The notes under the pieces are model-generated. The model was not told where the DNA came from, ran no database searches, and was given only the letters and a program-made list of their open reading frames with translations. A stretch of 64,000 nt of DNA from an uncultured Lachnospiraceae bacterium (GTDB lineage: Bacteria; Bacillota; Clostridia; Lachnospirales; Lachnospiraceae). The translations under genes and the position numbers were made by a program. The stretch lies in assembly GCA_947626745.1 (NCBI GenBank), contig CANQTF010000002.1:124001-188000 (forward strand), written 5' to 3'. Numbering within the stretch: position 1 is the first letter of the stretch; each line of letters starts with the position of its first letter. Below, piece by piece: positions 1-64,000 of this stretch.

Positions 1-38
1 GGAAAGTGACGGTTTAAGCCGCAGAAAGGATATTGGCA

Positions 39-1376
39 ATGCAGATCATCAGTATCATCCGCTCTATAATCGATCCGAACCGTCCAAGACAGGGAATAAC
101 GGATCTTCTCCGATCCGGCTGTGACAACGCCCTGCTGGATTTTGCGGCAGTCTGCCCGCCCGACATATTGGAAAAAGTGGGAAAGTCTGATTTTAAGAGC
201 ACGCGTTACACGGCCGCTGCAGAAGATCCGAAGCAGTTGGGCGGGCTCATGAGGGGGCTGACGGAGCAGGGCAGGGCGGCAGGACTGACTTTTCCCATTG
301 CCAAAGCGCCGTATACGGCAGTCGATACGAAGCGTAACGATCTGACGGACAGGCTGTTGGCACTGGCGTTGGAATGCATTAAGATCTGCGGCGCGCAAGG
401 CTGCAGTTATCTGATCGTCAGGCCGCCTATGGCGGCTGTCGGGCCTACAGCAAAAGAGGGCAGCGATGATCCGTTAGAGGATGCTTATAGCGGATTCTAC
501 CTCACCCTTGCCCGGACCGCCCGCGAGAACCGTGTCACGATCCTTCTGGAAAATCAGTGCAGGGATATAGGCGGACATCTGGTGCGTGGATTCTGCGCGG
601 AAGAACGGGAAGCGGCGGTTCTGGTGGACGAATTGAATCGCTTGGCAGCGGAGCGGTATGGCTCTTGGACCGGACAGCAGGACGACTATTTCGGCTTCTG
701 CATGAATGTGGGCATCTGCAATCTCTGCGGACAAAATATGTATGATTTTGCCACAGCTTTGGGCGATCGGATCAAGGCAGTCATATTGCGCGACTGCGAC
801 GGCAGCAGCGATGCATCTCAACTCTCCTTTACATGTGTGAAAAAGGGCCAGCCGCAGACAGACTGGCTGAATCTGATCCGCGGACTTAGGCGGATCCGGT
901 TTGACGGCTGTCTGATCATGGATTACGCGGATACGGCGGCGGCCTGTTCGCCGATCCTCAAGCCGCAGCTGCTTGCTCTGGCAAAAGCACAGGGAGATTA
1001 TTTCGCATGGCAGATCGGCATGGAGCGGATGCTTGCACAATACTCTTCCCGGGTGCTCTTCGGCGCGGGGAATATGTGCCGAAATTATATGAAAAATTAT
1101 GGGGAGGCCTATCCGCCGCTTTTTACTTGCGATAATAATAAATCTTTGTGGGATACAGATTTTTGCGGCCTGACGGTCAGATCGCCGGAGGCGCTTAGGA
1201 GTCTGCCGTCTGATTGCGCGATCTTTATTTGTAATATTTATTACAGGGAGATAGAAGCGCAGTTGAAGGATATGGGGCTTCCGAATCCGATCGTATATTT
1301 TAATGACGAGTATATGCCGACTTTTTATGTGGACAGGCTTGATGCGGTGACGAGAAAGTACGATGGGCAGGTATGA
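39..1376 (+). CDS. Degenerate sugar-phosphate isomerase/epimerase-like TIM barrel fused to a Rossmann-like domain
   Basis: The ATG at 39 is chosen over the in-frame TTG at 33 because AGAAAGGA at 23-30 sits 8 bases upstream of it. Residues 1 to about 320 resemble the xylose-isomerase-like/AP-endonuclease-2 TIM barrel and align with the next gene (shared GGHLV motif, TDW..LIRGLR motif). The metal-ligand motifs of that gene are altered here: FDTGHANL reads MNVGICNL, LHIHDND reads VILRDCD, and SFET reads IMDY. Residues from about 335 form a separate domain beginning VLFGAGNMCRNYMKN, a nucleotide-binding-like glycine loop, followed by alternating beta/alpha segments. I infer a non-catalytic or functionally changed paralog; the substrate is unknown. 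It is followed by its paralog after about 95 bases. The fold call is fairly secure, the function is not. Confidence 0.75.
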   Translation: MQIISIIRSIIDPNRPRQGITDLLRSGCDNALLDFAAVCPPDILEKVGKSDFKSTRYTAAAEDPKQLGGLMRGLTEQGRAAGLTFPIAKAPYTAVDTKRNDLTDRLLALALECIKICGAQGCSYLIVRPPMAAVGPTAKEGSDDPLEDAYSGFYLTLARTARENRVTILLENQCRDIGGHLVRGFCAEEREAAVLVDELNRLAAERYGSWTGQQDDYFGFCMNVGICNLCGQNMYDFATALGDRIKAVILRDCDGSSDASQLSFTCVKKGQPQTDWLNLIRGLRRIRFDGCLIMDYADTAAACSPILKPQLLALAKAQGDYFAWQIGMERMLAQYSSRVLFGAGNMCRNYMKNYGEAYPPLFTCDNNKSLWDTDFCGLTVRSPEALRSLPSDCAIFICNIYYREIEAQLKDMGLPNPIVYFNDEYMPTFYVDRLDAVTRKYDGQV

Positions 1377-1472
1377 CGCCTGATATCGATTGAAGGATGC
1401 GCATTTCTGTCCGGATCCGGAGCGGGCGATGCGCGCCAAATGCGGAAAACATGGGAAAAGAGGACATGGCGG

Positions 1473-2405
1473 ATGACAGGGATCGGCGTACAGACCAAAA
1501 ATGTGATAAGCGATGAGAACCCACAGGACGGATTCCGGCTGCTGAAACAGGCGGGTTTTTCCGACGTTGATTTCAGCCTGAACGGATACCTTCTGAATAC
1601 GGACTTATATCGCAATTCGTTAAACCAATTTTTTGACAGAAGCGCTGCAGAGCTGGAGGCGTATTTTACACCGCACAAACGGGCGGCCAAGGAGGCCGGT
1701 ATCTCGATCAGCCAGATGCATATGCCGTATCCGGCCTATATCCCTACGGCGAAAAAAGAGGTCAATGAATACCTGTGGAATGAGGTGGCGCCTAAGAGTA
1801 TGCAGGTCTGTCATTTTTTAGAGTGTCCCTATATCGTGATACACGGCTTCAAGCTGGCCAGATATCTTGGCTCGGAGGATGCGGAATGGGAGCGGACGGA
1901 GAGGTTCTTGGATCATCTTGCGCCGACGGCTAAAGAAATGGGGATCACGGTCTGTATCGAGAATTTATATGACAATGTCGGCGGTCATCTGGTGGAAGGG
2001 CCTTGCTGCAATGTGCATAAGGCTGTGGCCAGGATAGACGGTTTCAATGAGCGATACGGTGCGGAGGTCCTCGGGTTCTGTTTTGATACCGGGCACGCGA
2101 ATCTGGTGGGGATCGACTTTGAACGGTTCCTCAACGGGCTGGGTCCTCGGTTGAAGGTGCTTCATATCCATGATAACGATGGTATCTCCGATTTGCACCA
2201 GATCCCTTTTACATTCACGAAGACAAGGGAAAACCGTCCCTCTACCGATTGGGAAGGCTTCATAAGAGGGCTGAGGAGCATCGGCTATCAGGGAACGCTC
2301 AGTTTTGAGACTGCGCCCGTGCTCTCCGCTTTTCCGGAATCCATGAAGCCGGAGGTTCTGGGTTTTATCGCGCGGATCGGACAGTATTTTGCGGACGCGA
2401 TATAG
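1473..2405 (+). CDS. Sugar phosphate isomerase/epimerase (xylose isomerase-like TIM barrel)
   Basis: About 310 residues, the usual length for the family. The ATG at 1473 is preferred to the one at 1440 because AAGAGGAC lies about 8 bases before it. The family's metal-binding pattern can be read in order: a glutamate in CIENLYDNVGGHLVEG, Asp and His in GFCFDTGHANL, His in VLHIHDND, and a final glutamate in LSFETAP. Such enzymes interconvert keto and aldo sugars, sugar phosphates or inosose-type compounds in the cytosol; the exact substrate cannot be read. It is the intact partner of the preceding degenerate paralog and probably shares its transcript. It faces the antiporter operon tail-to-tail, with 61 bases between the stops and no obvious terminator. 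Confidence 0.82.
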   Translation: MTGIGVQTKNVISDENPQDGFRLLKQAGFSDVDFSLNGYLLNTDLYRNSLNQFFDRSAAELEAYFTPHKRAAKEAGISISQMHMPYPAYIPTAKKEVNEYLWNEVAPKSMQVCHFLECPYIVIHGFKLARYLGSEDAEWERTERFLDHLAPTAKEMGITVCIENLYDNVGGHLVEGPCCNVHKAVARIDGFNERYGAEVLGFCFDTGHANLVGIDFERFLNGLGPRLKVLHIHDNDGISDLHQIPFTFTKTRENRPSTDWEGFIRGLRSIGYQGTLSFETAPVLSAFPESMKPEVLGFIARIGQYFADAI

Positions 2406-2466
2406 ACCTTGCGGCCTTGCTGTCTGGCATGCGGCGGCTATCTCTCTGCATAACGGAAGCTGTCTC

Positions 2467-4671
2467 TCAGAAGATATCCATAACAAACAGATATCCCACC
2501 GTCACCAGCAGACCCACGCAGAACAGCAGCAGCCCGAAGGACATACTGCGCGAGATCATAGCGGTATTCTCGCTCCATTCCTCGTGAGACATCGCAAACC
2601 TGTGATCGTAATCCGTCGTCTTGGGCCGTTTCCTGCGCCATGTGCGGTTGCCGATCCGCTGTACGGCCGAGGCGATACAGGCAGCCATATGCGTGAGCGG
2701 CGTTCCCTCGGGGAGCTCCTGCGGCAGCTTGCTGTCGCGGTAGAGGGTCTTGCGCAGAACGACAATGACGGTGTCCACGAAGCTGTCGCATACGCGGCAG
2801 AGGAGGCCGCACACAAAGGGAAGCGCTCCGAGGAGTATGGGGCGGTATACATAGTCTTCCAAGTCAAAATACCGATACCAGCGATTGACGTATCGACCGT
2901 CTTTTATCATCCACAGCCGCACGATCACGAGATAGACGAACACACCGATTGCCAGTGAGATCGCGGCGCCTTTTAGATTTTCAAAAGAGAAATAGGCGGT
3001 CTTTTCGGCGGCGTTGGCGGCCGGGAGCGTCTGCATAAAACCCTGTCCCGCATCTGCGATCCTGTCCATAACGATATGCGGCAGGAAGCCCATGAGGGGC
3101 AGCAGGGTGGCGCTCAGGGTCAGGGCCGCAGCGCTGACACGATTCATATATCTTCCGTTCAGGGCGTCGAACTGTTGCTGCACGGCGGCATCCGCATTTT
3201 TTTCCACAAAGACTGCCACATACAGCTTGGTCATATAGGCGACCGTCAGACCGCCGCTGATCAAGAAGAGCCATTCCACAGCTTTCATAACGTCCGGATT
3301 GAGATACAGCGCCGTGCCGGAGAGAAAGGCGGAGGTGGCCAAAAGCTGTTCGGTATATGCCACGATGCTTTCATGGATCAGGGTCTTACTGATATAACCG
3401 TTCCAAAGGGGAATGCCGCCGATGCCGAACGCGCCCATCAGGAAAATATAGTTGAGCAGCGGTTTGCGGCGTCCGAAACCGCGGATATCGTTAAGATTCA
3501 GTTTGTGTACGTTCATGAAGATCACGCCGGCCGCCATGAAGAGCACCAGCTTGATCAGGGAGTGATTGACCATGTGAAGCAGACTGCCGCGGACGGCGGT
3601 CAGATCATCGGCTGTCCGGTATCCGAGCGTTACGCGGTTGGCGGTCAAAAGCCCGGACATGCCGACGCCCACCAGAATGAATCCGATCTGAGAGACGGAA
3701 GAGCATGCGAGCGTCCGTTTCAGGTCTACGGAGAAGAGCGCCAGCACCGCGCCGACTACCATGGTACACACGCCAAGCAGCAGGATCAGGCTGCCCCATG
3801 CGGCGCTGCCGAAGAAGATGTATGCCGTCAGAATCAGGATACCGTACATGCCCGCTTTGGTCAGGATACCGGACAGCAGGGCGGAAGCCGGCGCGGGCGC
3901 TACGGGGTGCGCTTTCGGGAGCCAGATATGGAGCGGGAATGCGCCCGCTTTCGCGCCGAATCCGAACAACAGGCACAGACCCGCGATCATGAGCTGTGTG
4001 CTGTCGGCGGACTGCGAGGAGAGAAGGCCGTAGGCCAGATAGGTGCCGGTCAGATCGTCGAAGAACAGTGTCCCGGTCACATCATACAGCAGGAAGAGCC
4101 CCATCAGCATCACGAGGCCGCCGATCACCGCCACGGCAAGATAAGTCGCCGCCGCGCGCAGAGAGGCCGGTTTTTCGTCTTGGGCAACCCACACGTAGGA
4201 CGTAAGGGACATGATTTCGAAGAAAATAAAGGTCGTATAAAAATCCGCGGAGAGGAACACGCCTTCCGTCGCGCCAAGGGTGAGCAACAGGAACAGATAA
4301 TACCTGTTGCGGTTGCGGTAATGCGCAAAATATTCCTTGGAGAAAAGCGTGCTCATGAACCACATGAAGGAGGCGACCGCAGCGTACAGCGCGCGGAATC
4401 CGTCCGTCGTAAAGTGCAGCCCCATGCCGCAGATGTAGGGGATCTCGACAAGAGACTTCTTTCCGGAAGAGGCAAGGAGGTCTGTCGTCGCGCCCGTATC
4501 CGCAGACATTGTCAGAAGAAACAGGCATACGGACAGGGCGAAGGTGAGTCCCGTTACGATATCCGCAAACCTGCTGCGGGCGCTCTTGCCGGATCGCCCG
4601 ATCATATAGCTGAGGATGGCGGCTGCCATCGGTCCGAATACGACCATGCATATCAATTCATTCATAATCAT
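2467..4671 (-). CDS. NuoL/MrpA-type proton-translocating antiporter subunit (fourth copy, operon end)
   Basis: 734 residues, almost all hydrophobic, of the NuoL/M/N-MrpA/D proton-pumping transmembrane family. The conserved glutamate of the TM5 region is present in FIFFEIMSLTSY, and the lysine of the broken helix in GAKAGAFPLHIWLPKAHP. The protein runs past the family core into a polar tail (about residues 620-710) and a last membrane helix near the C terminus. It is not a full MrpA, because the MrpA C-terminal (MbhD/MbhE-like) parts are encoded separately upstream. It is the last gene of the ten-gene minus-strand operon, 47 bases after the previous subunit. Inferred role: one ion channel of a multisubunit cation/proton antiporter in the cytoplasmic membrane. 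Confidence 0.85.
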   Translation of the reverse strand: MIMNELICMVVFGPMAAAILSYMIGRSGKSARSRFADIVTGLTFALSVCLFLLTMSADTGATTDLLASSGKKSLVEIPYICGMGLHFTTDGFRALYAAVASFMWFMSTLFSKEYFAHYRNRNRYYLFLLLTLGATEGVFLSADFYTTFIFFEIMSLTSYVWVAQDEKPASLRAAATYLAVAVIGGLVMLMGLFLLYDVTGTLFFDDLTGTYLAYGLLSSQSADSTQLMIAGLCLLFGFGAKAGAFPLHIWLPKAHPVAPAPASALLSGILTKAGMYGILILTAYIFFGSAAWGSLILLLGVCTMVVGAVLALFSVDLKRTLACSSVSQIGFILVGVGMSGLLTANRVTLGYRTADDLTAVRGSLLHMVNHSLIKLVLFMAAGVIFMNVHKLNLNDIRGFGRRKPLLNYIFLMGAFGIGGIPLWNGYISKTLIHESIVAYTEQLLATSAFLSGTALYLNPDVMKAVEWLFLISGGLTVAYMTKLYVAVFVEKNADAAVQQQFDALNGRYMNRVSAAALTLSATLLPLMGFLPHIVMDRIADAGQGFMQTLPAANAAEKTAYFSFENLKGAAISLAIGVFVYLVIVRLWMIKDGRYVNRWYRYFDLEDYVYRPILLGALPFVCGLLCRVCDSFVDTVIVVLRKTLYRDSKLPQELPEGTPLTHMAACIASAVQRIGNRTWRRKRPKTTDYDHRFAMSHEEWSENTAMISRSMSFGLLLFCVGLLVTVGYLFVMDIF

Positions 4672-4718
4672 AAGCCCTGCCTTTCCGGGTGTACACGACC
4701 CGATCTAACGCGTGATGC

Positions 4719-6176
4719 TCAGCCCATAGCCACCGAGTACAAGAAGTCCACAAGCGGCTGGGAGTAAATGCCGAAAAGTATGATGAAGAAAGTAAATACA
4801 AAAAGCGGCGCCAGCATCTTCCAGTTTGGATCTTTGATTCCGTCCAGTGCGCTGTAGTCAAAATCCCTGCCGGGAAAGAACGCGCGCACCACGACCGTCA
4901 GCATGTAGATGGCTGTGAGGAGCGCCGAGATCAGCAGACAGACGATTCCGCAATAAGCGATCGCGCCGCCGCTGTCTATCGCTGCCGCGGCGAGATTCCA
5001 TTTGCTGATGAAGCCCGCCAGTCCGGGCACACCCATCAGCGCGAGGGCGGATACGGTAAAGACGCCGAAGACGCAGGGCATCTTATATCCCATGCCGTCC
5101 AGCTCATGCACATAATTGCGCCCGGTCTGATGTATGACCGCACCCGCGCAGAAGAAGGAAGCGATTTTCATGACTGCGTGGAACACCAAATGCGACAGCG
5201 CCGCGGCCATGCCGAAGGGCGTCATGAGCGCTGCCCCGAACAGGATGTAAGACAGATTGCTGATCGTGGAGTAGGCAAGCCGCCTTTTGAAATGCGTTTC
5301 CTTGACCGCGCGGCTGCAGCCGTACACAATGGTAAACATGGTGATCAGCAGCACGACGGTCTGCGCCCAAGTGCCCCGCAGGAAATCCGTGCCGAAGCTG
5401 TAGTATGTCAGTCTTATAATGGCAAACGCGCCGGATTTGACGACGGCGACGGCGTGAAGGAGTGCGGTGACCGGCGTAGGGGCGACACTCGCCTGCGGGA
5501 GCCATGAGTTGAAAGGGCAGACTGCGGCTTTCACGCCGAAGCCCATAAAGGCGAGCACATAGATCAGCAGCAGTATATCGGTGCGCCCGCCGATCTTATC
5601 CGGATCGAGGACGCCGCCGAGCACGAAGTCGGTGGTATGCCCGTACACGATGATCATGATCAGCCCGATAAAGGCGAATGCCGCGCCGCCCAGCGAATAA
5701 TACAGGTATTTCCGGCTGGCGAGGATCGCTTCCCTCGTTAGTGTGTGCATAACCAGCGGTACGGTCACAAGGGTGAGCAGCTCATAGAAGAAATACATCG
5801 TCAGCAGATTGGCCGCCAGCGCTATGCCGAGCGTGACGCCGTAGGTCATCGTGTAGAACAGGAAAAATATTTTCTCGTGCTCCTCTTTTGTCATATATTC
5901 AAACGCATACAGCGTGGCTAGAGGCCACAGCGCGGAAACAAGGCCCGAGAAGACCATGCCGGGGCCGTCCACCATAAAGCTGATAGACAGATCGCCTGTA
6001 AAGTGCGCCAGCAGGAAAGCGCCGTCGGCGTGATGAAGCAGCAGATACCATACCAGAATGCTGTTCAGTATAACGGCGCATTCCAGAAAGATCTCCCAGT
6101 GGCGTCTTTTGCGAAAAGGGATCCATACGGAGAGGATCCCGGCTATGAAAGGAATCAAAATTACCGATAAAATCAT
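4719..6176 (-). CDS. NuoM/MrpD-type antiporter subunit (third copy)
   Basis: 485 residues, about 13-14 membrane helices, proton-pumping transmembrane family. The key glutamate is seen in YFFYELLTLVTVPL and the lysine in GVKAAVCPFNSWLPQASV. A second lysine, near GAFAIIR, follows as in NuoM/N. The start is set by GGAGGAAAAA directly before the ATG. It lies 41 bases from the preceding subunit gene. The ALLHA motif of NuoM-like proteins is present, which puts it nearer NuoM/MrpD than NuoL. It should form one of four parallel ion pathways in the complex; which ion it carries cannot be told from sequence alone. Confidence 0.85.
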   Translation of the reverse strand: MILSVILIPFIAGILSVWIPFRKRRHWEIFLECAVILNSILVWYLLLHHADGAFLLAHFTGDLSISFMVDGPGMVFSGLVSALWPLATLYAFEYMTKEEHEKIFFLFYTMTYGVTLGIALAANLLTMYFFYELLTLVTVPLVMHTLTREAILASRKYLYYSLGGAAFAFIGLIMIIVYGHTTDFVLGGVLDPDKIGGRTDILLLIYVLAFMGFGVKAAVCPFNSWLPQASVAPTPVTALLHAVAVVKSGAFAIIRLTYYSFGTDFLRGTWAQTVVLLITMFTIVYGCSRAVKETHFKRRLAYSTISNLSYILFGAALMTPFGMAAALSHLVFHAVMKIASFFCAGAVIHQTGRNYVHELDGMGYKMPCVFGVFTVSALALMGVPGLAGFISKWNLAAAAIDSGGAIAYCGIVCLLISALLTAIYMLTVVVRAFFPGRDFDYSALDGIKDPNWKMLAPLFVFTFFIILFGIYSQPLVDFLYSVAMG

Positions 6177-6217
6177 TTTTTCCTCCGTCCTGAAGCGTTA
6201 TGCCGCTTTGCTTTTCG

Positions 6218-7687
6218 TTAGATGATCCTGTCCGCCAGGCGCATGAGCCAGTCCGTAAGCTGCGCGGGAAACAGCCCGAGCAGGACGGACAGGACGGTTA
6301 CGACGGTGATCGGAACTGTCATGAGAGGAGACGGTTCCCGCTTCCGGCATTGTCCGTAGTCATAATCCGCGCCCGGCAGGAAGCCCTGCACGGTAAGGGG
6401 CAGCAGATAGCCGGCCGTCAGGAGCGCGCTGACGAGCAGGACGGCCGGGCCGAGCCAGCGGAATACAGGCAGGGCATCGGCGAGACTTCCCACCGCCAAG
6501 TGCCATTTGCTGACAAAACCGCCGGTAGGCGGAATGCCGATCAGTCCCAGAGACGCTATGGTATAGCACCACAGGGTAAGCGGCATTTCTTTGCCGATGC
6601 CGCGCAGCTCGTCCACCCGTGTCTTCCCGGTCGTGTAGATGATCGCGCCGGCGCAGAGGAACAGAGCCGTTTTGATCAGGCCGTGGGCAAGCACGTGCAG
6701 CAGCGAGCCCGTCACGGCTTCCGCGCCCATCGTCGCAAGTCCGAACAGGATATAGGAGAGCTGGCTCACGGTAGAGTAAGCCAGTCTTTTCTTCAGAACA
6801 GGTTCGCGGTAGGCCAGCATGGAGCCCATAAATACGGTGATCAGCGTCAATATGAGCCAGGCGGTCTGCACCCATGTGCCCCGCAGGAAATCCGTGCCGA
6901 AAATATAGTAGACGGTGCGGATGATCGCCAATACCCCCGCCTTGACGATGACGGCGGAAAGTACTGCCGATGCGGGAGCCGGCGCGACCGGGTGGGCGGT
7001 CGGCAGCCATGCGTGCAGCGGAAACATACCGGCCTTGACGCCGAAGCCGACAATCATGCCGAACGCCGCGATCAGCAGTATGCCCGTGTGGGAAGCGGCC
7101 GCCCCGCTCAGTACGCCGCCGGCGGTGAAGGTAAGCGTACTGCAGTTTTGGCTGATCAGGAAAACGCCGAACAGTGCCATGTACGCCCCGCACATGGAAA
7201 AGAATAAGTATTTTAATCCCGCCATGATCGCTTCATGGCTGCCGTTATGCAGCACAAGCGGCATGGAGGTAAGCGTCAGCATCTCGAAGAAGAGATAGAA
7301 GGTCAGAAGGTTCCCCGCAAAGCACAGGGCGTTCAGCACGCCGAACACGATCAGGTAGAAGCCGTAATAACGCTTCTCTTTCGTCTCATGCTTCATGTAC
7401 GCAAAGGAAAATACGCCGGCGCAGATCAGCACGATGAGCACGATGCAGGAGAACAGGACGCTCATTTCATCGACGGCAAAGACAATGGGGAGCGTCTCTG
7501 TCAGATAAAATAAGGTAAAGGATGTCCCGTAAGCAGTTGTGAGCGCAGCGGCGGCAAATATGCCTGTCAGCGCGAAGCCGACGCCGGTGACGGCCAGAAG
7601 CCGGCGCCGGTCTGCATACTCTTTTCGGACAAGAAGCAGGATCCCCATGAGGATCGGTACGAAAACGGACAAAAGTATGAGATACAT
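6218..7687 (-). CDS. NuoM/MrpD-type antiporter subunit (second copy)
   Basis: 489 residues, about 14 membrane helices. The family glutamate is in YLFFEMLTLTSMPL, and the lysine with the following LPTAHPVAPAPAS loop in GVKAGMFPLHAW. A near-ideal AAGGAGGTGA precedes the ATG. It is 12 bases from the upstream subunit gene. Its sequence is closest to the 734-residue copy around the HPVAPAPAS loop, which suggests internal duplication of antiporter genes within this operon or its ancestor. It acts in the cytoplasmic membrane as part of the Mrp/Mbh-like complex. Confidence 0.85.
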   Translation of the reverse strand: MYLILLSVFVPILMGILLLVRKEYADRRRLLAVTGVGFALTGIFAAAALTTAYGTSFTLFYLTETLPIVFAVDEMSVLFSCIVLIVLICAGVFSFAYMKHETKEKRYYGFYLIVFGVLNALCFAGNLLTFYLFFEMLTLTSMPLVLHNGSHEAIMAGLKYLFFSMCGAYMALFGVFLISQNCSTLTFTAGGVLSGAAASHTGILLIAAFGMIVGFGVKAGMFPLHAWLPTAHPVAPAPASAVLSAVIVKAGVLAIIRTVYYIFGTDFLRGTWVQTAWLILTLITVFMGSMLAYREPVLKKRLAYSTVSQLSYILFGLATMGAEAVTGSLLHVLAHGLIKTALFLCAGAIIYTTGKTRVDELRGIGKEMPLTLWCYTIASLGLIGIPPTGGFVSKWHLAVGSLADALPVFRWLGPAVLLVSALLTAGYLLPLTVQGFLPGADYDYGQCRKREPSPLMTVPITVVTVLSVLLGLFPAQLTDWLMRLADRII

Positions 7688-7699
7688 ATCGTCACCTCC

Positions 7700-9193
7700 T
7701 TACGCAAACATGGCGAGTCCCTGTTGTATCATGTCAACAACGGGCTGCGAGCTGATGCCGAGCGTCACATTCAATAAGATGAACGCCACCAGAACGACGG
7801 CGTACAGGCGCATATCCTTGAAAGAGACGCTCGGATAAGCGGTCTCGTCCACCGGTGTGTATATGCGGATCACGGTCTTCATAAAATAGATCGCGTTCAG
7901 TATCGTGCTGATGCCGAGTACGATGAGCGCGGGCAGCATTTTCGCATGATTCTGTACGGCTGCCTGCGAAAACAGCAGCTTGCTGATAAAGCCGGAGAAC
8001 AGCGGAACGCCGACCATGGAGAGAGAGCCGACCGTGAAGGCCACGCCCGCCCAGCGGTTTCGATAGCCGGCGCCGGTCAGCTCGACAAACTGGCGGTTTC
8101 TGCCGGATACGTCCGTCAGCCCTACCGCCGCGATGAACAGAAGCGATTTGGTCGCCGCGTGGGACAGTATGTGAAAGACGCTGGCAGTCATGCCGGCCTC
8201 CGTACCCATGCCGAAGCCCATGTAGATGTAGCCGATCTGCGCCACGGAAGAAAATGCGATCATCCGGCGGATATCATTTTCCCGGATGGCGCTCAGCGAG
8301 CCGAAGATCATTCCCATCAGGCCGAACACAAACAGGATGTCGATGATGCGGGTGCTGCGGTATATGTCAAAACCGATCACGCGGTATATGATCTTGATCA
8401 GCAGGAAAATATACCCCTTCGACACCAGACTGGACAGTATGGCGGCGGAGGAGACGGTAGAATATCCGTAAGCGTCCGGCAGCCACGCATGGAACGGGAA
8501 CAGCGCGCTCTTGATGCAGAGGCCGACGGACATGAGCACGATCGACACGATCAGCGGGATCGTGTACTCTCCCTCCGCCACGATCAGCGCCACGGACTCC
8601 TTGAGATTGCTCATCAGCAGATGCCCCGTCAGATCGTAGAGCATACATAAGCCGAGCAGCAGCATACCGGAACCGAGCAGACTCATGATCATGTATCTGA
8701 CGGCGGCCTCGATAGTGCGCCCGTTCTGACGTATCATGATCAGACCGCAGGCGGATATGGTGTTGATCTCCACAAACACATATGCGGTAAACATATCGTT
8801 GGTGTAGACGAGCGCCAGAAGGGAGCTGAGCAGCAGGTCCATCAGCACATAGTAGAGATAGACCTTGCCCTTTTCCACGCCCTGCAGGAGCTTATGTCTG
8901 CCGCCGAACAGGGAGAGCAGCATGATGATGCAGAAGAAGAGCGCCATCAGCGCCTCCAGCACGCCGGCGCGGATCTCATTTCCCCAAGGCGCCGGGAACT
9001 GCCCCATTACGTAGACGAAAGCCTCTCCGGTCGAGAGAGTGTAGAGCAGCGTACAGGCGCTGAGCACCGTGTTGATCAGGAGAAGTCCCGTATTGACCAG
9101 CATGGCCGCTCTGTCGCGGAGGCCCGAACTGATGATGCCCGCAAACAGGCACAGCATGATAGAGATACAGGGGAAATTTTGCACAAACTCCAT
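7700..9193 (-). CDS. MrpD/NuoN-type antiporter subunit (first copy)
   Basis: 497 residues from the ATG at 9193. A GTG one codon upstream is too close to the AGGAGGGG site to be preferred. The ATG overlaps the stop of mrpC (ATGA), the usual mrpC-mrpD junction, so this copy sits in the classical MrpD position. The glutamate of TM5 is in YVFVEINTISACG and the lysine in CIKSALFPFHAWLPDAYG. It differs most from the other three copies (for instance a STVSSAAILSSLVSKG loop), resembling MbhH/MrpD proteins. Inferred role: cation/proton exchange channel next to the small MrpC subunit. Confidence 0.87.
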   Translation of the reverse strand: MEFVQNFPCISIMLCLFAGIISSGLRDRAAMLVNTGLLLINTVLSACTLLYTLSTGEAFVYVMGQFPAPWGNEIRAGVLEALMALFFCIIMLLSLFGGRHKLLQGVEKGKVYLYYVLMDLLLSSLLALVYTNDMFTAYVFVEINTISACGLIMIRQNGRTIEAAVRYMIMSLLGSGMLLLGLCMLYDLTGHLLMSNLKESVALIVAEGEYTIPLIVSIVLMSVGLCIKSALFPFHAWLPDAYGYSTVSSAAILSSLVSKGYIFLLIKIIYRVIGFDIYRSTRIIDILFVFGLMGMIFGSLSAIRENDIRRMIAFSSVAQIGYIYMGFGMGTEAGMTASVFHILSHAATKSLLFIAAVGLTDVSGRNRQFVELTGAGYRNRWAGVAFTVGSLSMVGVPLFSGFISKLLFSQAAVQNHAKMLPALIVLGISTILNAIYFMKTVIRIYTPVDETAYPSVSFKDMRLYAVVLVAFILLNVTLGISSQPVVDMIQQGLAMFA

Positions 9194-9567
9194 CACAGCC
9201 CCTCCTTCCGCAAGCGCTTGGAGATCTCGTCCAGATCCAGCGTGTGGTAACGCCTGTAGAGCCGGATCGTGAGAGCCAGCATCAGCGCGGACACGGATAC
9301 GGACACGACAATGCCGGTCAGCACCAGACCGCTCGGGATCGGGTTGATGTACGCTTCCATGCTCTGGACGCCGTTTGCCACAATGGGAGCCACACGGCCT
9401 TTAATGTAGCCTTTTTCCGCCAGAAAAAGGTAGATCGCGGTGTCCATGATATTCAGGCCGATGATCTTTTTGATCAGGTTGGGCTGCAGGAGCAGATTGC
9501 CGAAACCGATGCCGAAAAGGATCATGGCCACAGCTTCCCCGTAATTTACCAACAGATTCGTTCCCAT
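9193..9567 (-). CDS. mrpC: Na+/H+ antiporter subunit C (NuoK-like)
   Basis: 124 residues with three membrane helices, the standard size for MrpC/MnhC/MbhG, which is homologous to NuoK of complex I. The start at 9567 is chosen over an upstream in-frame ATG because AGGAGGGC lies 8 bases before it and because it follows the mrpB stop by one base. The motif GLNIMDTAIYLFL and the loop before GLVLTGIVVSVS are typical. NuoK-like subunits contribute acidic residues to the central hydrophilic axis of these complexes. It is tightly coupled to its neighbours on both sides (1-base gap upstream, ATGA overlap downstream). Confidence 0.88.
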   Translation of the reverse strand: MGTNLLVNYGEAVAMILFGIGFGNLLLQPNLIKKIIGLNIMDTAIYLFLAEKGYIKGRVAPIVANGVQSMEAYINPIPSGLVLTGIVVSVSVSALMLALTIRLYRRYHTLDLDEISKRLRKEGL

Positions 9568-9568
9568 A

Positions 9569-10531
9569 TCACAGCCCTCCTCTTCTGAACAGCGCATAGA
9601 AAGCATACATGGTACACGCGACCTCCAGACCGACGCAGACATTGATCGGCAGGATGATGCCGCTGCTCAGGATATGCCCCGGAATGCCGAGCGGTATGTG
9701 GTTGTCCATGCCGTTTGCGCCCGTCATATAGAAATAAGTGCCGATCAGGCCGTACATGCACAGAGCGGTGATCTTGGCGATCTTGTATACATGCTCGTCG
9801 AAGAAGCGCTGCGTCTTCTTGAAGCCGAAGGCGGCCACATATAAGATCAGGCCGGAGCCTATGACGGCGCCGCCCGAAAAGCCGCCGCCCGGCGACAGAT
9901 GTCCGTTCAGAATGATGTAGATGCCGAAGATAAAGATGATCGGGCACAGAACGAAAGCAACGCCCTGCAGGATCGTATCGTTTTTCGGCTCATAGCGCCG
10001 ATCGTTCATGACGGCCTGTTTCTTTAAGACGGCATCGTCCAGCATGAGCAGGATCATGACACAGCAGGTGGCGATGAACAGCACATTCGTCTCGCCGAAC
10101 GTATCGAATGCCCTGTAGGTCAGGATCATGCCGGATACAATGTTGAGCGCGCCGGTCTCCTGCAGCCCGGACTCGATGTAGCGCTCGGAGACTTCGTTGT
10201 TGACAGGATTTGAGGCGCTGCCGTTGGGAGGCAGACAGGACACGGTCAACAGCAGGACGCCGACCAGCGCGATGCAGAAAAATATGGCCACCGCGACATA
10301 GATTTTGTGGAATGTCCGTGCCGCCCTGTTCTTTTTCTCGTCGTAGACCTTATCGCGGATCATTTCCGATTCGCGCATCCGTTCCGTGATCGTTTCTTCG
10401 GGGATCACGGTCTCCTGCTGCACCTGCATTTCCACCTTGCCTATATAGGGATCCTTGCTGCCGGACAGCCAGCGAAAAAAGCGGAAAGCAAAAGTTTTCT
10501 CATATTCGTCCTTTGATCGTTGTCTACTCAT
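9569..10531 (-). CDS. mrpB: MbhE-MrpB fusion antiporter subunit
   Basis: 320 residues, longer than a plain MrpB (about 140). The N terminus (1-80) is polar and charged. A membrane segment follows, then an MbhE-like stretch with the marker LTYRAFDTFGETNVLF, then an MrpB core with GHLSPGGGFSGGAVIGSG and GHILSSGIILPINVCVG. In Pyrococcus Mbh complexes the MbhE and MbhF parts are separate proteins, and in MrpA/MrpB they are split differently, so this is a fusion of the two modules. It overlaps the upstream DUF4040 gene by 8 bases. AGGAGG lies 9 bases before the ATG. It is a membrane subunit without a known catalytic residue. Confidence 0.85.
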   Translation of the reverse strand: MSRQRSKDEYEKTFAFRFFRWLSGSKDPYIGKVEMQVQQETVIPEETITERMRESEMIRDKVYDEKKNRAARTFHKIYVAVAIFFCIALVGVLLLTVSCLPPNGSASNPVNNEVSERYIESGLQETGALNIVSGMILTYRAFDTFGETNVLFIATCCVMILLMLDDAVLKKQAVMNDRRYEPKNDTILQGVAFVLCPIIFIFGIYIILNGHLSPGGGFSGGAVIGSGLILYVAAFGFKKTQRFFDEHVYKIAKITALCMYGLIGTYFYMTGANGMDNHIPLGIPGHILSSGIILPINVCVGLEVACTMYAFYALFRRGGL

Positions 10532-10802
10532 GCTCCTCGGCCTCCTTCTTCGGCTGCTCTTTTTCGATACTGATCGCTTGGATCTTTTTTAACGTGGCAA
10601 AGAACAGGATGCTTGTCACGCCGGCGCCCACGGCGGCCTCCGTGATCGCCAGATCGGGGGACTCCAAGCACATCCACAGTATGGCCATCACCAGACTGTA
10701 GGACATGTAGATCAGAACGGAGTTCAGAAGATTCTTGGAAAAGCTGACGGAGATCGCGCACACGATCAAAAATCCCATCAGCAGACATTGAAACAGTGTC
10801 AT
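10524..10802 (-). CDS. MbhD/DUF4040-type antiporter subunit
   Basis: 92 residues with three predicted membrane helices. The motif SPDLAITEAAVGAG is diagnostic of the MbhD/DUF4040 family, which corresponds to part of the C-terminal extension of MrpA and resembles NuoJ. The ATG overlaps the mrpG stop (ATGA), and AGGAG lies upstream. Encoding this module separately, after subunit G, is the gene order of Mbh hydrogenases and not that of Bacillus-type mrpABCDEFG. Role: membrane scaffold linking the antiporter modules. Confidence 0.83.
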   Translation of the reverse strand: MTLFQCLLMGFLIVCAISVSFSKNLLNSVLIYMSYSLVMAILWMCLESPDLAITEAAVGAGVTSILFFATLKKIQAISIEKEQPKKEAEEHE

Positions 10803-11212
10803 ACCGCACCGCCTTTCTCCTCTGAGGGCTGTAAGCCGCTGTCGGACATATCCGCTGTATCCGATTCCTCCTCCAGCGCTTTCAGGTCCGTATAGACCGC
10901 GCAGTGGCTTTCCAGATTTTCGTTCGTGGAGATCTCCAGCCTTGACAGTACATGGGACGATACCGGAGAGGCAAACCAGAGGAATATGATGATCAACAGC
11001 AGCTTGAGGGAGGTAAAATTAAATCCCGAAAAAATGATCAGGCCGAACAGGCATGCGCCGATGCCGAGCGTGTCGCCCATCGCGGCGGCGTGCATTCTGT
11101 TCAGCACGTAGTGAAAACGGAACAGTCCGAACAGCTCCGTAAAAAAGATAAAGATGCCTCCGGCCAGAAATGCGCAGCCGGCGATCAGTCTGATCCACTC
11201 AACAGCTCCCAT
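10799..11212 (-). CDS. mrpG: Na+/H+ antiporter subunit G
   Basis: 137 residues. The ATG at 11212 is used because AAGGAGGG stands 8 bases before it; an earlier in-frame ATG at 11242 would overlap mrpF far more. It has three membrane helices with the family pattern FRFHYVLNRMHAAAMGDTLG. The C-terminal 45 residues are acidic and polar (from LESHCAV onward), longer than the usual short tail. It overlaps mrpF by 14 bases. It is a small structural subunit of Mrp/Mbh complexes in the cytoplasmic membrane. Confidence 0.87.
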   Translation of the reverse strand: MGAVEWIRLIAGCAFLAGGIFIFFTELFGLFRFHYVLNRMHAAAMGDTLGIGACLFGLIIFSGFNFTSLKLLLIIIFLWFASPVSSHVLSRLEISTNENLESHCAVYTDLKALEEESDTADMSDSGLQPSEEKGGAV

Positions 11213-11540
11213 CGGACAGCCCTCCTTTGTCTTGGTCTTCATTGTCGTCCGGATCCTGCGTCTTGTGCAGCCGTTCCTCGTAGACGCCGATGTAGACTTT
11301 GGATAGGATGACGACGGCGAGGAAGCTGATCATGGCATAGATCAGGCAGACGTCTACCAGATAGCCCTCGTTCAGCATCAGGGCCAATACGGCGATGATG
11401 ACCATGACCATGGTTCCCATCATGTTGACGGCCACGATGCGGTCCGCCACGCGGGGGCCCCTGACGGCGCGGATCAGACATGCAAACAGCATAACTGACA
11501 GTATGATAAGGATCGTGACGTAGATGTAGTGATATATCAT
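11199..11540 (-). CDS. mrpF: Na+/H+ antiporter subunit F
   Basis: 113 residues with three membrane helices. The typical MrpF core runs RGPRVADRIVAVNMMGT, then NEGYLVDVCLIYAMISFLA. The C-terminal 25 residues are charged and overlap the start of mrpG. AGAAGG precedes the ATG. It lies 18 bases after mrpE. It is one of the small subunits that in Mrp complexes contribute to the sodium/proton path. Confidence 0.87.
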   Translation of the reverse strand: MIYHYIYVTILIILSVMLFACLIRAVRGPRVADRIVAVNMMGTMVMVIIAVLALMLNEGYLVDVCLIYAMISFLAVVILSKVYIGVYEERLHKTQDPDDNEDQDKGGLSDGSC

Positions 11541-11558
11541 GGCGGGCCTTCTTTCTGT

Positions 11559-12023
11559 CTATTTCACATTTTCGATCCGTTCCAGCAGTCTTACAAATAC
11601 GGAAGAGTCGATGCCGCGCGCCAGCTCTTTGTCCAGACAGTGTACGACGTATTCGTCATCTTTGAGGCTCACGGTGATCGTGCCGGGGGTCAGTGTGATA
11701 GAATTGGCGAGAAGGACTCTGGCAAACCGGGACTTCAGGGGAGCCGTAAAACGGATAATGGCCGGCTCAGGCTCGTATCTTGCGGAATAGATCAGCTTGA
11801 AGACAGCCGCGTTTGCCTTGAGGATCTCTTTCAGAAGCACAAATATATAGTGAAAGATCAGAAAAGATCTTTTGTACATGATCAGGTCGTTTCGGGGAGC
11901 ATAGTCCAAGAACCTGCAGATAAACCAGTACATGACCCCTGCGATCACCAGACCGAAGGCGGCGATCTCAAACGTAAACTGTCCGTTGAAGATGATCCAG
12001 ATCAGAAAAAATATAAGGTACAT
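11559..12023 (-). CDS. mrpE: Na+/H+ antiporter subunit E
   Basis: 154 residues from the ATG at 12023, which has GAGGGGG 9 bases upstream; an ATG six codons earlier has no ribosome site. It has two N-terminal membrane helices and then a soluble domain with the MrpE signature ANSITLTPGTITVSL. It is the first gene of the operon, read from the promoter at 12095-12122. Starting an operon with E-F-G is the Mbh-like order. MrpE stabilises the assembled complex in the membrane. Confidence 0.88.
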   Translation of the reverse strand: MYLIFFLIWIIFNGQFTFEIAAFGLVIAGVMYWFICRFLDYAPRNDLIMYKRSFLIFHYIFVLLKEILKANAAVFKLIYSARYEPEPAIIRFTAPLKSRFARVLLANSITLTPGTITVSLKDDEYVVHCLDKELARGIDSSVFVRLLERIENVK

Positions 12024-12094
12024 ATCCTGTTTCCCCCTCACAAAAGAGTCTTCTTATTCTAATGATGCGGAAACTTATTATCATAACCGTTGCA

Positions 12095-12122
12095 ATTATA
12101 TAACTTTAGCGAAAAAAGTCAA
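12095..12122 (-). promoter_or_regulatory. Promoter of the mrp-like operon
   Basis: On the minus strand, TTGACT (12117-12122) and a perfect TATAAT (12095-12100) are separated by 16 bases, about 70 bases before mrpE. The surrounding 12040-12180 region is clearly A+T-richer than the flanking genes. It is divergent from the promoter at 12180-12208. Confidence 0.75.
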
Positions 12123-12179
12123 GTTCTTAAAGAAAAGAATTTTACGAAAATTACATGCCGTGACGGGCAGGGGTATCCC

Positions 12180-12208
12180 TTGTCAAACGGAGTTCATATT
12201 GGTATAAT
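12180..12208 (+). promoter_or_regulatory. Promoter of the solute-binding lipoprotein gene
   Basis: TTGTCA (12180-12185), 17 bases, perfect TATAAT (12203-12208). It lies 59 bases before the ATG at 12267. Confidence 0.75.
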
Positions 12209-12266
12209 GAATATACTTTATGTTCATTTGGAGCATCTATATATACATGAAAGGATCAAACACGGA

Positions 12267-13733
12267 ATGCAAAAATCTTTTTTTTCTCATGCAGCACGAT
12301 TGTTCTGTATTTCTGCGGCGCTCCTGATGCTGGGAGGCTGCGGCAGCAGCCCGCAGAACGTCCGGCTGGATCCCGATAATCCCACGCAGATCTCGATATG
12401 GCATTATTACAACGGCTCGCAGCAGGCGGCCTTCGATCAGCTTGTGGAGGAGTTCAATCGTACCGAAGGCAAAAAGCTGGGGATCTATGTGACCGCCAAC
12501 AGCCAAGGCAATGTGAGCGATCTGGAGACCAGCGTGCTCGCAGCGTTCAACAAGGAAGTAGGCAGCAGTGAGCCGCCGGATATCTTTTCTTCCTATGCGG
12601 ACACCGCCTATTCGATCGACAAGCTGGGTATGCTGGTGGATCTGGAGACGTACATGACCGAGGAAGAACTGGAAGCTTATGTGGATTCTTTCATAGAGGA
12701 AGGGCGCATCGGCGCGGACGGTGAGCTGCGCATCTTCCCGACGGCCAAGTCCAGTGAGATCTTTATGATGAGCAAGACGGACTGGGAGCCTTTCGCGGAG
12801 GCGACGGGCGCTTCGCTGGAGGATCTGGCCACTGTGGAGGGCGTCACGGCTGTCGCACAGACCTATTATGAGTGGACGGACGCACAGACCCCGGACATCG
12901 AGGGGGACGGCAAGGCGTTCTACGGCAGGGACGCGCTGGCGAACCTGTTCTTGGTCGGCTCCATGCAGCTTGGCACGGAACTGTTCAAGGTCGAGAACGG
13001 CAGTGTTACCATACAGGCGGACGAGGCGATCATGCGCAAGATCTGGGATAACTATTATGTGCCTTATGTAAAAGGTTATTTTTCTTCTTACGGCCGGTTC
13101 CGCTCGGACGATGTCAAGATCGGCGAGATCATCGCCTATACGGGCTCGACCTCTTCCGCCAACTATTTCCCGGATGAGATCGAGACGGCGGACGGCACGA
13201 AGACCATTGATTATATCACCCTGCCGGCGCCCGTATTTGAGGGCGGCGAGGCGTATGCGGTGCAGCAGGGCGCGGGCATGGTCGTGACCAAGAGCACACC
13301 GGAGCGGGAGTACGCGGCGGTCACATTCTTAAAGTGGTTTACCAATGAGGAGAACAATCTGCTCTTTGGCTGTACTTCCGGCTATATGCCCGTGAAAAAG
13401 TCCGCTTTTTCCGTGCAGATGCTGGATCAGACGATCGCGGATAACGGTCTGAACGTGCCGGGCAAGACGTATGAGGCGCTGACCTCCTGTTTCGATACGG
13501 TGCAGAACACGACCTTGTATACCAACAAAGCCTTTGACCACGGCGCCGACGCCCGCAATGTGCTTGAATACGATCTGGCGGACAAAGCCGCTGCGGACCG
13601 CGAGACTGTCGTCGCGCGCATGGAGCAGGGGAGTTCGCTGGAGGAGGCCTGTGCCGATCTGACGGACGATCAGGCTTTTGAAAACTGGTATACCTCTTTT
13701 GTTGCAGCTTTAAATGAGGCTGTCGCACAGTGA
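12267..13733 (+). CDS. Extracellular solute-binding lipoprotein (family 1-like)
   Basis: 488 residues from the ATG at 12267, with AAAGGA about 11 bases upstream. The N terminus is a lipoprotein signal: charged start, hydrophobic stretch, and lipobox LMLGGC with Cys25 as the lipidated residue. The mature part starts with the type-I periplasmic-binding pattern ISIWHYYNGSQQAAFDQLVEEFN and later has GAGMVVTKSTPEREYAAVTFLKWFT, typical of sugar-type ABC binding proteins. No permease or ATPase genes follow. Instead it is 30 bases from a large membrane sensor kinase, so I infer that it may present a ligand to that kinase and not to a transporter. The ligand is unknown. Confidence 0.83.
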   Translation: MQKSFFSHAARLFCISAALLMLGGCGSSPQNVRLDPDNPTQISIWHYYNGSQQAAFDQLVEEFNRTEGKKLGIYVTANSQGNVSDLETSVLAAFNKEVGSSEPPDIFSSYADTAYSIDKLGMLVDLETYMTEEELEAYVDSFIEEGRIGADGELRIFPTAKSSEIFMMSKTDWEPFAEATGASLEDLATVEGVTAVAQTYYEWTDAQTPDIEGDGKAFYGRDALANLFLVGSMQLGTELFKVENGSVTIQADEAIMRKIWDNYYVPYVKGYFSSYGRFRSDDVKIGEIIAYTGSTSSANYFPDEIETADGTKTIDYITLPAPVFEGGEAYAVQQGAGMVVTKSTPEREYAAVTFLKWFTNEENNLLFGCTSGYMPVKKSAFSVQMLDQTIADNGLNVPGKTYEALTSCFDTVQNTTLYTNKAFDHGADARNVLEYDLADKAAADRETVVARMEQGSSLEEACADLTDDQAFENWYTSFVAALNEAVAQ

Positions 13734-13763
13734 AGAACTGAGATCGGAAGGAGATCATAGGAT

Positions 13764-16700
13764 TTGAGCGTGAAGCCTACACATACCGCAAGACCGAGGC
13801 GTATATTCTGGCTGTTTTTGGTGCCGCTGCTGTGTCTGATCATCATGCAGGCGGCTCTTTCCTTTGGGACAGTGCTTCTCGGCGGCGCCTTCAGCACGGT
13901 CAGAAACTATACGCTGGATCGTCTCAGACAGGTCACAGAGACGCGCGGCATCATTCTGGAAAACGATATGACGCAGCGCTGGACGGCGTTGGAAGAAGAA
14001 TATGAGATCGCAGGACAGATGCTGACGGAGCGGCTTGCCGCGAGCGGGCTGTCTCTGGAAGAATTTCTGCGGGATCCCGATGCACAGGCCGCTTATTTTA
14101 CGGATCTTTTTCCGACCTGGGGATATATGCTGCGCAAAAATTCCACCACCGGCGCGTTTATTATTCTGGGGCAGCCGGACGAGCAAAACGGCGGCAGCTT
14201 GAATGCGCTCTATATACGGGACAGCGATCCGGATACCAATCCCGCCGATTACTCCGATCTGCTCCTGACTGTCGGGCCTTCGCAGATCACCAAAGATTAC
14301 AGAGTGCCTTTTGATATTTATTGGAGGACCAATCTGAGTCTGCAGCCTTACGGCGCTTCCGAGGCAGATGATTTCTTCTATGCTCCCTACAGGGTGGCCC
14401 TGCAGAATCGCTCCGGACGTGTGGAGGACTGCTGTTACTGGAGCGATCCTTTCTGTCTGGAGGGAAAGAAAGACTCGGATCCCTATCAGATGATAACCTA
14501 CTCGATCCCGATGATTACGGAAGACGGGACGGTGTACGGCGTCATGGGGATCGAGATCTCCCTGTCCCGGCTGGCCTCTTGTCTTCCCTATATGGAAGTA
14601 AACTCCGACCATGAGGGCGGCTATATCCTTCTGCGCAAACAGGAGGAGAGCGGCGGCTATCGGGTGATATGTGCCACCGGCTTGTATTCTCAGGATTCCG
14701 TTGACGGCAAGAAGCATATCGCCCTGTCAGGCACATCCCAGACAGATCTGTTCCGTCTGGAAGAGTCCGGCAGACAGGAGCCCGTATACCTGACGCCAAA
14801 ACCGTTGACACTTTACAATTCCAACACGCCGTTTTACGAACGGGGCTGGTATCTGGCGGGCATGGAGACGCACGATGCGCTGTTTGGCAGCAGTTACCGG
14901 CTCTTGGGTATTTTTATCGCTGCGACGCTTTTTGCGCTGGCGGTGGCGATCTTCTGCTCCTATCTGCTGGTGCGGTATATCACCAATCCGATCCGCCGTC
15001 TCTCCGAGTGCATCCGGACCAGCCCGGAGAACGAGCTGAAGCATTTCGCGAAAGGCAAGATCACGGAGATCGATGAGCTGTACGACACGATCTTCAATCT
15101 GACGAACCGGCAGAAAAAGATCGAGTGGGATCTGCTTGAGGAGAGAGAACGCTATCGTCTGGCGCTGCAGAACAATTCCGATATTCTGGTGACCTACGAT
15201 CCGGAGCAGGATCTGGCAGTCTTCTATAACCTTGATAACAGCAATACCGAGACGCATGTGGAACATCTTATGCAGAAGCTGGAGCAGGGAGATTATATCC
15301 ATTCGTTCGACAAGCGTGTGGTGCTGGCCCGTATGCGGAACGTACAGACGGAGATCTCCGTTTCCTTCCGCACCAACTGGAGGACGGAAGACCACACCTA
15401 CAGGTGGTTTGAACTGACGGGGCGCTTCCTGCCGAACGCCGACGGAAAGCATAAGACGTTCATCGGCTCGATGCATAACATACACGATCAAAAGGTACAG
15501 GAGCTGGCGGAGCGCGAATCCCTGCACAGGGATTCCCTGACAGGTCTGTATCTGCGCGCTTCGGGCGAGGATATCGTGCGGAGCATGATACGCAGCGGAC
15601 ATGGCGGCTGTCTGCTGCTCGCGGACGTGCGCGGTTTCCTGCAGATCAATGAAGAGTACGGCATGGTGGCCGGGGATATGATCTTGGAAGAGCTGGGAAG
15701 ACAGCTTCTCGACTGGAAACAGCAGAGCGGCGAATCCCAGAATGTGCTGATCCGTTTCGGCGGCGATGAGATCATGCTGTGGCTGGATGATTATTCCGGC
15801 GATAAGGCAGAGAAAGCCGCACAGGCATTCTGTGATATGGCTTCGCAGCTCTATGCGGACGGAGAACTGAAGCTGGAGTTGACCTGCGGCGGCGTACTGT
15901 GCTATGAGACGGATTATGATAAGCTGCTGACACAGGCCCGCAGAGCCCTTTCCTATGCTGCCGCACACAATATCCCGTGTGTGTTTTACCATGAGCTGCA
16001 GGCCGACAGCCAGATCGTGCTGAATCATATAACGCCGGTGGAGCACAGCGGCGCGGATATGCAGAGCATCATGCCGCTCACGTTCAGCCTGTTTGACAAG
16101 AGCAATAAGATCGAAGATATCCTGACGATCCTTCTGCCGAAGCTGGGGCGGTATTTTGAGGCGGAGGATGTGGCTGTCATCACGGTCAACAGGGAATTTT
16201 CCACGGTCAAGACCACGCATCGCTGGAGCGACCGCTCCGCTGCGGCTTCGGATCATGAGCTGATCCACTTTACACCGCAGGAGTTTGGCGAGACGGACCG
16301 GGCGCTCTGGGAAGAGAGGCCGCCGTATCTGCCGACGCGGCAGCTCACCGACAGGATGCGCTATTTCCTGCGGGTCGAAGAGGGGAAGGAGGGCTATGTC
16401 TTCCCGCTCTACGACAACAACAACTATACCGGCGCGCTCCTGTTTCTGCGGGCGGCGGATGCGCCCTCGTGGACGCAGGAACAGGCAGAGGCGATCTTGG
16501 AGGTCGTCAAGATCATCGAGGTCAATATCAACAGACAGCGGTATGATGCCGCCAACCGCGCAAAGAGCGATTTCCTCTCGCGCATGAGCCACGAGATCCG
16601 CACGCCGATGAATGCGATCATCGGTATGGCTTATATCGCCCAGACGCATACGGAGGATCCGGATAAGGTCGCCGAGGATCTCGGCAAGATCAGCCAGTCG

Positions 16701-17684
16701 TCGCAATATCTGCTGGGCCTGATCAACGATATCCTGGATATGTCGAGGATCGAGAGCGGCAAACTGAAGCTGGAGCAGACGGACTTTAATCTGAACGATA
16801 TGATCGACAATATCACCACCCTGATCAGGCCGCAGGCACAGGCCAAGGCTATCGCCTATGAAACGGACATCTCTTTGGTATGCCCTTATGTGCGGGGTGA
16901 CTCTCTGCATCTGAATCAGGTGCTGATCAACCTGCTTGGCAATGCGATCAAATTTACGCCGGCCGAGGGCAGCGTCACCCTGACGATCCGGCAGGAGGCG
17001 GACGGGAAGACGCTGTTCTCTGTCCGCGACACCGGCATCGGCGTGAGCCCGGAGAACCAGACGCGTATCTTTGAATCCTTTGAACAGGCGGAGGGGAGCA
17101 CTACCAGAAAATACGGCGGTACGGGGCTTGGGCTTGCTATCAGCAGCCGTCTGGTGCAGATGATGGGCGGCAGCATCAGTCTGAACAGCGAGCTTGGCAA
17201 AGGCAGCGATTTCTACTTTACAGTCACCCTGCCCGTCGATATGCTGCAGGCGCAGAGCGCATCGCAGGAGCAGAGCGAGCCGCAGGAGACCGTTTCGGCT
17301 GCGGGGATGCATATCCTGCTCGTGGAGGACAACGATCTGAATATTGAGATCGCAAAGACGATCTTGGAGATGCAGGGGGCGGTAGTGGATCTGGCGCACA
17401 ACGGCAGGGAGGCGGTGGATAGCTTCCTCACCGGCGAACCGGATCGCTATGACCTGATCCTGATGGATATCCAGATGCCGGTTATGGACGGACTGGAGGC
17501 GACCCGCATCATTCGGCGATCCGATCATCCGAGGGCGGCGACGATCCCCATTATCGCCATGACGGCCAACGCATTTGATGAGGATATGAAAAAATCAGTG
17601 GAGAGCGGTATGAACGGGCATCTGTCCAAACCGATCGACATAGACAGATTTCTGCAGACGGTATCGGCGTTTGTAAAAAAATAG
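13764..17684 (+). CDS. Hybrid sensor histidine kinase with dCache-like, HAMP-like, PAS, GGDEF-like, GAF-like, HisKA/HATPase and receiver domains
   Basis: 1306 residues. The start is TTG at 13764, with GGAAGGAG about 10 bases before it; a GTG two codons later is the alternative. In order: membrane helix 14-39; large extracellular sensor about 40-380; helix 382-404; HAMP-like linker; PAS about 465-575; GGDEF-like domain about 590-740 with RFGGDEIML (Phe of GGDEF replaced by Ile; the upstream D.D.FK..ND metal motif is weak); GAF-like region about 785-925; HisKA with SHEIRTPMN (phospho-His about 943); ATPase with [13 protein letters not shown] and GGTGLGLAI; receiver with VEDND and phospho-Asp in [11 protein letters not shown] (about 1235). 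No response regulator with a DNA-binding domain is nearby, so its output is unknown. It is coupled to the preceding binding protein. Confidence 0.88.
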
Positions 17685-17703
17685 GCAAAAGAAAGGCGTA
17701 ATC

Positions 17704-18624
17704 ATGGAATATCTGGTGATCGGCGCGGGCGGCACAGGCGGCAGCATCGGCGCATATATGACGGAGGCCGGCAAGGACGTGACGCTTATTGCCCGCGGCA
17801 GACATTTAAGGCAGATGCAGGAACACGGGCTTCGCATGGAGACGACCAAGAAGGGGAACTATGTCGTGGACCCTGTCAGGGCGACGGACATGGAGCATTA
17901 TCACGGGCAGCCGGATATCATTTTTGTCTGTGTGAAAGGCTACTCTCTGGAAGAGACGATCCCCTTTATCCGGCGGGTCGCAAAGAAGAGCACGATCGTG
18001 ATCCCGATCCTGAACATCTATGGGACAGGCGGCAGACTGCAGGAGAAACTGCCCGATCTGTTGGTGACGGACGGCTGTATCTATATCGCGGGGGAGATCA
18101 AGGAGCCGGGGACGATCCTGATGTTGGGCGATATCTTTCGCATCGTGTACGGTGTCCGTGACCCGCAGGACATCAGGCCGGAACTGTTCGAGGTGGCGAA
18201 GGATCTGAAGGACAGCGGTATCGAGGGCGTGCTGTCGGACAATATCAGGCGGGACGCGCTGCAGAAATTCGCCTATGTGTCCCCGATGGCGGCGTGCGGG
18301 CTGTACTACCATGTCTCGGCGGGAGAGGTGCAGGTGACAGGCGAGCCGAGGGATACTTTTGTGAAGCTGATGAGAGAGATCGACGCGCTGGCGGAGGCGA
18401 TGGGCGTGCCGTTCCTCGCGGATATCGTGACGACCAATCTGCGGATACTGGACACGCTGGATCCGGAGGCGAGTACGTCTATGCAGCGCGATATCTATGC
18501 GGGAAAAGCGTCCGAGATCGACGGGCTTATCTATGAGGTCGTGCGTATGGGAGAGCGCTGGGGCGTACCGGTGCCTACTTACCGTATGATAGCGGACAAA
18601 GCACGGGCGGAGGGATTGAAGTAA
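17704..18624 (+). CDS. Ketopantoate reductase-family oxidoreductase (ApbA/PanE-like)
   Basis: 306 residues, a typical length. The N-terminal NAD(P)-binding loop reads VIGAGGTGGSIGAYM, and FVCVKGYSLEET matches the family's second motif. The catalytic lysine region is RDALQKFAYVSPMAACG, where the usual asparagine-containing NPLTA-like motif is not kept, so pantothenate synthesis should not be assumed. The C-terminal domain has SMQRDIYAGKASEIDGL, very typical of PanE-like proteins. It starts 20 bases after the kinase gene with AAAGAAAGG upstream, and a small gene follows directly. It is a cytosolic reductase of an unidentified 2-keto acid. Confidence 0.83.
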   Translation: MEYLVIGAGGTGGSIGAYMTEAGKDVTLIARGRHLRQMQEHGLRMETTKKGNYVVDPVRATDMEHYHGQPDIIFVCVKGYSLEETIPFIRRVAKKSTIVIPILNIYGTGGRLQEKLPDLLVTDGCIYIAGEIKEPGTILMLGDIFRIVYGVRDPQDIRPELFEVAKDLKDSGIEGVLSDNIRRDALQKFAYVSPMAACGLYYHVSAGEVQVTGEPRDTFVKLMREIDALAEAMGVPFLADIVTTNLRILDTLDPEASTSMQRDIYAGKASEIDGLIYEVVRMGERWGVPVPTYRMIADKARAEGLK

Positions 18625-18625
18625 T

Positions 18626-18847
18626 ATGCAGACGGAAAATACCACAAGATTTAAAGAGAGATATCTGGCGGGCGAGATTGCCTTCGAGGCGATCGACGAC
18701 TACAGTCAGGAATGGGGCTTCAGCGATACTGCCGTGACGCTTCGGGAGTATCTGGGGCTGAACGCCGAGGAGGAGGACGCTTGGGTGAGCGTCGGAGACG
18801 AGGCGCTCAAGGAAATGTTGGACAGACAGAGGACAGGAAACGGATAG
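18626..18847 (+). CDS. Small acidic protein of unknown function
   Basis: 73 residues, not recognised. The ATG is 2 bases after the stop of the reductase gene, so the two are probably translationally coupled. The reading frame is acidic and looks helical (EEEDAWVSVGDEALKEMLDRQR) and has no membrane segment or Cys motif. The coding status rests mainly on the tight spacing. Confidence 0.55.
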   Translation: MQTENTTRFKERYLAGEIAFEAIDDYSQEWGFSDTAVTLREYLGLNAEEEDAWVSVGDEALKEMLDRQRTGNG

Positions 18848-18937
18848 CATATTGCATCGCGCTGTGTTACACTGAGGGTATCAACAAGGATCAGGCTTCG
18901 GAAAAAAGAGAATGGAACGGGTATAGGAGGGCTTATC

Positions 18938-21217
18938 ATGACGGCAGACAAGATCAAAGGATTGGTGGCGCAGATGACGCTGGAGGAGAAGGCGGCGATG
19001 TGCTCGGGCGCTGACTTCTGGCATACGGAGGCAGTGGAACGGCTGGGGATCCCGGCCAGCATGGTGTCGGACGGACCTCACGGACTGCGCAAGCAGGAAC
19101 AGGAGGGCGATCATCTCGGCGTAAATGACAGCATCAAGGCGGTGTGTTTCCCGGCGGGCTGTGGTACGGCGGCTTCTTTTAATAGGGAACTGATCGCCGA
19201 GATGGGAGAGACTCTCGGCAATGAATGTCAGGCGGAGGGCGTCAGCGTCATTCTCGGACCGGCCGTCAACATCAAGCGGTCGCCGCTGTGCGGACGCAAC
19301 TTTGAATACTATTCGGAAGATCCGCTCGTGGCGAGCGAGATGGCGGGCGCGCTGATTTGCGGTGTGCAGAGTAAGAACGTCGGCACAAGCATCAAACATT
19401 TTCTTGCCAACAATCAGGAGACGAGAAGAATGTCCTGTGACTCCCGCGTGGACGAGAGGACGCTGCACGAAATATATCTGGCGGCTTTTGAGGGCGCGGT
19501 GAAAAAGGCGAAGCCGTGGACGGTCATGTGTTCCTACAATAAGATCAACGGCACATACGCCGCGCAGAATCATCAGTATCTGACAGAGACGCTGCGCGAC
19601 CGGTGGGGATTTGACGGCTATGTGATGAGCGACTGGGGCGCAGTCAACAACCGTGTGGAGGATCTGAAGGCTGGACTTGACTTGGAGATGCCGGGATCGT
19701 TCGGCGTGAACGACAAGATGATCGTGGGCGCCGTGCTCAGCGGAGAATTGGAGGAGAGCGTTCTGGACGCGGCTGTGGAGCATATCCTGAACATTGTGTT
19801 CCGCTATGAGGAAAACCGCGATAAGACGGCGGTATTTGACAGAGACAAAGACCATGAAATGGCGCGCAGGGTAGCCGAAGAGACGATCGTCCTGCTGAAA
19901 AACAACGGTCTTCTTCCGCTGTCGCAGAAGCAGAAGGTCGCATTTATCGGCAAATATGCCAAGACGCCCCGCTATCAGGGCGGCGGCAGCTCTCATATCA
20001 ACAGCCACAAGGTCACGTCCGCACTGGACGCGGCGTCGGGTGTCTATGATGTGGTCTATGCACAGGGCTTTGACGATGTGCAGGACGAGACGGACGCGCA
20101 GCTTCTGGCGGAGGCGGTAGAGACGGCGAAGAACGCTGAAGCTGCCGTCATCTTCGCGGGATTGCCGGATAAGTTCGAGTCCGAGGGCTATGACAGAAAA
20201 CATATGTCCATGCCGGACTGCCAGAATGAGCTGATCGAACAGGTTGCCGCCGTGCAGCCCAACACGATCGTTGTCCTGCACAACGGCTCGCCCGTGGAGA
20301 TGCCGTGGATCGACAAGGTAGCGGGCGTCGTGGAGGCATACTTGGGCGGTCAGGCGGTAGGCGGCGCGGTGTGCGATATCCTTTTCGGCAAGGTGAATCC
20401 CAGCGCGAAGCTTCCGGAGACATTTCCGCTTAAACTGGAGGATAACCCGTCCTATCTGTCCTATATCGGCGAAGGCGATATGGTGGAGTACAGAGAAGGC
20501 ATCTTTGTGGGCTATCGCTACTACGATAAGAAAAAGATGGACGTTCTGTTCCCGTTCGGCTATGGGCTGTCCTACACGACTTTTGACTACGCCGATCTGA
20601 CGGTGGACAGGGACAGGATAAAAGATACGGACACGCTGCGCGTGTCTGTCGATGTGACCAACACGGGCAGTATGGCCGGTAAAGAGGTAGTGCAGCTCTA
20701 TGTGGCCGACAGGGAGAGCACGGTGATACGCCCCGTTAAGGAGCTGCGCGATTTTGCGAAGGTGGAGCTTGCGCCCGGCGAGACGAAGACCGTCACCTTC
20801 ACGCTGGATAAGAGGGCGTTTGCCTATTACAGCGTAAGGATCCATGACTGGCATGTGGAGACGGGAGAATTTGACATCCTGATCGGCAGATCGTCCCGCG
20901 ATATCGTACTGTCCAAGACGGTGACGGTGGAGTCCACGGTGAAGCTGCCTTTCGTCTACACCACGGATACCACGATGGGCGATGTGAAGAAGGATCCGAA
21001 AGCCATGGCGGTCGTGGAGAGTATGATGAAATCATTTATGCCGGACTTGGAGCCGGAGCAGCAGGAGAGCGATGCGGCCAAAGAAGCCATGTCGCAGGAG
21101 ATGGCGGATTCCATGCTGGAGTATATGCCGCTCCGCGGCCCGATCAGCTTCGGCGGGCATGTGACGATGGCGGATATACAGGCGCTTGTGGATAAATTGA
21201 ACGCATTGGAAGAGTGA
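18938..21217 (+). CDS. Glycoside hydrolase family 3 beta-glucosidase
   Basis: 759 residues with no signal peptide, so probably cytosolic. The N-terminal GH3 barrel shows MVSDGPHGLRKQ, GPAVNIKRSPLCGRNFEYYSEDP and the nucleophile motif VMSDWGAV. The second domain (from about 300) has VLLKNNGLLPL, and a fibronectin-III-like end has VTNTGSMAGKEVVQLYV. The last 75 or so residues after KTVTVESTVKLPF are a Met-, Glu- and Gln-rich tail seen in part of the family. GGAGGG lies before the ATG. It removes glucose from the non-reducing end of beta-linked gluco-oligosaccharides. The GH16 gene follows 16 bases later, so the pair fits beta-glucan breakdown. Confidence 0.9.
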   Translation: MTADKIKGLVAQMTLEEKAAMCSGADFWHTEAVERLGIPASMVSDGPHGLRKQEQEGDHLGVNDSIKAVCFPAGCGTAASFNRELIAEMGETLGNECQAEGVSVILGPAVNIKRSPLCGRNFEYYSEDPLVASEMAGALICGVQSKNVGTSIKHFLANNQETRRMSCDSRVDERTLHEIYLAAFEGAVKKAKPWTVMCSYNKINGTYAAQNHQYLTETLRDRWGFDGYVMSDWGAVNNRVEDLKAGLDLEMPGSFGVNDKMIVGAVLSGELEESVLDAAVEHILNIVFRYEENRDKTAVFDRDKDHEMARRVAEETIVLLKNNGLLPLSQKQKVAFIGKYAKTPRYQGGGSSHINSHKVTSALDAASGVYDVVYAQGFDDVQDETDAQLLAEAVETAKNAEAAVIFAGLPDKFESEGYDRKHMSMPDCQNELIEQVAAVQPNTIVVLHNGSPVEMPWIDKVAGVVEAYLGGQAVGGAVCDILFGKVNPSAKLPETFPLKLEDNPSYLSYIGEGDMVEYREGIFVGYRYYDKKKMDVLFPFGYGLSYTTFDYADLTVDRDRIKDTDTLRVSVDVTNTGSMAGKEVVQLYVADRESTVIRPVKELRDFAKVELAPGETKTVTFTLDKRAFAYYSVRIHDWHVETGEFDILIGRSSRDIVLSKTVTVESTVKLPFVYTTDTTMGDVKKDPKAMAVVESMMKSFMPDLEPEQQESDAAKEAMSQEMADSMLEYMPLRGPISFGGHVTMADIQALVDKLNALEE

Positions 21218-21233
21218 GGGTGGAGAGAAAAGC

Positions 21234-22787
21234 ATGAAAAGAAAAGCTCTGTTGCACGGTATGCAAAAAGCGGCCGCTGCCGCCGTCTGCCTGACATTGG
21301 TGTGCGGTGTCTGCGCCTGTGGCGGCGGTGCGCCGGACGAACTTTCGGACGCCGGACAGGAGGCCCCGCAGGAGCCGGAGGAGTCTTCCGCGGACGGCGC
21401 GGGGACAGCCGGAGACGCGGAGAACGAAGCGGCAAAAGCACAGACGGAGGAAACGGCCGATGCGCCGCAGCGCTCTGCGGACGGTCTGCTGGATCAGGTG
21501 GCAGACGCGGATGTGCCGCAGCTTGACGGCTATAAGCTGCTGTGGCACGACGAATTCAACGGCACACAGATGAATGAGGACATTTGGAGCTACGAGCCCC
21601 ACGCGCCCGGCTGGACGAACGCGGAACTGCAGGAGTACACGGAGTCCACGGACAATGTGTTCGTCTGGGACGGCAAGATGACGATCAAGGCGATCAAGAC
21701 GCAGGACGAGAAGGGGAAGGACTACTATACTTCAGGAAAAGTCACCACCAAGGGCAAGCAGGATTTCCTCTACGGCAAGGTGACGGCGCGCGTCAAAGTG
21801 CCGGAAGGCAAGGGCCTGTGGCCGGCATTCTGGATGATGCCCACCAAACAGAGCCTGTACGGCAACTGGCCGCGGTGCGGCGAGATCGACATCATGGAAA
21901 TATTGGGCGACGATGTGCAGACCGCCTACGGCACGATCCACTACGGCAAGCCCCATGCCGAGCAGCAGGGGAAATATGTCCTGACGGACGGCAGCTTTGC
22001 GGACGGCTTCCATGACTTTTCCGTGGAGTGGGAACCCGGCGAGATGCGCTTCTACGTCGATGATCAGTTGTACCAGACCGTGAACGACTGGTTCTCCGGC
22101 GACGTGGGGATCGACGATCGGCCTTACCCCGCACCCTTTGATCAGGATTTTTATGTACAGCTCAATCTGGCGGTAGGCGGCACCTGGCCCGGCGATCCCG
22201 ACGAGACGACAGATTTCGACAGGGCGGAGTTCGAGATCGATTATGTAAGGGTGTACCAGAAGGAGCATTACGACACGAACGTGACCAAACCGGAGAAAGT
22301 CTACCGGGAGGCTGCGGAGGACGGCAATTATATCTATAACGGTGATTTCGCCGACGGCACGGCGCTGGACAATGAGGAAGAGTGGGTCTTTATGACGGCG
22401 GAGGGCGGCGAAGCCGAAGCTGTCGTGCAGGACGGCACGGTGGCGATAGAAACCGGCAGGGCCGGTACGGCGGATTATTCCGTGCAGCTGGTACAGGCGC
22501 ATCTGCCGATGATAAAGGGAGACACTTACCGCCTGACTTTCGAGGCGCGCGCCGAGGCTGCGAGGACGATGAACGTGTGCGTGTCCGCGCCGACGGCCGG
22601 CTGGGGACGCTATCTGCCGGATACTGCCGTGGAGCTGACCACAGACTGGCAGACTTATTCCTATGATTTCAAGATGAAGGACAGGGATGACAATAACGGC
22701 CGGCTGGAATTTAATCTCGGCGGAACGGCTTCCGCGGACACGGTCTATATCCGCGGCGTTCGGATCGAGAAGATCGAAGAAAAATAA
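21234..22787 (+). CDS. Exported family 16 glycoside hydrolase (laminarinase/beta-glucanase type) with C-terminal carbohydrate-binding domain
   Basis: 517 residues. The export signal (residues 1-25, KRKALLHGMQKAAAA then a hydrophobic run) ends in VCAC and GGG, a possible but non-ideal lipobox (Cys at -2). A Glu/Pro/Ala-rich linker of about 65 residues follows. The GH16 domain spans about 95-340: LLWHDEFNG, WTNAELQEYT, GLWPAFWMMP and the catalytic EIDIMEILG (ExDxxE, nucleophile and acid/base glutamates). The C terminus (about 360-517) looks like a CBM4/9-type beta-sandwich with YIYNGDFADGTALD and TYRLTFEARAEA. It should cut beta-1,3 or mixed beta-glucan at the cell surface and supply oligomers to the GH3 enzyme upstream. 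Confidence 0.9.
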   Translation: MKRKALLHGMQKAAAAAVCLTLVCGVCACGGGAPDELSDAGQEAPQEPEESSADGAGTAGDAENEAAKAQTEETADAPQRSADGLLDQVADADVPQLDGYKLLWHDEFNGTQMNEDIWSYEPHAPGWTNAELQEYTESTDNVFVWDGKMTIKAIKTQDEKGKDYYTSGKVTTKGKQDFLYGKVTARVKVPEGKGLWPAFWMMPTKQSLYGNWPRCGEIDIMEILGDDVQTAYGTIHYGKPHAEQQGKYVLTDGSFADGFHDFSVEWEPGEMRFYVDDQLYQTVNDWFSGDVGIDDRPYPAPFDQDFYVQLNLAVGGTWPGDPDETTDFDRAEFEIDYVRVYQKEHYDTNVTKPEKVYREAAEDGNYIYNGDFADGTALDNEEEWVFMTAEGGEAEAVVQDGTVAIETGRAGTADYSVQLVQAHLPMIKGDTYRLTFEARAEAARTMNVCVSAPTAGWGRYLPDTAVELTTDWQTYSYDFKMKDRDDNNGRLEFNLGGTASADTVYIRGVRIEKIEEK

Positions 22788-22792
22788 AATTG

Positions 22793-23029
22793 CTATCCTT
22801 GATAGTCGCCGTTTAGGAGATTTTGCACTTTATCAATCCGCGCCAGAAGATGAGGAACCTTCTGTAACTCACGAATTCCACTGATGTTTTCGCCGAAAGG
22901 ATAAAACACGAGTGTAAGTCCCTTAATCTGATTTGCAAGAGAAAAAATATCAACCGGCGAATTGGCATCTTCTCCCAACAATTCCCTTAGTTCCTGTGCT
23001 TTTGTACTAAGCTCCAATTTATCCAACAT
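22793..23029 (-). pseudogene. Truncated ImmA/IrrE-like (DUF955) gene remnant
   Basis: The ATG at 23029 has GGAGG six bases upstream. The first 45 or so residues (LDKLELSTKAQELRELLG, then PVDIFSLANQIKGLTLVF) resemble the N terminus of ImmA/IrrE-family metallopeptidase toxins. After GENISGI the reading frame changes to an unrelated 24-residue end, and the HEXXH zinc site expected later in the family is absent. The frame is therefore at most an internal-deletion remnant. It overlaps the upstream partner fragment, as functional pairs of this type do. The family assignment is from memory of motif style and is moderate. Confidence 0.5.
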
Positions 23030-23192
23030 TCGATTCCTCCAGTGCCTTCGCCATAAATCTGCTATTGATTGCAATCTTTCCTATATCGGCAATGATACGC
23101 AGATCTTCCTGGCTGACATCCTGTGCTCTAAAAGCAAATTGAATCGGCTGGGTCACTGTCCCTGCCGTAGCATAAAAAGGCAAAGGTAAAAG
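23019..23192 (-). pseudogene. C-terminal remnant of the partner (antitoxin-like) gene
   Basis: Reading the minus strand in the frame that ends at 23019 gives VTQPIQFAFRAQDVSQED, then LRIIADIGKIAINSRFMAK and a short tail. It is open from a stop at 23193-23195 but has no convincing start; a GTG at 23156 is possible. The stop overlaps the ATG of the downstream fragment, the usual coupling of an antitoxin-toxin pair. The 5' helix-turn-helix part expected of an Xre-like regulator is missing, so this appears to be the tail of a deleted gene. Confidence 0.4.
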
Positions 23193-23334
23193 TCAAGACA
23201 AATTTAATGGAATTGTGGGTGCGCTTGTGGTAGAATAAGCATAATGTAGATTTATACTTGCCCTGGCGGAGCGAGAGATTACAGCAGAGAATAAAAAATC
23301 AAAAAATGTAAACAGAAAAAGGAGAAGATCAGTT

Positions 23335-23736
23335 ATGAAAAATTTTAAGAGTTACACACCAGAAAAGTATTCTTCGCCGGATTTTAAGCAGATTGAGGAA
23401 GGAATTTACAGGACAAAAGATCCATATGGGGACGAGGATATATTTGTCACTTCACTTTCGTTTGAAATGGAGACGGAGTGTTACGGTGAAGAAGAAGGTT
23501 CTCCCCAAAATATCAGTCAGACACCGTTTGAGGATCTTCTGGACGAGTTTAATGTGTATGTTACCGATTTTTACGACGAACTGAACGAGCAGAGTGAAAC
23601 GACGTGCTATCAGGAATTTGGCTCCGATGAAATAGAGGATATCCGAAATCTGAGGACGATCATAGGGAAACGTTTTTATGCCGTTTTAGACACAAATGAA
23701 GGCAATGACGAAGAATATCATGTAACAATCGAATAA
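23335..23736 (+). CDS. Acidic protein of unknown function
   Basis: 133 residues, not recognised. AAAAAGGAGAAG stands 6-8 bases before the ATG, so translation is plausible. The protein is strongly acidic (many Glu/Asp, for example EMETECYGEEEG and DEIEDIRNL), with no membrane helix, no Cys pair and no signal peptide. Codons and base composition are more A+T-rich than the flanking metabolic genes, and the gene lies next to decayed toxin-antitoxin-like fragments, which hints at acquired DNA. A terminator follows at 23824-23863. Confidence 0.6.
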   Translation: MKNFKSYTPEKYSSPDFKQIEEGIYRTKDPYGDEDIFVTSLSFEMETECYGEEEGSPQNISQTPFEDLLDEFNVYVTDFYDELNEQSETTCYQEFGSDEIEDIRNLRTIIGKRFYAVLDTNEGNDEEYHVTIE

Positions 23737-23823
23737 AGGCCGATAGAAAAACGGTTTTAATAGAATTTCGTAAAGCTGTGAGCGTAAAACAAAAAGCCGA
23801 AGCGATGAGTGCCGCCCTAAATG

Positions 23824-23863
23824 AAAGCTGCGTTTCCGTGTATTTGCGAAAACGCAGCTTTTT
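23824..23863. terminator. Intrinsic terminator between convergent genes
   Basis: AAAGCTGCGTTT (23824-23835) pairs with AAACGCAGCTTT (23850-23861), followed by a T run on the plus strand. On the minus strand the downstream run is only three T, so it mainly ends plus-strand transcription but could also serve pyrG. Confidence 0.8.
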
Positions 23864-23884
23864 GTCTGCCTATGTCAGGACGAT

Positions 23885-25492
<1,608 letters not shown>

Positions 25493-25678
25493 GTTTTCTC
25501 CATACCTTTCCGTAATGAAAAATAACTGCGCAACAATTTGTGCCCTGCAGTTACACGCGAAACAAAATATAGATTATTATACAATGGAAACAGAGGAAAA
25601 ATCTACTGTTATCGTTAAAAAAAGTAAAAAAGTTTAGAATTCTTTCATACTTGTGTCCGGAAATTCATAATTCCGATA

Positions 25679-25707
25679 TTGATTTATGATTTTTCCTTAT
25701 ATATACT
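25679..25707 (+). promoter_or_regulatory. Promoter of ftsH
   Basis: TTGATT (25679-25684), 17 bases, TATACT (25702-25707), about 70 bases before the ftsH ATG in an A+T-rich stretch. Confidence 0.65.
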
Positions 25708-25778
25708 AATCATAGTTGGCAAAATGTGAAGAGAATATAATCTGAAAACAGGAAAACAGACGAAAGCGAGGACGCCTT

Positions 25779-28055
25779 ATGGCTGATAATTATAATCCGT
25801 ATGAAAATGGACCGGGCCGCGGACCGGGAGGACCGGGCGGGCCGAACAACAACCAGAACCGCGGACCGGGAGGAAACGGTAACGACCCGCGCAGACAGAG
25901 TCTGATCATGCTCGTGATCGCCGCGCTTGTCACATTGTTGTGCATCAGTATGTTCATGCGTATGTTCACCGATGCGAGCAATCAGGAGATCACTTACAAT
26001 GCTTTTATCGATATGGTGGAGAACGAGGAAGTTGAGAGCGTCACGGTCGAGTCCGACAGGATCACTATCTATCCGAAGGCGCAGGAGACATCGTCGCCGT
26101 TTGCGTTTGCGTACGGCCTCGGCACGATGACTTACTATACAGGCAAGATGGAGGACGACGATACGCTGACGCAGCGTCTTCTGGAGCATGATATCGACGT
26201 CAACAAGCAGACCTCCGACAGCTCCAGCGTCATCATGACGGTGCTTCTCTACTATATCCTGCCGATCCTGCTGATGTGGGGGCTGCTGAGTCTTCTGTTC
26301 CGCCGTATGGGCGGCAAAGGCGGCCCGATGGGTGTCGGCAAGAGCACGGCGAAAGCGTACGTGCAGAAGGAGACGGGGATCACTTTTCAGGATGTGGCGG
26401 GAGAAGACGAGGCGAAGGAGTCTCTGGTGGAGGTCGTGGATTTCCTCCACAATCCCGGCAAGTATGCGAAGATCGGCGCCAGACTGCCGAAGGGCGCGCT
26501 GTTGGTCGGCCCTCCCGGCACAGGTAAGACGCTGCTCGCCAAAGCGGTTGCGGGAGAGGCGCATGTGCCGTTCTTCTCGCTGTCCGGTTCGGACTTTATT
26601 GAGTTGTATGTGGGCGTGGGCGCTTCCCGTGTGCGGGATCTGTTCAAAGAAGCGGAGAAGAACGCCCCCTGTATCGTATTTATAGATGAGATCGACGCTA
26701 TCGGCAGAAGCAGGGATTCCAAGTACGGCGGCGGCAACGAGGAGCGGGAGCAGACGTTGAACCAGCTTTTGTCGGAGATGGACGGCTTCGACGGCAGAAA
26801 GGGCATCATTATCCTTGCGGCGACCAACCGGCCGGAGATCTTGGACAAGGCGCTGCTGCGCCCGGGACGTTTTGACAGAAGGATCATAGTGGACAAACCC
26901 GATCTGAAGGGCCGTGTGGAGATCCTGAAGGTACACTCCAAGGATGTGCGGATGGACGAGACGGTGGATCTGAACGAGATCGCGCTGGCGACCTCCGGGG
27001 CGGTGGGATCGGATCTTGCCAACATGATCAACGAGGCCGCTATCAATGCCGTCAAGACGGGCAGGGAGTATGTGAGCCAGAAGGATCTGTTTGACGCCGT
27101 AGAGCAGGTGCTTGTAGGCAAGGAAAAGAAAGACCGCATCATGAGCAAGGAGGAGCGCAAGATCGTCTCCTACCACGAGGTGGGACATGCACTGATCAGC
27201 GCTCTCCAGAAAAATTCCGAGCCGGTGCAGAAGATCACCATTGTGCCGAGGACGATGGGCGCTTTGGGCTATGTCATGCATGTGCCTGAGGAGGAAAAAT
27301 ATCTGGATACCGAATCGGAGCTGCGGGATCGGCTGGTCGGTCTGCTGGGCGGACGCGCGGCGGAAGAGATCGTTTTTGACACCGTCACCACGGGTGCGGC
27401 AAACGATATCGAACAGGCGACCAGCATCGCCCGCAACATGATCACCCGTTTCGGTATGAGCAAGAAGTTCGGACTTATGGGTCTTGCGACCGTGGAGAGC
27501 CAGTATCTGGAAGGAAGGGCCTCTCTGACCTGTTCCGATGTGACGGCGGCGGATATCGACACCGAAGTGATGAAGATGCTGCGCGACAGCTATAAACAGG
27601 CCAAAAAACTGTTGAAAGAGAATCGGGAGATCATGGATAAGCTGGCGGCATATCTGATCGAGAAAGAGACGATCACCGGCAAGGAGTTCATGAAGATCTT
27701 CCGCAGGGAGAAGGGGATTCCCGAACCCGAGGAGACGGAAGAAGAACAGAGCACACAGCACCCGGCGGAGGCAGCCAAAACAGAGATACCGCCGGTACAG
27801 CAACAGCAGCCTGTGCCTCCGCAGCCGCAAGCAGGGCAGCAGCCGATGCCGCAACAGCCGACACCACAGCAGCAACAGCCGTATCCTCAGTGGGGAGCGC
27901 CCTATCGGCAGCCACAAGCGCCGCAGACAGGACAGCAGCCGGTACCGCCACAGCAGCCGATGCCGCCGCAGCCGGCACCACAGCAGCAGCCTGTGCCGCC
28001 GATACAGCAGCAGCCGATACCGGAGCAGCCACAGGAGACCGGCCACGATCAATAG
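25779..28055 (+). CDS. ftsH: ATP-dependent zinc metalloprotease FtsH with Pro/Gln-rich tails
   Basis: 758 residues against the usual 600-680. Residues 1-35 are a Gly/Pro/Asn-rich cytosolic leader absent from most FtsH. Then come membrane helix about 42-62, extracytoplasmic loop, helix about 150-170, AAA domain with Walker A GPPGTGKT (about 244-251), Walker B IVFIDEIDAIG and the second region of homology (TNRPEILDKALLRPGRFDR), and the protease with zinc site HEVGH (about 466-470). The last 110 or so residues are a repetitive Pro/Gln tail. It degrades misfolded membrane and regulatory proteins in the membrane. uvrC follows 9 bases later. A start at 25779 is supported by AAAGCGAGGA upstream. Confidence 0.96.
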   Translation: MADNYNPYENGPGRGPGGPGGPNNNQNRGPGGNGNDPRRQSLIMLVIAALVTLLCISMFMRMFTDASNQEITYNAFIDMVENEEVESVTVESDRITIYPKAQETSSPFAFAYGLGTMTYYTGKMEDDDTLTQRLLEHDIDVNKQTSDSSSVIMTVLLYYILPILLMWGLLSLLFRRMGGKGGPMGVGKSTAKAYVQKETGITFQDVAGEDEAKESLVEVVDFLHNPGKYAKIGARLPKGALLVGPPGTGKTLLAKAVAGEAHVPFFSLSGSDFIELYVGVGASRVRDLFKEAEKNAPCIVFIDEIDAIGRSRDSKYGGGNEEREQTLNQLLSEMDGFDGRKGIIILAATNRPEILDKALLRPGRFDRRIIVDKPDLKGRVEILKVHSKDVRMDETVDLNEIALATSGAVGSDLANMINEAAINAVKTGREYVSQKDLFDAVEQVLVGKEKKDRIMSKEERKIVSYHEVGHALISALQKNSEPVQKITIVPRTMGALGYVMHVPEEEKYLDTESELRDRLVGLLGGRAAEEIVFDTVTTGAANDIEQATSIARNMITRFGMSKKFGLMGLATVESQYLEGRASLTCSDVTAADIDTEVMKMLRDSYKQAKKLLKENREIMDKLAAYLIEKETITGKEFMKIFRREKGIPEPEETEEEQSTQHPAEAAKTEIPPVQQQQPVPPQPQAGQQPMPQQPTPQQQQPYPQWGAPYRQPQAPQTGQQPVPPQQPMPPQPAPQQQPVPPIQQQPIPEQPQETGHDQ

Positions 28056-28064
28056 GGGATCGCT

Positions 28065-29939
28065 ATGTTTGATTTTGAAGAGGAACTCAGGAAACTGCCC
28101 AATGCGCCCGGCGTCTATCTGATGCATGACGCCGCGGACACCATTATATATGTAGGCAAGGCGGTCAATCTGCACAACCGCGTCCGCTCTTACTTTCGCA
28201 AGATCGTCGGGCGCGGGCCGCAGATCGACAAGATGGTACAGCAGATCGCACGGTTTGAGTACATCGTCACGGATTCGGAGCTGGAGGCGCTGGTGCTGGA
28301 GAACAACCTGATCAAGGAGTACAGCCCCAAGTACAACACCATGCTCAAGGACGACAAGACGTATCCCTATATTAAGGTGACTATGGGCGAAGAGTATCCG
28401 CGGATCCTTTTTTCCAGAGAGATGAAAAAAGACCGCTCCAAATATTTCGGGCCGTACACGAGCGCAGCTGCGGTCAAGGACACGATAGATCTGATCAACA
28501 AGCTCTATCAGCTTAAGACCTGCAGCCGCAAACTGCCGCGCGATATCGGTCTGGAGCGGCCATGTCTGAATTATCACATCAAACAATGTCTGGCGCCTTG
28601 TCAGGATTATATCAGCAAAGAAGCATACCGGGAACGGGTCGAACAGGCATTGGATTTCCTGAACGGCAACTATAAGCCGATCCTGCGGGATCTGGAGCAG
28701 AAGATGATGCAGGCCTCCGAAAACATGGAATACGAGGAGGCTATCCGCTATCGCGACTTGTACAACAGCGTCAAGAGCGTCGCGCAGAAACAGAAGATCA
28801 CGGACAGTGACGGGGAGGACAAAGATATCCTCGCGTTGGCAAAGGACGAGACGGACGCGGTAGTGCAGGTCTTTTTTGTGCGCGACGGCAAGCTGATTGG
28901 CAGAGAGCATTTCTATATGACGCATGTACAGGGCTGCGATACCGCACAGATCCTTCTGGATTTTGTCAAGCAGTTCTATGCGGGGACGCCCTTTATTCCG
29001 CGGGAGCTGATGCTGCAGGAGGAGATCGCCGATGTCGATATCTTGGAGAAGTGGCTCAGCGGGCGCAAGGGCAGCAGGGTCTATATCCGTGTTCCGAAAA
29101 AGGGGGCAAAAGAGAAGCTGGTGGAGCTGGCGGCGCAGAACGCGCAGCTCGTGCTGCGTCAGGATAAGGAGCGCATCAAGCGTGAGGAAGGCAGGACGAT
29201 CGGTGCGGTCAAAGAAATAGCGGCCTTGTTGGGCTTAGGACATATCAGCCGCATGGAGGCGTACGATATCTCCAATATCAGCGGCTTTGCCAATGTCGGT
29301 TCCATGGTAGTGTTTGAGAAGGGCAAGGCAAAACGCAGCGATTACCGAAAGTTCCGGATCCAGTCCGTCTCAGGGCCGGACGATTATGCCTGCATGAAGG
29401 AAGTGCTCACGAGGCGGTTCTTACACGGCATGGAAGAGAAGGAGGAGCTGGAACGCAAACAGATCGGCCACGAGTTTGGCAGCTTTACGAAATTTCCCGA
29501 TCTGCTTCTGATGGACGGCGGCAAGGGACAGGTGAACATCGCCCTGCAGGTGTTGAAGGAGCTGGGGCTGGATATTCCGGTCTGCGGTATGGTGAAGGAC
29601 GACAACCACAGGACCAGAGGGCTGTATTATCATAATGCGGAGATCCCGATCGACACCCGCTCGGAGGGGTTTAAGCTGGTCACGAGAATACAGGACGAGG
29701 CGCACAGGTTTGCTATAGAGTATCACCGCTCCCTGCGTTCCAAGGCACAGGTCAAGTCCGTGCTGGACGAGATACCGGGCGTCGGCCCGGCCCGGCGCAA
29801 GGCGCTGATGAAGCATTTCGGCTCGATCGACGAGATCAGAGAGGCGCCGGTCGAGAAGCTGTGCGAAGTGCAGGAGATACCGGAGCATATCGCGGTACAG
29901 ATCCGCGAATATTTTGCGGAACAAAAAAGCGCGGAGTAG
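28065..29939 (+). CDS. uvrC: UvrABC excinuclease subunit C
   Basis: 624 residues. The N-terminal GIY-YIG nuclease has PGVYLMHDA and [18 protein letters not shown]. Next come a cysteine-bearing stretch typical of UvrC ([15 protein letters not shown]), the UVR domain with [11 protein letters not shown] (about 220-230), the RNase H-like C-terminal nuclease ([19 protein letters not shown] and [11 protein letters not shown]), and a helix-hairpin-helix end ([18 protein letters not shown]). It makes the two incisions flanking a DNA lesion together with UvrA and UvrB. It is 9 bases after ftsH and likely cotranscribed with it. Confidence 0.96.
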
Positions 29940-29946
29940 GCGGCGA

Positions 29947-29975
29947 TTGCGAACCGCCCCCGTTTATGATAAAAT
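29947..29975 (+). promoter_or_regulatory. Promoter of the hprK cluster
   Basis: TTGCGA (29947-29952), 17 bases, TAAAAT (29970-29975), 54 bases before the hprK ATG and directly after the uvrC stop. Confidence 0.65.
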
Positions 29976-30029
29976 AGACGCAGGTTCAGCGGTCATGCAA
30001 AAAATAGTCATGGGTATAAGGAGAGAGAT

Positions 30030-30971
30030 ATGGCGAGCATCAGTTTATCAAAAGTGATTGACAAATTTAAGTTGGAGAATCTTACGCCGGAGATCGATAT
30101 TTCCAAGATCAAGGTGACGCAGCCGGACATCAACAGGCCGGCTCTGCAGATTGCCGGATACTTTGAACATTTCGAGGCGACCCGTCTGCAGATCGTGGGC
30201 TTTGTGGAGTACTCTTATATGAATAAGCTGGAGCGCGGAACGCAGATCGAGATTTTTGAAAAGCTGCTCAACAATCCGATCCCCGGCGTCGTGTTCTGTC
30301 GGGAGTTGCAGCCAAACGACCTGTTCAGGGAGATCGCGGTCAAATACGGCGTCCCGCTGTTGATGAGCCGACAGGCGACATCGACCTGTATGGCGGAGAT
30401 CATCAGATGGCTGAATGTCCAGCTTGCCCCCTGTATCTCGGTACACGGTGTTTTGGTAGACGTGTACGGCGAAGGCGTCCTGATCACGGGCGAAAGCGGT
30501 ATCGGTAAGTCGGAGGCGGCGCTGGAACTGATCAAGAGGGGGCACCGGCTTGTCACCGACGATGTGGTGGAACTCAGACGTGTCAGCGAGGATACGCTTG
30601 TCGGCTCCGCGCCGGACATCACCAGACATTTTATCGAACTGCGCGGCATCGGCATCATTGACGTGAAAGCGCTCTACGGTGCGTCGAGCGTCAAGGACAC
30701 GCAGTCCGTCGATCTGGTCATCAAGCTGGAGGACTGGGATAAGGATAAAGAGTATGACCGCCTCGGCCTGGAGGAGGAGTACACGGAATATCTCGGCAAC
30801 AAGTTGGTGTGCCATAATATTCCGATCAGACCGGGCCGGAACTTAGCTATCATCTGTGAGGCGGCGGCAGTCAACCACCGCCAGAAGAAAATGGGCTACA
30901 ATGCCGCACAGGAGTTGTATAAGCGCGTGCAGGCCTCTCTTGCGGGCAAGCACGACGACGATGAAGATTAA
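30030..30971 (+). CDS. hprK: HPr kinase/phosphorylase
   Basis: 313 residues, the normal length. The C-terminal half carries the P-loop GESGIGKSE, the catalytic LVTDDVVELRR and the HprK signature LRGIGIIDVKALYG. The N-terminal domain is the non-catalytic half of the family. It phosphorylates, or with phosphate dephosphorylates, Ser46 of HPr-type proteins and so senses glycolytic flux in Firmicutes. The likely partner protein (a Crh-like HPr with Ser46) is encoded at 34721, at the end of the same gene cluster. AAGGAGAGAG precedes the ATG. The next gene starts 18 bases on. Confidence 0.96.
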   Translation: MASISLSKVIDKFKLENLTPEIDISKIKVTQPDINRPALQIAGYFEHFEATRLQIVGFVEYSYMNKLERGTQIEIFEKLLNNPIPGVVFCRELQPNDLFREIAVKYGVPLLMSRQATSTCMAEIIRWLNVQLAPCISVHGVLVDVYGEGVLITGESGIGKSEAALELIKRGHRLVTDDVVELRRVSEDTLVGSAPDITRHFIELRGIGIIDVKALYGASSVKDTQSVDLVIKLEDWDKDKEYDRLGLEEEYTEYLGNKLVCHNIPIRPGRNLAIICEAAAVNHRQKKMGYNAAQELYKRVQASLAGKHDDDED

Positions 30972-30989
30972 AGGATCGGGGGAATCAGG

Positions 30990-31928
30990 ATGGCAGACTA
31001 TGTATTCGGAGTGGATATAGGCGGTACGACCGTCAAATTAGGATTGTTTGACGTAAAAGGAAATGTGCTGGACAAGTGGGAGATCCCCACGAGAACGGAA
31101 AACGGCGGCGCAGATATTTTGCCGGACATCGCGGACAGCGTGCGGGATAAGATGCGGGAGAAGTCTATCGGCAAGGAAGCTGTGGCCGGTGTCGGCGTCG
31201 GCGCACCCGGTCCGGTGGACGGGAACGGCATCATTCACAAGGCCGTCAATCTCGGCTGGGGTGAGATGAATCTGAGAGAAGAGCTGAGCAGACTGCTCGA
31301 CGGCATGAGAGTAGAGGGCGGCAACGACGCAAACGTGGCGGCGCTCGGAGAGATGTGGAAGGGCGGCGGACAGGGATACCGAAATCTTGTGGCGGTCACG
31401 CTGGGCACCGGCGTAGGCGGCGGTATCATCATCAACGGGAAGATCCTGACGGGCGCCACGGGATCGGGCGGCGAGATCGGCCATATCCATGTGGAAGATC
31501 ATGAGAGTGAGGCTTGCGGCTGCGGCAATTACGGCTGTCTGGAGGAATATGCGTCTGCGACAGGCATTACAAGGCTTGCAAACCGCAGATTGCGGGAGAG
31601 CGATAAGGACAGCGTGCTGCGGCAGGGCGAAGTGTCCGCCAAGACCGTGTTCGATGCGGTCAAGGCAGGGGACGCTCTGGCCGTCGAGATAGCGGAACGG
31701 TTCGGTGAGTATCTCGGCAAAGGGCTTGCCGTGATCGCAGGGGTCGTCAATCCGGAGATCTTCGTGATCGGCGGCGGCGTGTCGAAGGCGGGTGAAGTGC
31801 TGTTCGAGTATATCCGCCCCGCATTTGACAGGACCGTATTTCACGGCTGCCGGGATACGAAGTTCGCGCTCGCGACGCTCGGAAATGATGCCGGCATCTA
31901 CGGCGCGGCCAAGATGGTATTGGATTGA
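30990..31928 (+). CDS. glcK: ROK-family glucokinase
   Basis: 312 residues. The N-terminal phosphate loop is GVDIGGTTVKLGLFD. The ROK sugar-binding and zinc region reads GEIGHIHVE, then CGCGNYGCLEEYAS (CxCGxxGCxE), which marks the ROK glucokinase type. ATP-binding glycines are seen in VTLGTGVGGGIIING. It phosphorylates glucose to glucose 6-phosphate in the cytosol. GGGGGAAT lies upstream. The cytosolic GH3 enzyme at 18938 would supply glucose to it. It sits between hprK and murB in the same direction. Confidence 0.94.
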   Translation: MADYVFGVDIGGTTVKLGLFDVKGNVLDKWEIPTRTENGGADILPDIADSVRDKMREKSIGKEAVAGVGVGAPGPVDGNGIIHKAVNLGWGEMNLREELSRLLDGMRVEGGNDANVAALGEMWKGGGQGYRNLVAVTLGTGVGGGIIINGKILTGATGSGGEIGHIHVEDHESEACGCGNYGCLEEYASATGITRLANRRLRESDKDSVLRQGEVSAKTVFDAVKAGDALAVEIAERFGEYLGKGLAVIAGVVNPEIFVIGGGVSKAGEVLFEYIRPAFDRTVFHGCRDTKFALATLGNDAGIYGAAKMVLD

Positions 31929-32010
31929 GCGGAAGTGCGATACATAATTTGTGCCGGAACAGTATATGATGAATAGTAGCGGCAACTCTGTGAAACGGAC
32001 GGTATAGGAC

Positions 32011-32922
32011 TTGAGTGCATCAATGTATGATTATGTGAAAACGGTAATTCCGGAGGAGAGGATCTTATTCCACCGGCAGATGAAAGATTATACGACGTTT
32101 CGCGTAGGCGGCGAAGCGGAGTGCATCATTCTCATACAGCGGGAGGAGGAGCTGGCTAAGATCGTTTCCTATTTGAACTGCATCGAGCAGGAGTATTTTA
32201 TTCTGGGAAACGGCAGCAACCTTCTCGTGGGTGACAAGGGCTACAGCGGCATCGTGCTGAAATTTGACGGACCGATGGAACAGATCGAGGTGGACGGCAC
32301 ACGTGTCGCGGCAAAGGCCGGTGCGCTGCTGTCGCAGGTGGCGGTTGCCGCCAGGGAGCACGGCCTGACAGGATTGGAGTTCGCTGCGGGCATACCGGGC
32401 AGCATCGGCGGCGGCGTCGTGATGAATGCCGGCGCATACGAAGGCGAGATGAAACAGGTGGTCGAGGCTGTCCGTGTGATGGACCGCGACGGGCAGATCA
32501 CCACGCTTGACAACGACACTATGGAGTTCGGTTATCGTACCAGCATCATCAAGAACAGGGCCTTCATCGTGCTGGAGGTGATCATGCGCCTTGCGCCGGG
32601 CGACAAGGCACAGATCGGCGCGAAGATGGAAAAGCTTGCGGCGCTTCGCAGAAGTAAGCAGCCGCTTGAATATCCGAGCGCGGGCAGCACATTCAAGCGG
32701 CCCGACGGATACTATGCCGGCAAACTGATCATGGAAGCGGGGATGCGCGGCTACCGCATCGGCGATGCGCAGGTGGCGGATAAGCACTGCGGTTTTGTTG
32801 TAAATATGGGGAAGGCTACGGCGGCGGACATCCGGGAAGTGATCGAGGAAGTACAAGAACGCGTCAGGGAGAGATTTCACGTCTTTCTCGAGCCGGAAAT
32901 TGTTTTTCTGGGAGATTTTTAG
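32011..32922 (+). CDS. murB: UDP-N-acetylenolpyruvoylglucosamine reductase
   Basis: 303 residues if started at TTG 32011; an ATG at 32023 gives 299, and neither has a strong ribosome site. FAD-binding motifs: TTFRVGGEAE, LGNGSNLLV, and GIPGSIGGGVVMNAGAYEGE. The active-site serine is in SAGSTFKRP, and the family's YRTSIIKN is present. The enzyme makes UDP-N-acetylmuramate for peptidoglycan in the cytosol. It is placed in the hprK-rapZ block, 12 bases before rapZ, an arrangement common in clostridia. Confidence 0.95.
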   Translation: MSASMYDYVKTVIPEERILFHRQMKDYTTFRVGGEAECIILIQREEELAKIVSYLNCIEQEYFILGNGSNLLVGDKGYSGIVLKFDGPMEQIEVDGTRVAAKAGALLSQVAVAAREHGLTGLEFAAGIPGSIGGGVVMNAGAYEGEMKQVVEAVRVMDRDGQITTLDNDTMEFGYRTSIIKNRAFIVLEVIMRLAPGDKAQIGAKMEKLAALRRSKQPLEYPSAGSTFKRPDGYYAGKLIMEAGMRGYRIGDAQVADKHCGFVVNMGKATAADIREVIEEVQERVRERFHVFLEPEIVFLGDF

Positions 32923-32934
32923 GAGACATACGCG

Positions 32935-33798
32935 ATGAGATTTGTTGTAGTGACGGGCATGAGCGGCGCGGGTAAGAGGACCGCCATGAAAATGCTGGAG
33001 GATGTGGGCTTTTACTGCGTGGACAATCTTCCCGTTCCGCTGATCGAGAAGTTTGTGGAGCTTGTCGCAGCGCCCAACGGCGAGATCAGCAAGGTGGCGC
33101 TTGGCTTGGATGTGCGCGCAGACCAGCCCTTTGGCGACGCGCAGGACATATTGGACAAGCTGCGGGAAAACGGTTATCTGTTTGAGATATTGTTTCTGGA
33201 GGCCAGCGATCCGGTACTGCTTAAGAGATACAAGGAGACAAGGAGGCTGCATCCGCTTTCGCCCGAGGGAAGAGTGGAGGAGGGCGTACACAAGGAACGC
33301 GAGATCCTGCAGGGCATCAAGCAGAAAGCCGACTACGTGATCGACACCTCCAATCTTTTGACAAGAGAGCTGAAGGAGGAGATCGACCACATTTTTGTGC
33401 GCAATGAAGAGTACAATTCCCTGATGGTCACGATCCTGTCTTTTGGCTTCAAGAACGGTATCCCGGCGGACGCCGATCTGGTGTTTGACGTCAGATTCCT
33501 GCCGAACCCATTCTATATTGATGAGCTTAAGCATAAGACTGGTAATGATAAAGAAGTGCAGGAATATGTGATGAGTTTCCCGGAGGCTTCCGTTTTTTTG
33601 GAGAAGCTGTCGGATATGTTGGATTTTCTGATCCCCAATTATGTCAAGGAAGGGAAGCATCAACTGGTGATCGGCATCGGCTGTACGGGCGGAAAGCACA
33701 GGAGCGTTACGCTGGCGAACGAACTGTATGCCAGGATGAAAGACCACGGCAACTATGGCACGAAGCTCTACCATAGGGATATCAGGCAGGGAGTGTAA
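32935..33798 (+). CDS. rapZ: RNase adapter/nucleotide-binding protein RapZ
   Basis: 287 residues. The N-terminal Walker A is GMSGAGKRT, where the usual S-T after GK is R-T, as is common in this family. The C-terminal domain has LSFGFKNGIPADADLVFDVRFLPN (kept in two parts in the family) and IGIGCTGGKHRSV. In enteric bacteria RapZ directs RNase E to the GlmZ sRNA; in Firmicutes (YvcJ) it binds nucleotides and its role is less clear. AGGAGAC precedes the ATG. whiA starts 1 base after its stop. Confidence 0.95.
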   Translation: MRFVVVTGMSGAGKRTAMKMLEDVGFYCVDNLPVPLIEKFVELVAAPNGEISKVALGLDVRADQPFGDAQDILDKLRENGYLFEILFLEASDPVLLKRYKETRRLHPLSPEGRVEEGVHKEREILQGIKQKADYVIDTSNLLTRELKEEIDHIFVRNEEYNSLMVTILSFGFKNGIPADADLVFDVRFLPNPFYIDELKHKTGNDKEVQEYVMSFPEASVFLEKLSDMLDFLIPNYVKEGKHQLVIGIGCTGGKHRSVTLANELYARMKDHGNYGTKLYHRDIRQGV

Positions 33799-33799
33799 T

Positions 33800-34705
33800 A
33801 TGTCTTTTTCCGGAACAGTGAAAGAAGAGCTTGCGGCGCAGATCAGTCCCGCAAGACATTGTCAGCTTGCGGAGCTGGCGGCTCTGCTCCATTTCGAGGG
33901 CGGCGTCTGCGAGGACGGGAGACATCTGTGCCTGAATACGGAAAATGAGGCAGTCGCGAAAAAGTGCTTTACATTATTCAAAAAAGCATTTAATATAGAT
34001 AATGTTGTGACCGGTGTCAGAGGCAGATTGCTGCCGGACGAAGACGCAGAGCGGAAAGTGATACAGGCGCTGCATCTCGGCGGTGAGGAGAATGCGCCGA
34101 TCGCGCTGCATACGCCTGTCAGTTCGCTGCTAATCAAAAATTCCTGCTGTGCCCGCGCATACCTGAGAGGGGCGTTTCTGAGCGTCGGCTCGATGAGCGA
34201 TCCGGAGAAAAGCTATCATCTCGAGTTTGTATGTGATGCGAGGGCGCAGGCCGAGCAGCTTCAAAACATCATTCAGGGATTTGAGATAGAGGCTAAGATC
34301 ATAAAGCGCAAAAAGTATGATGTCGTTTATCTGAAAGAAAGTTCCGGCATCGTCGATCTTCTCAACGTCATGGGCGCGCATGTCTCTCTGATGAATCTGG
34401 AGAATCTGCGGATCGTCAAGGGAATGCGCAATTCCATTAACAGGCGGGTGAACTGCGAGGCGGCGAACATCTCCAAAACCGTCACGGCGGCGACCAAACA
34501 GATAGAAGACATTCTTTTGATCAGAGACAGGTACGGATTTGAGAAGCTGCCGGACAATCTGCGGCAGATGGCGGAGATCAGGCTGGAATATCCGGACGCC
34601 GCGCTGAAAGAGCTGGGCGGGTATCTTGAGCCGGCCGTAGGGAAATCGGGCGTAAATCACAGACTGCGCAGACTGAGTGAGATTGCTGATGATATCAGGT
34701 CATAG
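33800..34705 (+). CDS. whiA: Sporulation/cell-division regulator WhiA
   Basis: 301 residues from the ATG at 33800, chosen because CAGGGAG lies 6 bases upstream and because it abuts the rapZ stop. The N terminus FSGTVKEELAAQ and the LAGLIDADG-like core (RAYLRGAFLSVGSMSDPEKSYHLE) are typical. The C-terminal helix-turn-helix covers LPDNLRQMAEIRLEYPDA, LKELG and GKSGVNHRLRRL. It binds DNA without endonuclease activity and is linked to cell division and chromosome segregation in Firmicutes. The conserved rapZ-whiA-HPr/Crh order is kept, but no yvcK lies between rapZ and whiA. Confidence 0.95.
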   Translation: MSFSGTVKEELAAQISPARHCQLAELAALLHFEGGVCEDGRHLCLNTENEAVAKKCFTLFKKAFNIDNVVTGVRGRLLPDEDAERKVIQALHLGGEENAPIALHTPVSSLLIKNSCCARAYLRGAFLSVGSMSDPEKSYHLEFVCDARAQAEQLQNIIQGFEIEAKIIKRKKYDVVYLKESSGIVDLLNVMGAHVSLMNLENLRIVKGMRNSINRRVNCEAANISKTVTAATKQIEDILLIRDRYGFEKLPDNLRQMAEIRLEYPDAALKELGGYLEPAVGKSGVNHRLRRLSEIADDIRS

Positions 34706-34720
34706 AAGGAGGAGAATATT

Positions 34721-34975
34721 ATGATTCAAAAAGCGATCCAGATTAAACTGGAGACGGGCCTGGAAGCGAGACCGGTTGCGATGCTTGTACAGGTTGCGAG
34801 CCAGTTTGACAGTTCCGTGTACATCAATGTGGACGACAGAAAAGTGAATGCCAAGAGTATCATGGGCATGATGAGTCTCGGACTTGCCAGCGGTGAACAG
34901 ATCAATGTCACTGCGGACGGGAAGGACGAAGCGGCGGCCATTGAGGGGATCGAGAAATTTCTGAGTGGCAGATAG
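34721..34975 (+). CDS. HPr-family protein lacking the phosphoacceptor histidine (Crh-like)
   Basis: 84 residues, HPr size. The usual GLHARP of HPr reads GLEARP here, so residue 15 is Glu and the phosphotransferase His15 is missing. Ser46 is kept in AKSIMGMMSLG. This is the pattern of Crh (Gln15 in Bacillus), a regulatory HPr paralog that HprK phosphorylates on Ser46 but that cannot pass phosphate in the PTS. It stands last in the hprK-glcK-murB-rapZ-whiA cluster, as crh does in Bacillus. GAAGGAGGAG precedes the ATG. The function is inferred; Glu15 might even mimic a phosphorylated state. Confidence 0.88.
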   Translation: MIQKAIQIKLETGLEARPVAMLVQVASQFDSSVYINVDDRKVNAKSIMGMMSLGLASGEQINVTADGKDEAAAIEGIEKFLSGR

Positions 34976-35012
34976 GATCGTTTGCAGACATTTTGATAAG
35001 GCAGAAGGCAAG

Positions 35013-35043
35013 GGGCATATCAGCGGTGATATGCTCTTTTTTT
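35013..35043 (+). terminator. Intrinsic terminator after the hprK-whiA-Crh cluster
   Basis: GCATATCA pairs with TGATATGC across a GCGG loop and is followed by TCTTTTTTT. Confidence 0.92.
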
Positions 35044-35064
35044 GCCGTTTTGCCGGATACCGTA

Positions 35065-35093
35065 TTGCTTACCGCGCATGGCGGTGATAAAAT
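35065..35093 (+). promoter_or_regulatory. Promoter of the lipid kinase gene
   Basis: TTGCTT (35065-35070), 17 bases, TAAAAT (35088-35093). The expected transcription start at about 35100 lies beyond the in-frame ATG at 35094, which excludes that codon as the start. Confidence 0.6.
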
Positions 35094-35120
35094 ATGGTAA
35101 ACACGGAGGCGGTGTCAGAT

Positions 35121-36020
35121 ATGAATCAAAAGATGCTTTTTATCTACAATCCGAGAGCGGGCAAAGCACAGATCCGAAGCAATCTGCTGGATATCATAGA
35201 TATTTTTGTGAAGGCGGGTTACGAAGTGACCGCATATCCGACACAGGCGGCGGGCGATGCGGTCAAGGCGGTTAAGGAGCGGCATGCGGGGTATGACATC
35301 GTGGCATGCAGCGGCGGCGACGGCACGCTGGACGAAGTGGTGACCGGTATGATGCAGTGCGATGAGAAGATCCCTATCGGCTACGTTCCGGCGGGGAGCA
35401 CGAACGATTTCGCCAACAGTCTGGGGATCCCCAAGAGTATGCTGAAAGCGGCGGGCGTTGTCGTGAACGGCAGGGATTTTGCCTGTGATATCGGAAAATT
35501 CAACGACTATGATTTCATCTATGTGGCGGCGTTCGGCATATTTACGGACGTATCCTACGAGACGAAGCAGGATGTCAAAAATGTTCTCGGACATGCGGCG
35601 TATCTGTTGGAGGGCGTCAAAAGGCTTCCGGCGGTCCGCTCTTATCCGCTGAAGGTCTCTCATGAAGATCAGGTGATCGAAGGCGATTTCATCTACGGCA
35701 TGATCACCAACTCGCATTCCGTCGGCGGGTTCAGGGGCATCACGGGGAAGGAAGTCCTGCTGGACGACGGGCTGTTTGAGGTGACGCTGATCCGCCGGCC
35801 TTCCAATCCGATGGATCTGAACAATATCATCATGGCGCTCGTGGACAAACGTGTGAAGTCGGAACATATCTATACATTTAAGACACCGCGCCTGATCGTG
35901 GAAAGCGAGGAGGCTCTGTCTTGGACGCTGGACGGAGAGTTCGGCGGCGAACATACGAAGGCCGTTATCGAGAACAGACGGAAGATGCTGAAGATCCGTG
36001 TGCCCAACGATCGGCTTTAA
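35121..36020 (+). CDS. Diacylglycerol kinase-family lipid kinase (DagK/YegS type)
   Basis: 299 residues from the ATG at 35121, with GGAGGCGG about 9 bases upstream. The catalytic-domain motifs are FIYNPRAGKAQ, the nucleotide loop CSGGDGTLDEVVTGM, and GYVPAGSTNDFANSLGIP. The C-terminal lipid-binding domain ends with WTLDGEFGGEH. In Firmicutes such enzymes return diacylglycerol to phosphatidic acid at the membrane face; the true substrate could be another lipid. It is a single gene between a terminator and the aldolase promoter. Confidence 0.9.
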   Translation: MNQKMLFIYNPRAGKAQIRSNLLDIIDIFVKAGYEVTAYPTQAAGDAVKAVKERHAGYDIVACSGGDGTLDEVVTGMMQCDEKIPIGYVPAGSTNDFANSLGIPKSMLKAAGVVVNGRDFACDIGKFNDYDFIYVAAFGIFTDVSYETKQDVKNVLGHAAYLLEGVKRLPAVRSYPLKVSHEDQVIEGDFIYGMITNSHSVGGFRGITGKEVLLDDGLFEVTLIRRPSNPMDLNNIIMALVDKRVKSEHIYTFKTPRLIVESEEALSWTLDGEFGGEHTKAVIENRRKMLKIRVPNDRL

Positions 36021-36052
36021 ACAGAAACTGTGATCATTTTCGTAGATTATGT

Positions 36053-36081
36053 TTGCGTCGGGTCAGGCTTTGCGTTATAAT
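36053..36081 (+). promoter_or_regulatory. Promoter of the fructose-bisphosphate aldolase gene
   Basis: TTGCGT (36053-36058), 17 bases, perfect TATAAT (36076-36081), 73 bases before the ATG. Confidence 0.6.
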
Positions 36082-36154
36082 AAAAAGCGAAAGTTATTGT
36101 CCGGTCTGCCGGCCGGGCAAACTGATCATAAAATTAAGAAAGGTGGTAAGAACA

Positions 36155-37123
36155 ATGCCATTAGTAACAACAACCGAAATGTTCAAGAAAGCGTACAATG
36201 GCGGCTATGCCGTTGGTGCATTTAACGTGAACAACATGGAGATCGTTCAGGGTATCACAGAGGCGGCAGGAGAACTGAACAGCCCCGTTATCCTTCAGGT
36301 TTCCAAGGGAGCGCGCGCATACGCGAACCATACTTATCTGGTGAAGCTGGTTGAGGCGGCGGTTGAGGAGAATCCGCAGATCCCGATCGCACTTCATCTG
36401 GATCACGGCGATACGTTTGAACTGTGCAAATCCTGTATCGACGGCGGTTTCACTTCTGTTATGATCGATGCGTCCTCCAAGTCTTTCGAGGATAATATCG
36501 CGCTGACCAAGCAGGTCGTAGAGTACGCGCACGCGAACGGCGTAGTGGTTGAGGCAGAGTTAGGCACGCTGGCGGGCGTGGAAGACGAAGTAAAGGTCGA
36601 GGCCGGCAAAGAGATGTACACACGTCCCGAGGAAGTGGAAGAGTTCGTTTCCAGAACGGGCTGTGATTCCCTTGCGATCGCGATTGGTACTTCCCACGGC
36701 GCATACAAATTTACGGCTGCACAGTGTACGAGAAATGCCGACGGCGTTCTTGTTCCGCCGCCGCTTCGCTTTGACGTACTGGAGGAGTGCATCAAGCGTC
36801 TCCCCGGCTTCCCGATCGTTCTGCACGGTTCCTCTTCCGTTCCGCAGGAGTTCGTCAAGATGGTAAACCAGTACGGCGGCAATATGCCGGACGCTGTAGG
36901 CATTCCGGAGGAGCAGCTTCGTAAGGCTGCGGAGCTTGCCGTATGTAAGATCAATATCGACTCCGATATCCGTCTTGCCATGACGGGTAATATCCGTAAA
37001 TATTTCGCGGAGCATCCGGATCACTTCGATCCCCGTCAGTATCTGAAGCCGGCGCGTCAGGCCGTCAAGGACATGGTTGCGCACAAGATCAAGAACGTGC
37101 TCGGCTCCGACGGCAAAGCGTAA
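36155..37123 (+). CDS. fba: Class II fructose-1,6-bisphosphate aldolase
   Basis: 322 residues from the ATG at 36155, with AAAGGTGG upstream; an open frame continues further 5' but has no start with a ribosome site. The zinc and substrate motifs are LHLDHGDTFELCK, IGTSHGAYKF, VLHGSSSVPQEF and NIDSDIRLA. The length and the YTRPEEVEEF loop fit class IIB enzymes. It cleaves fructose 1,6-bisphosphate to two triose phosphates in glycolysis. Codon usage is biased to the common codons of a highly expressed gene. A strong terminator follows. Confidence 0.96.
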   Translation: MPLVTTTEMFKKAYNGGYAVGAFNVNNMEIVQGITEAAGELNSPVILQVSKGARAYANHTYLVKLVEAAVEENPQIPIALHLDHGDTFELCKSCIDGGFTSVMIDASSKSFEDNIALTKQVVEYAHANGVVVEAELGTLAGVEDEVKVEAGKEMYTRPEEVEEFVSRTGCDSLAIAIGTSHGAYKFTAAQCTRNADGVLVPPPLRFDVLEECIKRLPGFPIVLHGSSSVPQEFVKMVNQYGGNMPDAVGIPEEQLRKAAELAVCKINIDSDIRLAMTGNIRKYFAEHPDHFDPRQYLKPARQAVKDMVAHKIKNVLGSDGKA

Positions 37124-37144
37124 GAGTAAGGAGAATGTATCAGA

Positions 37145-37176
37145 GAACCCCTTCCGGTCGGAGGGGGTTCGTTTTT
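37145..37176 (+). terminator. Intrinsic terminator of fba
   Basis: GAACCCC and GGGGTTC arms with an inner TCC/GGA, then GTTTTT, 22 bases after the stop. Confidence 0.9.
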
Positions 37177-37244
37177 CGGCAGGAAAACATTGCCCCGCAG
37201 GGCTTAGCGCAAATAGGATCAGATACGGAACAGAGGATCGCTGC

Positions 37245-37874
37245 ATGAATATATACTTACTTCGTCACGGCGAGACGGATTGGAATCGCGAGAGACGTAT
37301 TCAAGGGCATACGGATATACAGATGAATGATACGGGGAGGATGCAGATCAGGCATGTGGCGGCTGTTCTTGCCGACTTGCCTGTAAATATCGAAGTGATC
37401 CTGTCGAGTCCTCTGTCAAGGGCGCGCGAGAGCGCACAGATCGTCGCGGAGAGATTGTCTTATCGGCAGGAGGATATCGTGGTGGAGCCGCTGCTGATAG
37501 AGCGCTGCTTCGGGGCGGGCGAGGGCCTGACGGAAGAAGAGAGGAACGCGAGATTCGAGAATACGCCGTTCGGTCATCTCTATCCCGGCATGGAGACGCT
37601 GGAGGAAGTGCTGGCGCGCGGACGCAGCGCTTTTGACAAGATCGTGGAGACATATCACGATAAAGAGAATGTGCTGGCGGTCTGCCACGGCGCGATCCTG
37701 TTTGCGATCATGTCCGCCGCCACGGACGGAGGGATCGTCTACTGGGGCGACCAGATCACATTGAGGCAGGGCAATATCCACCGGCTCACCTATCGGGACG
37801 GCAAGGTGGAGGCGGCGCAGTACACTGAGGCGGAGCCGTTCTTTAAGAAGGTTGATTTAGGTGGTGCGATCTGA
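37245..37874 (+). CDS. Histidine phosphatase (phosphoglycerate mutase-like) family protein
   Basis: 209 residues from the ATG at 37245 (AGAGGATCGC upstream). The catalytic motif LLRHGETDWNRERRIQGHTD begins at residue 5. A second arginine/histidine set is in SSPLSRARESAQIV and VCHGAILFAIM. A glutamate near EGLTEEERNARF serves as the acid in the family. It may act as a phosphoglycerate mutase or as a broad phosphatase (alpha-ribazole phosphatase type); sequence alone does not decide. The last bases reach within 2 bases of the minus-strand toxin stop, so the two genes are convergent. Confidence 0.88.
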   Translation: MNIYLLRHGETDWNRERRIQGHTDIQMNDTGRMQIRHVAAVLADLPVNIEVILSSPLSRARESAQIVAERLSYRQEDIVVEPLLIERCFGAGEGLTEEERNARFENTPFGHLYPGMETLEEVLARGRSAFDKIVETYHDKENVLAVCHGAILFAIMSAATDGGIVYWGDQITLRQGNIHRLTYRDGKVEAAQYTEAEPFFKKVDLGGAI

Positions 37875-37876
37875 TT

Positions 37877-38197
37877 TTATTCGTCGTTCAGGAGCCGATG
37901 ACTTATATCCGAAGCGCCATACAGCACTCTTGTGACAATAACCCGATTCTCTTTAATGACATAGAAGACCAGAAAGTTATCTATCGGGAGTTGACGGAAT
38001 CCAAGCGTGTGTTCCGGTTCTGAAGTCATAAGCTGCACACGTTCCGGAAAAGTGTCAAGACTTTCAATCGTTTCCGCGATGCGGTTATATTGTCCCATAG
38101 CGTTTTCGGGTGCGTGTAATTGCTCCGCAATATAGGTATATATTTCTTCCATATCGGCGAGTGCCTGATCGGTGATCTGCACTTTGTACTTTTTCAT
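37877..38197 (-). CDS. RelE/ParE-family toxin
   Basis: 106 residues from the ATG at 38197; longer upstream open sequence overlaps the antitoxin and lacks a ribosome site. The fold is read from MKKYKVQITDQALADMEEIYTYIAEQL, split here as KVQITDQALADMEEI and the following helix, then NRIAETIESLDTFPERV and the C-terminal strand YVIKENRVIVTRVLYG. The family comprises mRNA interferases (RelE) and gyrase poisons (ParE), and the residue set does not settle which. The start is one base after the antitoxin stop, the usual coupled antitoxin-toxin order. Confidence 0.87.
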   Translation of the reverse strand: MKKYKVQITDQALADMEEIYTYIAEQLHAPENAMGQYNRIAETIESLDTFPERVQLMTSEPEHTLGFRQLPIDNFLVFYVIKENRVIVTRVLYGASDISHRLLNDE

Positions 38198-38198
38198 A

Positions 38199-38501
38199 TC
38201 AGTGTTCTTTCCTGAATTTTGCGAATGCTGATGTGGCGTTTTGTACCTTGCCGGCGGATATGTCATCATAACCTGTCTGCAATGCGGCGTGCAGTTCTTC
38301 GGCACTCATAAGGTCGGCGTTGACAGAGCGGGGCGCTTTGGGAAGCGTCACATTAAAGGGTATGCCGCCGGTCAAGGAAATCTGGTTCAGATACATATCA
38401 ATAGCGGTTGACATGGGGATTCCCAGTTGTGCCAACACGTCCTCTGCTTTCTGCTTGACGACGGGATTTACTCTCAGATTTAAGGTCGCTGTTTTTTCCA
38501 T
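38199..38501 (-). CDS. RelB/DinJ-family antitoxin
   Basis: 100 residues from the ATG at 38501, 9 bases after GGGAG; two earlier ATGs at 38510 and 38507 are too near that site. The N-terminal ribbon-helix-helix reads ATLNLRVNPVVKQKAED and LGIPMSTAIDMYLNQI, the DinJ/RelB pattern. The C-terminal part (DDISAGKVQNATSAFAKF) would wrap the toxin. It represses its own operon and neutralises the toxin downstream. Confidence 0.87.
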   Translation of the reverse strand: MEKTATLNLRVNPVVKQKAEDVLAQLGIPMSTAIDMYLNQISLTGGIPFNVTLPKAPRSVNADLMSAEELHAALQTGYDDISAGKVQNATSAFAKFRKEH

Positions 38502-38671
38502 GTTCATCATCTCCCATGTATGATTGTAACGCCGATGTCGTTACTTATCAATATATTTTGTGAACATATTTTGGAAATCATACCATTATGTAAAATTCAA
38601 CAGAAAATTATAGTAAGCGCATCTTGGGCAATATACAGGAAAACTTACATTGTTCCGTTATAAACTTCCGC

Positions 38672-39493
38672 TTATTTTGCAGGGATCTCCTTGTCCGCGC
38701 GAAGGATATGGTTGACTAACCAGCCGAGCAGAAACTCCACGAGGCTTTCCAGATATTCCTTGGGCTCGCCGTTGATGTCTTCCGTGTCGATCTCATTCAG
38801 ACGGGCGATAAACGCTTCATGAGCCCGCTTCTGCGCTTCATATCCCTCGTAACGGATACTCTGCATATATTCCTCCTCGTCCGCAAAATGGAGCCTGGTG
38901 TAATCCTTTAACTCTGTCAGTATCGCCGAGATCTTCTCATAACCGTCCCCGGGGACATAGGAGCGTACCAGATGATAAGTCCGCTCCGCGATCTCAAATA
39001 AGATCCGATGCTCTTTGTCTATAATGTCAATCCCGGTTTCATATTCCGGCACAAACTCGCAGGGGTTTTCCCGCAGCATCCACTCTTCCAAAGGCGGCAG
39101 CTTCCCGATCATGCTGTCGCTCCCGATAATATGCTGATAGAGCCATTTTGCGAGAAAATTGATCAACTCTTCTATCGCTTCTATCTGCGAGTCAAATTCA
39201 TCAATATTTTTTACGTCAAGTTCTAATATTTTTTCCCGGAACATCATGTGCTGCGGGCGCTGCAGGATCAGCTCCGGATCCCGGATCTGCTGCATATAGG
39301 CTTCTTCATAGGCAAAATGCCGATCCGCATACGCCTCCAGCTCCGCAAGCAGTTCCTTAATGGCATAATACTGATCGCCCCCGTATTGATTTTGCAGAAG
39401 GTACAGACCTTTGTTCAGAAGCTCAAACAGATGCCTGTGCTCATTGTCGATCTCCTCGATCCCGATAAGACAATCTTCCGTAAACAGAAACAT
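38672..39493 (-). CDS. Tandem bacteriohemerythrin (two domains)
   Basis: 273 residues made of two complete hemerythrin-like domains (about 1-135 and 145-273). Both keep the diiron ligand pattern: IDNEHRHLFE, HFAYEEAYM, then QHMMFRE and LYQHIIGSD in the first; IDKEHRILFE, HFADEEEYM, AHEAFIAR and LVNHILRADKE in the second. Each could bind O2 or sense iron or oxygen. A single polypeptide with two such domains and nothing else is less usual than one domain of about 135 residues. It is a single gene with no obvious partner, and no membrane helix was seen. Confidence 0.88.
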   Translation of the reverse strand: MFLFTEDCLIGIEEIDNEHRHLFELLNKGLYLLQNQYGGDQYYAIKELLAELEAYADRHFAYEEAYMQQIRDPELILQRPQHMMFREKILELDVKNIDEFDSQIEAIEELINFLAKWLYQHIIGSDSMIGKLPPLEEWMLRENPCEFVPEYETGIDIIDKEHRILFEIAERTYHLVRSYVPGDGYEKISAILTELKDYTRLHFADEEEYMQSIRYEGYEAQKRAHEAFIARLNEIDTEDINGEPKEYLESLVEFLLGWLVNHILRADKEIPAK

Positions 39494-39625
39494 ACGCTAC
39501 CCTCCCATTGCTATCTATTTCCAGTTTTTTAATTATAACATATTTCGAAATAAAGTTGGGATATAAATTTATCTTTTCTGCTATATTATCTTTCAATTGC
39601 CCAGCGCTTTTTTGCCGTAAAGATA

Positions 39626-40654
39626 TTAAGGGACATATTCTGCGAGGAATGCATGTATCGTTCCGTAATATGTCTCCGGCGCTTTGTCCTGCGGTTGCCC
39701 GTGCCCTGCGCCGTCTATGATGAGCAGCTTTTTGGGGCAGGACGCGGCCTCGTACAGTTCCTCGGACATATGCGCCGGGATCATGACATCGTCCGCGCCA
39801 TGGATAAAAAGCGTCGGCGTATGGCTCCTTGCGACAGCGTCGATCGCGGAGGCGTCCGAGAGATCGTATCCGCCCCGCATAAGCAGCGCAAGGCGCGCGG
39901 AGTCCACCAGCGGGAATGTCGGCAGACCGAACCAGTCTTCTATCTTATCGCCGAACATGGAATAGGCATCCGTGTAGGAGCTGTCGGAAATGACGGCGGC
40001 GATATGTACCGATGCGTCTTTTTCACCTGTCATCATCAGTGCGGTGGCGGCGCCCATAGATTGACCGTGTATCACGATCTTTGCGTCGGTATCCTGACGC
40101 AGTATGTAGTCGATCCACAGATCGCAGTCGAAATGATCCGTCCAGCCCATGCCGATAAAATCGCCTTCGCTCTCACCCTGACAGCGCAGATCGGGAACGA
40201 TCACATGATATCCCTGCGCCTGATACCAACGGGCGAAGGGATACATCTCTTCTTTCCAGCCCGTATAGCCGTGCAGGACGAGAGCCCACCTGTGGCTGTC
40301 GGAATCCGGCTCGATCTGCGCGATAGCAGATATTTCCGGCGGATCAAACTCCGTGGCGGCAAGCGTATAGCCGTCTGGAGTCACAGCTTGGAGCGTTCTG
40401 CTTTCCGCTGTGGCAAGCCATTCTTCGGTCGCGTTCAGCGCCAGTTGGCGGTTCACCTGAATGTCCGAGGTCTGCATCTGCGCGGCGTAGCTCTCATCTG
40501 TGATCCGCTGGAAGGCGTCCAGTCTGCGCATAAAGGAGGGAACGAGCGCTGCGCTCACAAGAAGATTCACCAGAATAACGTACAAGACGGCTGACAGTAA
40601 GACTGCGGCAGCCAGTATTCTAAAGACTCTGCGTTTTCGTTTCACTTGCGTCAT
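39626..40654 (-). CDS. Membrane-anchored alpha/beta hydrolase
   Basis: 342 residues. An N-terminal membrane anchor lies at about 12-34 after a basic start (TQVKRKRRVFRILA). The hydrolase core has the nucleophile elbow IHGQSMGAA (Ser in GxSxG), an aspartate near FIHGADDVMIP and a histidine in DGAGHGQ. A LHGYTGWKEEMYPFARWYQ oxyanion region precedes the elbow. This places it in the large group of predicted exported peptidase/esterase-like hydrolases of clostridia; the substrate is unknown. It is a single minus-strand gene. Confidence 0.87.
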   Translation of the reverse strand: MTQVKRKRRVFRILAAAVLLSAVLYVILVNLLVSAALVPSFMRRLDAFQRITDESYAAQMQTSDIQVNRQLALNATEEWLATAESRTLQAVTPDGYTLAATEFDPPEISAIAQIEPDSDSHRWALVLHGYTGWKEEMYPFARWYQAQGYHVIVPDLRCQGESEGDFIGMGWTDHFDCDLWIDYILRQDTDAKIVIHGQSMGAATALMMTGEKDASVHIAAVISDSSYTDAYSMFGDKIEDWFGLPTFPLVDSARLALLMRGGYDLSDASAIDAVARSHTPTLFIHGADDVMIPAHMSEELYEAASCPKKLLIIDGAGHGQPQDKAPETYYGTIHAFLAEYVP

Positions 40655-40801
40655 TTCCTTTGTACCAAAACTCTGTCTTTATTTTACTATGCCGCGGCCT
40701 TTTCTGCCAGCCGTATTGTATTGTCAGTTATGTTATTTTTTTACAGATCCAAGTTGTGCGGCTGTTTGTCATATGCCGTATGCGCGTGTCGGATCGTCGG
40801 T

Positions 40802-42286
40802 CTATTCCGCGTGATCGGCATTGATATCCGGAAAAACGGAGAGCATCGGCTCCACGTCCGTCTTCTTGCGTATGATACGATCCACATAGTTCTTCGTGAT
40901 CTTCATGACGAGAGGAGACAGGCAGAGCACGCCGACCAGGTTCGGCATCGCCATCAGCCCGTTAAACGTATCGGAGAGATCCCACGCAAGACTCAGCTTC
41001 ATGGTCGCGCCTATGAAAATAATGATGATGAACACGATGCGGTATGCGATCGTGGACGCCGTGCCGAAGAGATACTCCCACGCCTTTGTGCCGTAGTGGC
41101 TCCAGCCGAGCACCGTGGAGAACGCGAAAAGCAGGATAGCGACCGCGATGAACATCGGTCCGAACGAGCCGAACACCGTGGCGAAAGCCTGACCTACCAG
41201 CGCGGAGTCAGACACGTCGCTGAGCACCGCACCCGTCTCCAGATCGATCAGGCCGGAGGAGAGCACGGAGAACGCCGTCAGCGTGCAGACTACCATTGTG
41301 TCCGCGAACACCTCGAAGATGCCCCACATGCCTTGACGGACAGGCTCCTTGACGTTGGAGTTGGAGTGTACCATAACGGAGGAACCGAGACCTGCCTCGT
41401 TGGAGAAGACGCCTCGCTTCATACCCCATGTGAGCGCCATTCTGACGCCGGAGCCGACGATACCGCCGCCCACAGCTTTCAGACCGAACGCGCCTTTGAA
41501 GATCGCGCCGAACACTGCGCCGACATGACCGATGTTTGCGAAGAAGATCACCAGTGTGCCGATGATGTACAGGATAGCCATGAAAGGAACCAGCTTCTCG
41601 GTAACTGCGGCGATCCGCTTAAGGCCGCCAAGGATCACCAACGCCGCAAGAATCATCAGCACTATGCCCGTCACCTGTGTGGGAACGGAGAAGGCCGCCT
41701 GCATGTTGGCTGAAATGGAGTTGATCTGACTCATATTGCCGATGCCGAAAGAAGCCAACAGACAGAAGACAGAAAAGAGTACCGCCAGCACCGCACCGAT
41801 CTGCTTACAGCCCTTAAAAGAACCAAGACCGTCTTTCAGATAGTACATGGCGCCTCCGCACCACTCGCCCTTGGAGTTCTTGCGGCGGTAATAGATACCG
41901 AGCACGTTCTCGGAGTAGTTTGTCATCATGCCGAAGAAAGCGACGACCCACATCCAGAAGATCGCGCCGGGACCGCCCGCGATGAGCGCGCTGGCGACAC
42001 CTACGATATTACCCGTGCCGATGGTTGCTGCGAGTGCCGTACACAGGGACTGGAACTGGGAAATGGCTTTATCGTCCTTGCCCGTATGTCGTGTTACGTG
42101 TCTGTCGCTGAAGATGCCGCCGATCGTATTTTTCCACCAGTGTCCGATATGTGACAACTGGAAGAATTTGGTCAGGACGGTCATCAGGATACCTGTACCG
42201 ACAAGCAGGATCAGCATGGGAATACCCCAGACAAAACTGTTGACGGCGCCGTTGACCTTAGTGATCATGTCTACTAGTCCGTTCAT
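40802..42286 (-). CDS. Alanine or glycine:cation symporter (AGCS family)
   Basis: 494 residues from the ATG at 42286, 8 bases after GGAGG; an ATG two codons earlier is too near that site. The family signature is seen in QFQSLCTALAATIGTGNIVGVA, split as QSLCTALAATIGTGNIVG, with GGPGAIFWMW following. Other typical blocks are GMKRGVFSNEAGLGS and FAFSTVLGWSHYG. About 10-11 membrane helices. It imports alanine or glycine with sodium. It is expressed from the promoter at 42392-42420 through a leader that contains a terminator-like hairpin at 42310-42344. Confidence 0.94.
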   Translation of the reverse strand: MNGLVDMITKVNGAVNSFVWGIPMLILLVGTGILMTVLTKFFQLSHIGHWWKNTIGGIFSDRHVTRHTGKDDKAISQFQSLCTALAATIGTGNIVGVASALIAGGPGAIFWMWVVAFFGMMTNYSENVLGIYYRRKNSKGEWCGGAMYYLKDGLGSFKGCKQIGAVLAVLFSVFCLLASFGIGNMSQINSISANMQAAFSVPTQVTGIVLMILAALVILGGLKRIAAVTEKLVPFMAILYIIGTLVIFFANIGHVGAVFGAIFKGAFGLKAVGGGIVGSGVRMALTWGMKRGVFSNEAGLGSSVMVHSNSNVKEPVRQGMWGIFEVFADTMVVCTLTAFSVLSSGLIDLETGAVLSDVSDSALVGQAFATVFGSFGPMFIAVAILLFAFSTVLGWSHYGTKAWEYLFGTASTIAYRIVFIIIIFIGATMKLSLAWDLSDTFNGLMAMPNLVGVLCLSPLVMKITKNYVDRIIRKKTDVEPMLSVFPDINADHAE

Positions 42287-42309
42287 AATCATTTCCTCCC
42301 TCTTTTCCG

Positions 42310-42344
42310 AAAAAAAGCGCAGACACCAAAACTATGTCCACGCT
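42310..42344 (-). terminator. Terminator-like hairpin in the symporter leader
   Basis: On the minus strand AGCGTGGACA and TGTCTGCGCT form a 10-bp stem with two G-U pairs around a 9-base loop, followed by TTTTTTT. It lies between the predicted transcription start (about 42385) and the ATG, so it would stop the transcript unless prevented, which suggests attenuation. Confidence 0.6.
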
Positions 42345-42391
42345 GACATTCAGAATCTTTTCTTTTTATAATGTATGCTTACGTTTTTTAG

Positions 42392-42420
42392 AGTATAGCA
42401 CACAAGAAAACATACTGCAA
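42392..42420 (-). promoter_or_regulatory. Promoter of the AGCS symporter gene
   Basis: Minus strand TTGCAG (42415-42420), 17 bases, TATACT (42392-42397). Confidence 0.65.
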
Positions 42421-42446
42421 GGAAAAAATCCCCTATAAAAGGGAGG

Positions 42447-42477
42447 ATGCCAAGTAAAGAGGCTCTTTACTTGGCAT
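42447..42477. terminator. Long inverted repeat between cyclophilin and symporter genes
   Basis: ATGCCAAGTAAAGAG (42447-42461) and its exact complement (42463-42477) are separated by one base. It lies downstream of the cyclophilin gene and upstream of the symporter promoter, so a terminator for the former is likely. The flanking T runs are short on the plus strand; on the minus strand a T6 run appears about 20 bases later. The rest of 42478-42683 shows nothing recognisable. Confidence 0.55.
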
Positions 42478-42683
42478 TTATTATGAAAAAGTTTTTAATT
42501 GATCAGTCAACTCGTAAAGTCATTTCTGCTGTGTTGCTATGGTTTTAGTATACGCAAGAGAAATGTCTAAAAAATGATTCGCACATGAAGTTTTTTTAAA
42601 TTAAATATGAACAAATCATGAACACGACGTCGACGTGTGCGGATAGGCGCGGCTCAAATTTTAGGAGATCATGAGGTCTGCCG

Positions 42684-43205
42684 TCACAGCTTCTCCGGTT
42701 CCGGATAATCTACACCGAAGGTCTCCACCGTCACGGTCTTGATCTTCTGTTCCTGCAACGGCCGGTCGGAGTAGTCCGTCTCCGTTTCCGCGATCTTATT
42801 CACATTCTCCATGCCCTCCGTGACCTTGCCGAACGCAGCGTAGGAGCCGTCCAGATGAGGCGCATTCTTGTGCATGATGAAAAACTGGCTGCCCGCGGAA
42901 TTGGGATGCATGCTTCGCGCCATAGAGAGGACGCCCGCCGTGTGCTTTAAGTCGTTGGGATAGCCGTTCTGCGCAAACTCGCCGCGGATCGAGTAGCCCG
43001 GGCCTCCCATTCCCGTGCCTTCCGGATCTCCGCCCTGAATCATGAAGCCCTTGATGACCCTGTGAAAGATCAGCCCGTCATAGAAGCCCTGTTTGATCAG
43101 GCTGATAAAGTTATTGACGGATATGGGAGCGATGTCCGGATAAAGCTCCGCTTTGATCACATCGCCGTTCTCCATTGTGAAAGTAACCATAGGATTTTGT
43201 GCCAT
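42684..43205 (-). CDS. ppiB: Cyclophilin-type peptidyl-prolyl cis-trans isomerase
   Basis: 173 residues from the ATG at 43205, with GGAGGACAAA directly upstream; the open frame further 5' runs into the dispersed repeat and is not coding. Cyclophilin motifs: FHRVIKGFMIQGGDPEGTG, SMARSMHPNSAGSQFFI and DGSYAAFGKV. The active-site Arg (FHRV) and the QFF segment are kept. There is no signal peptide, so it is cytosolic. It speeds proline isomerisation in folding proteins. Confidence 0.94.
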   Translation of the reverse strand: MAQNPMVTFTMENGDVIKAELYPDIAPISVNNFISLIKQGFYDGLIFHRVIKGFMIQGGDPEGTGMGGPGYSIRGEFAQNGYPNDLKHTAGVLSMARSMHPNSAGSQFFIMHKNAPHLDGSYAAFGKVTEGMENVNKIAETETDYSDRPLQEQKIKTVTVETFGVDYPEPEKL

Positions 43206-43220
43206 TTTGTCCTCCGTTCC

Positions 43221-43267
43221 GAAATCAAATGCTCGCTTTGCTCGCGCTTGATTTCCTGCTGATATGG
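43221..43267. repeat. Partial copy of the dispersed hairpin element
   Basis: 47 bases identical in its core to the second half of the 121-bp element (GAAATCAAATGCTCGC, then TTGATTTCCTGCTGATATGG). The left outer arm is missing. It lies 6 bases before the full copy, upstream of ppiB. Confidence 0.85.
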
Positions 43268-43273
43268 AATTAT

Positions 43274-43394
43274 AACTCCAGAATCCGTCTGCTGCGCAGC
43301 CGTCGTGCTGACGCACTCAAAGATTCTGTCGCTATCATATCAGATGAAATCAAATGCTCGCTTTGCTCGCGCTTGATTTCCTGCTGATATGATA
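43274..43394. repeat. Dispersed 121-bp hairpin element, copy 1
   Basis: It matches 60844-60964 over 121 bases with 6 differences and no gaps. The first half is a hairpin with CAGAATC/GATTCTG arms. The second half has outer 11-bp arms TATCATATCAG/CTGATATGATA (43333-43343, 43384-43394) around an inner GAAATCAA/TTGATTTC stem. It is intergenic, between the divergent ppiB and marR genes. Confidence 0.88.
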
Positions 43395-43434
43395 TATTAT
43401 ATATAGAAAAACTGAAGGAATGCAAGGGAAAGTG

Positions 43435-43463
43435 TTGACGCATATTGTACTATATAGTACTAT
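43435..43463 (+). promoter_or_regulatory. Promoter and MarR-type operator of the marR operon
   Basis: TTGACG (43435-43440), 17 bases, TACTAT (43458-43463). The perfect palindrome GTACTATATAGTAC occupies 43447-43460, covering the spacer and the start of the -10 box, as expected for an autorepressor site. Confidence 0.72.
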
Positions 43464-43475
43464 CCTATATGGGAG

Positions 43476-43925
43476 GTGAGGACGATCGATACAAGAGGAG
43501 GTTTCTTGATCTCGCAGATCAAGCAGATTCAGGGACGTATCTTTGGGAGATTGCTGGACAGAGCCGGGATCGATGAATTCAACGGCGCACAGGGACATAT
43601 TCTCTATGTTTTATGGCAGGAGGATAATCTGCCTATCGTGGAGCTTGCCAGAAGAACGGGGCTGGCGAAGACAACGCTGACAGGTATGCTTGACCGAATG
43701 GAAGATCTGGGACATATCACAAGATGTTACGATCCCAAAGACCGTAGACAGATCCGTATCCGCCTCACGGAAAACGCGCGCGGACTGGAGGGCAAATATA
43801 AAGAAGTCTCCGATGAAATGAGCCGTCTGTTTTATAAAGGTTTTACCGACGAAGAGATTTTGAGGCTGGATGCGGGACTGGAAAAGATACTGAAAAATCT
43901 TGAAGAGGAGGAGAAAAAGATATGA
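43476..43925 (+). CDS. MarR-family transcriptional regulator
   Basis: About 140-149 residues. The winged helix-turn-helix is read from QGHILYVLWQEDNLPIVELA, then RRTGLAKTTLTGMLDRMEDLG and the wing CYDPKDRRQIRIRLT. The start is unclear: GTG at 43476 lies within the GGGAGGTGAG ribosome site, TTG at 43506 follows AGGAGG by 4 bases, and the best-spaced codon after the first site is ATC at 43485. It is a dimeric repressor that probably controls its own operon through the palindrome at 43447-43460. The downstream PPOX gene overlaps its stop (ATGA). Confidence 0.88.
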   Translation: MRTIDTRGGFLISQIKQIQGRIFGRLLDRAGIDEFNGAQGHILYVLWQEDNLPIVELARRTGLAKTTLTGMLDRMEDLGHITRCYDPKDRRQIRIRLTENARGLEGKYKEVSDEMSRLFYKGFTDEEILRLDAGLEKILKNLEEEEKKI

Positions 43926-44380
43926 CACTGAAAGAAATCGACCGTTTGATCAGAGAAGCCGGATTTGCCACACTTGGTTTCTTGGACGAAGACGGAAATC
44001 CGAGTGTCAGGAAGGTATTCAGCACCTGGCACAAGGGTCTGGGCGGGCATTTGATCTCCACCAATACGTCTTCCCAACACGTTCAGGCGCTGTTGAAGGA
44101 TGCTCGGGCATGTCTGTATTTCGATGACTGCAGGACTTTTGAGGGCGTGTGCCTGACGGGGACAGCTGTCTTGCATTTCGATCACGGGCATAAAGCCCTG
44201 TTATGGAATGAAGGCGATGAAAAATATTATCCCAAGGGAGTAGATGACGAAGATTATTGTATCCTTGAATTTCGGGCGGAGCATGGCCGTTATTACAGAT
44301 ATGACGGCAAGGGAGATATCTCCGCAGCTGAGCTGGCAGAATACGACAGCGGGGCAGAGTTTGTCAAGTACGACGCTTGA
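43922..44380 (+). CDS. Pyridoxamine 5'-phosphate oxidase-family (split-barrel FMN) protein
   Basis: 152 residues of the PNPOx-like flavin-binding split barrel: FATLGFLDEDGNPSVRKVFS, then HLISTNTSSQHVQALLKDARACLYF and FEGVCLTGTAVL. Proteins of this size and style usually bind FMN or F420 or act as stress-related reductases; the substrate is unknown. The start overlaps the marR stop by ATGA, so it belongs to the MarR regulon here. The C-terminal tail from GDISAAELAEYD is acidic. Confidence 0.85.
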   Translation: MTLKEIDRLIREAGFATLGFLDEDGNPSVRKVFSTWHKGLGGHLISTNTSSQHVQALLKDARACLYFDDCRTFEGVCLTGTAVLHFDHGHKALLWNEGDEKYYPKGVDDEDYCILEFRAEHGRYYRYDGKGDISAAELAEYDSGAEFVKYDA

Positions 44381-44403
44381 CTTCAGCAAACGGGAAACAG
44401 GTT

Positions 44404-45300
44404 ATGCTTGGGAAAGTATTTTTATATCTGGAAAAGAATAGGATGCGGGCGGCAGGGCCGCTCGTCGATGATCTGCGGGAACACGGAATCGCTGTCGCCT
44501 CGGTATTTTATACAAGGAGTGACGAAAAGCTGCAGTACGTGGAAGGATATGAGGCGGCGCACGGTACGGCGGAATCGGACGAAGACAGCGAAAATGCGGA
44601 GAAATGGACCGACGCCCTGTACATCACGGATTCCGAGGAAGCGTACCGCGCGCTGTGTAAGCAGGGCGGTCATGTGCTGCCGTATCGGCATGAAGAGAAT
44701 GGGGACGCGGATTTCGCGGGCGCGCTCTATGTGATCGAACGGATAGAAGAGCTTGGCTACGAAGAGATCGACATGGCGTATCGGCGTCTGGCAGGACTGC
44801 CGTGGGAGATTCTTACAACAAAACGTTGTATCATCCGCGAGACGACGGAGGAGGACGCGGACAGCTTTTACAGGATCTATGCGGAGCCGGAGATCACGGC
44901 TTACATGGAGGATCTGTATGCCGACCGCGAAGCGGAACTGGCTTATATCCGGGAGTATCGGGAGAAGGTATACGGCTTTTACGGGTACGGCATGTGGACG
45001 GTGCTGACGAAGGACGGCACGGTGATTGGGCGCGCGGGGATAAGCTGGCGGGAAGGGTATGCTATGCCGGAGTTGGGCTTTGTGATCGGTGTGCCGTGGC
45101 AGCGGCAGGGCTATGCCTATGAGGTGTGCAGCGCGATCCTCGGCTATGCGGCGGCGGAGCTTGGTCTGACACAGGTGCAGGCACTGGTGATGACGGGGAA
45201 CGAGAGATCAAGTGCGCTTTGCCGTAAGCTGGGTTTCCGGTTTCGGGAGAAGGTCGTCATCGAGGGAAAAGAATATGCGCGAATGGTATGGCACGGCTAA
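44404..45300 (+). CDS. GNAT acetyltransferase with an extra N-terminal domain
   Basis: 298 residues from the ATG at 44404; a TTG at 44377 overlapping the previous stop is the alternative. Residues from about 145 form a GNAT domain: TTKRCIIRETTEEDADSFYR, GFVIGVPWQRQGYAYEVCSA (acetyl-CoA loop Q/RxxGxA form) and NERSSALCRKLGFRF. Residues 1-140 are a separate alpha/beta domain (VFLYLEKNRMRAAGPLVDDL, then DALYITDSEEAYRAL) that I do not recognise; a HAD-like or receiver-like fold is possible. The gene is probably the third of the marR operon. The acceptor substrate is unknown. Confidence 0.82.
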   Translation: MLGKVFLYLEKNRMRAAGPLVDDLREHGIAVASVFYTRSDEKLQYVEGYEAAHGTAESDEDSENAEKWTDALYITDSEEAYRALCKQGGHVLPYRHEENGDADFAGALYVIERIEELGYEEIDMAYRRLAGLPWEILTTKRCIIRETTEEDADSFYRIYAEPEITAYMEDLYADREAELAYIREYREKVYGFYGYGMWTVLTKDGTVIGRAGISWREGYAMPELGFVIGVPWQRQGYAYEVCSAILGYAAAELGLTQVQALVMTGNERSSALCRKLGFRFREKVVIEGKEYARMVWHG

Positions 45301-45316
45301 AATTCCCTATTGTTTT

Positions 45317-45347
45317 TTGGACGGATAGATGATATATTCACTATAAT
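45317..45347 (+). promoter_or_regulatory. Possible promoter before the small membrane-protein genes
   Basis: Perfect TATAAT at 45342-45347. The nearest -35 match, TTGGAC (45317-45322), is 19 bases away, which is long. Confidence 0.35.
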
Positions 45348-45406
45348 GCAGTTTTTTTGATTGCATGCCACAAATGAATGAGTATGGGGAAAAGGAGAAA
45401 GTGAGA

Positions 45407-45901
45407 ATGAACGGAAATGCATGGACAGTCACGGACGCTAACGGCATAGCGCATCAGCTTGGGTGTGCGGTCAAGACCTTCGGCGGACCGGAGATCACGG
45501 TAGACGGCAATACCTACAAGGTAAAATCCAGCAATTTTTTGGTAAATGTAGTGGACTATTCGGTGGATTTTCCCGGCGTCAACTGCCATATCGTAATGGT
45601 CGGCAAGAAAGCAAGGCTTGTGGTAAACGGTGTGTACGATGACGACAAGACGCCGTATGAGCCGGTAGCTTCTATCCCGGCATGGGTGTGGGTCATGGTC
45701 GTTTTCAGCATCATCGGCGGCTGGCTCATCTGCGGTCTGCTCTGCGGCGTGATCGGTATTGCGATGAGTACGGTTTATATTACTGCGGCGCTGCAGAGGA
45801 ACACGAAGAAGATCATCGGCGCATTCGTGATCTATCTTGTTATTTTTGCGGGGTTTTTCGCGTTGGGATTCTGGCTCGGCGCGTCGGGCGCGTTAGGCTA
45901 G
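45407..45901 (+). CDS. Membrane protein of unknown function
   Basis: 164 residues from the ATG at 45407, with AAGGAG 9 bases upstream; earlier ATGs at 45365 and 45374 have no site. Residues 1-90 look like a small beta-rich soluble domain (WTVTDANGIAHQLG, EITVDGNTYKVKSSNF). Three hydrophobic segments follow, at about 98-120, 121-138 and 141-160, the last Gly/Phe-rich. No family was recognised. The next gene begins 36 bases later, and both encode small membrane proteins. Confidence 0.72.
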   Translation: MNGNAWTVTDANGIAHQLGCAVKTFGGPEITVDGNTYKVKSSNFLVNVVDYSVDFPGVNCHIVMVGKKARLVVNGVYDDDKTPYEPVASIPAWVWVMVVFSIIGGWLICGLLCGVIGIAMSTVYITAALQRNTKKIIGAFVIYLVIFAGFFALGFWLGASGALG

Positions 45902-45937
45902 GCTGACAACGCTGTGTGATTGAGAACGGAGGAAAAA

Positions 45938-46513
45938 ATGGACAGCAATTTCGATAATCAGGAACAGAACCAAAACTGGCAGGAAGCAGATCGGAGCCGG
46001 TCCGAGCAGGGCTGGCAGGACCCGAATCAGGGCTGGCAGAACCAGAACTGGCAGAATCAGGGCGCCAATCCCTATTACGGCGAATATAACGGCGGCTATG
46101 GCAATAACGGATACAATAACAACAACGGGCAGCCGAACGGCGGTTATCCGAACGGAAATGTGTACCCGAACGGCGGCTATCCGAATCCGAATATGCCGAA
46201 TCAGGGCTATGCGCCGAATGGCGGTTATAACAGCTATACGCCCAACGGCTACAGCGGGCCGATCGTTGTCTCCAATGCCGTTCCGGCCAAGACCGGCGGA
46301 CCGGCGGTGGGCAGTCTGGTGTGCGGTATTATCTCCATTATCTGTTTCTGGTCGATCGTCACGATCATCGCCGCGGTCGTCGGCCTTGTGCTCGGCATTG
46401 TGAATATTGCACAGGATCAGCCGAACAAGGGCCTGGCAGTTGCGGGTATCGTCACGAACTGCCTGGCGATCCTGCTCACGATAGCGTTTATTTTCTTCTT
46501 GGCGGCGCTATAG
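45938..46513 (+). CDS. DUF4190-like membrane protein with a low-complexity Asn/Gln/Gly/Tyr-rich N terminus
   Basis: 191 residues from the ATG at 45938 directly after GGAGGAAAAA. Residues 1-105 are low-complexity, with repeated GW-Q-N and NGGYPN-like units, and resemble a prion-like or adhesive linker. The last 75 residues contain two membrane helices with the DUF4190 pattern GGPAVGSLVCGIISIICFW and LVLGIVNIAQDQPNKGLAVAG. The function is unknown; such proteins are common beside secreted or division proteins in Firmicutes. It follows the unknown membrane protein and may share its transcript. Confidence 0.82.
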   Translation: MDSNFDNQEQNQNWQEADRSRSEQGWQDPNQGWQNQNWQNQGANPYYGEYNGGYGNNGYNNNNGQPNGGYPNGNVYPNGGYPNPNMPNQGYAPNGGYNSYTPNGYSGPIVVSNAVPAKTGGPAVGSLVCGIISIICFWSIVTIIAAVVGLVLGIVNIAQDQPNKGLAVAGIVTNCLAILLTIAFIFFLAAL

Positions 46514-46574
46514 GCCGGACAGATACATAGGGATCGGCTGTTAAAATTTCTTTGGGAATTTTTGTAAAAAGCTA

Positions 46575-46603
46575 TTGACAGGAAGATTTGACGGTGATAG
46601 AAT
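46575..46603 (+). promoter_or_regulatory. Promoter of the ammonium channel gene
   Basis: Perfect TTGACA (46575-46580), 17 bases, TAGAAT (46598-46603). Confidence 0.8.
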
Positions 46604-46621
46604 CCGTTTCAGAGAGAGCAA

Positions 46622-46655
46622 AGGTGCTGTGACTTGAGTCGCAGCATCTTTTTTT
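46622..46655 (+). terminator. Terminator hairpin in the amt leader
   Basis: GGTGCTGTGAC (46623-46633) and GTCGCAGCATC (46638-46648) pair around a TTGA loop and are followed by seven T. The hairpin lies only about 15 bases after the predicted start site and about 90 bases before the amt ATG, so it would act as a leader attenuator. Confidence 0.8.
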
Positions 46656-46742
46656 CTCAAAATATATTGTAAAAGGTACGGAGCAATGGGGCTTTGGGAA
46701 AGGCGCATTGTATCCGTATTTTTTATGTGAGGAGGAAAAGTT

Positions 46743-48533
46743 ATGAGTGAAGAGATTTTGAGCGCCATAACAGGCGAAGTGTACGGCGTCTGGTTTCTGA
46801 TCGGCGCCGCGCTGGTGTTCTGGATGCAGGCGGGCTTCGCTATGGTGGAGACAGGTTTTACCAGAGCGAAGAATGCGGGTAATATCCTGATGAAAAACCT
46901 GATGGACTTCTGCATCGGTACGGTGGTCTTTATCCTGATCGGGTTTGGCCTGTTCTTGGGAGAGGATTTGGTCGGCTTTATCGGTAAGCCGGGATTCGAC
47001 ATTTTTACCGACTATGCAGCGTTCGACTGGTCGAACTTCGTATTTAACTTAGTGTTCTGTGCGACGACCGCGACGATCGTATCCGGCGCGATGGCCGAGA
47101 GAACGAAATTCTTATCCTACTGTGTTTATTCAGCCGTGATTTCGGCTGTGATCTATCCGATCGAGGCACACTGGACATGGGGCGGCGGCTGGCTTGCACA
47201 GATGGGCTTCCACGATTTCGCCGGTTCCAACTGTATCCATATGGTAGGCGGTATCAGCGCCCTGATCGGCGCGGCGATGCTTGGGCCTCGTATCGGCAAG
47301 TTCGTGAAAGACAAATCCGGCAAGATCACGAAGGTGAATGCCTTTCCGGGACACAACCTTCCGATCGGCTGCCTCGGCGTATTTATCCTGTGGCTCGGCT
47401 GGTACGGCTTCAACGGCGCGGCTGCCACATCGGTCGAAGAGCTTGGCTCTATCTTCGTGACGACGACGATCGCTCCGGCGGTTGCGACGGTAGTATGTAT
47501 GGTATTCACATGGGTGAAATACGGCAAGCCCGATGTCTCCATGTGCCTGAACGCATCTCTGGCAGGTCTGGTGGCGATCACCGCGCCCTGTGATGTGTGC
47601 GACGCGTTCGGTGCGATCGTCATCGGTGCGGTTGCCGGTGTACTGGTGGTATTCGGCGTATGGCTTCTCGATTATAAGCTGCGCATCGACGATCCCGTGG
47701 GCGCGGTTGCGGTACACTGCCTGAACGGTATCTGGGGCACTATCGCAGTCGGTCTGTTTGCCACGGATACGGCGCCCGCATTTGCGAGAGGCTACGGCGA
47801 CGGCGTGAACTTTGGCGCAAACCAGATCGCGGCAGAAGGCTTGTTCTACGGCGGCGGCTTCAAACAACTCGGTCTGCAGCTTCTGGGCATGGGCGCGACG
47901 ATCCTGTGGACGGCGGTCACGATCACGATCACTTTCCTTGTGATCAAGGCGATCTTCGGACTGCGCGCTTCCGAGGAGGAGGAGATCATCGGTCTGGACG
48001 CTACAGAGCACGGCCTTGCTTCCGCATACTCGGGCTTCAGCATTATGGACGTGTCCAACACGATGTCTATGGACGTCAACGAGAATACGAGTCTCGGCGT
48101 AGAGGATTACGAGAAGGCATCGGAAGTGCAGAAGAATGCGGCCGTCAAAGTGGCGCAGGTTCCTGTGCCCTCTGCAACGGGTATGTATAAGGTAAGCATT
48201 ATTGCGAAGCTGTCCAGATACGATCATTTGAGAAAAGCGATGAACGATCTGGGCGTAACGGGCATGACCGTAACGCAGGTTATGGGCTGCGGCATACAGA
48301 AGGGCGCGGGCGAGATGTACCGCGGCGTCGAGATGGACGCGACGCTGCTGCCTAAGGTCAAGGTCGAGGTCGTTGTCAGCAAGATCCCGGTAGCGGACGT
48401 GATCGAGGCAGCCAAGAAGGCGCTCTATACCGGCCATATCGGAGACGGCAAGATCTTTGTCTACAATGTTGACAAGGTCGTTAAGGTCCGCACGGGCGAA
48501 GAGGACTTCGCCGCATTGCAGGACGTTGAGTAA
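46743..48533 (+). CDS. amt: Ammonium channel (Amt) with a fused C-terminal P-II domain
   Basis: 596 residues. Residues 1 to about 415 are an Amt channel with 11 predicted helices: WMQAGFAMVETGFTRAKNAG, the twin-His region in HWTWGGGW and VHCLNGIWGTIA, and CVAT-like intracellular loops. A linker (about 415-480) leads to a complete P-II (GlnB/GlnK) domain, 481-596, which aligns without gaps to E. coli GlnB. In it, Tyr51 (uridylylation site) is Met531 and Arg38 is Ile, while Gln39, the GKIGDGKIF-like GHIGDGKIF and RTGEED are kept. P-II normally plugs Amt as a separate protein, so fusion makes a built-in gate. It is driven by the promoter at 46575 through a leader terminator. Confidence 0.94.
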   Translation: MSEEILSAITGEVYGVWFLIGAALVFWMQAGFAMVETGFTRAKNAGNILMKNLMDFCIGTVVFILIGFGLFLGEDLVGFIGKPGFDIFTDYAAFDWSNFVFNLVFCATTATIVSGAMAERTKFLSYCVYSAVISAVIYPIEAHWTWGGGWLAQMGFHDFAGSNCIHMVGGISALIGAAMLGPRIGKFVKDKSGKITKVNAFPGHNLPIGCLGVFILWLGWYGFNGAAATSVEELGSIFVTTTIAPAVATVVCMVFTWVKYGKPDVSMCLNASLAGLVAITAPCDVCDAFGAIVIGAVAGVLVVFGVWLLDYKLRIDDPVGAVAVHCLNGIWGTIAVGLFATDTAPAFARGYGDGVNFGANQIAAEGLFYGGGFKQLGLQLLGMGATILWTAVTITITFLVIKAIFGLRASEEEEIIGLDATEHGLASAYSGFSIMDVSNTMSMDVNENTSLGVEDYEKASEVQKNAAVKVAQVPVPSATGMYKVSIIAKLSRYDHLRKAMNDLGVTGMTVTQVMGCGIQKGAGEMYRGVEMDATLLPKVKVEVVVSKIPVADVIEAAKKALYTGHIGDGKIFVYNVDKVVKVRTGEEDFAALQDVE

Positions 48534-48564
48534 GCGTATACCTATATCCCTTAGTTTGTATATA

Positions 48565-48610
48565 TAAAACGGGCTCCCGGTGCTTCCACCGCCGGGAGCT
48601 CGTTTTATTT
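48565..48610 (+). terminator. Intrinsic terminator of amt
   Basis: AAAACGGGCTCCCGG pairs with CCGGGAGCTCGTTTT, one G-T pair included, followed by ATTT. It is a strong G+C stem 32 bases after the stop. Confidence 0.88.
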
Positions 48611-48671
48611 ACGCGGGCACTGAACCAAGCGGATAAGTCTGCCTGTCGATCTGGCAAATGCCGTGATGACG

Positions 48672-48818
48672 ATTCCTCATGTTTTTGCTATCAAAGATTG
48701 ATGATTCCCTCATGTTTTGTTGCTTTAAGCAAATAATTCGCTCATATTTTTGCGGTTATAGCCTGACAATTCGCTCATGTTTTTGCAATCACTGCCACGT
48801 AATTCCCTCATTTTTTTG
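48672..48818. repeat. Array of five phased direct repeats (32-33 bp period)
   Basis: Units start at 48672, 48704, 48736, 48769 and 48802 (steps 32, 32, 33, 33). Each begins with a conserved 17-18 base core close to ATTCSCTCATGTTTTTGC and is followed by 15-16 variable bases. The variable parts of units 1 and 2 contain small dyads (ATCAA/TTGAT and TTGCT/AGCAA). The array ends just before the -35 box of the ATPase promoter. It does not have the repeat length of a CRISPR array and no cas gene is present. Confidence 0.85.
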
Positions 48819-48826
48819 TAAAAGCA

Positions 48827-48855
48827 TTGTATTTCTGCGGGAAATTGCATATACT
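48827..48855 (+). promoter_or_regulatory. Promoter of the AAA/DUF4143 ATPase gene
   Basis: TTGTAT (48827-48832), 17 bases, TATACT (48850-48855), about 30 bases before the ATG and immediately downstream of the repeat array. Confidence 0.65.
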
Positions 48856-48884
48856 AGAAGAGGGGACAGAAAGGAGCCAATGGG

Positions 48885-50237
48885 ATGTATCTGGCAAGAA
48901 AGATCGACCGTGTACTGGAAGAGTGGAAAAAAGATGCGCAGAGAAAGCCGATGATTGTCAAAGGGCCGCGGCAGGTGGGCAAGACGGAATCCATCAGGCG
49001 GTTTGCAAAGCAAAATTATGAGAGCGTCATAGAGATCAATTTCGTGGAAGAGCCGAAGTACAGGATGATCACGGCGGACGGATATAAGGCGGAGGAAATT
49101 GTCAAGAATATCTCGCTGCTTGATCCTGAGAAGAAGTTTGCCGAAGGGAAAACATTACTTTTCTTCGATGAACTGCAGGCGTTTCCGGAGATCGCCACCG
49201 CACTCAAGTTTTTTCAGATCGACGGGCGGTTTGATGTGATCTGCAGCGGCTCGCTGCTCGGGATACAGTATCAGCGGATCGAGAGCAACAGTGTCGGTTA
49301 TAAGACTGATTACGAGATGTATTCGCTGGACTTTGAAGAATTTCTGTGGGCCAAGGGGTACGACGATTCTTTTACGGAAGAGCTGCTTACGCATATGCTG
49401 GAGCAAAAGCCGCTCGGTGATGTCACGATGTCCGTGTGCGGGAGTCTTTTTTTGGATTACTGTATTCTGGGCGGTATGCCGGCTGTCGTTCGGGAGTATA
49501 TCGAGAGAGGAACGTTCGAGGGATCGCTGGAGATACAGAGACAGCTTCTGGCCGATTATAAAGAGGATATCCGAAAATACGCCGAGGGTCTGGATCAGAC
49601 GAGGATATTGAATGTGTTTGAGCAGATCCCTGTGCAGCTGGCGAAAGACAATAAGAAGTTCCAGATCTCCAAGGTGGCGTCCGGCGCAAGGTTCAAGGAT
49701 TATCGGGGCTGTATTGAGTGGCTTGCCGACGCGGGCATCATCAATCCGTGCTATTGTCTGAGAAGCCCGGAACTGCCGCTCAAAGGGAATTATGAGGAAA
49801 ATAAATACAAGATCTATTTTGCCGACAGCGGTCTTCTGGTGGCGATGCTGGACGACGAGGCGCAGGACGATCTGCGCGCCAACAGGAATCTGGGCGTCTA
49901 TAAAGGCGCACTGTACGAGAATATTGTCGGGGAGGCGCTCGTAAAGAGCGGCTATGGTCTCTACTATTATAAAAAAGAAAACTCCACGCTGGAGGAAGAT
50001 TTCTTCGTGCGGACGGCGTCGGAACTGATTCCGATTGAGGTGAAGGCGACCAACGGCAGGGCGAAGTCGCTTCGCAGCCTGATCGACGGGGACAAATATG
50101 AGGACATCCGTTACGGCATCAAGTTCGCGGCCGCCAACATCGGTTACAGCGACGGCATCTATACGTTTCCTTATTTCTGCGCTTTTCTGCTGAAGAGGTA
50201 TCTGCGGGAGAAGGACAGGGAGAAGCAGGCAAAATAA
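48885..50237 (+). CDS. AAA-family ATPase with DUF4143 C-terminal domain
   Basis: 450 residues. The N-terminal P-loop is VKGPRQVGKTES and the Walker B LLFFDELQAFPE, followed by the sensor-like ICSGSLLG. The middle has LDFEEFLWAKGY and a winged-helix-like region (FQISKVASGARFKDYRGCIEWL). The C-terminal DUF4143 part resembles a PD-(D/E)XK nuclease fold: AGIINPCYCL, FADSGLLVAML, GALYENIVGEAL and FVRTASELIPIEVKAT. The IEVKAT strand fits the ExK of that fold. The family is widespread, often in many copies per genome, and its function is unproven. It is a single gene with its own promoter and the unusual repeat array upstream. Confidence 0.88.
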   Translation: MYLARKIDRVLEEWKKDAQRKPMIVKGPRQVGKTESIRRFAKQNYESVIEINFVEEPKYRMITADGYKAEEIVKNISLLDPEKKFAEGKTLLFFDELQAFPEIATALKFFQIDGRFDVICSGSLLGIQYQRIESNSVGYKTDYEMYSLDFEEFLWAKGYDDSFTEELLTHMLEQKPLGDVTMSVCGSLFLDYCILGGMPAVVREYIERGTFEGSLEIQRQLLADYKEDIRKYAEGLDQTRILNVFEQIPVQLAKDNKKFQISKVASGARFKDYRGCIEWLADAGIINPCYCLRSPELPLKGNYEENKYKIYFADSGLLVAMLDDEAQDDLRANRNLGVYKGALYENIVGEALVKSGYGLYYYKKENSTLEEDFFVRTASELIPIEVKATNGRAKSLRSLIDGDKYEDIRYGIKFAAANIGYSDGIYTFPYFCAFLLKRYLREKDREKQAK

Positions 50238-50252
50238 TTTTTGCAAAACCTA

Positions 50253-50281
50253 TTGACAACCGGAAAAGTCGGGCATATAAT
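50253..50281 (+). promoter_or_regulatory. Promoter of cysK
   Basis: Perfect TTGACA (50253-50258), 17 bases, perfect TATAAT (50276-50281). Confidence 0.88.
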
Positions 50282-50304
50282 CAGCAATATAATAAAACAT
50301 ATAA

Positions 50305-50325
50305 TTCCTATGTAATAAGTAGGAA
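50305..50325 (+). promoter_or_regulatory. Dyad downstream of the cysK start site (possible operator)
   Basis: TTCCTA and TAGGAA separated by 9 A+T-rich bases, about 17 bases after the expected transcription start. The position fits a repressor site. An Rrf2-type (CymR-like) regulator of cysteine genes is a guess only. Confidence 0.4.
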
Positions 50326-50351
50326 ATAAAAGAAAGGCGGAGGACACTGAT

Positions 50352-51290
50352 ATGAGCAAGATCAAAGAGAGCGCACTGGAACTGATCGGCGGGACGCCGA
50401 TCCTGAAACTGAACGGCTACACTAAGAAGGCGGGCGTGACGAATGCCACGATCCTTGCGAAGCTGGAGTACCTGAATCCGGCCGGATCCGTGAAGGACCG
50501 TATCGCGCTGGCGATGATCGAAGATGCGGAGAAGAAGGGACTTCTGAAAGAGGGCGCGACGATCATCGAGCCCACGAGCGGCAACACCGGCATCGGTCTT
50601 GCGGCGGTGGCGGCGGCAAAGGGATACAGGGCGATCCTGACCCTGCCCGACACGATGAGCGTGGAGAGAAGGAATCTGTTGAAGGCGTACGGCGCGGAGC
50701 TGGTGCTCACCGAGGGCGCAAAGGGAATGAAAGGCGCGATCGCCAAGGCGGAAGAGCTGAAGAATGAGATCGAAGGCTCCGTGATTCTGGGCCAGTTTGT
50801 GAATCCCGCGAATCCCGCGGTACACAAGGCGACGACAGGGCCGGAGATCTGGGACCAGACGGACGGCAAGGTAGATATCTTTGTGGCCGGTGTGGGTACG
50901 GGCGGCACGATCACGGGCGTGGGCGAGTACCTGAAAGAGAAGAATCCGAATGTGAAAGTCGTTGCGGTGGAGCCGGCGACCAGTCCCGTGCTCTCGAAGG
51001 GTACGCCCGGGGCGCACAAGATTCAGGGTATCGGCGCGGGATTTGTGCCCGATGTGCTGAACACGAAGATATACGATGAGATCATTCCGATCGAGAATGA
51101 AGATGCGTTTGCGGAAGGAAAAGCCTTTGCGGTGAGCGAGGGTATCCTTGTGGGCATCTCCTCGGGCGCTGCGTTGAAGGCGGCGACGATCCTCGCAAAC
51201 AGGCCGGAGAACAAGGACAAGACCATTGTGGCGCTGCTGCCTGATTCCGGCGACAGATATCTGTCCACACCGCTGTTTGGCGGCAACTAA
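50352..51290 (+). CDS. cysK: Cysteine synthase A (O-acetylserine sulfhydrylase)
   Basis: 312 residues. The PLP lysine is in [14 protein letters not shown], the substrate loop is [12 protein letters not shown], and the phosphate-binding glycines are [17 protein letters not shown]. The C-terminal segment [12 protein letters not shown] is typical of CysK. It makes cysteine from O-acetylserine and sulfide in the cytosol. GAAAGGCGGAGG precedes the ATG. It has a consensus promoter with a dyad downstream. Its stop overlaps the stop of the convergent AEC transporter gene. Confidence 0.96.
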
Positions 51291-52258
51291 AAGGACAGCG
51301 CCAGACTCACCACAGGCAGCGTGACCAGGCTGAGCAGCGTGGAGAGGATGATGCCCTGCGAGATCGTCTCGCCGTCCGCGTGAAGCTGTTTGGAGAGCAT
51401 CAGCGGCAGATTCCCGGCGGGCACTGCCAGCATCAATGTCAGTGTGCCGACGACCAGCGTATTGTCGATGACAGGGCGGAGCAGCATGACAAAGCCGATA
51501 GGTATCAGAACCTGACGGAGCAGTATGAAACCGTACAGCTTCGGGTGGGTGAAGATATCTTTCGGCTTCATTTGTGCCAGTGAGATGCCTAACACCAGCA
51601 TGGAGAGCAGCGTTGTGGACTGTCCCATATAGGTCAGGGTAGAAGGTACGATGGACGGCACGGGGAAGTCGCCCACATAGAAAAAAATAGTCGCCGCGGC
51701 AGAGATCGTTCCCGCGTTGATCAGTTTCCGCCACAGGGGCGTGTCCACGGCCTCCTGTGCCGCCCGGCTTTCTTCGCCTCTGCCGGCGGCCTGTCTTGCG
51801 GCGGCTCTGCGCAGCAGGGAGATGCCGAAGGTATAGATCAGCACATTGTAGATCAGGTTGTAAATGGACACGAAGATCAGGGATTCCGTGCCGAGTACCG
51901 CAGACGCCAGCGGTATCCCGATGAAGCCCACGTTGCCGAAGATCGTCAGGAGCTGATAGGGGTAGCGTTCCCCGTCGGGCACGCGCAGGATACGGGGGAT
52001 CAGAAACGCGGCGGCGATCAGGAGCGCATAGACGATCAAAAAGACGACCAGCGCGGCGCCCAGTTCCCGCAGAGACATCTTCGGGCCGTCGCTGAAGGCG
52101 GAGCAGATCAAAAGCGCGGGGTTCGTCACGTGGACGATCAGCCCCGATAGCTGCTGTGAAGACGATTCGTTCAGAATATTCTTTTTGTATAAAAGCAGAC
52201 CGACCCCGATCAGTATGAAGATCATAATCATCTGTTCGATCACTACCGTGATATTCAT
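51287..52258 (-). CDS. AEC-family transporter
   Basis: 323 residues from the ATG at 52258, with AAGGA 11 bases upstream; an ATG four codons earlier abuts that site. About 10 membrane helices in two five-helix halves separated by a charged loop ([19 protein letters not shown]). Family blocks include [30 protein letters not shown] and [10 protein letters not shown]. Members export or import organic anions, such as malate or auxin-like acids; the substrate is not readable. It is convergent with cysK, and the stop codons share bases. Confidence 0.9.
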
Positions 52259-52650
52259 GGCAAATTCCATCCTTTATGTATCATATTCAATACGGCCTTG
52301 CCGCCGCCCTGCCCGCAGGAATTTCTGCGGCTGCAACACGGACTATTTTATCACAGTTTATGGCAAATAAAAATACTTTCTGCATTTTTGCACAGGCATT
52401 TCCTGCATGCGCATTTTCGGAGGCGGACGCAATTTTTTCTTCCCATTAAAATCAGATGTTACTATAATAAGACGTGACAGGTAGGCAAAGCTGTGAATAT
52501 CAAATATCACATACAATGAACGAAACAGAGTGTTTAAACTGGATACGGCGCACACGAACTACTGCCTCCGCATTCATGGATTTGATCTTGATGGCGGAAT
52601 AACAGAACGGAGCCGCTAATATATTTATAGGAAAGGCAGGATTTGCAATT
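52259..52650. other. Intergenic region with leaders of divergent genes
   Basis: 392 bases without a supported gene. It should hold the AEC promoter (minus strand, none convincing) and the aminotransferase promoter. Only the weak TTCCCA-17-TATAAT at 52440-52468 was found. Several short open frames show no ribosome site. The base composition is A+T-rich in 52360-52480. Confidence 0.5.
52440..52468 (+). promoter_or_regulatory. Possible promoter of the aminotransferase gene
   Basis: TTCCCA (52440-52445), 17 bases, perfect TATAAT (52463-52468). The -35 is poor and the leader would be about 175 bases. Confidence 0.4.
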
Positions 52651-53841
52651 ATGATCGTACAGAAGTATAAGGATATGTTGCAGGGGAAATCGGTGATCCG
52701 GCAGCTCTCGGAATTTGCCACGGCGAGAGGAAAGGAGATTGGCTATGAGAATGTGTTCGACTACAGTCTCGGCAATCCGTCCGTTCCGACCCCGCAGAAG
52801 TTCACCGACACGATGATCGAGCTGCTGCAGCACAGGGATCCCATGGAGCTGCACGGCTACAGCCAGAGCCTCGGTATCCCGGCCGTGCGCGATCAGATTG
52901 CGGCATCGTTAAACAAACGTTTCGGGATGTCGTATACGGGCAATCATATCTTTATGGCGACGGGAGCGGCGGGCGCGATCGCCCATGCGGTGCGCTGTGT
53001 CAGCGAGCCGGGGGATGAGATCCTGACGTTCGCACCCTATTTTCCGGAATATGGGCCGTATATCGATCTGACGGGCGCGGCGCTCAAGGTCGTTCCCGCC
53101 GACACGGAGAGTTTTCAGGTCAACTTTGAAGCGTTCGAGGAGATGCTGACGGAGAAGGTCGCGGCGGTCCTGATCAATACGCCGAACAATCCGTCCGGCA
53201 CGGTCTATTCGACGGAGACGATACGCACGCTCGCGGAGATCATGACGCGCAAACAGGAACAATACGGCCACGATATCTTCCTGATATCCGACGAGCCATA
53301 CAGAGAGATCGTCTTTGAAGGCGTAGACTCGCCCTATCCGTCCAAGTTTTACGCAAACACGCTGTCCTGCTATTCCTTCTCGAAGTCGCTGTCCCTGCCG
53401 GGAGAGCGCATAGGCTATGTGGCGGTGAATCCCGCCTGTACGGATGGGGATCTGATCGCCACGATGTGCAGTCAGATATCCAGAGGCATCGGGCACAACT
53501 GCCCGCCGTCGATCATTCAGCTCGCGGTGGCGCAGGTGCTGGATCTCACCGCCGATCTGTCCGTCTACGAGACGAATATGAATATCCTGTACAGGGAACT
53601 CACAGACCTCGGCTTCGAGTGCGTGAAGCCGGGCGGGACCTTTTACATCTTCCCGAAAGCGTTGGAGGAGGATGCGATTGCTTTCAGCGAGAAGGCGAAG
53701 AAGTACGACCTGATACTCGTGCCGAGCGATACCTTCGGCGTCAAGGGCTATGTCCGTCTCGCCTACTGTATCGACACGGAGAAAGTGGAGCGGTCGCTTG
53801 ACGCGCTGCGCAGATTTGTGAAGAGTGAATATCCGCGATAG
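52651..53841 (+). CDS. PLP-dependent class I/II aminotransferase
   Basis: 396 residues of fold-type I. The internal aldimine lysine is in SFSKSLSLPGERIGY. Other family motifs are FDYSLGNPSVPTP, the NTPNNPSGTVY loop, FLISDEPYREIVF and the C-terminal arginine segment YVRLAYC. GGAAAGGCAGG precedes the ATG. It belongs to the aspartate/aromatic aminotransferase group; the amino donor is undetermined. A multi-hairpin intergenic element begins 4 bases after its stop. Confidence 0.92.
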   Translation: MIVQKYKDMLQGKSVIRQLSEFATARGKEIGYENVFDYSLGNPSVPTPQKFTDTMIELLQHRDPMELHGYSQSLGIPAVRDQIAASLNKRFGMSYTGNHIFMATGAAGAIAHAVRCVSEPGDEILTFAPYFPEYGPYIDLTGAALKVVPADTESFQVNFEAFEEMLTEKVAAVLINTPNNPSGTVYSTETIRTLAEIMTRKQEQYGHDIFLISDEPYREIVFEGVDSPYPSKFYANTLSCYSFSKSLSLPGERIGYVAVNPACTDGDLIATMCSQISRGIGHNCPPSIIQLAVAQVLDLTADLSVYETNMNILYRELTDLGFECVKPGGTFYIFPKALEEDAIAFSEKAKKYDLILVPSDTFGVKGYVRLAYCIDTEKVERSLDALRRFVKSEYPR

Positions 53842-53844
53842 CAA

Positions 53845-53970
53845 TAAACCGCGCAAATCCATCGTCCGAAGAAAACGGCTGCTCGCAGACGTTTCTGTCA
53901 GACGATGGATTTATAGGGCGCGAGCCCGCGACCGAGGAAATGCGAAGCATTTTCGAGGAGCCGCGGTTTA
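53845..53970 (+). ncRNA. Multi-branched structured element between aminotransferase and uppP genes
   Basis: Outer arms TAAACCGCG (53845-53853) and CGCGGTTTA (53962-53970). Inside are a long hairpin, AAATCCATCGTC (53855-53866) with GACGATGGATTT (53901-53912), itself containing AAACG/CGTTT and CTG/CAG; GGGC/GCCC with a GCGA tetraloop (53916-53927); and GAAATGC/GCATTTTC around a GAA loop (53937-53954). The same order of helices occurs at 59350-59516. The strand and any transcript are assumed. It could instead be a palindromic mobile repeat. Confidence 0.5.
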
Positions 53971-54002
53971 AGCTGAATTATTATATTATGGAGGAAATGA
54001 GT

Positions 54003-54821
54003 ATGATAGAAATTTTAAAGGCAATTTTATTCGGTGTCGTCGAGGGCGTCACGGAGTGGCTTCCGATCAGCAGCACGGGGCACATGATCCTCTTAAATGA
54101 ATTTGTAACGCTGGATGTCTCACCGGAATTCTGGGAGATGTTTCTCGTGGTGATACAGCTTGGCGCTATCATGGCGGTGGTGCTCCTGTTTTGGAACAAG
54201 ATATTTCCCTTTCGGTTCGGCAGGAAGCCGGTGGTACGCAAAGATGTTTTTTCGCTCTGGTTTAAGATATTGACGGCGTGCATTCCGGCGGCGGTGATCG
54301 GTCTTGCGTTTGACGATGTGCTGGACGCGCTGTTTTACAATCCGTGGTGCGTCGCCGTTGCGCTGATCGTTTTCGGCATCGCTTTTATCGTGATCGAGAA
54401 CAGGAATAAGAACGCTTCCCCGAAGATCACGGAGCTTAGCGGCATCACTTACCAAACGGCGCTTATGATCGGCGTTTTCCAACTCCTTGCGGCGGTGTTC
54501 CCCGGAACGTCGCGCTCGGGCGCGACCATTGTGGGAGCGCTTATGATCGGCGTTTCCAGAACGGTGGCGGCGGAGTTTACTTTTTTTCTGGCGATCCCCG
54601 TCATGCTGGGCGCAAGTCTTCTCAAGATCGTGAAGTTCGGTTTTGCGTTTACGGGGGAGGAAGCGGCGATACTGTTAGTCGGTATGGCGTCGGCGTTCCT
54701 TGTCTCGGTGATCGTCATACGCTTTTTGCTGAGTTATATCAGAAAGCATGATTTTAAAGCTTTCGGCTGGTATCGGATCGCGCTGGGCGCGCTGGTGCTG
54801 CTCTACTTCGCTGTTGCCTGA
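54003..54821 (+). CDS. uppP: Undecaprenyl-diphosphatase UppP (BacA)
   Basis: 272 residues from the ATG at 54003, 8-9 bases after GGAGG; the longer frame upstream runs into the structured element. The two catalytic motifs are GVVEGVTEWLPISSTGHM and FPGTSRSGATIVGA. Eight or so membrane helices. It removes one phosphate from undecaprenyl diphosphate, recycling the lipid carrier for the cell wall, and gives some bacitracin resistance. It is a single gene, preceded by the multi-hairpin element. Confidence 0.95.
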   Translation: MIEILKAILFGVVEGVTEWLPISSTGHMILLNEFVTLDVSPEFWEMFLVVIQLGAIMAVVLLFWNKIFPFRFGRKPVVRKDVFSLWFKILTACIPAAVIGLAFDDVLDALFYNPWCVAVALIVFGIAFIVIENRNKNASPKITELSGITYQTALMIGVFQLLAAVFPGTSRSGATIVGALMIGVSRTVAAEFTFFLAIPVMLGASLLKIVKFGFAFTGEEAAILLVGMASAFLVSVIVIRFLLSYIRKHDFKAFGWYRIALGALVLLYFAVA

Positions 54822-54922
54822 TACGGGCGGACTGCAATGGCGGAAAGTGTAAATGCGGCATTTTTTGTGTAATTTCGCATAGAATGGGAAAAAGAACGGC
54901 AACGATTTGTTACAGATGTTCA

Positions 54923-54951
54923 TTGACAGTAGATTTATATTGCGTTAAAAT
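54923..54951 (+). promoter_or_regulatory. Promoter of the H1-like protein gene
   Basis: Perfect TTGACA (54923-54928), 17 bases, TAAAAT (54946-54951), about 97 bases before the ATG. Confidence 0.75.
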
Positions 54952-55048
54952 TGGCATAAAGTCCAAGAGTGCAGGGCTAGGGAAGATGAAAAAGTAAAAA
55001 TGACACGAGATGATCGGACAGTTCCGGTTGTGTGAAAGGAGAAGCGTT

Positions 55049-55534
55049 ATGGCAGAGACAAAGAAAACGGTTAGTGTGACGCCGGCTGCGAAAGCGGTAG
55101 CGGCGAAGGCAGCAGATACAAAGACAGTAGAAGCAAAGACAGCGCCGGCGGCATCTGTAGCAGCACCCCAGCAGGAGGCAAAGAAGGAAGAGCCGAAGAA
55201 GACTCCTGCAAAGAAGGCGGCAGCCAAGAAGACTGCAGCCAAGAAAGCGCCCGCTAAGAAAGCGGCGGCAGCTAAGAAGACTACGGCTAAGACGACCACT
55301 AAGGCGGCGAAGGCTCCTGCGAAGAAGGCGGCGGTGAAGGCTGCGATGACACTGCAGTTTGCCGGCAAGGAGTACACGACGGATGATCTTGTAAAGATCG
55401 CGAAAGAAGTGTGGAAGCATGATCTGAACCGCAAGGTCGGCGATTTCAAGTCTGTTGAGTTGTATGTAAAGCCGGAAGAGAGCAAGGTCTACTATGTTAT
55501 CAACGGCGAAGTGGCGGGCGATTTCGCTATCTGA
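55049..55534 (+). CDS. Histone H1-like Lys/Ala/Pro-rich protein with a DUF6465-like C-terminal domain
   Basis: 161 residues from the ATG at 55049 (AAAGGAG 9 bases upstream). Residues 1-100 are a low-complexity basic tail with repeated AKK, PAKKA and KTT units, like the tails of histone H1 and other bacterial nucleoid proteins. Residues 101-161 form a small folded domain (MTLQFAGKEYTTDDLVKIAKE, split here as LQFAGKEYTTDDL and VKIAKEVWKHDL, then ELYVKPEESKVYYVIN). DNA binding through the basic tail is an inference from composition. It has a strong promoter and its own terminator, so it is probably well expressed. Confidence 0.8.
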   Translation: MAETKKTVSVTPAAKAVAAKAADTKTVEAKTAPAASVAAPQQEAKKEEPKKTPAKKAAAKKTAAKKAPAKKAAAAKKTTAKTTTKAAKAPAKKAAVKAAMTLQFAGKEYTTDDLVKIAKEVWKHDLNRKVGDFKSVELYVKPEESKVYYVINGEVAGDFAI

Positions 55535-55581
55535 GTATCGGAAGGATACCGCGGGAACTACATATGATATGACGGTCAAGA

Positions 55582-55621
55582 GCAGTCGGTTTGAGTAAAA
55601 ACTCGAATCGGCTGTTTTTTT
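55582..55621 (+). terminator. Intrinsic terminator before hrcA
   Basis: About 14 bp stem including G-T pairs (CAGTCGGTTTGAGT with ACTCGAATCGGCTG) around an AAAA loop, then seven T. Confidence 0.88.
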
Positions 55622-55672
55622 CTGCGGATAATAATCTTAATAGTTTTTTTATAAATTTTTTGCAGGGAAATG

Positions 55673-55701
55673 TTGACAAGAAAAATCTTAAGTGATAATT
55701 T
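55673..55701 (+). promoter_or_regulatory. Promoter of the hrcA-grpE-dnaK operon
   Basis: Perfect TTGACA (55673-55678), 17 bases, TAATTT (55696-55701), just upstream of the CIRCE operator. Confidence 0.78.
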
Positions 55702-55715
55702 ACTACTAGAAGATG

Positions 55716-55742
55716 TTAGCACTCTAATCAATCGAGTGCTAA
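55716..55742 (+). promoter_or_regulatory. CIRCE operator (HrcA binding site)
   Basis: Perfect TTAGCACTC-N9-GAGTGCTAA. It sits between the promoter and the hrcA ATG, the standard site where HrcA represses its operon at normal temperature. Confidence 0.97.
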
Positions 55743-55758
55743 CAACGGGAGAAATGGT

Positions 55759-56784
55759 ATGCAGTTAGATGAAAGAAAATATACAATATTGCAAGCCATC
55801 ATTCGCAACTATTTAGAGACGGGAGAACCGGTAGGAAGCAGGACCATATCCAAGTATACAGATTTAAATCTGAGTTCGGCGACCATTCGGAATGAAATGG
55901 CCGATCTGGAGGAACTGGGGTACATCCTGCAGCCGCACACTTCCGCCGGCCGCATTCCCTCTGACAAGGGTTATCGCCTGTACGTGGATAAGATGATGGA
56001 GGAGAAGGAGCGGGAAGTCGAGGAGATGAAGGAGACGCTTCTTGAAAAAGAAGGCAAGATGGATCATCTCCTGAAGAAAGCGGCCAAAATGCTCGCGGCC
56101 AACACGGATTACGCCGCTATGGTATCCGCGCCGCAGTATCACGGCAACAAACTGAAATTCATTCAGCTTTCCCGCGTAGATGCCAATCAGATCCTTGCAG
56201 TCATCGTAGTGGAAGGCAATATGATCAAGAATACGATGCTTACGGTGGACGAGGCGCTGAACGACGAGACGCTCTTAAAGCTGAATATCCTGTTGAACAC
56301 GCACCTGAACGGGCTGTCGTTAGATGAGATCAACTTGGGAATGATCTCTGCGATGAAGCAGCAGGCGGGCATACACAGCGATATCATCGCCAACGTGATA
56401 GACGCGGTCGCCGAGGCGATCAAGGCGGACGAAGATCTGGAGATCTACACCAGCGGAACAAGGAATCTATTCAAATATCCGGAGCTGACGGACAACGAAC
56501 GGGCGAGCGAGCTGATCACGACCTTCGAGGAAAAACAGCTCTTAAGCGAGCTGGTGCAGGACAATCTGGCTGACGAGGGCAATACCGGCATACAGGTCTA
56601 TATCGGCAGCGAGATGCCGGTACAGGGCATGAAAGACTGCAGTATCGTGACTGCGACTTATGAGCTGGACGAAGGGATGAAAGGCACTATCGGCATCATC
56701 GGTCCGAAGAGGATGGACTATGAAAAGGTAGTCAAGAACCTGAAACTGCTTAAGAGCCAGCTCGATGATCTATATAGGAAGTAA
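55759..56784 (+). CDS. hrcA: Heat-inducible transcription repressor HrcA
   Basis: 341 residues, the usual length. The N-terminal winged helix reads YTILQAIIRNYLETGEPVGS and ISKYTDLNLSSATIRNEMADL. The rest is the GAF-like dimerisation domain, ending TIGIIGPKRMDYEKVVKNL. It represses class I heat-shock genes by binding CIRCE, with GroEL needed for folding. The operator 17 bases upstream of its own start shows autoregulation. It is first in the hrcA-grpE-dnaK order. Confidence 0.96.
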   Translation: MQLDERKYTILQAIIRNYLETGEPVGSRTISKYTDLNLSSATIRNEMADLEELGYILQPHTSAGRIPSDKGYRLYVDKMMEEKEREVEEMKETLLEKEGKMDHLLKKAAKMLAANTDYAAMVSAPQYHGNKLKFIQLSRVDANQILAVIVVEGNMIKNTMLTVDEALNDETLLKLNILLNTHLNGLSLDEINLGMISAMKQQAGIHSDIIANVIDAVAEAIKADEDLEIYTSGTRNLFKYPELTDNERASELITTFEEKQLLSELVQDNLADEGNTGIQVYIGSEMPVQGMKDCSIVTATYELDEGMKGTIGIIGPKRMDYEKVVKNLKLLKSQLDDLYRK

Positions 56785-56805
56785 AAGCAGAAAGGAATGA
56801 GAGGC

Positions 56806-57435
56806 GTGGCAGAGGAAAAAGATAAGATGCAGGAAGAAGCTCTGACCGAGGAGGCTGCTCAGGAAACGCCAGAGGGCAAAGAGCCGGAGGAGACCGCGGA
56901 AGAGACGGCAAAAGAAGCGGAGCCGGAGACGGTCCAAGAGGAGCCTAAGGAAGACAAGAAGGAAAAGAAAAAGAAAGAAAAGACAGACAAAAAGCAGGAT
57001 GCCCTGAAAGAAAAGATCGAGGAACTCGAGGACAGAGTCAAGAGGCAGATGGCTGAGTTCGAGAATTTCCGCAAGCGGACCGAGAAAGAAAAGACGATGA
57101 TGTTCGAGACGGGCGCGAAGAGTGTGATCGAGAAGATCCTCCCAGTGGTGGATAATTTTGAGAGAGGGCTGGCAACAATACCGGAGGAAGAGAAAGACGG
57201 CGCTTTCGCACAGGGGATGCAGATGATATACAAGCAGCTCTTGACGGAACTTGAAAACATGGACGTCAAACCGATTCCGGCGGTCGGCGAAGAGTTCAAT
57301 CCCGATTTCCACAACGCGGTGATGCAGGTCGAGAGCGAAGAGTACGAGTCCGGCGTGATCGCACAGGAACTGCAGAAGGGATATACCTACCGTGACAGTG
57401 TCGTAAGACACAGTATGGTTGCGGTGGTTAGCTAA
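56806..57435 (+). CDS. grpE: Nucleotide exchange factor GrpE
   Basis: 209 residues from the GTG at 56806, about 9-10 bases after AAAGGA; an ATG at 56797 touches that site. The N-terminal 65 residues are a Glu/Lys-rich disordered leader. Coiled coil about 70-115 (LKEKIEELEDRVKRQMAEFE, then NFRKRTEKEK), then the beta-domain ending NPDFHNAVMQVES and GYTYRDSVVRHSMVAVV. It releases ADP from DnaK. It is 21 bases after hrcA and 40 before dnaK. Confidence 0.95.
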   Translation: MAEEKDKMQEEALTEEAAQETPEGKEPEETAEETAKEAEPETVQEEPKEDKKEKKKKEKTDKKQDALKEKIEELEDRVKRQMAEFENFRKRTEKEKTMMFETGAKSVIEKILPVVDNFERGLATIPEEEKDGAFAQGMQMIYKQLLTELENMDVKPIPAVGEEFNPDFHNAVMQVESEEYESGVIAQELQKGYTYRDSVVRHSMVAVVS

Positions 57436-57463
57436 TAAAAATAAAAATGAAATGATATAGTAG

Positions 57464-59349
<1,886 letters not shown>

Positions 59350-59350
<1 letters not shown>

Positions 59351-59516
59351 ACAATTCAGCCGAATCGAATCTGACGGTCAAATCATGCTTGCATGAATTT
59401 GGCTGTCAGATGACGATTCGAGGGAACGCCCTCGATGTGAGCAAAAAGGAGCTGCAAGGCAGCGGAGAGTGCTGAAAGCACGATTTTGCGAATAGAGAGG
59501 GTGTGGCTGAATTGTT
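59350..59516 (+). ncRNA. Multi-branched structured element between dnaK and dnaJ
   Basis: Outer 12-bp arms AACAATTCAGCC (59350-59361) and GGCTGAATTGTT (59505-59516). Inside are compound hairpin CGAATCG/CGATTCG plus TCTGAC/GTCAGA plus CAAATCATG with its bulged complement (59361-59420), hairpin GAGGG/CCCTC with an AACG loop (59420-59433), and stem GCAAAA/TTTTGC (59441-59446, 59484-59489) enclosing GCTGC/GCAGC and GTGCT/AGCAC hairpins. There is no coding frame. It has no long T run, so it is not a simple terminator. Confidence 0.6.
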
Positions 59517-59578
59517 GAATTAGGGTCGCAACAGAGCGATTTGAGAGAGTTTACTGATTCTCAGGGAAGGAACCAGTC

Positions 59579-60748
59579 ATGGCAGAACAGAAACGAGATT
59601 ACTATGAGGTGCTCGGCATTGACAAAAATGCCGACGACGCCGCCATTAAAAAGGCATATAGGGCTCTGGCCAAGAAGTACCATCCGGACATGAATCCCGG
59701 CGACGCGGAAGCGGAGAAGAAGTTTAAAGAAGCCTCTGAGGCTTATGCGATCCTGAGCGATCCCGAGAAGAGAAGGCAGTATGACCAGTATGGTCATGCT
59801 GCTTTCGACGGCGCGGGAGGACCGGGCGGATTCGGCGGCTTTGATTTTAACAGCGCTGATTTCAGTGATATCTTCGGCGATATCTTCGGTGATATCTTCG
59901 GCGGCGGCCGACGCGGCAGCAGGGGAACGGGGCCTATGAAGGGCGCGAACCTCCGCACGAGCGTACGCATTACCTTTGAGGAAGCCGTTTTCGGCGTGGA
60001 TAAAGATATAGAGCTTACGCTGAAAGATGAGTGTACGGCGTGCCACGGAACGGGGGCAAAGCCCGGCACAAGCCCGGAAACCTGTACGAAGTGCGGCGGC
60101 AAGGGACAGGTGGTTTTCACGCAGCAGTCCTTCTTCGGTACGGTCAGGAATGTGCAGACGTGTCCGGACTGCCACGGAACGGGCAAAGTGATCAGGGACA
60201 AATGTCCTGACTGCAGAGGCACGGGCTATATTGCCAGCAAAAAGAAGATTCAGGTCTCGATCCCGGCGGGTATCGACAACGGACAGTGCGTCCGCATCCG
60301 TGACAAGGGTGAGCCGGGTACAAACGGCGGTCCGAGAGGCGACCTTCTGGTGGAAGTAGTGGTGGGCAGACATCCAATCTTCCAGCGGCAGGATGAGAAC
60401 ATATACTCCACCGTTCCGATGTCGTTTGCGGTCGCGGCGCTCGGCGGTGAGATCGTGATCGACACCGTGGACGGCAAGGTGATATACGATGTCAAGGCGG
60501 GAACGCCGACCGACACGAAGGTGCGCCTGAAAGGCAAAGGTGTGCCGTCGCTGCGCAACAAGAGCATCCGGGGCGATCATTATGTCACATTGGTGGTGCA
60601 GGTGCCGGATAAACTGTCTCACGAGGCGCGGGAACTCTTGAAGAGATTTGACGAGGAGACGGGCGATACCCTGAATACCGCGAAGAATGTCACTTCGGGC
60701 GGCGGGGAAGATACCGGAAGCAAAAACAAAAAGAAATTCAGGAAGTAA
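59579..60748 (+). CDS. dnaJ: Chaperone protein DnaJ (Hsp40)
   Basis: 389 residues. J domain 1-70 with the HPD motif in [10 protein letters not shown], then a Gly/Phe-rich linker ([11 protein letters not shown], and a repeated [14 protein letters not shown] stretch). Four CxxCxGxG zinc motifs: [24 protein letters not shown] and CPDCRGTG. The C-terminal substrate domains include [16 protein letters not shown]. It stimulates DnaK ATPase and delivers substrate. AGGGAAGGA is upstream. A strong terminator follows. Confidence 0.97.
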
Positions 60749-60762
60749 TAAGGTTTGTGAGA

Positions 60763-60804
60763 GACCTCTTTCAGCGGATCCTGTCCGATGAAAGAGGTTT
60801 TTTT
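60763..60804 (+). terminator. Intrinsic terminator of the heat-shock operon
   Basis: ACCTCTTTCA (60764-60773) pairs with TGAAAGAGGT (60789-60798), followed by a T run. An inner CGGA/TCCG extends the stem. Confidence 0.92.
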
Positions 60805-60843
60805 GTAATTTGCGGTATCAGTGTCCCAGAATGTGATATAATA

Positions 60844-60964
60844 AACTCCAGAATCCGTCTGCTACGCAGCCGTCGTGCTGACGCACTAAAAGATTCTGTC
60901 GTTACCATATCAGGTGAAATCAAATGCTCGCTTTGCTCGCGCTTGATTTCCTGCTGATATGGTA
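60844..60964. repeat. Dispersed 121-bp hairpin element, copy 2
   Basis: Same length as copy 1 (43274-43394), 115 of 121 bases identical. Its outer arms are TACCATATCAG (60903-60913) and CTGATATGGTA (60954-60964). The T-A pair at 43335/43392 is C-G here. It stands between the dnaJ terminator and the DUF3048 lipoprotein gene and ends in TATAAT (overlap at 60963-60968), which could serve as a -10 box. Confidence 0.88.
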
Positions 60965-61010
60965 TAATAACGAGGAAAGTGTGTAATTACAATACGAAAG
61001 AGAGGGAAAT

Positions 61011-62300
61011 ATGTATCGGAGGAAAGCAGCTTTATTTACCTTTATACTGTGTACGGCAGTCTGCTTTGGCGGCTGCGGCATCAAGGAAGAGCCTGTGCCT
61101 GAGCCTGAGCCGGAGGTGACGCAGGAGGAAGAACCCGCCGCAGAGGAAGAGGTCGTCGAAGAGCCGGAGACGGGCACGCCGGTCATCGAGGAGCGGGCGG
61201 TGAGGGGCGGCAAGATCCAGAGCTATCTGACCGGACAGTGGACAAGCACGGAACAGGCGCTCAGAAGACCTATCGCAGTCATGATCCCGAACAACAGACC
61301 CGCTATGCCGCAGTATGGACTTTCCAAGGCGGGCATCATCTATGAAGCGCCGGTGGAAGGGCGTATTACAAGGCTCATGGCGGTGTTTGAGGATTTTGAT
61401 GATCTGGACCGGATCGGGCCGGTGCGCAGCAGCCGTGACTATTTTGTATATGTGGCTATGGGCTATGAGGCGATCTACTGCAACTGGGGCTTGGCGAGGC
61501 CGTATGTCGAGGAATTGATCAACAGGCCCGATTATTATAATGTCAGCGCGGGCGTGGCGGGTATCCATAATCCCGCGGACGAGGCGTTTGGCAGGGTACG
61601 TCGTCCGGGATATGCCACGGAGTTCACCGGTTACCTGATGACGGATGGGCTGTTCAAAGCCGTGGAGCGTCTCGGCTATGAGTGGAAATATGATGACAGC
61701 TATGTGCCGCCGTTTACGTTTGCGGCGGACGGCGCGGTTTCGGCGTATGAGGAATGCGATGAAGCGAACCTGCTCTATCCGGGCGGCGCGTCGGGGGATA
61801 ACTCCGGAGGCTACGGCACGTATCACCCCTATTTTGAGTATCATGAAGATGACGGTCTGTACTATCGTTATCAGGACGGCAAGGAGCAGATCGACGAGTA
61901 CAACGGTGAGCAGCTTGCCGTCAGCAATGTGGTGTTTCAGTACTGCCACGGCGAAGTGCGTGACGACCATGATTATCTGGCATTCGGCGTACACGGCGAG
62001 GGAGATGCCATTGTCTTCACGAACGGCAGGGTGATACCGGGAACATGGGAGCGTTATGACGGAGACTTTACGCCCGCAAGGTTCTATGATGAAAACGGCG
62101 ATGAGATCATATTTAACCAAGGAAAAACGTGGGTGTGCAATATATGGCAGGAGTACGGCGAATATGTGCGTTACGGGGCGGATGAGACGCATCTGGTCAT
62201 GCCCGATGTGCCGTCCGCCCGAAGCGCCGCCGCAGACAAGACAGATGAGGATGCCGCGGCGATAGCCGAGGCCGCAGACAGGGCAGAATCCGACGATTAG
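61011..62300 (+). CDS. DUF3048 (YerB-like) lipoprotein
   Basis: 429 residues. Lipoprotein signal: basic MYRRK, hydrophobic run, lipobox FGGC with Cys about 22, then an acidic Glu/Pro linker (PEPEPEVTQEEEP). DUF3048 core: RPIAVMIPNNRPAMPQYGLSKA, IGPVRSSRDYFVYVAMGYEA and the C-terminal GTWERYDGDFTPARFYDENG, WVCNIW. GAAAGAGAGGGAAAT stands before the ATG. The function of this extracellular domain is not known. prmA follows 11 bases later, although the two are not known to be linked in function. Confidence 0.88.
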   Translation: MYRRKAALFTFILCTAVCFGGCGIKEEPVPEPEPEVTQEEEPAAEEEVVEEPETGTPVIEERAVRGGKIQSYLTGQWTSTEQALRRPIAVMIPNNRPAMPQYGLSKAGIIYEAPVEGRITRLMAVFEDFDDLDRIGPVRSSRDYFVYVAMGYEAIYCNWGLARPYVEELINRPDYYNVSAGVAGIHNPADEAFGRVRRPGYATEFTGYLMTDGLFKAVERLGYEWKYDDSYVPPFTFAADGAVSAYEECDEANLLYPGGASGDNSGGYGTYHPYFEYHEDDGLYYRYQDGKEQIDEYNGEQLAVSNVVFQYCHGEVRDDHDYLAFGVHGEGDAIVFTNGRVIPGTWERYDGDFTPARFYDENGDEIIFNQGKTWVCNIWQEYGEYVRYGADETHLVMPDVPSARSAAADKTDEDAAAIAEAADRAESDD

Positions 62301-62311
62301 AGGGAACGATT

Positions 62312-63301
62312 ATGAAATGGGTAAAATTCAGGATCAAGACGGTTACGGAGGCGGAGGATATCATTGTCAGCACGCTCTATGATATAGGGCTGGAAGGCGC
62401 GCAGATCGAGGATAAGATCCCGCTGACTGCACTGGAGAAGGAGCAGATGTTTGTGGATATCCTGCCGGACGGGCCGGAAGACGACGGCATCGCGTATCTG
62501 AGTTTTTTTGTGGAAGAGAAGGAGGACGGCAGTCTTGCGGTGAACGGTATGCCGTCCGACAGGGAGACGATCGTTGCGCAGATCGAGGAAGAGCTTGACG
62601 GACTGCGGCCGTTTATGGACATCGGCGAGGGCAGCATCACGGTGACGGAGACGGAGGATATCGACTGGATCAATAACTGGAAGCAGTATTTTCATCAGTT
62701 CTACATAGACGATCTGCTCGTCATTCCCTCGTGGGAAGAGGTCAAAGAGGAGGATCGGAATAAAAAGATACTGCACATCGATCCGGGTACGGCCTTCGGA
62801 ACGGGTATGCACGAGACGACGCAGCTCTGTATCCGTCAGATCAAAAAGTATCTCACGCCTCAGACCCGGCTTCTGGATGTGGGAACGGGAAGCGGCATAT
62901 TGGCGATCCTTGCCCTGATGTACGGCGCGGAGCACGCGGTCGGGACGGACTTGGATCCGTGTGCCGTGGAGGCGGTTGCACAGAATATGGAGGCCAACGG
63001 TATCGCGGGCAGCTCTTTTCAGATGATGATAGGCAATATCATCACGGATCAGGCGATTCAGGACAGCGTGGGATACGAATGCTATGATATCGTGGTCGCG
63101 AATATCTTGGCGGACGTGCTTGTGCAGCTTACGCCGGTCATCGTGCATCACATGAAAAAGGGCGGCATCTATATTACGTCCGGCATCATCAACACAAAAG
63201 AGGAGACGGTCAGGGAAGCGGTCGAGGCGGCGGGACTTAAGCTTCTGGAAGTAACTTATCAGGGAGAGTGGGTGTCTGTCACGGCGCGCAGGGAGCAGTA
63301 A
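62312..63301 (+). CDS. prmA: Ribosomal protein L11 methyltransferase
   Basis: 329 residues. The N-terminal substrate-recognition domain (1-120) has KFRIKTVTEAEDIIVSTLYD. The methyltransferase has IDPGTAFGTGMHETTQLCI, the SAM loop LLDVGTGSGILAILAL and the post-loop acidic residue in VGTDLDPCAVEA, then NILADVLVQLTP (PrmA N-x-x-A motif). It trimethylates ribosomal protein L11 in the cytosol. The gene position after the dnaJ region and before rsmE is typical for Firmicutes, with two genes inserted here. Confidence 0.94.
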   Translation: MKWVKFRIKTVTEAEDIIVSTLYDIGLEGAQIEDKIPLTALEKEQMFVDILPDGPEDDGIAYLSFFVEEKEDGSLAVNGMPSDRETIVAQIEEELDGLRPFMDIGEGSITVTETEDIDWINNWKQYFHQFYIDDLLVIPSWEEVKEEDRNKKILHIDPGTAFGTGMHETTQLCIRQIKKYLTPQTRLLDVGTGSGILAILALMYGAEHAVGTDLDPCAVEAVAQNMEANGIAGSSFQMMIGNIITDQAIQDSVGYECYDIVVANILADVLVQLTPVIVHHMKKGGIYITSGIINTKEETVREAVEAAGLKLLEVTYQGEWVSVTARREQ

Positions 63302-63305
63302 ACGC

Positions 63306-63803
63306 ATGGATACGAATAGCAAAATAAAGCGGGTACGCATCAGAAGTACGATAGCGGGTATATTGGCGCTCATATGGATGTGCGTGATCTTTGCATTTTC
63401 CGCACAGACCAAGGAAGAATCCGGCGCTGTCAGTGAAGGGTTCAGTTACCGACTGTTAAACACCACGGATCGGTTTCTGCATCTGCATATCGACGAGGAG
63501 GAGCTGCGCGCGATAGCGAAAGCTATCGACTATGTTGTCAGGAAAGGCGCGCACATGACGGAGTACGCGATCCTTGCGATCCTGCTCTGTCTGTGGCTTG
63601 GCAGATGGCAGATGTCACGGCTGCGCACCGCATGTACGGCGGCTTTTCTGGCGATCCTATACGCCTGCAGCGACGAGTTTCATCAGTTGTTTGTGGCGGG
63701 ACGCGCCGGCAGGGTGAGCGATGTTTTTGTGGACAGCGCGGGCGCTTTGGCGGGACTGGCGGTTTTCCTTCTGATCGGCGCGATCGTGAGAAAGGTGTGG
63801 TAG
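63306..63803 (+). CDS. VanZ-like family membrane protein
   Basis: 165 residues with four membrane helices. VanZ-like pattern: WMCVIFAFSAQTKEESGAVS, RKGAHMTEYAILAILL, SDEFHQLFVAGRAGRVSDVFVDSAG (read as DEFHQLFV and GRVSDVFVDSAG). VanZ gives low teicoplanin resistance in enterococci; most chromosomal members have no known role. It starts 4 bases after prmA, and rsmE follows 5 bases later, so it is inside a tight operon. Confidence 0.88.
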   Translation: MDTNSKIKRVRIRSTIAGILALIWMCVIFAFSAQTKEESGAVSEGFSYRLLNTTDRFLHLHIDEEELRAIAKAIDYVVRKGAHMTEYAILAILLCLWLGRWQMSRLRTACTAAFLAILYACSDEFHQLFVAGRAGRVSDVFVDSAGALAGLAVFLLIGAIVRKVW

Positions 63804-63808
63804 CAGAG

Positions 63809-64000
63809 GTGTATCGTTTTTTTGTAGAGCCGGCGCAGATACAGGGCAGGAGGATCGTTATCACAGGCGGCGATTATAATCATATCAAAAATGTGCTGCG
63901 TATGCGGCCCGGCGAGGAGATCGCGGTCAGCAACGGGATAGACGGCAGGGAATACCGCTGCGGTATTGAGGAGTACACGGAGCGGGAGGTGGTGTGTACT
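63809..64000 (+). CDS. rsmE: 16S rRNA m3U1498 methyltransferase RsmE, 5' part (runs off the window)
   Basis: 64 codons from the GTG at 63809 to the window edge. The start YRFFVEPAQIQGRRIVITGG and the following DYNHIKNVLRMRPGEEIAVSNG are the PUA-like N-terminal domain of RsmE. The knotted SPOUT domain lies beyond the window. It methylates U1498 of 16S rRNA. It is the usual downstream neighbour of prmA. Confidence 0.9.
   Translation, partial: MYRFFVEPAQIQGRRIVITGGDYNHIKNVLRMRPGEEIAVSNGIDGREYRCGIEEYTEREVVCT

Follow-up and report, generated by a model that had tools for sequence, protein, structure and literature searches.

Operators of toxin-antitoxin systems are autoregulated, each being private to its gene and placed at the gene's own promoter. 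Iterons and plasmid partition centromeres are phased direct repeats that are bound side by side. Judging from the available passages of its paper, the closest described regulator is RptR of a phage-defence island (PMC12255303). Like the array described here, its site in those passages is made up of several direct repeats within the promoter of a defence locus; they overlap the −10 site and are occupied by a repressor that acts on its own promoter, as is proposed here. The RptR site differs in comprising three 9 bp repeats with a 6 bp palindrome and in being served by a dedicated small repressor. The available passages of two further papers (PMC12988326, PMC13356809) describe PDC-S01 as an ATPase with a PD-(D/E)XK-type domain, as in the protein of our locus; there it has candidate status, and no regulatory array is mentioned. 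Among defence systems of prokaryotes, candidates included, it ranks fourth in frequency, with 9986 copies detected in archaea and 29494 in bacteria, and most candidates of this kind still await anti-phage validation (PMC12988326, same passages). The literature, searched with subscription papers and preprints outside the scope, gave no account of constant-pitch, gene-private arrays in this family and no proven function for PDC-S01, in line with an earlier sequence-only reading of the locus. According to the part of the source available, the DUF4143 gene TT_P0211 of Thermus thermophilus is up 6.6-fold with plasmid, only if Argonaute is present (PMC4406477). The pTT27 DUF4143 gene L286, whose identity with TT_P0211 is unconfirmed, has no such array, so that the rise does no more than hint at inducible members.

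The window analysed here is a 64,000-nucleotide stretch of an uncultured Lachnospiraceae genome. The sequence-only reading had noted five direct copies of a core in front of a DUF4143 ATPase gene, and all five are present in the same direction, spanning 48671–48819 and close to ATTCSCTCATNTTTTTGY (Table 1). As had also been claimed, the array ends just before the −35 box at 48827, the last core stopping 8 bp short of TTGTAT; the ATPase gene begins 66 bp past that core. Measured on the common CTCAT (48676, 48709, 48741, 48774 and 48807), the steps are 33, 32, 33 and 33 bp, so that the proposed 32–33 bp pitch stood but the individual values of 32, 32, 33 and 33 bp did not, copy 1 being one core base short. 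With up to three mismatches, ATTCNCTCATGTTTTTGC has five matches in the window, compared with a mean of 0.20 and a maximum of 2 in 100 dinucleotide shuffles, none of which reached five, and the view that the array is not due to chance was upheld. The array is absent from the Tandem Repeats Finder output, not being a head-to-tail tandem repeat, as expected because the stretches between the cores are unlike.

Table 1. Features of the array locus (window positions)
Feature	Position	Strand	Details
Inverted repeat / terminator-like element of upstream ammonium transporter gene	48561..48611	+	divides transporter from array
Array unit 1	48671..48688	+	core 1 base short; read from sequence, pattern match
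Array unit 2	48704..48721	+	sequence, pattern match
Array unit 3	48736..48753	+	sequence, pattern match
Array unit 4	48769..48786	+	exact consensus; sequence, pattern match
Array unit 5	48802..48819	+	8 bp 5′ of −35-like hexamer; sequence, pattern match
Putative promoter	48827..48855	+	−35-like TTGTAT (48827–48832), 17 bp, −10-like TATACT (48850–48855); by eye; sub-threshold in promoter tool; same in two relatives
ATPase gene, 450 aa	48885..50237	+	AAA_14 (residues 20–154) and DUF4143 (227–388); profile matches, conserved residues

The promoter tool gave nothing above threshold at the window array, and both hexamers of the putative promoter are unchanged in the two nearest aligned relatives. 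Adjacent to the array are the ATPase gene and genes for an ammonium transporter and a PLP enzyme. The transporter (46743–48533) is fused at its C-terminus to a P-II regulatory domain, and a strong-looking TTGACA/TATAAT pair is seen by eye at 50254–50282, 5′ of the PLP-enzyme gene at 50352. The sole sub-threshold Rfam match, FsrA at 48530–48601 (16.2 bits where the gathering score is 80, E 0.65), was dismissed as chance. In the whole of the window's own genome the core pattern occurs at 14 places, 11 forward and 3 reverse, compared with 1 and 2 for a reversed-pattern control. Five of the 14 are the window array and the other nine are isolated single sites, for two of which (L005 and L006) the surrounding DNA was examined. 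Within this genome the core is thus arranged as an array at the window locus only; random occurrence across the genome would have told against the original observation, and the outcome favours it.

The window protein passes the curated cut-offs of both AAA_14 (PF13173, 86.0 bits, cut-off 27) and DUF4143 (PF13635, 121.5 bits, cut-off 28.1), and matches seven PADLOC models of PDC-S01, with a best E of 1.2e-158. A role in phage defence is taken from this PADLOC label only, which makes the protein a candidate. It has Walker A and B motifs plus PD-(D/E)XK-type residues E345, E370, D372, E385 and K387. Among 96 divergent array-bearing homologues, the Walker residues G27, K33, D95 and E96 are kept in all 96 and G32 in 95; for the nuclease-type residues the counts are 96 (E345), 94 (E370), 90 (D372), 94 (E385) and 94 (K387). 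No DNA-binding domain was named in the window protein by Pfam (E up to 0.001) or NCBIfam (E up to 0.1), and sequence searches of the PDB gave no solved homologue. A winged helix likely sits between the AAA_14 and DUF4143 domains, the one hint being that residues 238–277 of a distant paralogue, L020, match the ArgR winged-helix region with E 6.9e-5, far under the curated cut-off. In a scan relating protein segments to motif letters, all partial correlations stayed within about 0.13, and the segment that would read the motif was not located.

A scan of genome contigs gave homologues of which the best 80 are 70–97% identical to the window ATPase. The same array was read upstream in Lachnospiraceae and in records labelled Oscillospiraceae, Erysipelotrichaceae, Veillonellaceae and Bifidobacterium, frequently with an A-run where the window has a T-run. 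By motif-free autocorrelation of the 200 bp upstream, 58 of 79 of these 80 loci showed lag 32 and 25 showed lag 33 (L091 has no upstream sequence), and lags 31–34 did not appear at four or more loci in the downstream and far-upstream controls. An alignment, A1, holds the window and 61 of the 80 loci; those omitted include L093, which contains a stop, and L032, L067 and L078, which were excluded by choice.

With the addition of homologues detected in relatives, 183 unique genes were divided into 89 close ones (at least 550 bits) and 89 divergent ones (60–550 bits, listed identities mostly 28–44%), and five under 60 bits were set aside. One of each set was dropped for having less than 180 bp upstream, leaving 88 close and 88 divergent upstream regions of 250 bp. 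A weight matrix for the close set, with consensus naAaAATTCgCTCATtTTTTTGta and 244 training units, found at least one unit upstream of 85 of the 88 close homologues, at least two upstream of 84 and at least three upstream of 49. The matrix was trained on the same 88 sequences that it scored; spacing and orientation were not part of the training. The units lie on the gene strand in 239 cases versus 2 on the opposite strand, and successive steps are 32 bp (94 times), 33 bp (49 times), 30 bp (once) and 34 bp (once), with nine longer gaps, six of which are 64–66 bp, i.e. one unit skipped. Elsewhere the matrix found 9 units in the 84 regions downstream, and 117,775 bp of gene sequence contained 36. 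The three close homologues without any matrix unit are L032, L078 and L117, of which the last (58% identical) has by eye its own 33 bp array with a different motif. The array is therefore conserved near homologous ATPase genes, with its phased spacing, and is not an artefact of one strain, since the motif stands in at least two units before 84 of the 88.

In alignments of the window with L021 (97% protein identity) and the same-genus L109, units have been gained or lost, and the cores and promoter are kept while the stretches between cores drift. Same-genus genomes (G317:C123 and G333:C41) contain short, separate, high-identity ATPase pieces that look like decaying copies. Of 299 genomes in the family, three contain the exact two-core pattern (reversed control, 0), and in two of the three it adjoins the ATPase gene. 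The third genome, G007, has three cores at 32 bp between other genes (L101, G007:C4, about 1501–1575), and a search at E 0.001 gave no ATPase of the window type there, only distant DUF4143 proteins; we read this orphan array as a remnant of a lost ATPase gene.

The pitch is also found where the letters differ, e.g. at L019 (a paralogue in the window's own genome), L141, L169, L192 and L193. Of the 88 divergent homologues, 22 show lag 32, 43 show lag 33 and 8 show lag 34, and any other lag from 20 to 62 was found in at most 5; 56 downstream regions gave lag 31 in 2 and lags 32–34 in none, and Markov shuffles averaged less than 2. When a 31–34 bp repeat was scored at 12 of 16 matches, with no motif supplied, it was present upstream of 76 close and 62 divergent homologues, out of 88 in each set, compared with 10 of the 252 ORFs in the neighbourhood. 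When 13 matches were required, these counts were 67, 57 and 3. The 252 control ORFs were mechanically called, are at least 200 aa long and come from the close loci only; the other lags and the shuffles are the internal control for the divergent set. Chains of at least three copies at 31–34 bp were present at 139 of 207 genes, against 19, 7, 6, 15 and 4 in five other lag ranges, and the steps within chains were 33 (191), 32 (180), 34 (18) and 31 bp (10).

Eighteen of the 61 plasmid records with a homologue were fetched, and 14 of the 18 have a 31–34 bp repeat. Those without are L241, L244, L246 and L255; L244 and L246 show lag 66. These last two loci are from plasmids of Bacteroidota, and in both an annotated HipA-family toxin and a helix-turn-helix gene are found close to the ATPase gene. 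In a phylum-wide sample (L290–L303 and L309–L311; fragments, weak matches and own-genome genes excluded), 8 of 17 genes passed a criterion fixed beforehand, and other lag ranges were positive in 3 of 85 tests, a rate clearly above background and well below that of the family. Examples from Thermus and Lentilactobacillus lack the pitch, and one from Moraxella is barely at threshold, with lag 34. The plasmid homologues with the pitch cover six phyla: Bacillota, Bacteroidota, Actinomycetota, Chlamydiota, Pseudomonadota and Fusobacteriota. The sequence-only reading had considered Lachnospiraceae and a single core; the range of the array is wider, reaching other phyla with letters that vary by gene. 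Among distant DUF4143 subfamilies (less than 50 bits to the window protein) only 1 of 14 genes was positive, namely L257, where lag 34 is twice a 17 bp repeat. Upstream of L282 a repeat recurs every 23 bp, and the upstream regions of L020, L284 and L285 look like inverted repeats. The pitch may be a subfamily trait within DUF4143 genes.

For the homologues on viral contigs (seven loci, L223 and L224 being near-identical), six upstream regions were read, and four of these contain a 31–34 bp repeat at the threshold of 12. The exact two-core pattern was also considered as a phage decoy array at nine viral-contig loci. Each has one pair and no third core in the stretches read, and the pattern was taken as chance. 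With tblastn (E up to 1), no ATPase was found in these nine loci or in L101.

The motif goes with the gene rather than with the genome. As proteins become less identical, motif similarity declines, from 0.673 at 80–95% through 0.513 at 70–80% and 0.415 at 60–70% to about 0.30–0.34 below. Paralogues in the same genome are only marginally more alike (0.337, 73 pairs, above 0.6 in 3% of pairs) than unrelated homologues (0.309, 12065 pairs), and lie below genes of 60–90% identity in other genomes (0.498, 3491 pairs). A shared regulator encoded beside the array was rejected, as no gene family recurs regularly there: none was found at more than 9 of 78 other loci, the most frequent being ABC transporter ATPases. 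The AAA_14-DUF4143 ATPase is therefore the only constant companion of the array, and its own binding there appears to be the best-fitting reading. Clear dyad symmetry was found in only 8% of unit consensuses and was rejected as a general rule for the units. On an Acinetobacter plasmid (L253) and a Vibrio plasmid (L252), the units step by 32 bp and are nearly palindromic over about 28 bp, which suggests two half-sites per unit.

The position of the arrays bears on their role. In a lenient promoter scan of our own, 112 of 181 arrays overlap the stretch from −35 to −10, 57 lie wholly upstream and 12 have no clear promoter; 37 of the 181 also have a unit downstream of −10. At several loci with short promoters, e.g. 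L086 and L057, the last core by eye fills the spacer between the hexamers. The operator-type geometry proposed earlier is supported by these units on or beside the promoter, as placed by the lenient scan, and the repeated sites at the gene's own promoter are conserved with the ATPase gene. It is fairly probable that the array is a multi-site operator cooperatively bound by its ATPase, most likely for autorepression. Each core would hold one ATPase assembly, a dimer or larger, and a step of 32–33 bp, about three helix turns, would set neighbouring assemblies side by side on one face of the DNA for cooperative binding. The occupied operator would most likely exclude RNA polymerase, because the units abut or overlap the promoter, and a potentially dangerous ATPase-nuclease would be kept scarce until ATP turnover or the binding of foreign DNA pulled it off its own operator. 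The conserved Walker and nuclease-type residues of array-bearing homologues and the ArgR-like match of L020 also favour this reading. The homologues lacking the pitch in the phylum and plasmid samples, the G007 array without an ATPase, the lack of a named DNA-binding domain or solved homologue in the searches of the window protein, the rarity of clear dyad symmetry and the slightly raised similarity of paralogues sharing a genome count against it.

Binding of the array by a host regulator encoded elsewhere, with the ATPase gene merely its target, is unlikely. Such a protein would fit with the absence of a named DNA-binding domain in the window protein and with the use of direct-repeat operators by many regulators, but the motifs are unlike among the paralogues of one genome, which disfavours one shared host regulator, yet are common to the homologue elsewhere. 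The restriction of the motif array to the window locus in its own genome, and the persistence of the pitch from Bacillota to Bacteroidota, Chlamydiota, Actinomycetota, Fusobacteriota and Pseudomonadota, also speak against it. If the ATPase binds its array, it could instead be an activator that aids RNA polymerase from upstream. The position of the units is that of a repressor, and we rank autorepression first with autoactivation as its rival: the latter agrees with the window, where all units are upstream of the −35-like hexamer, and with the 57 wholly upstream arrays, but is made improbable by the 112 that overlap the promoter and the 37 with a unit downstream of −10 in the lenient scan.

The array might also be mainly non-regulatory and serve the ATPase-nuclease as a place of loading, nucleation or self-marking, in the manner of a partition centromere or transposon end. 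Phased units of one orientation with gene-private letters do resemble centromere or end-binding arrays, and array and gene occur together in many genomic contexts and on plasmids. However, there is no matching 3′ array, with the 9 matrix units in 84 downstream regions and lags 31–34 at background there; the arrays are therefore not paired ends, mobile-element ends were rejected, and we hold a loading or marking site to be quite improbable. More speculatively, and with considerable doubt, AAA_14-DUF4143 proteins might form a large class of self-sensing ATPase-nucleases whose assembly unit gauges DNA by steps of three turns, and in which each paralogue has a private, orthogonal docking array. 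A phased filament on it would silence the gene and store inactive enzyme, to be released by foreign DNA or a phage product. The structure of the assembly would keep the pitch constant, and the letters would act as a self-label.

As an operator for its own ATPase, the conserved gene-private array would be a first concrete handle on PDC-S01, supplying a DNA ligand, a testable regulatory hypothesis and a predicted stoichiometry of one assembly per 32–33 bp. It could also help to separate real PDC-S01 members and subfamilies, because distant DUF4143 groups have other upstream layouts. Compared with RptR, the window array has cores of 17–18 bp, steps of 32–33 bp and no separate regulator gene adjoining. 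Unlike toxin-antitoxin operators, it belongs to a single gene without a partner, has a three-turn pitch, and would have as its regulator an AAA ATPase with a nuclease-like domain. It differs from iterons and partition centromeres in being chromosomal, with no Rep or Par partner seen adjoining. The suggestion of an iteron set was not borne out, as no replication gene was seen beside the array, which accompanies a single ATPase gene, whether chromosomal or plasmid-borne. Operator arrays are already known; what is new here, within the literature as searched, is a constant pitch with gene-private letters across an ATPase family.
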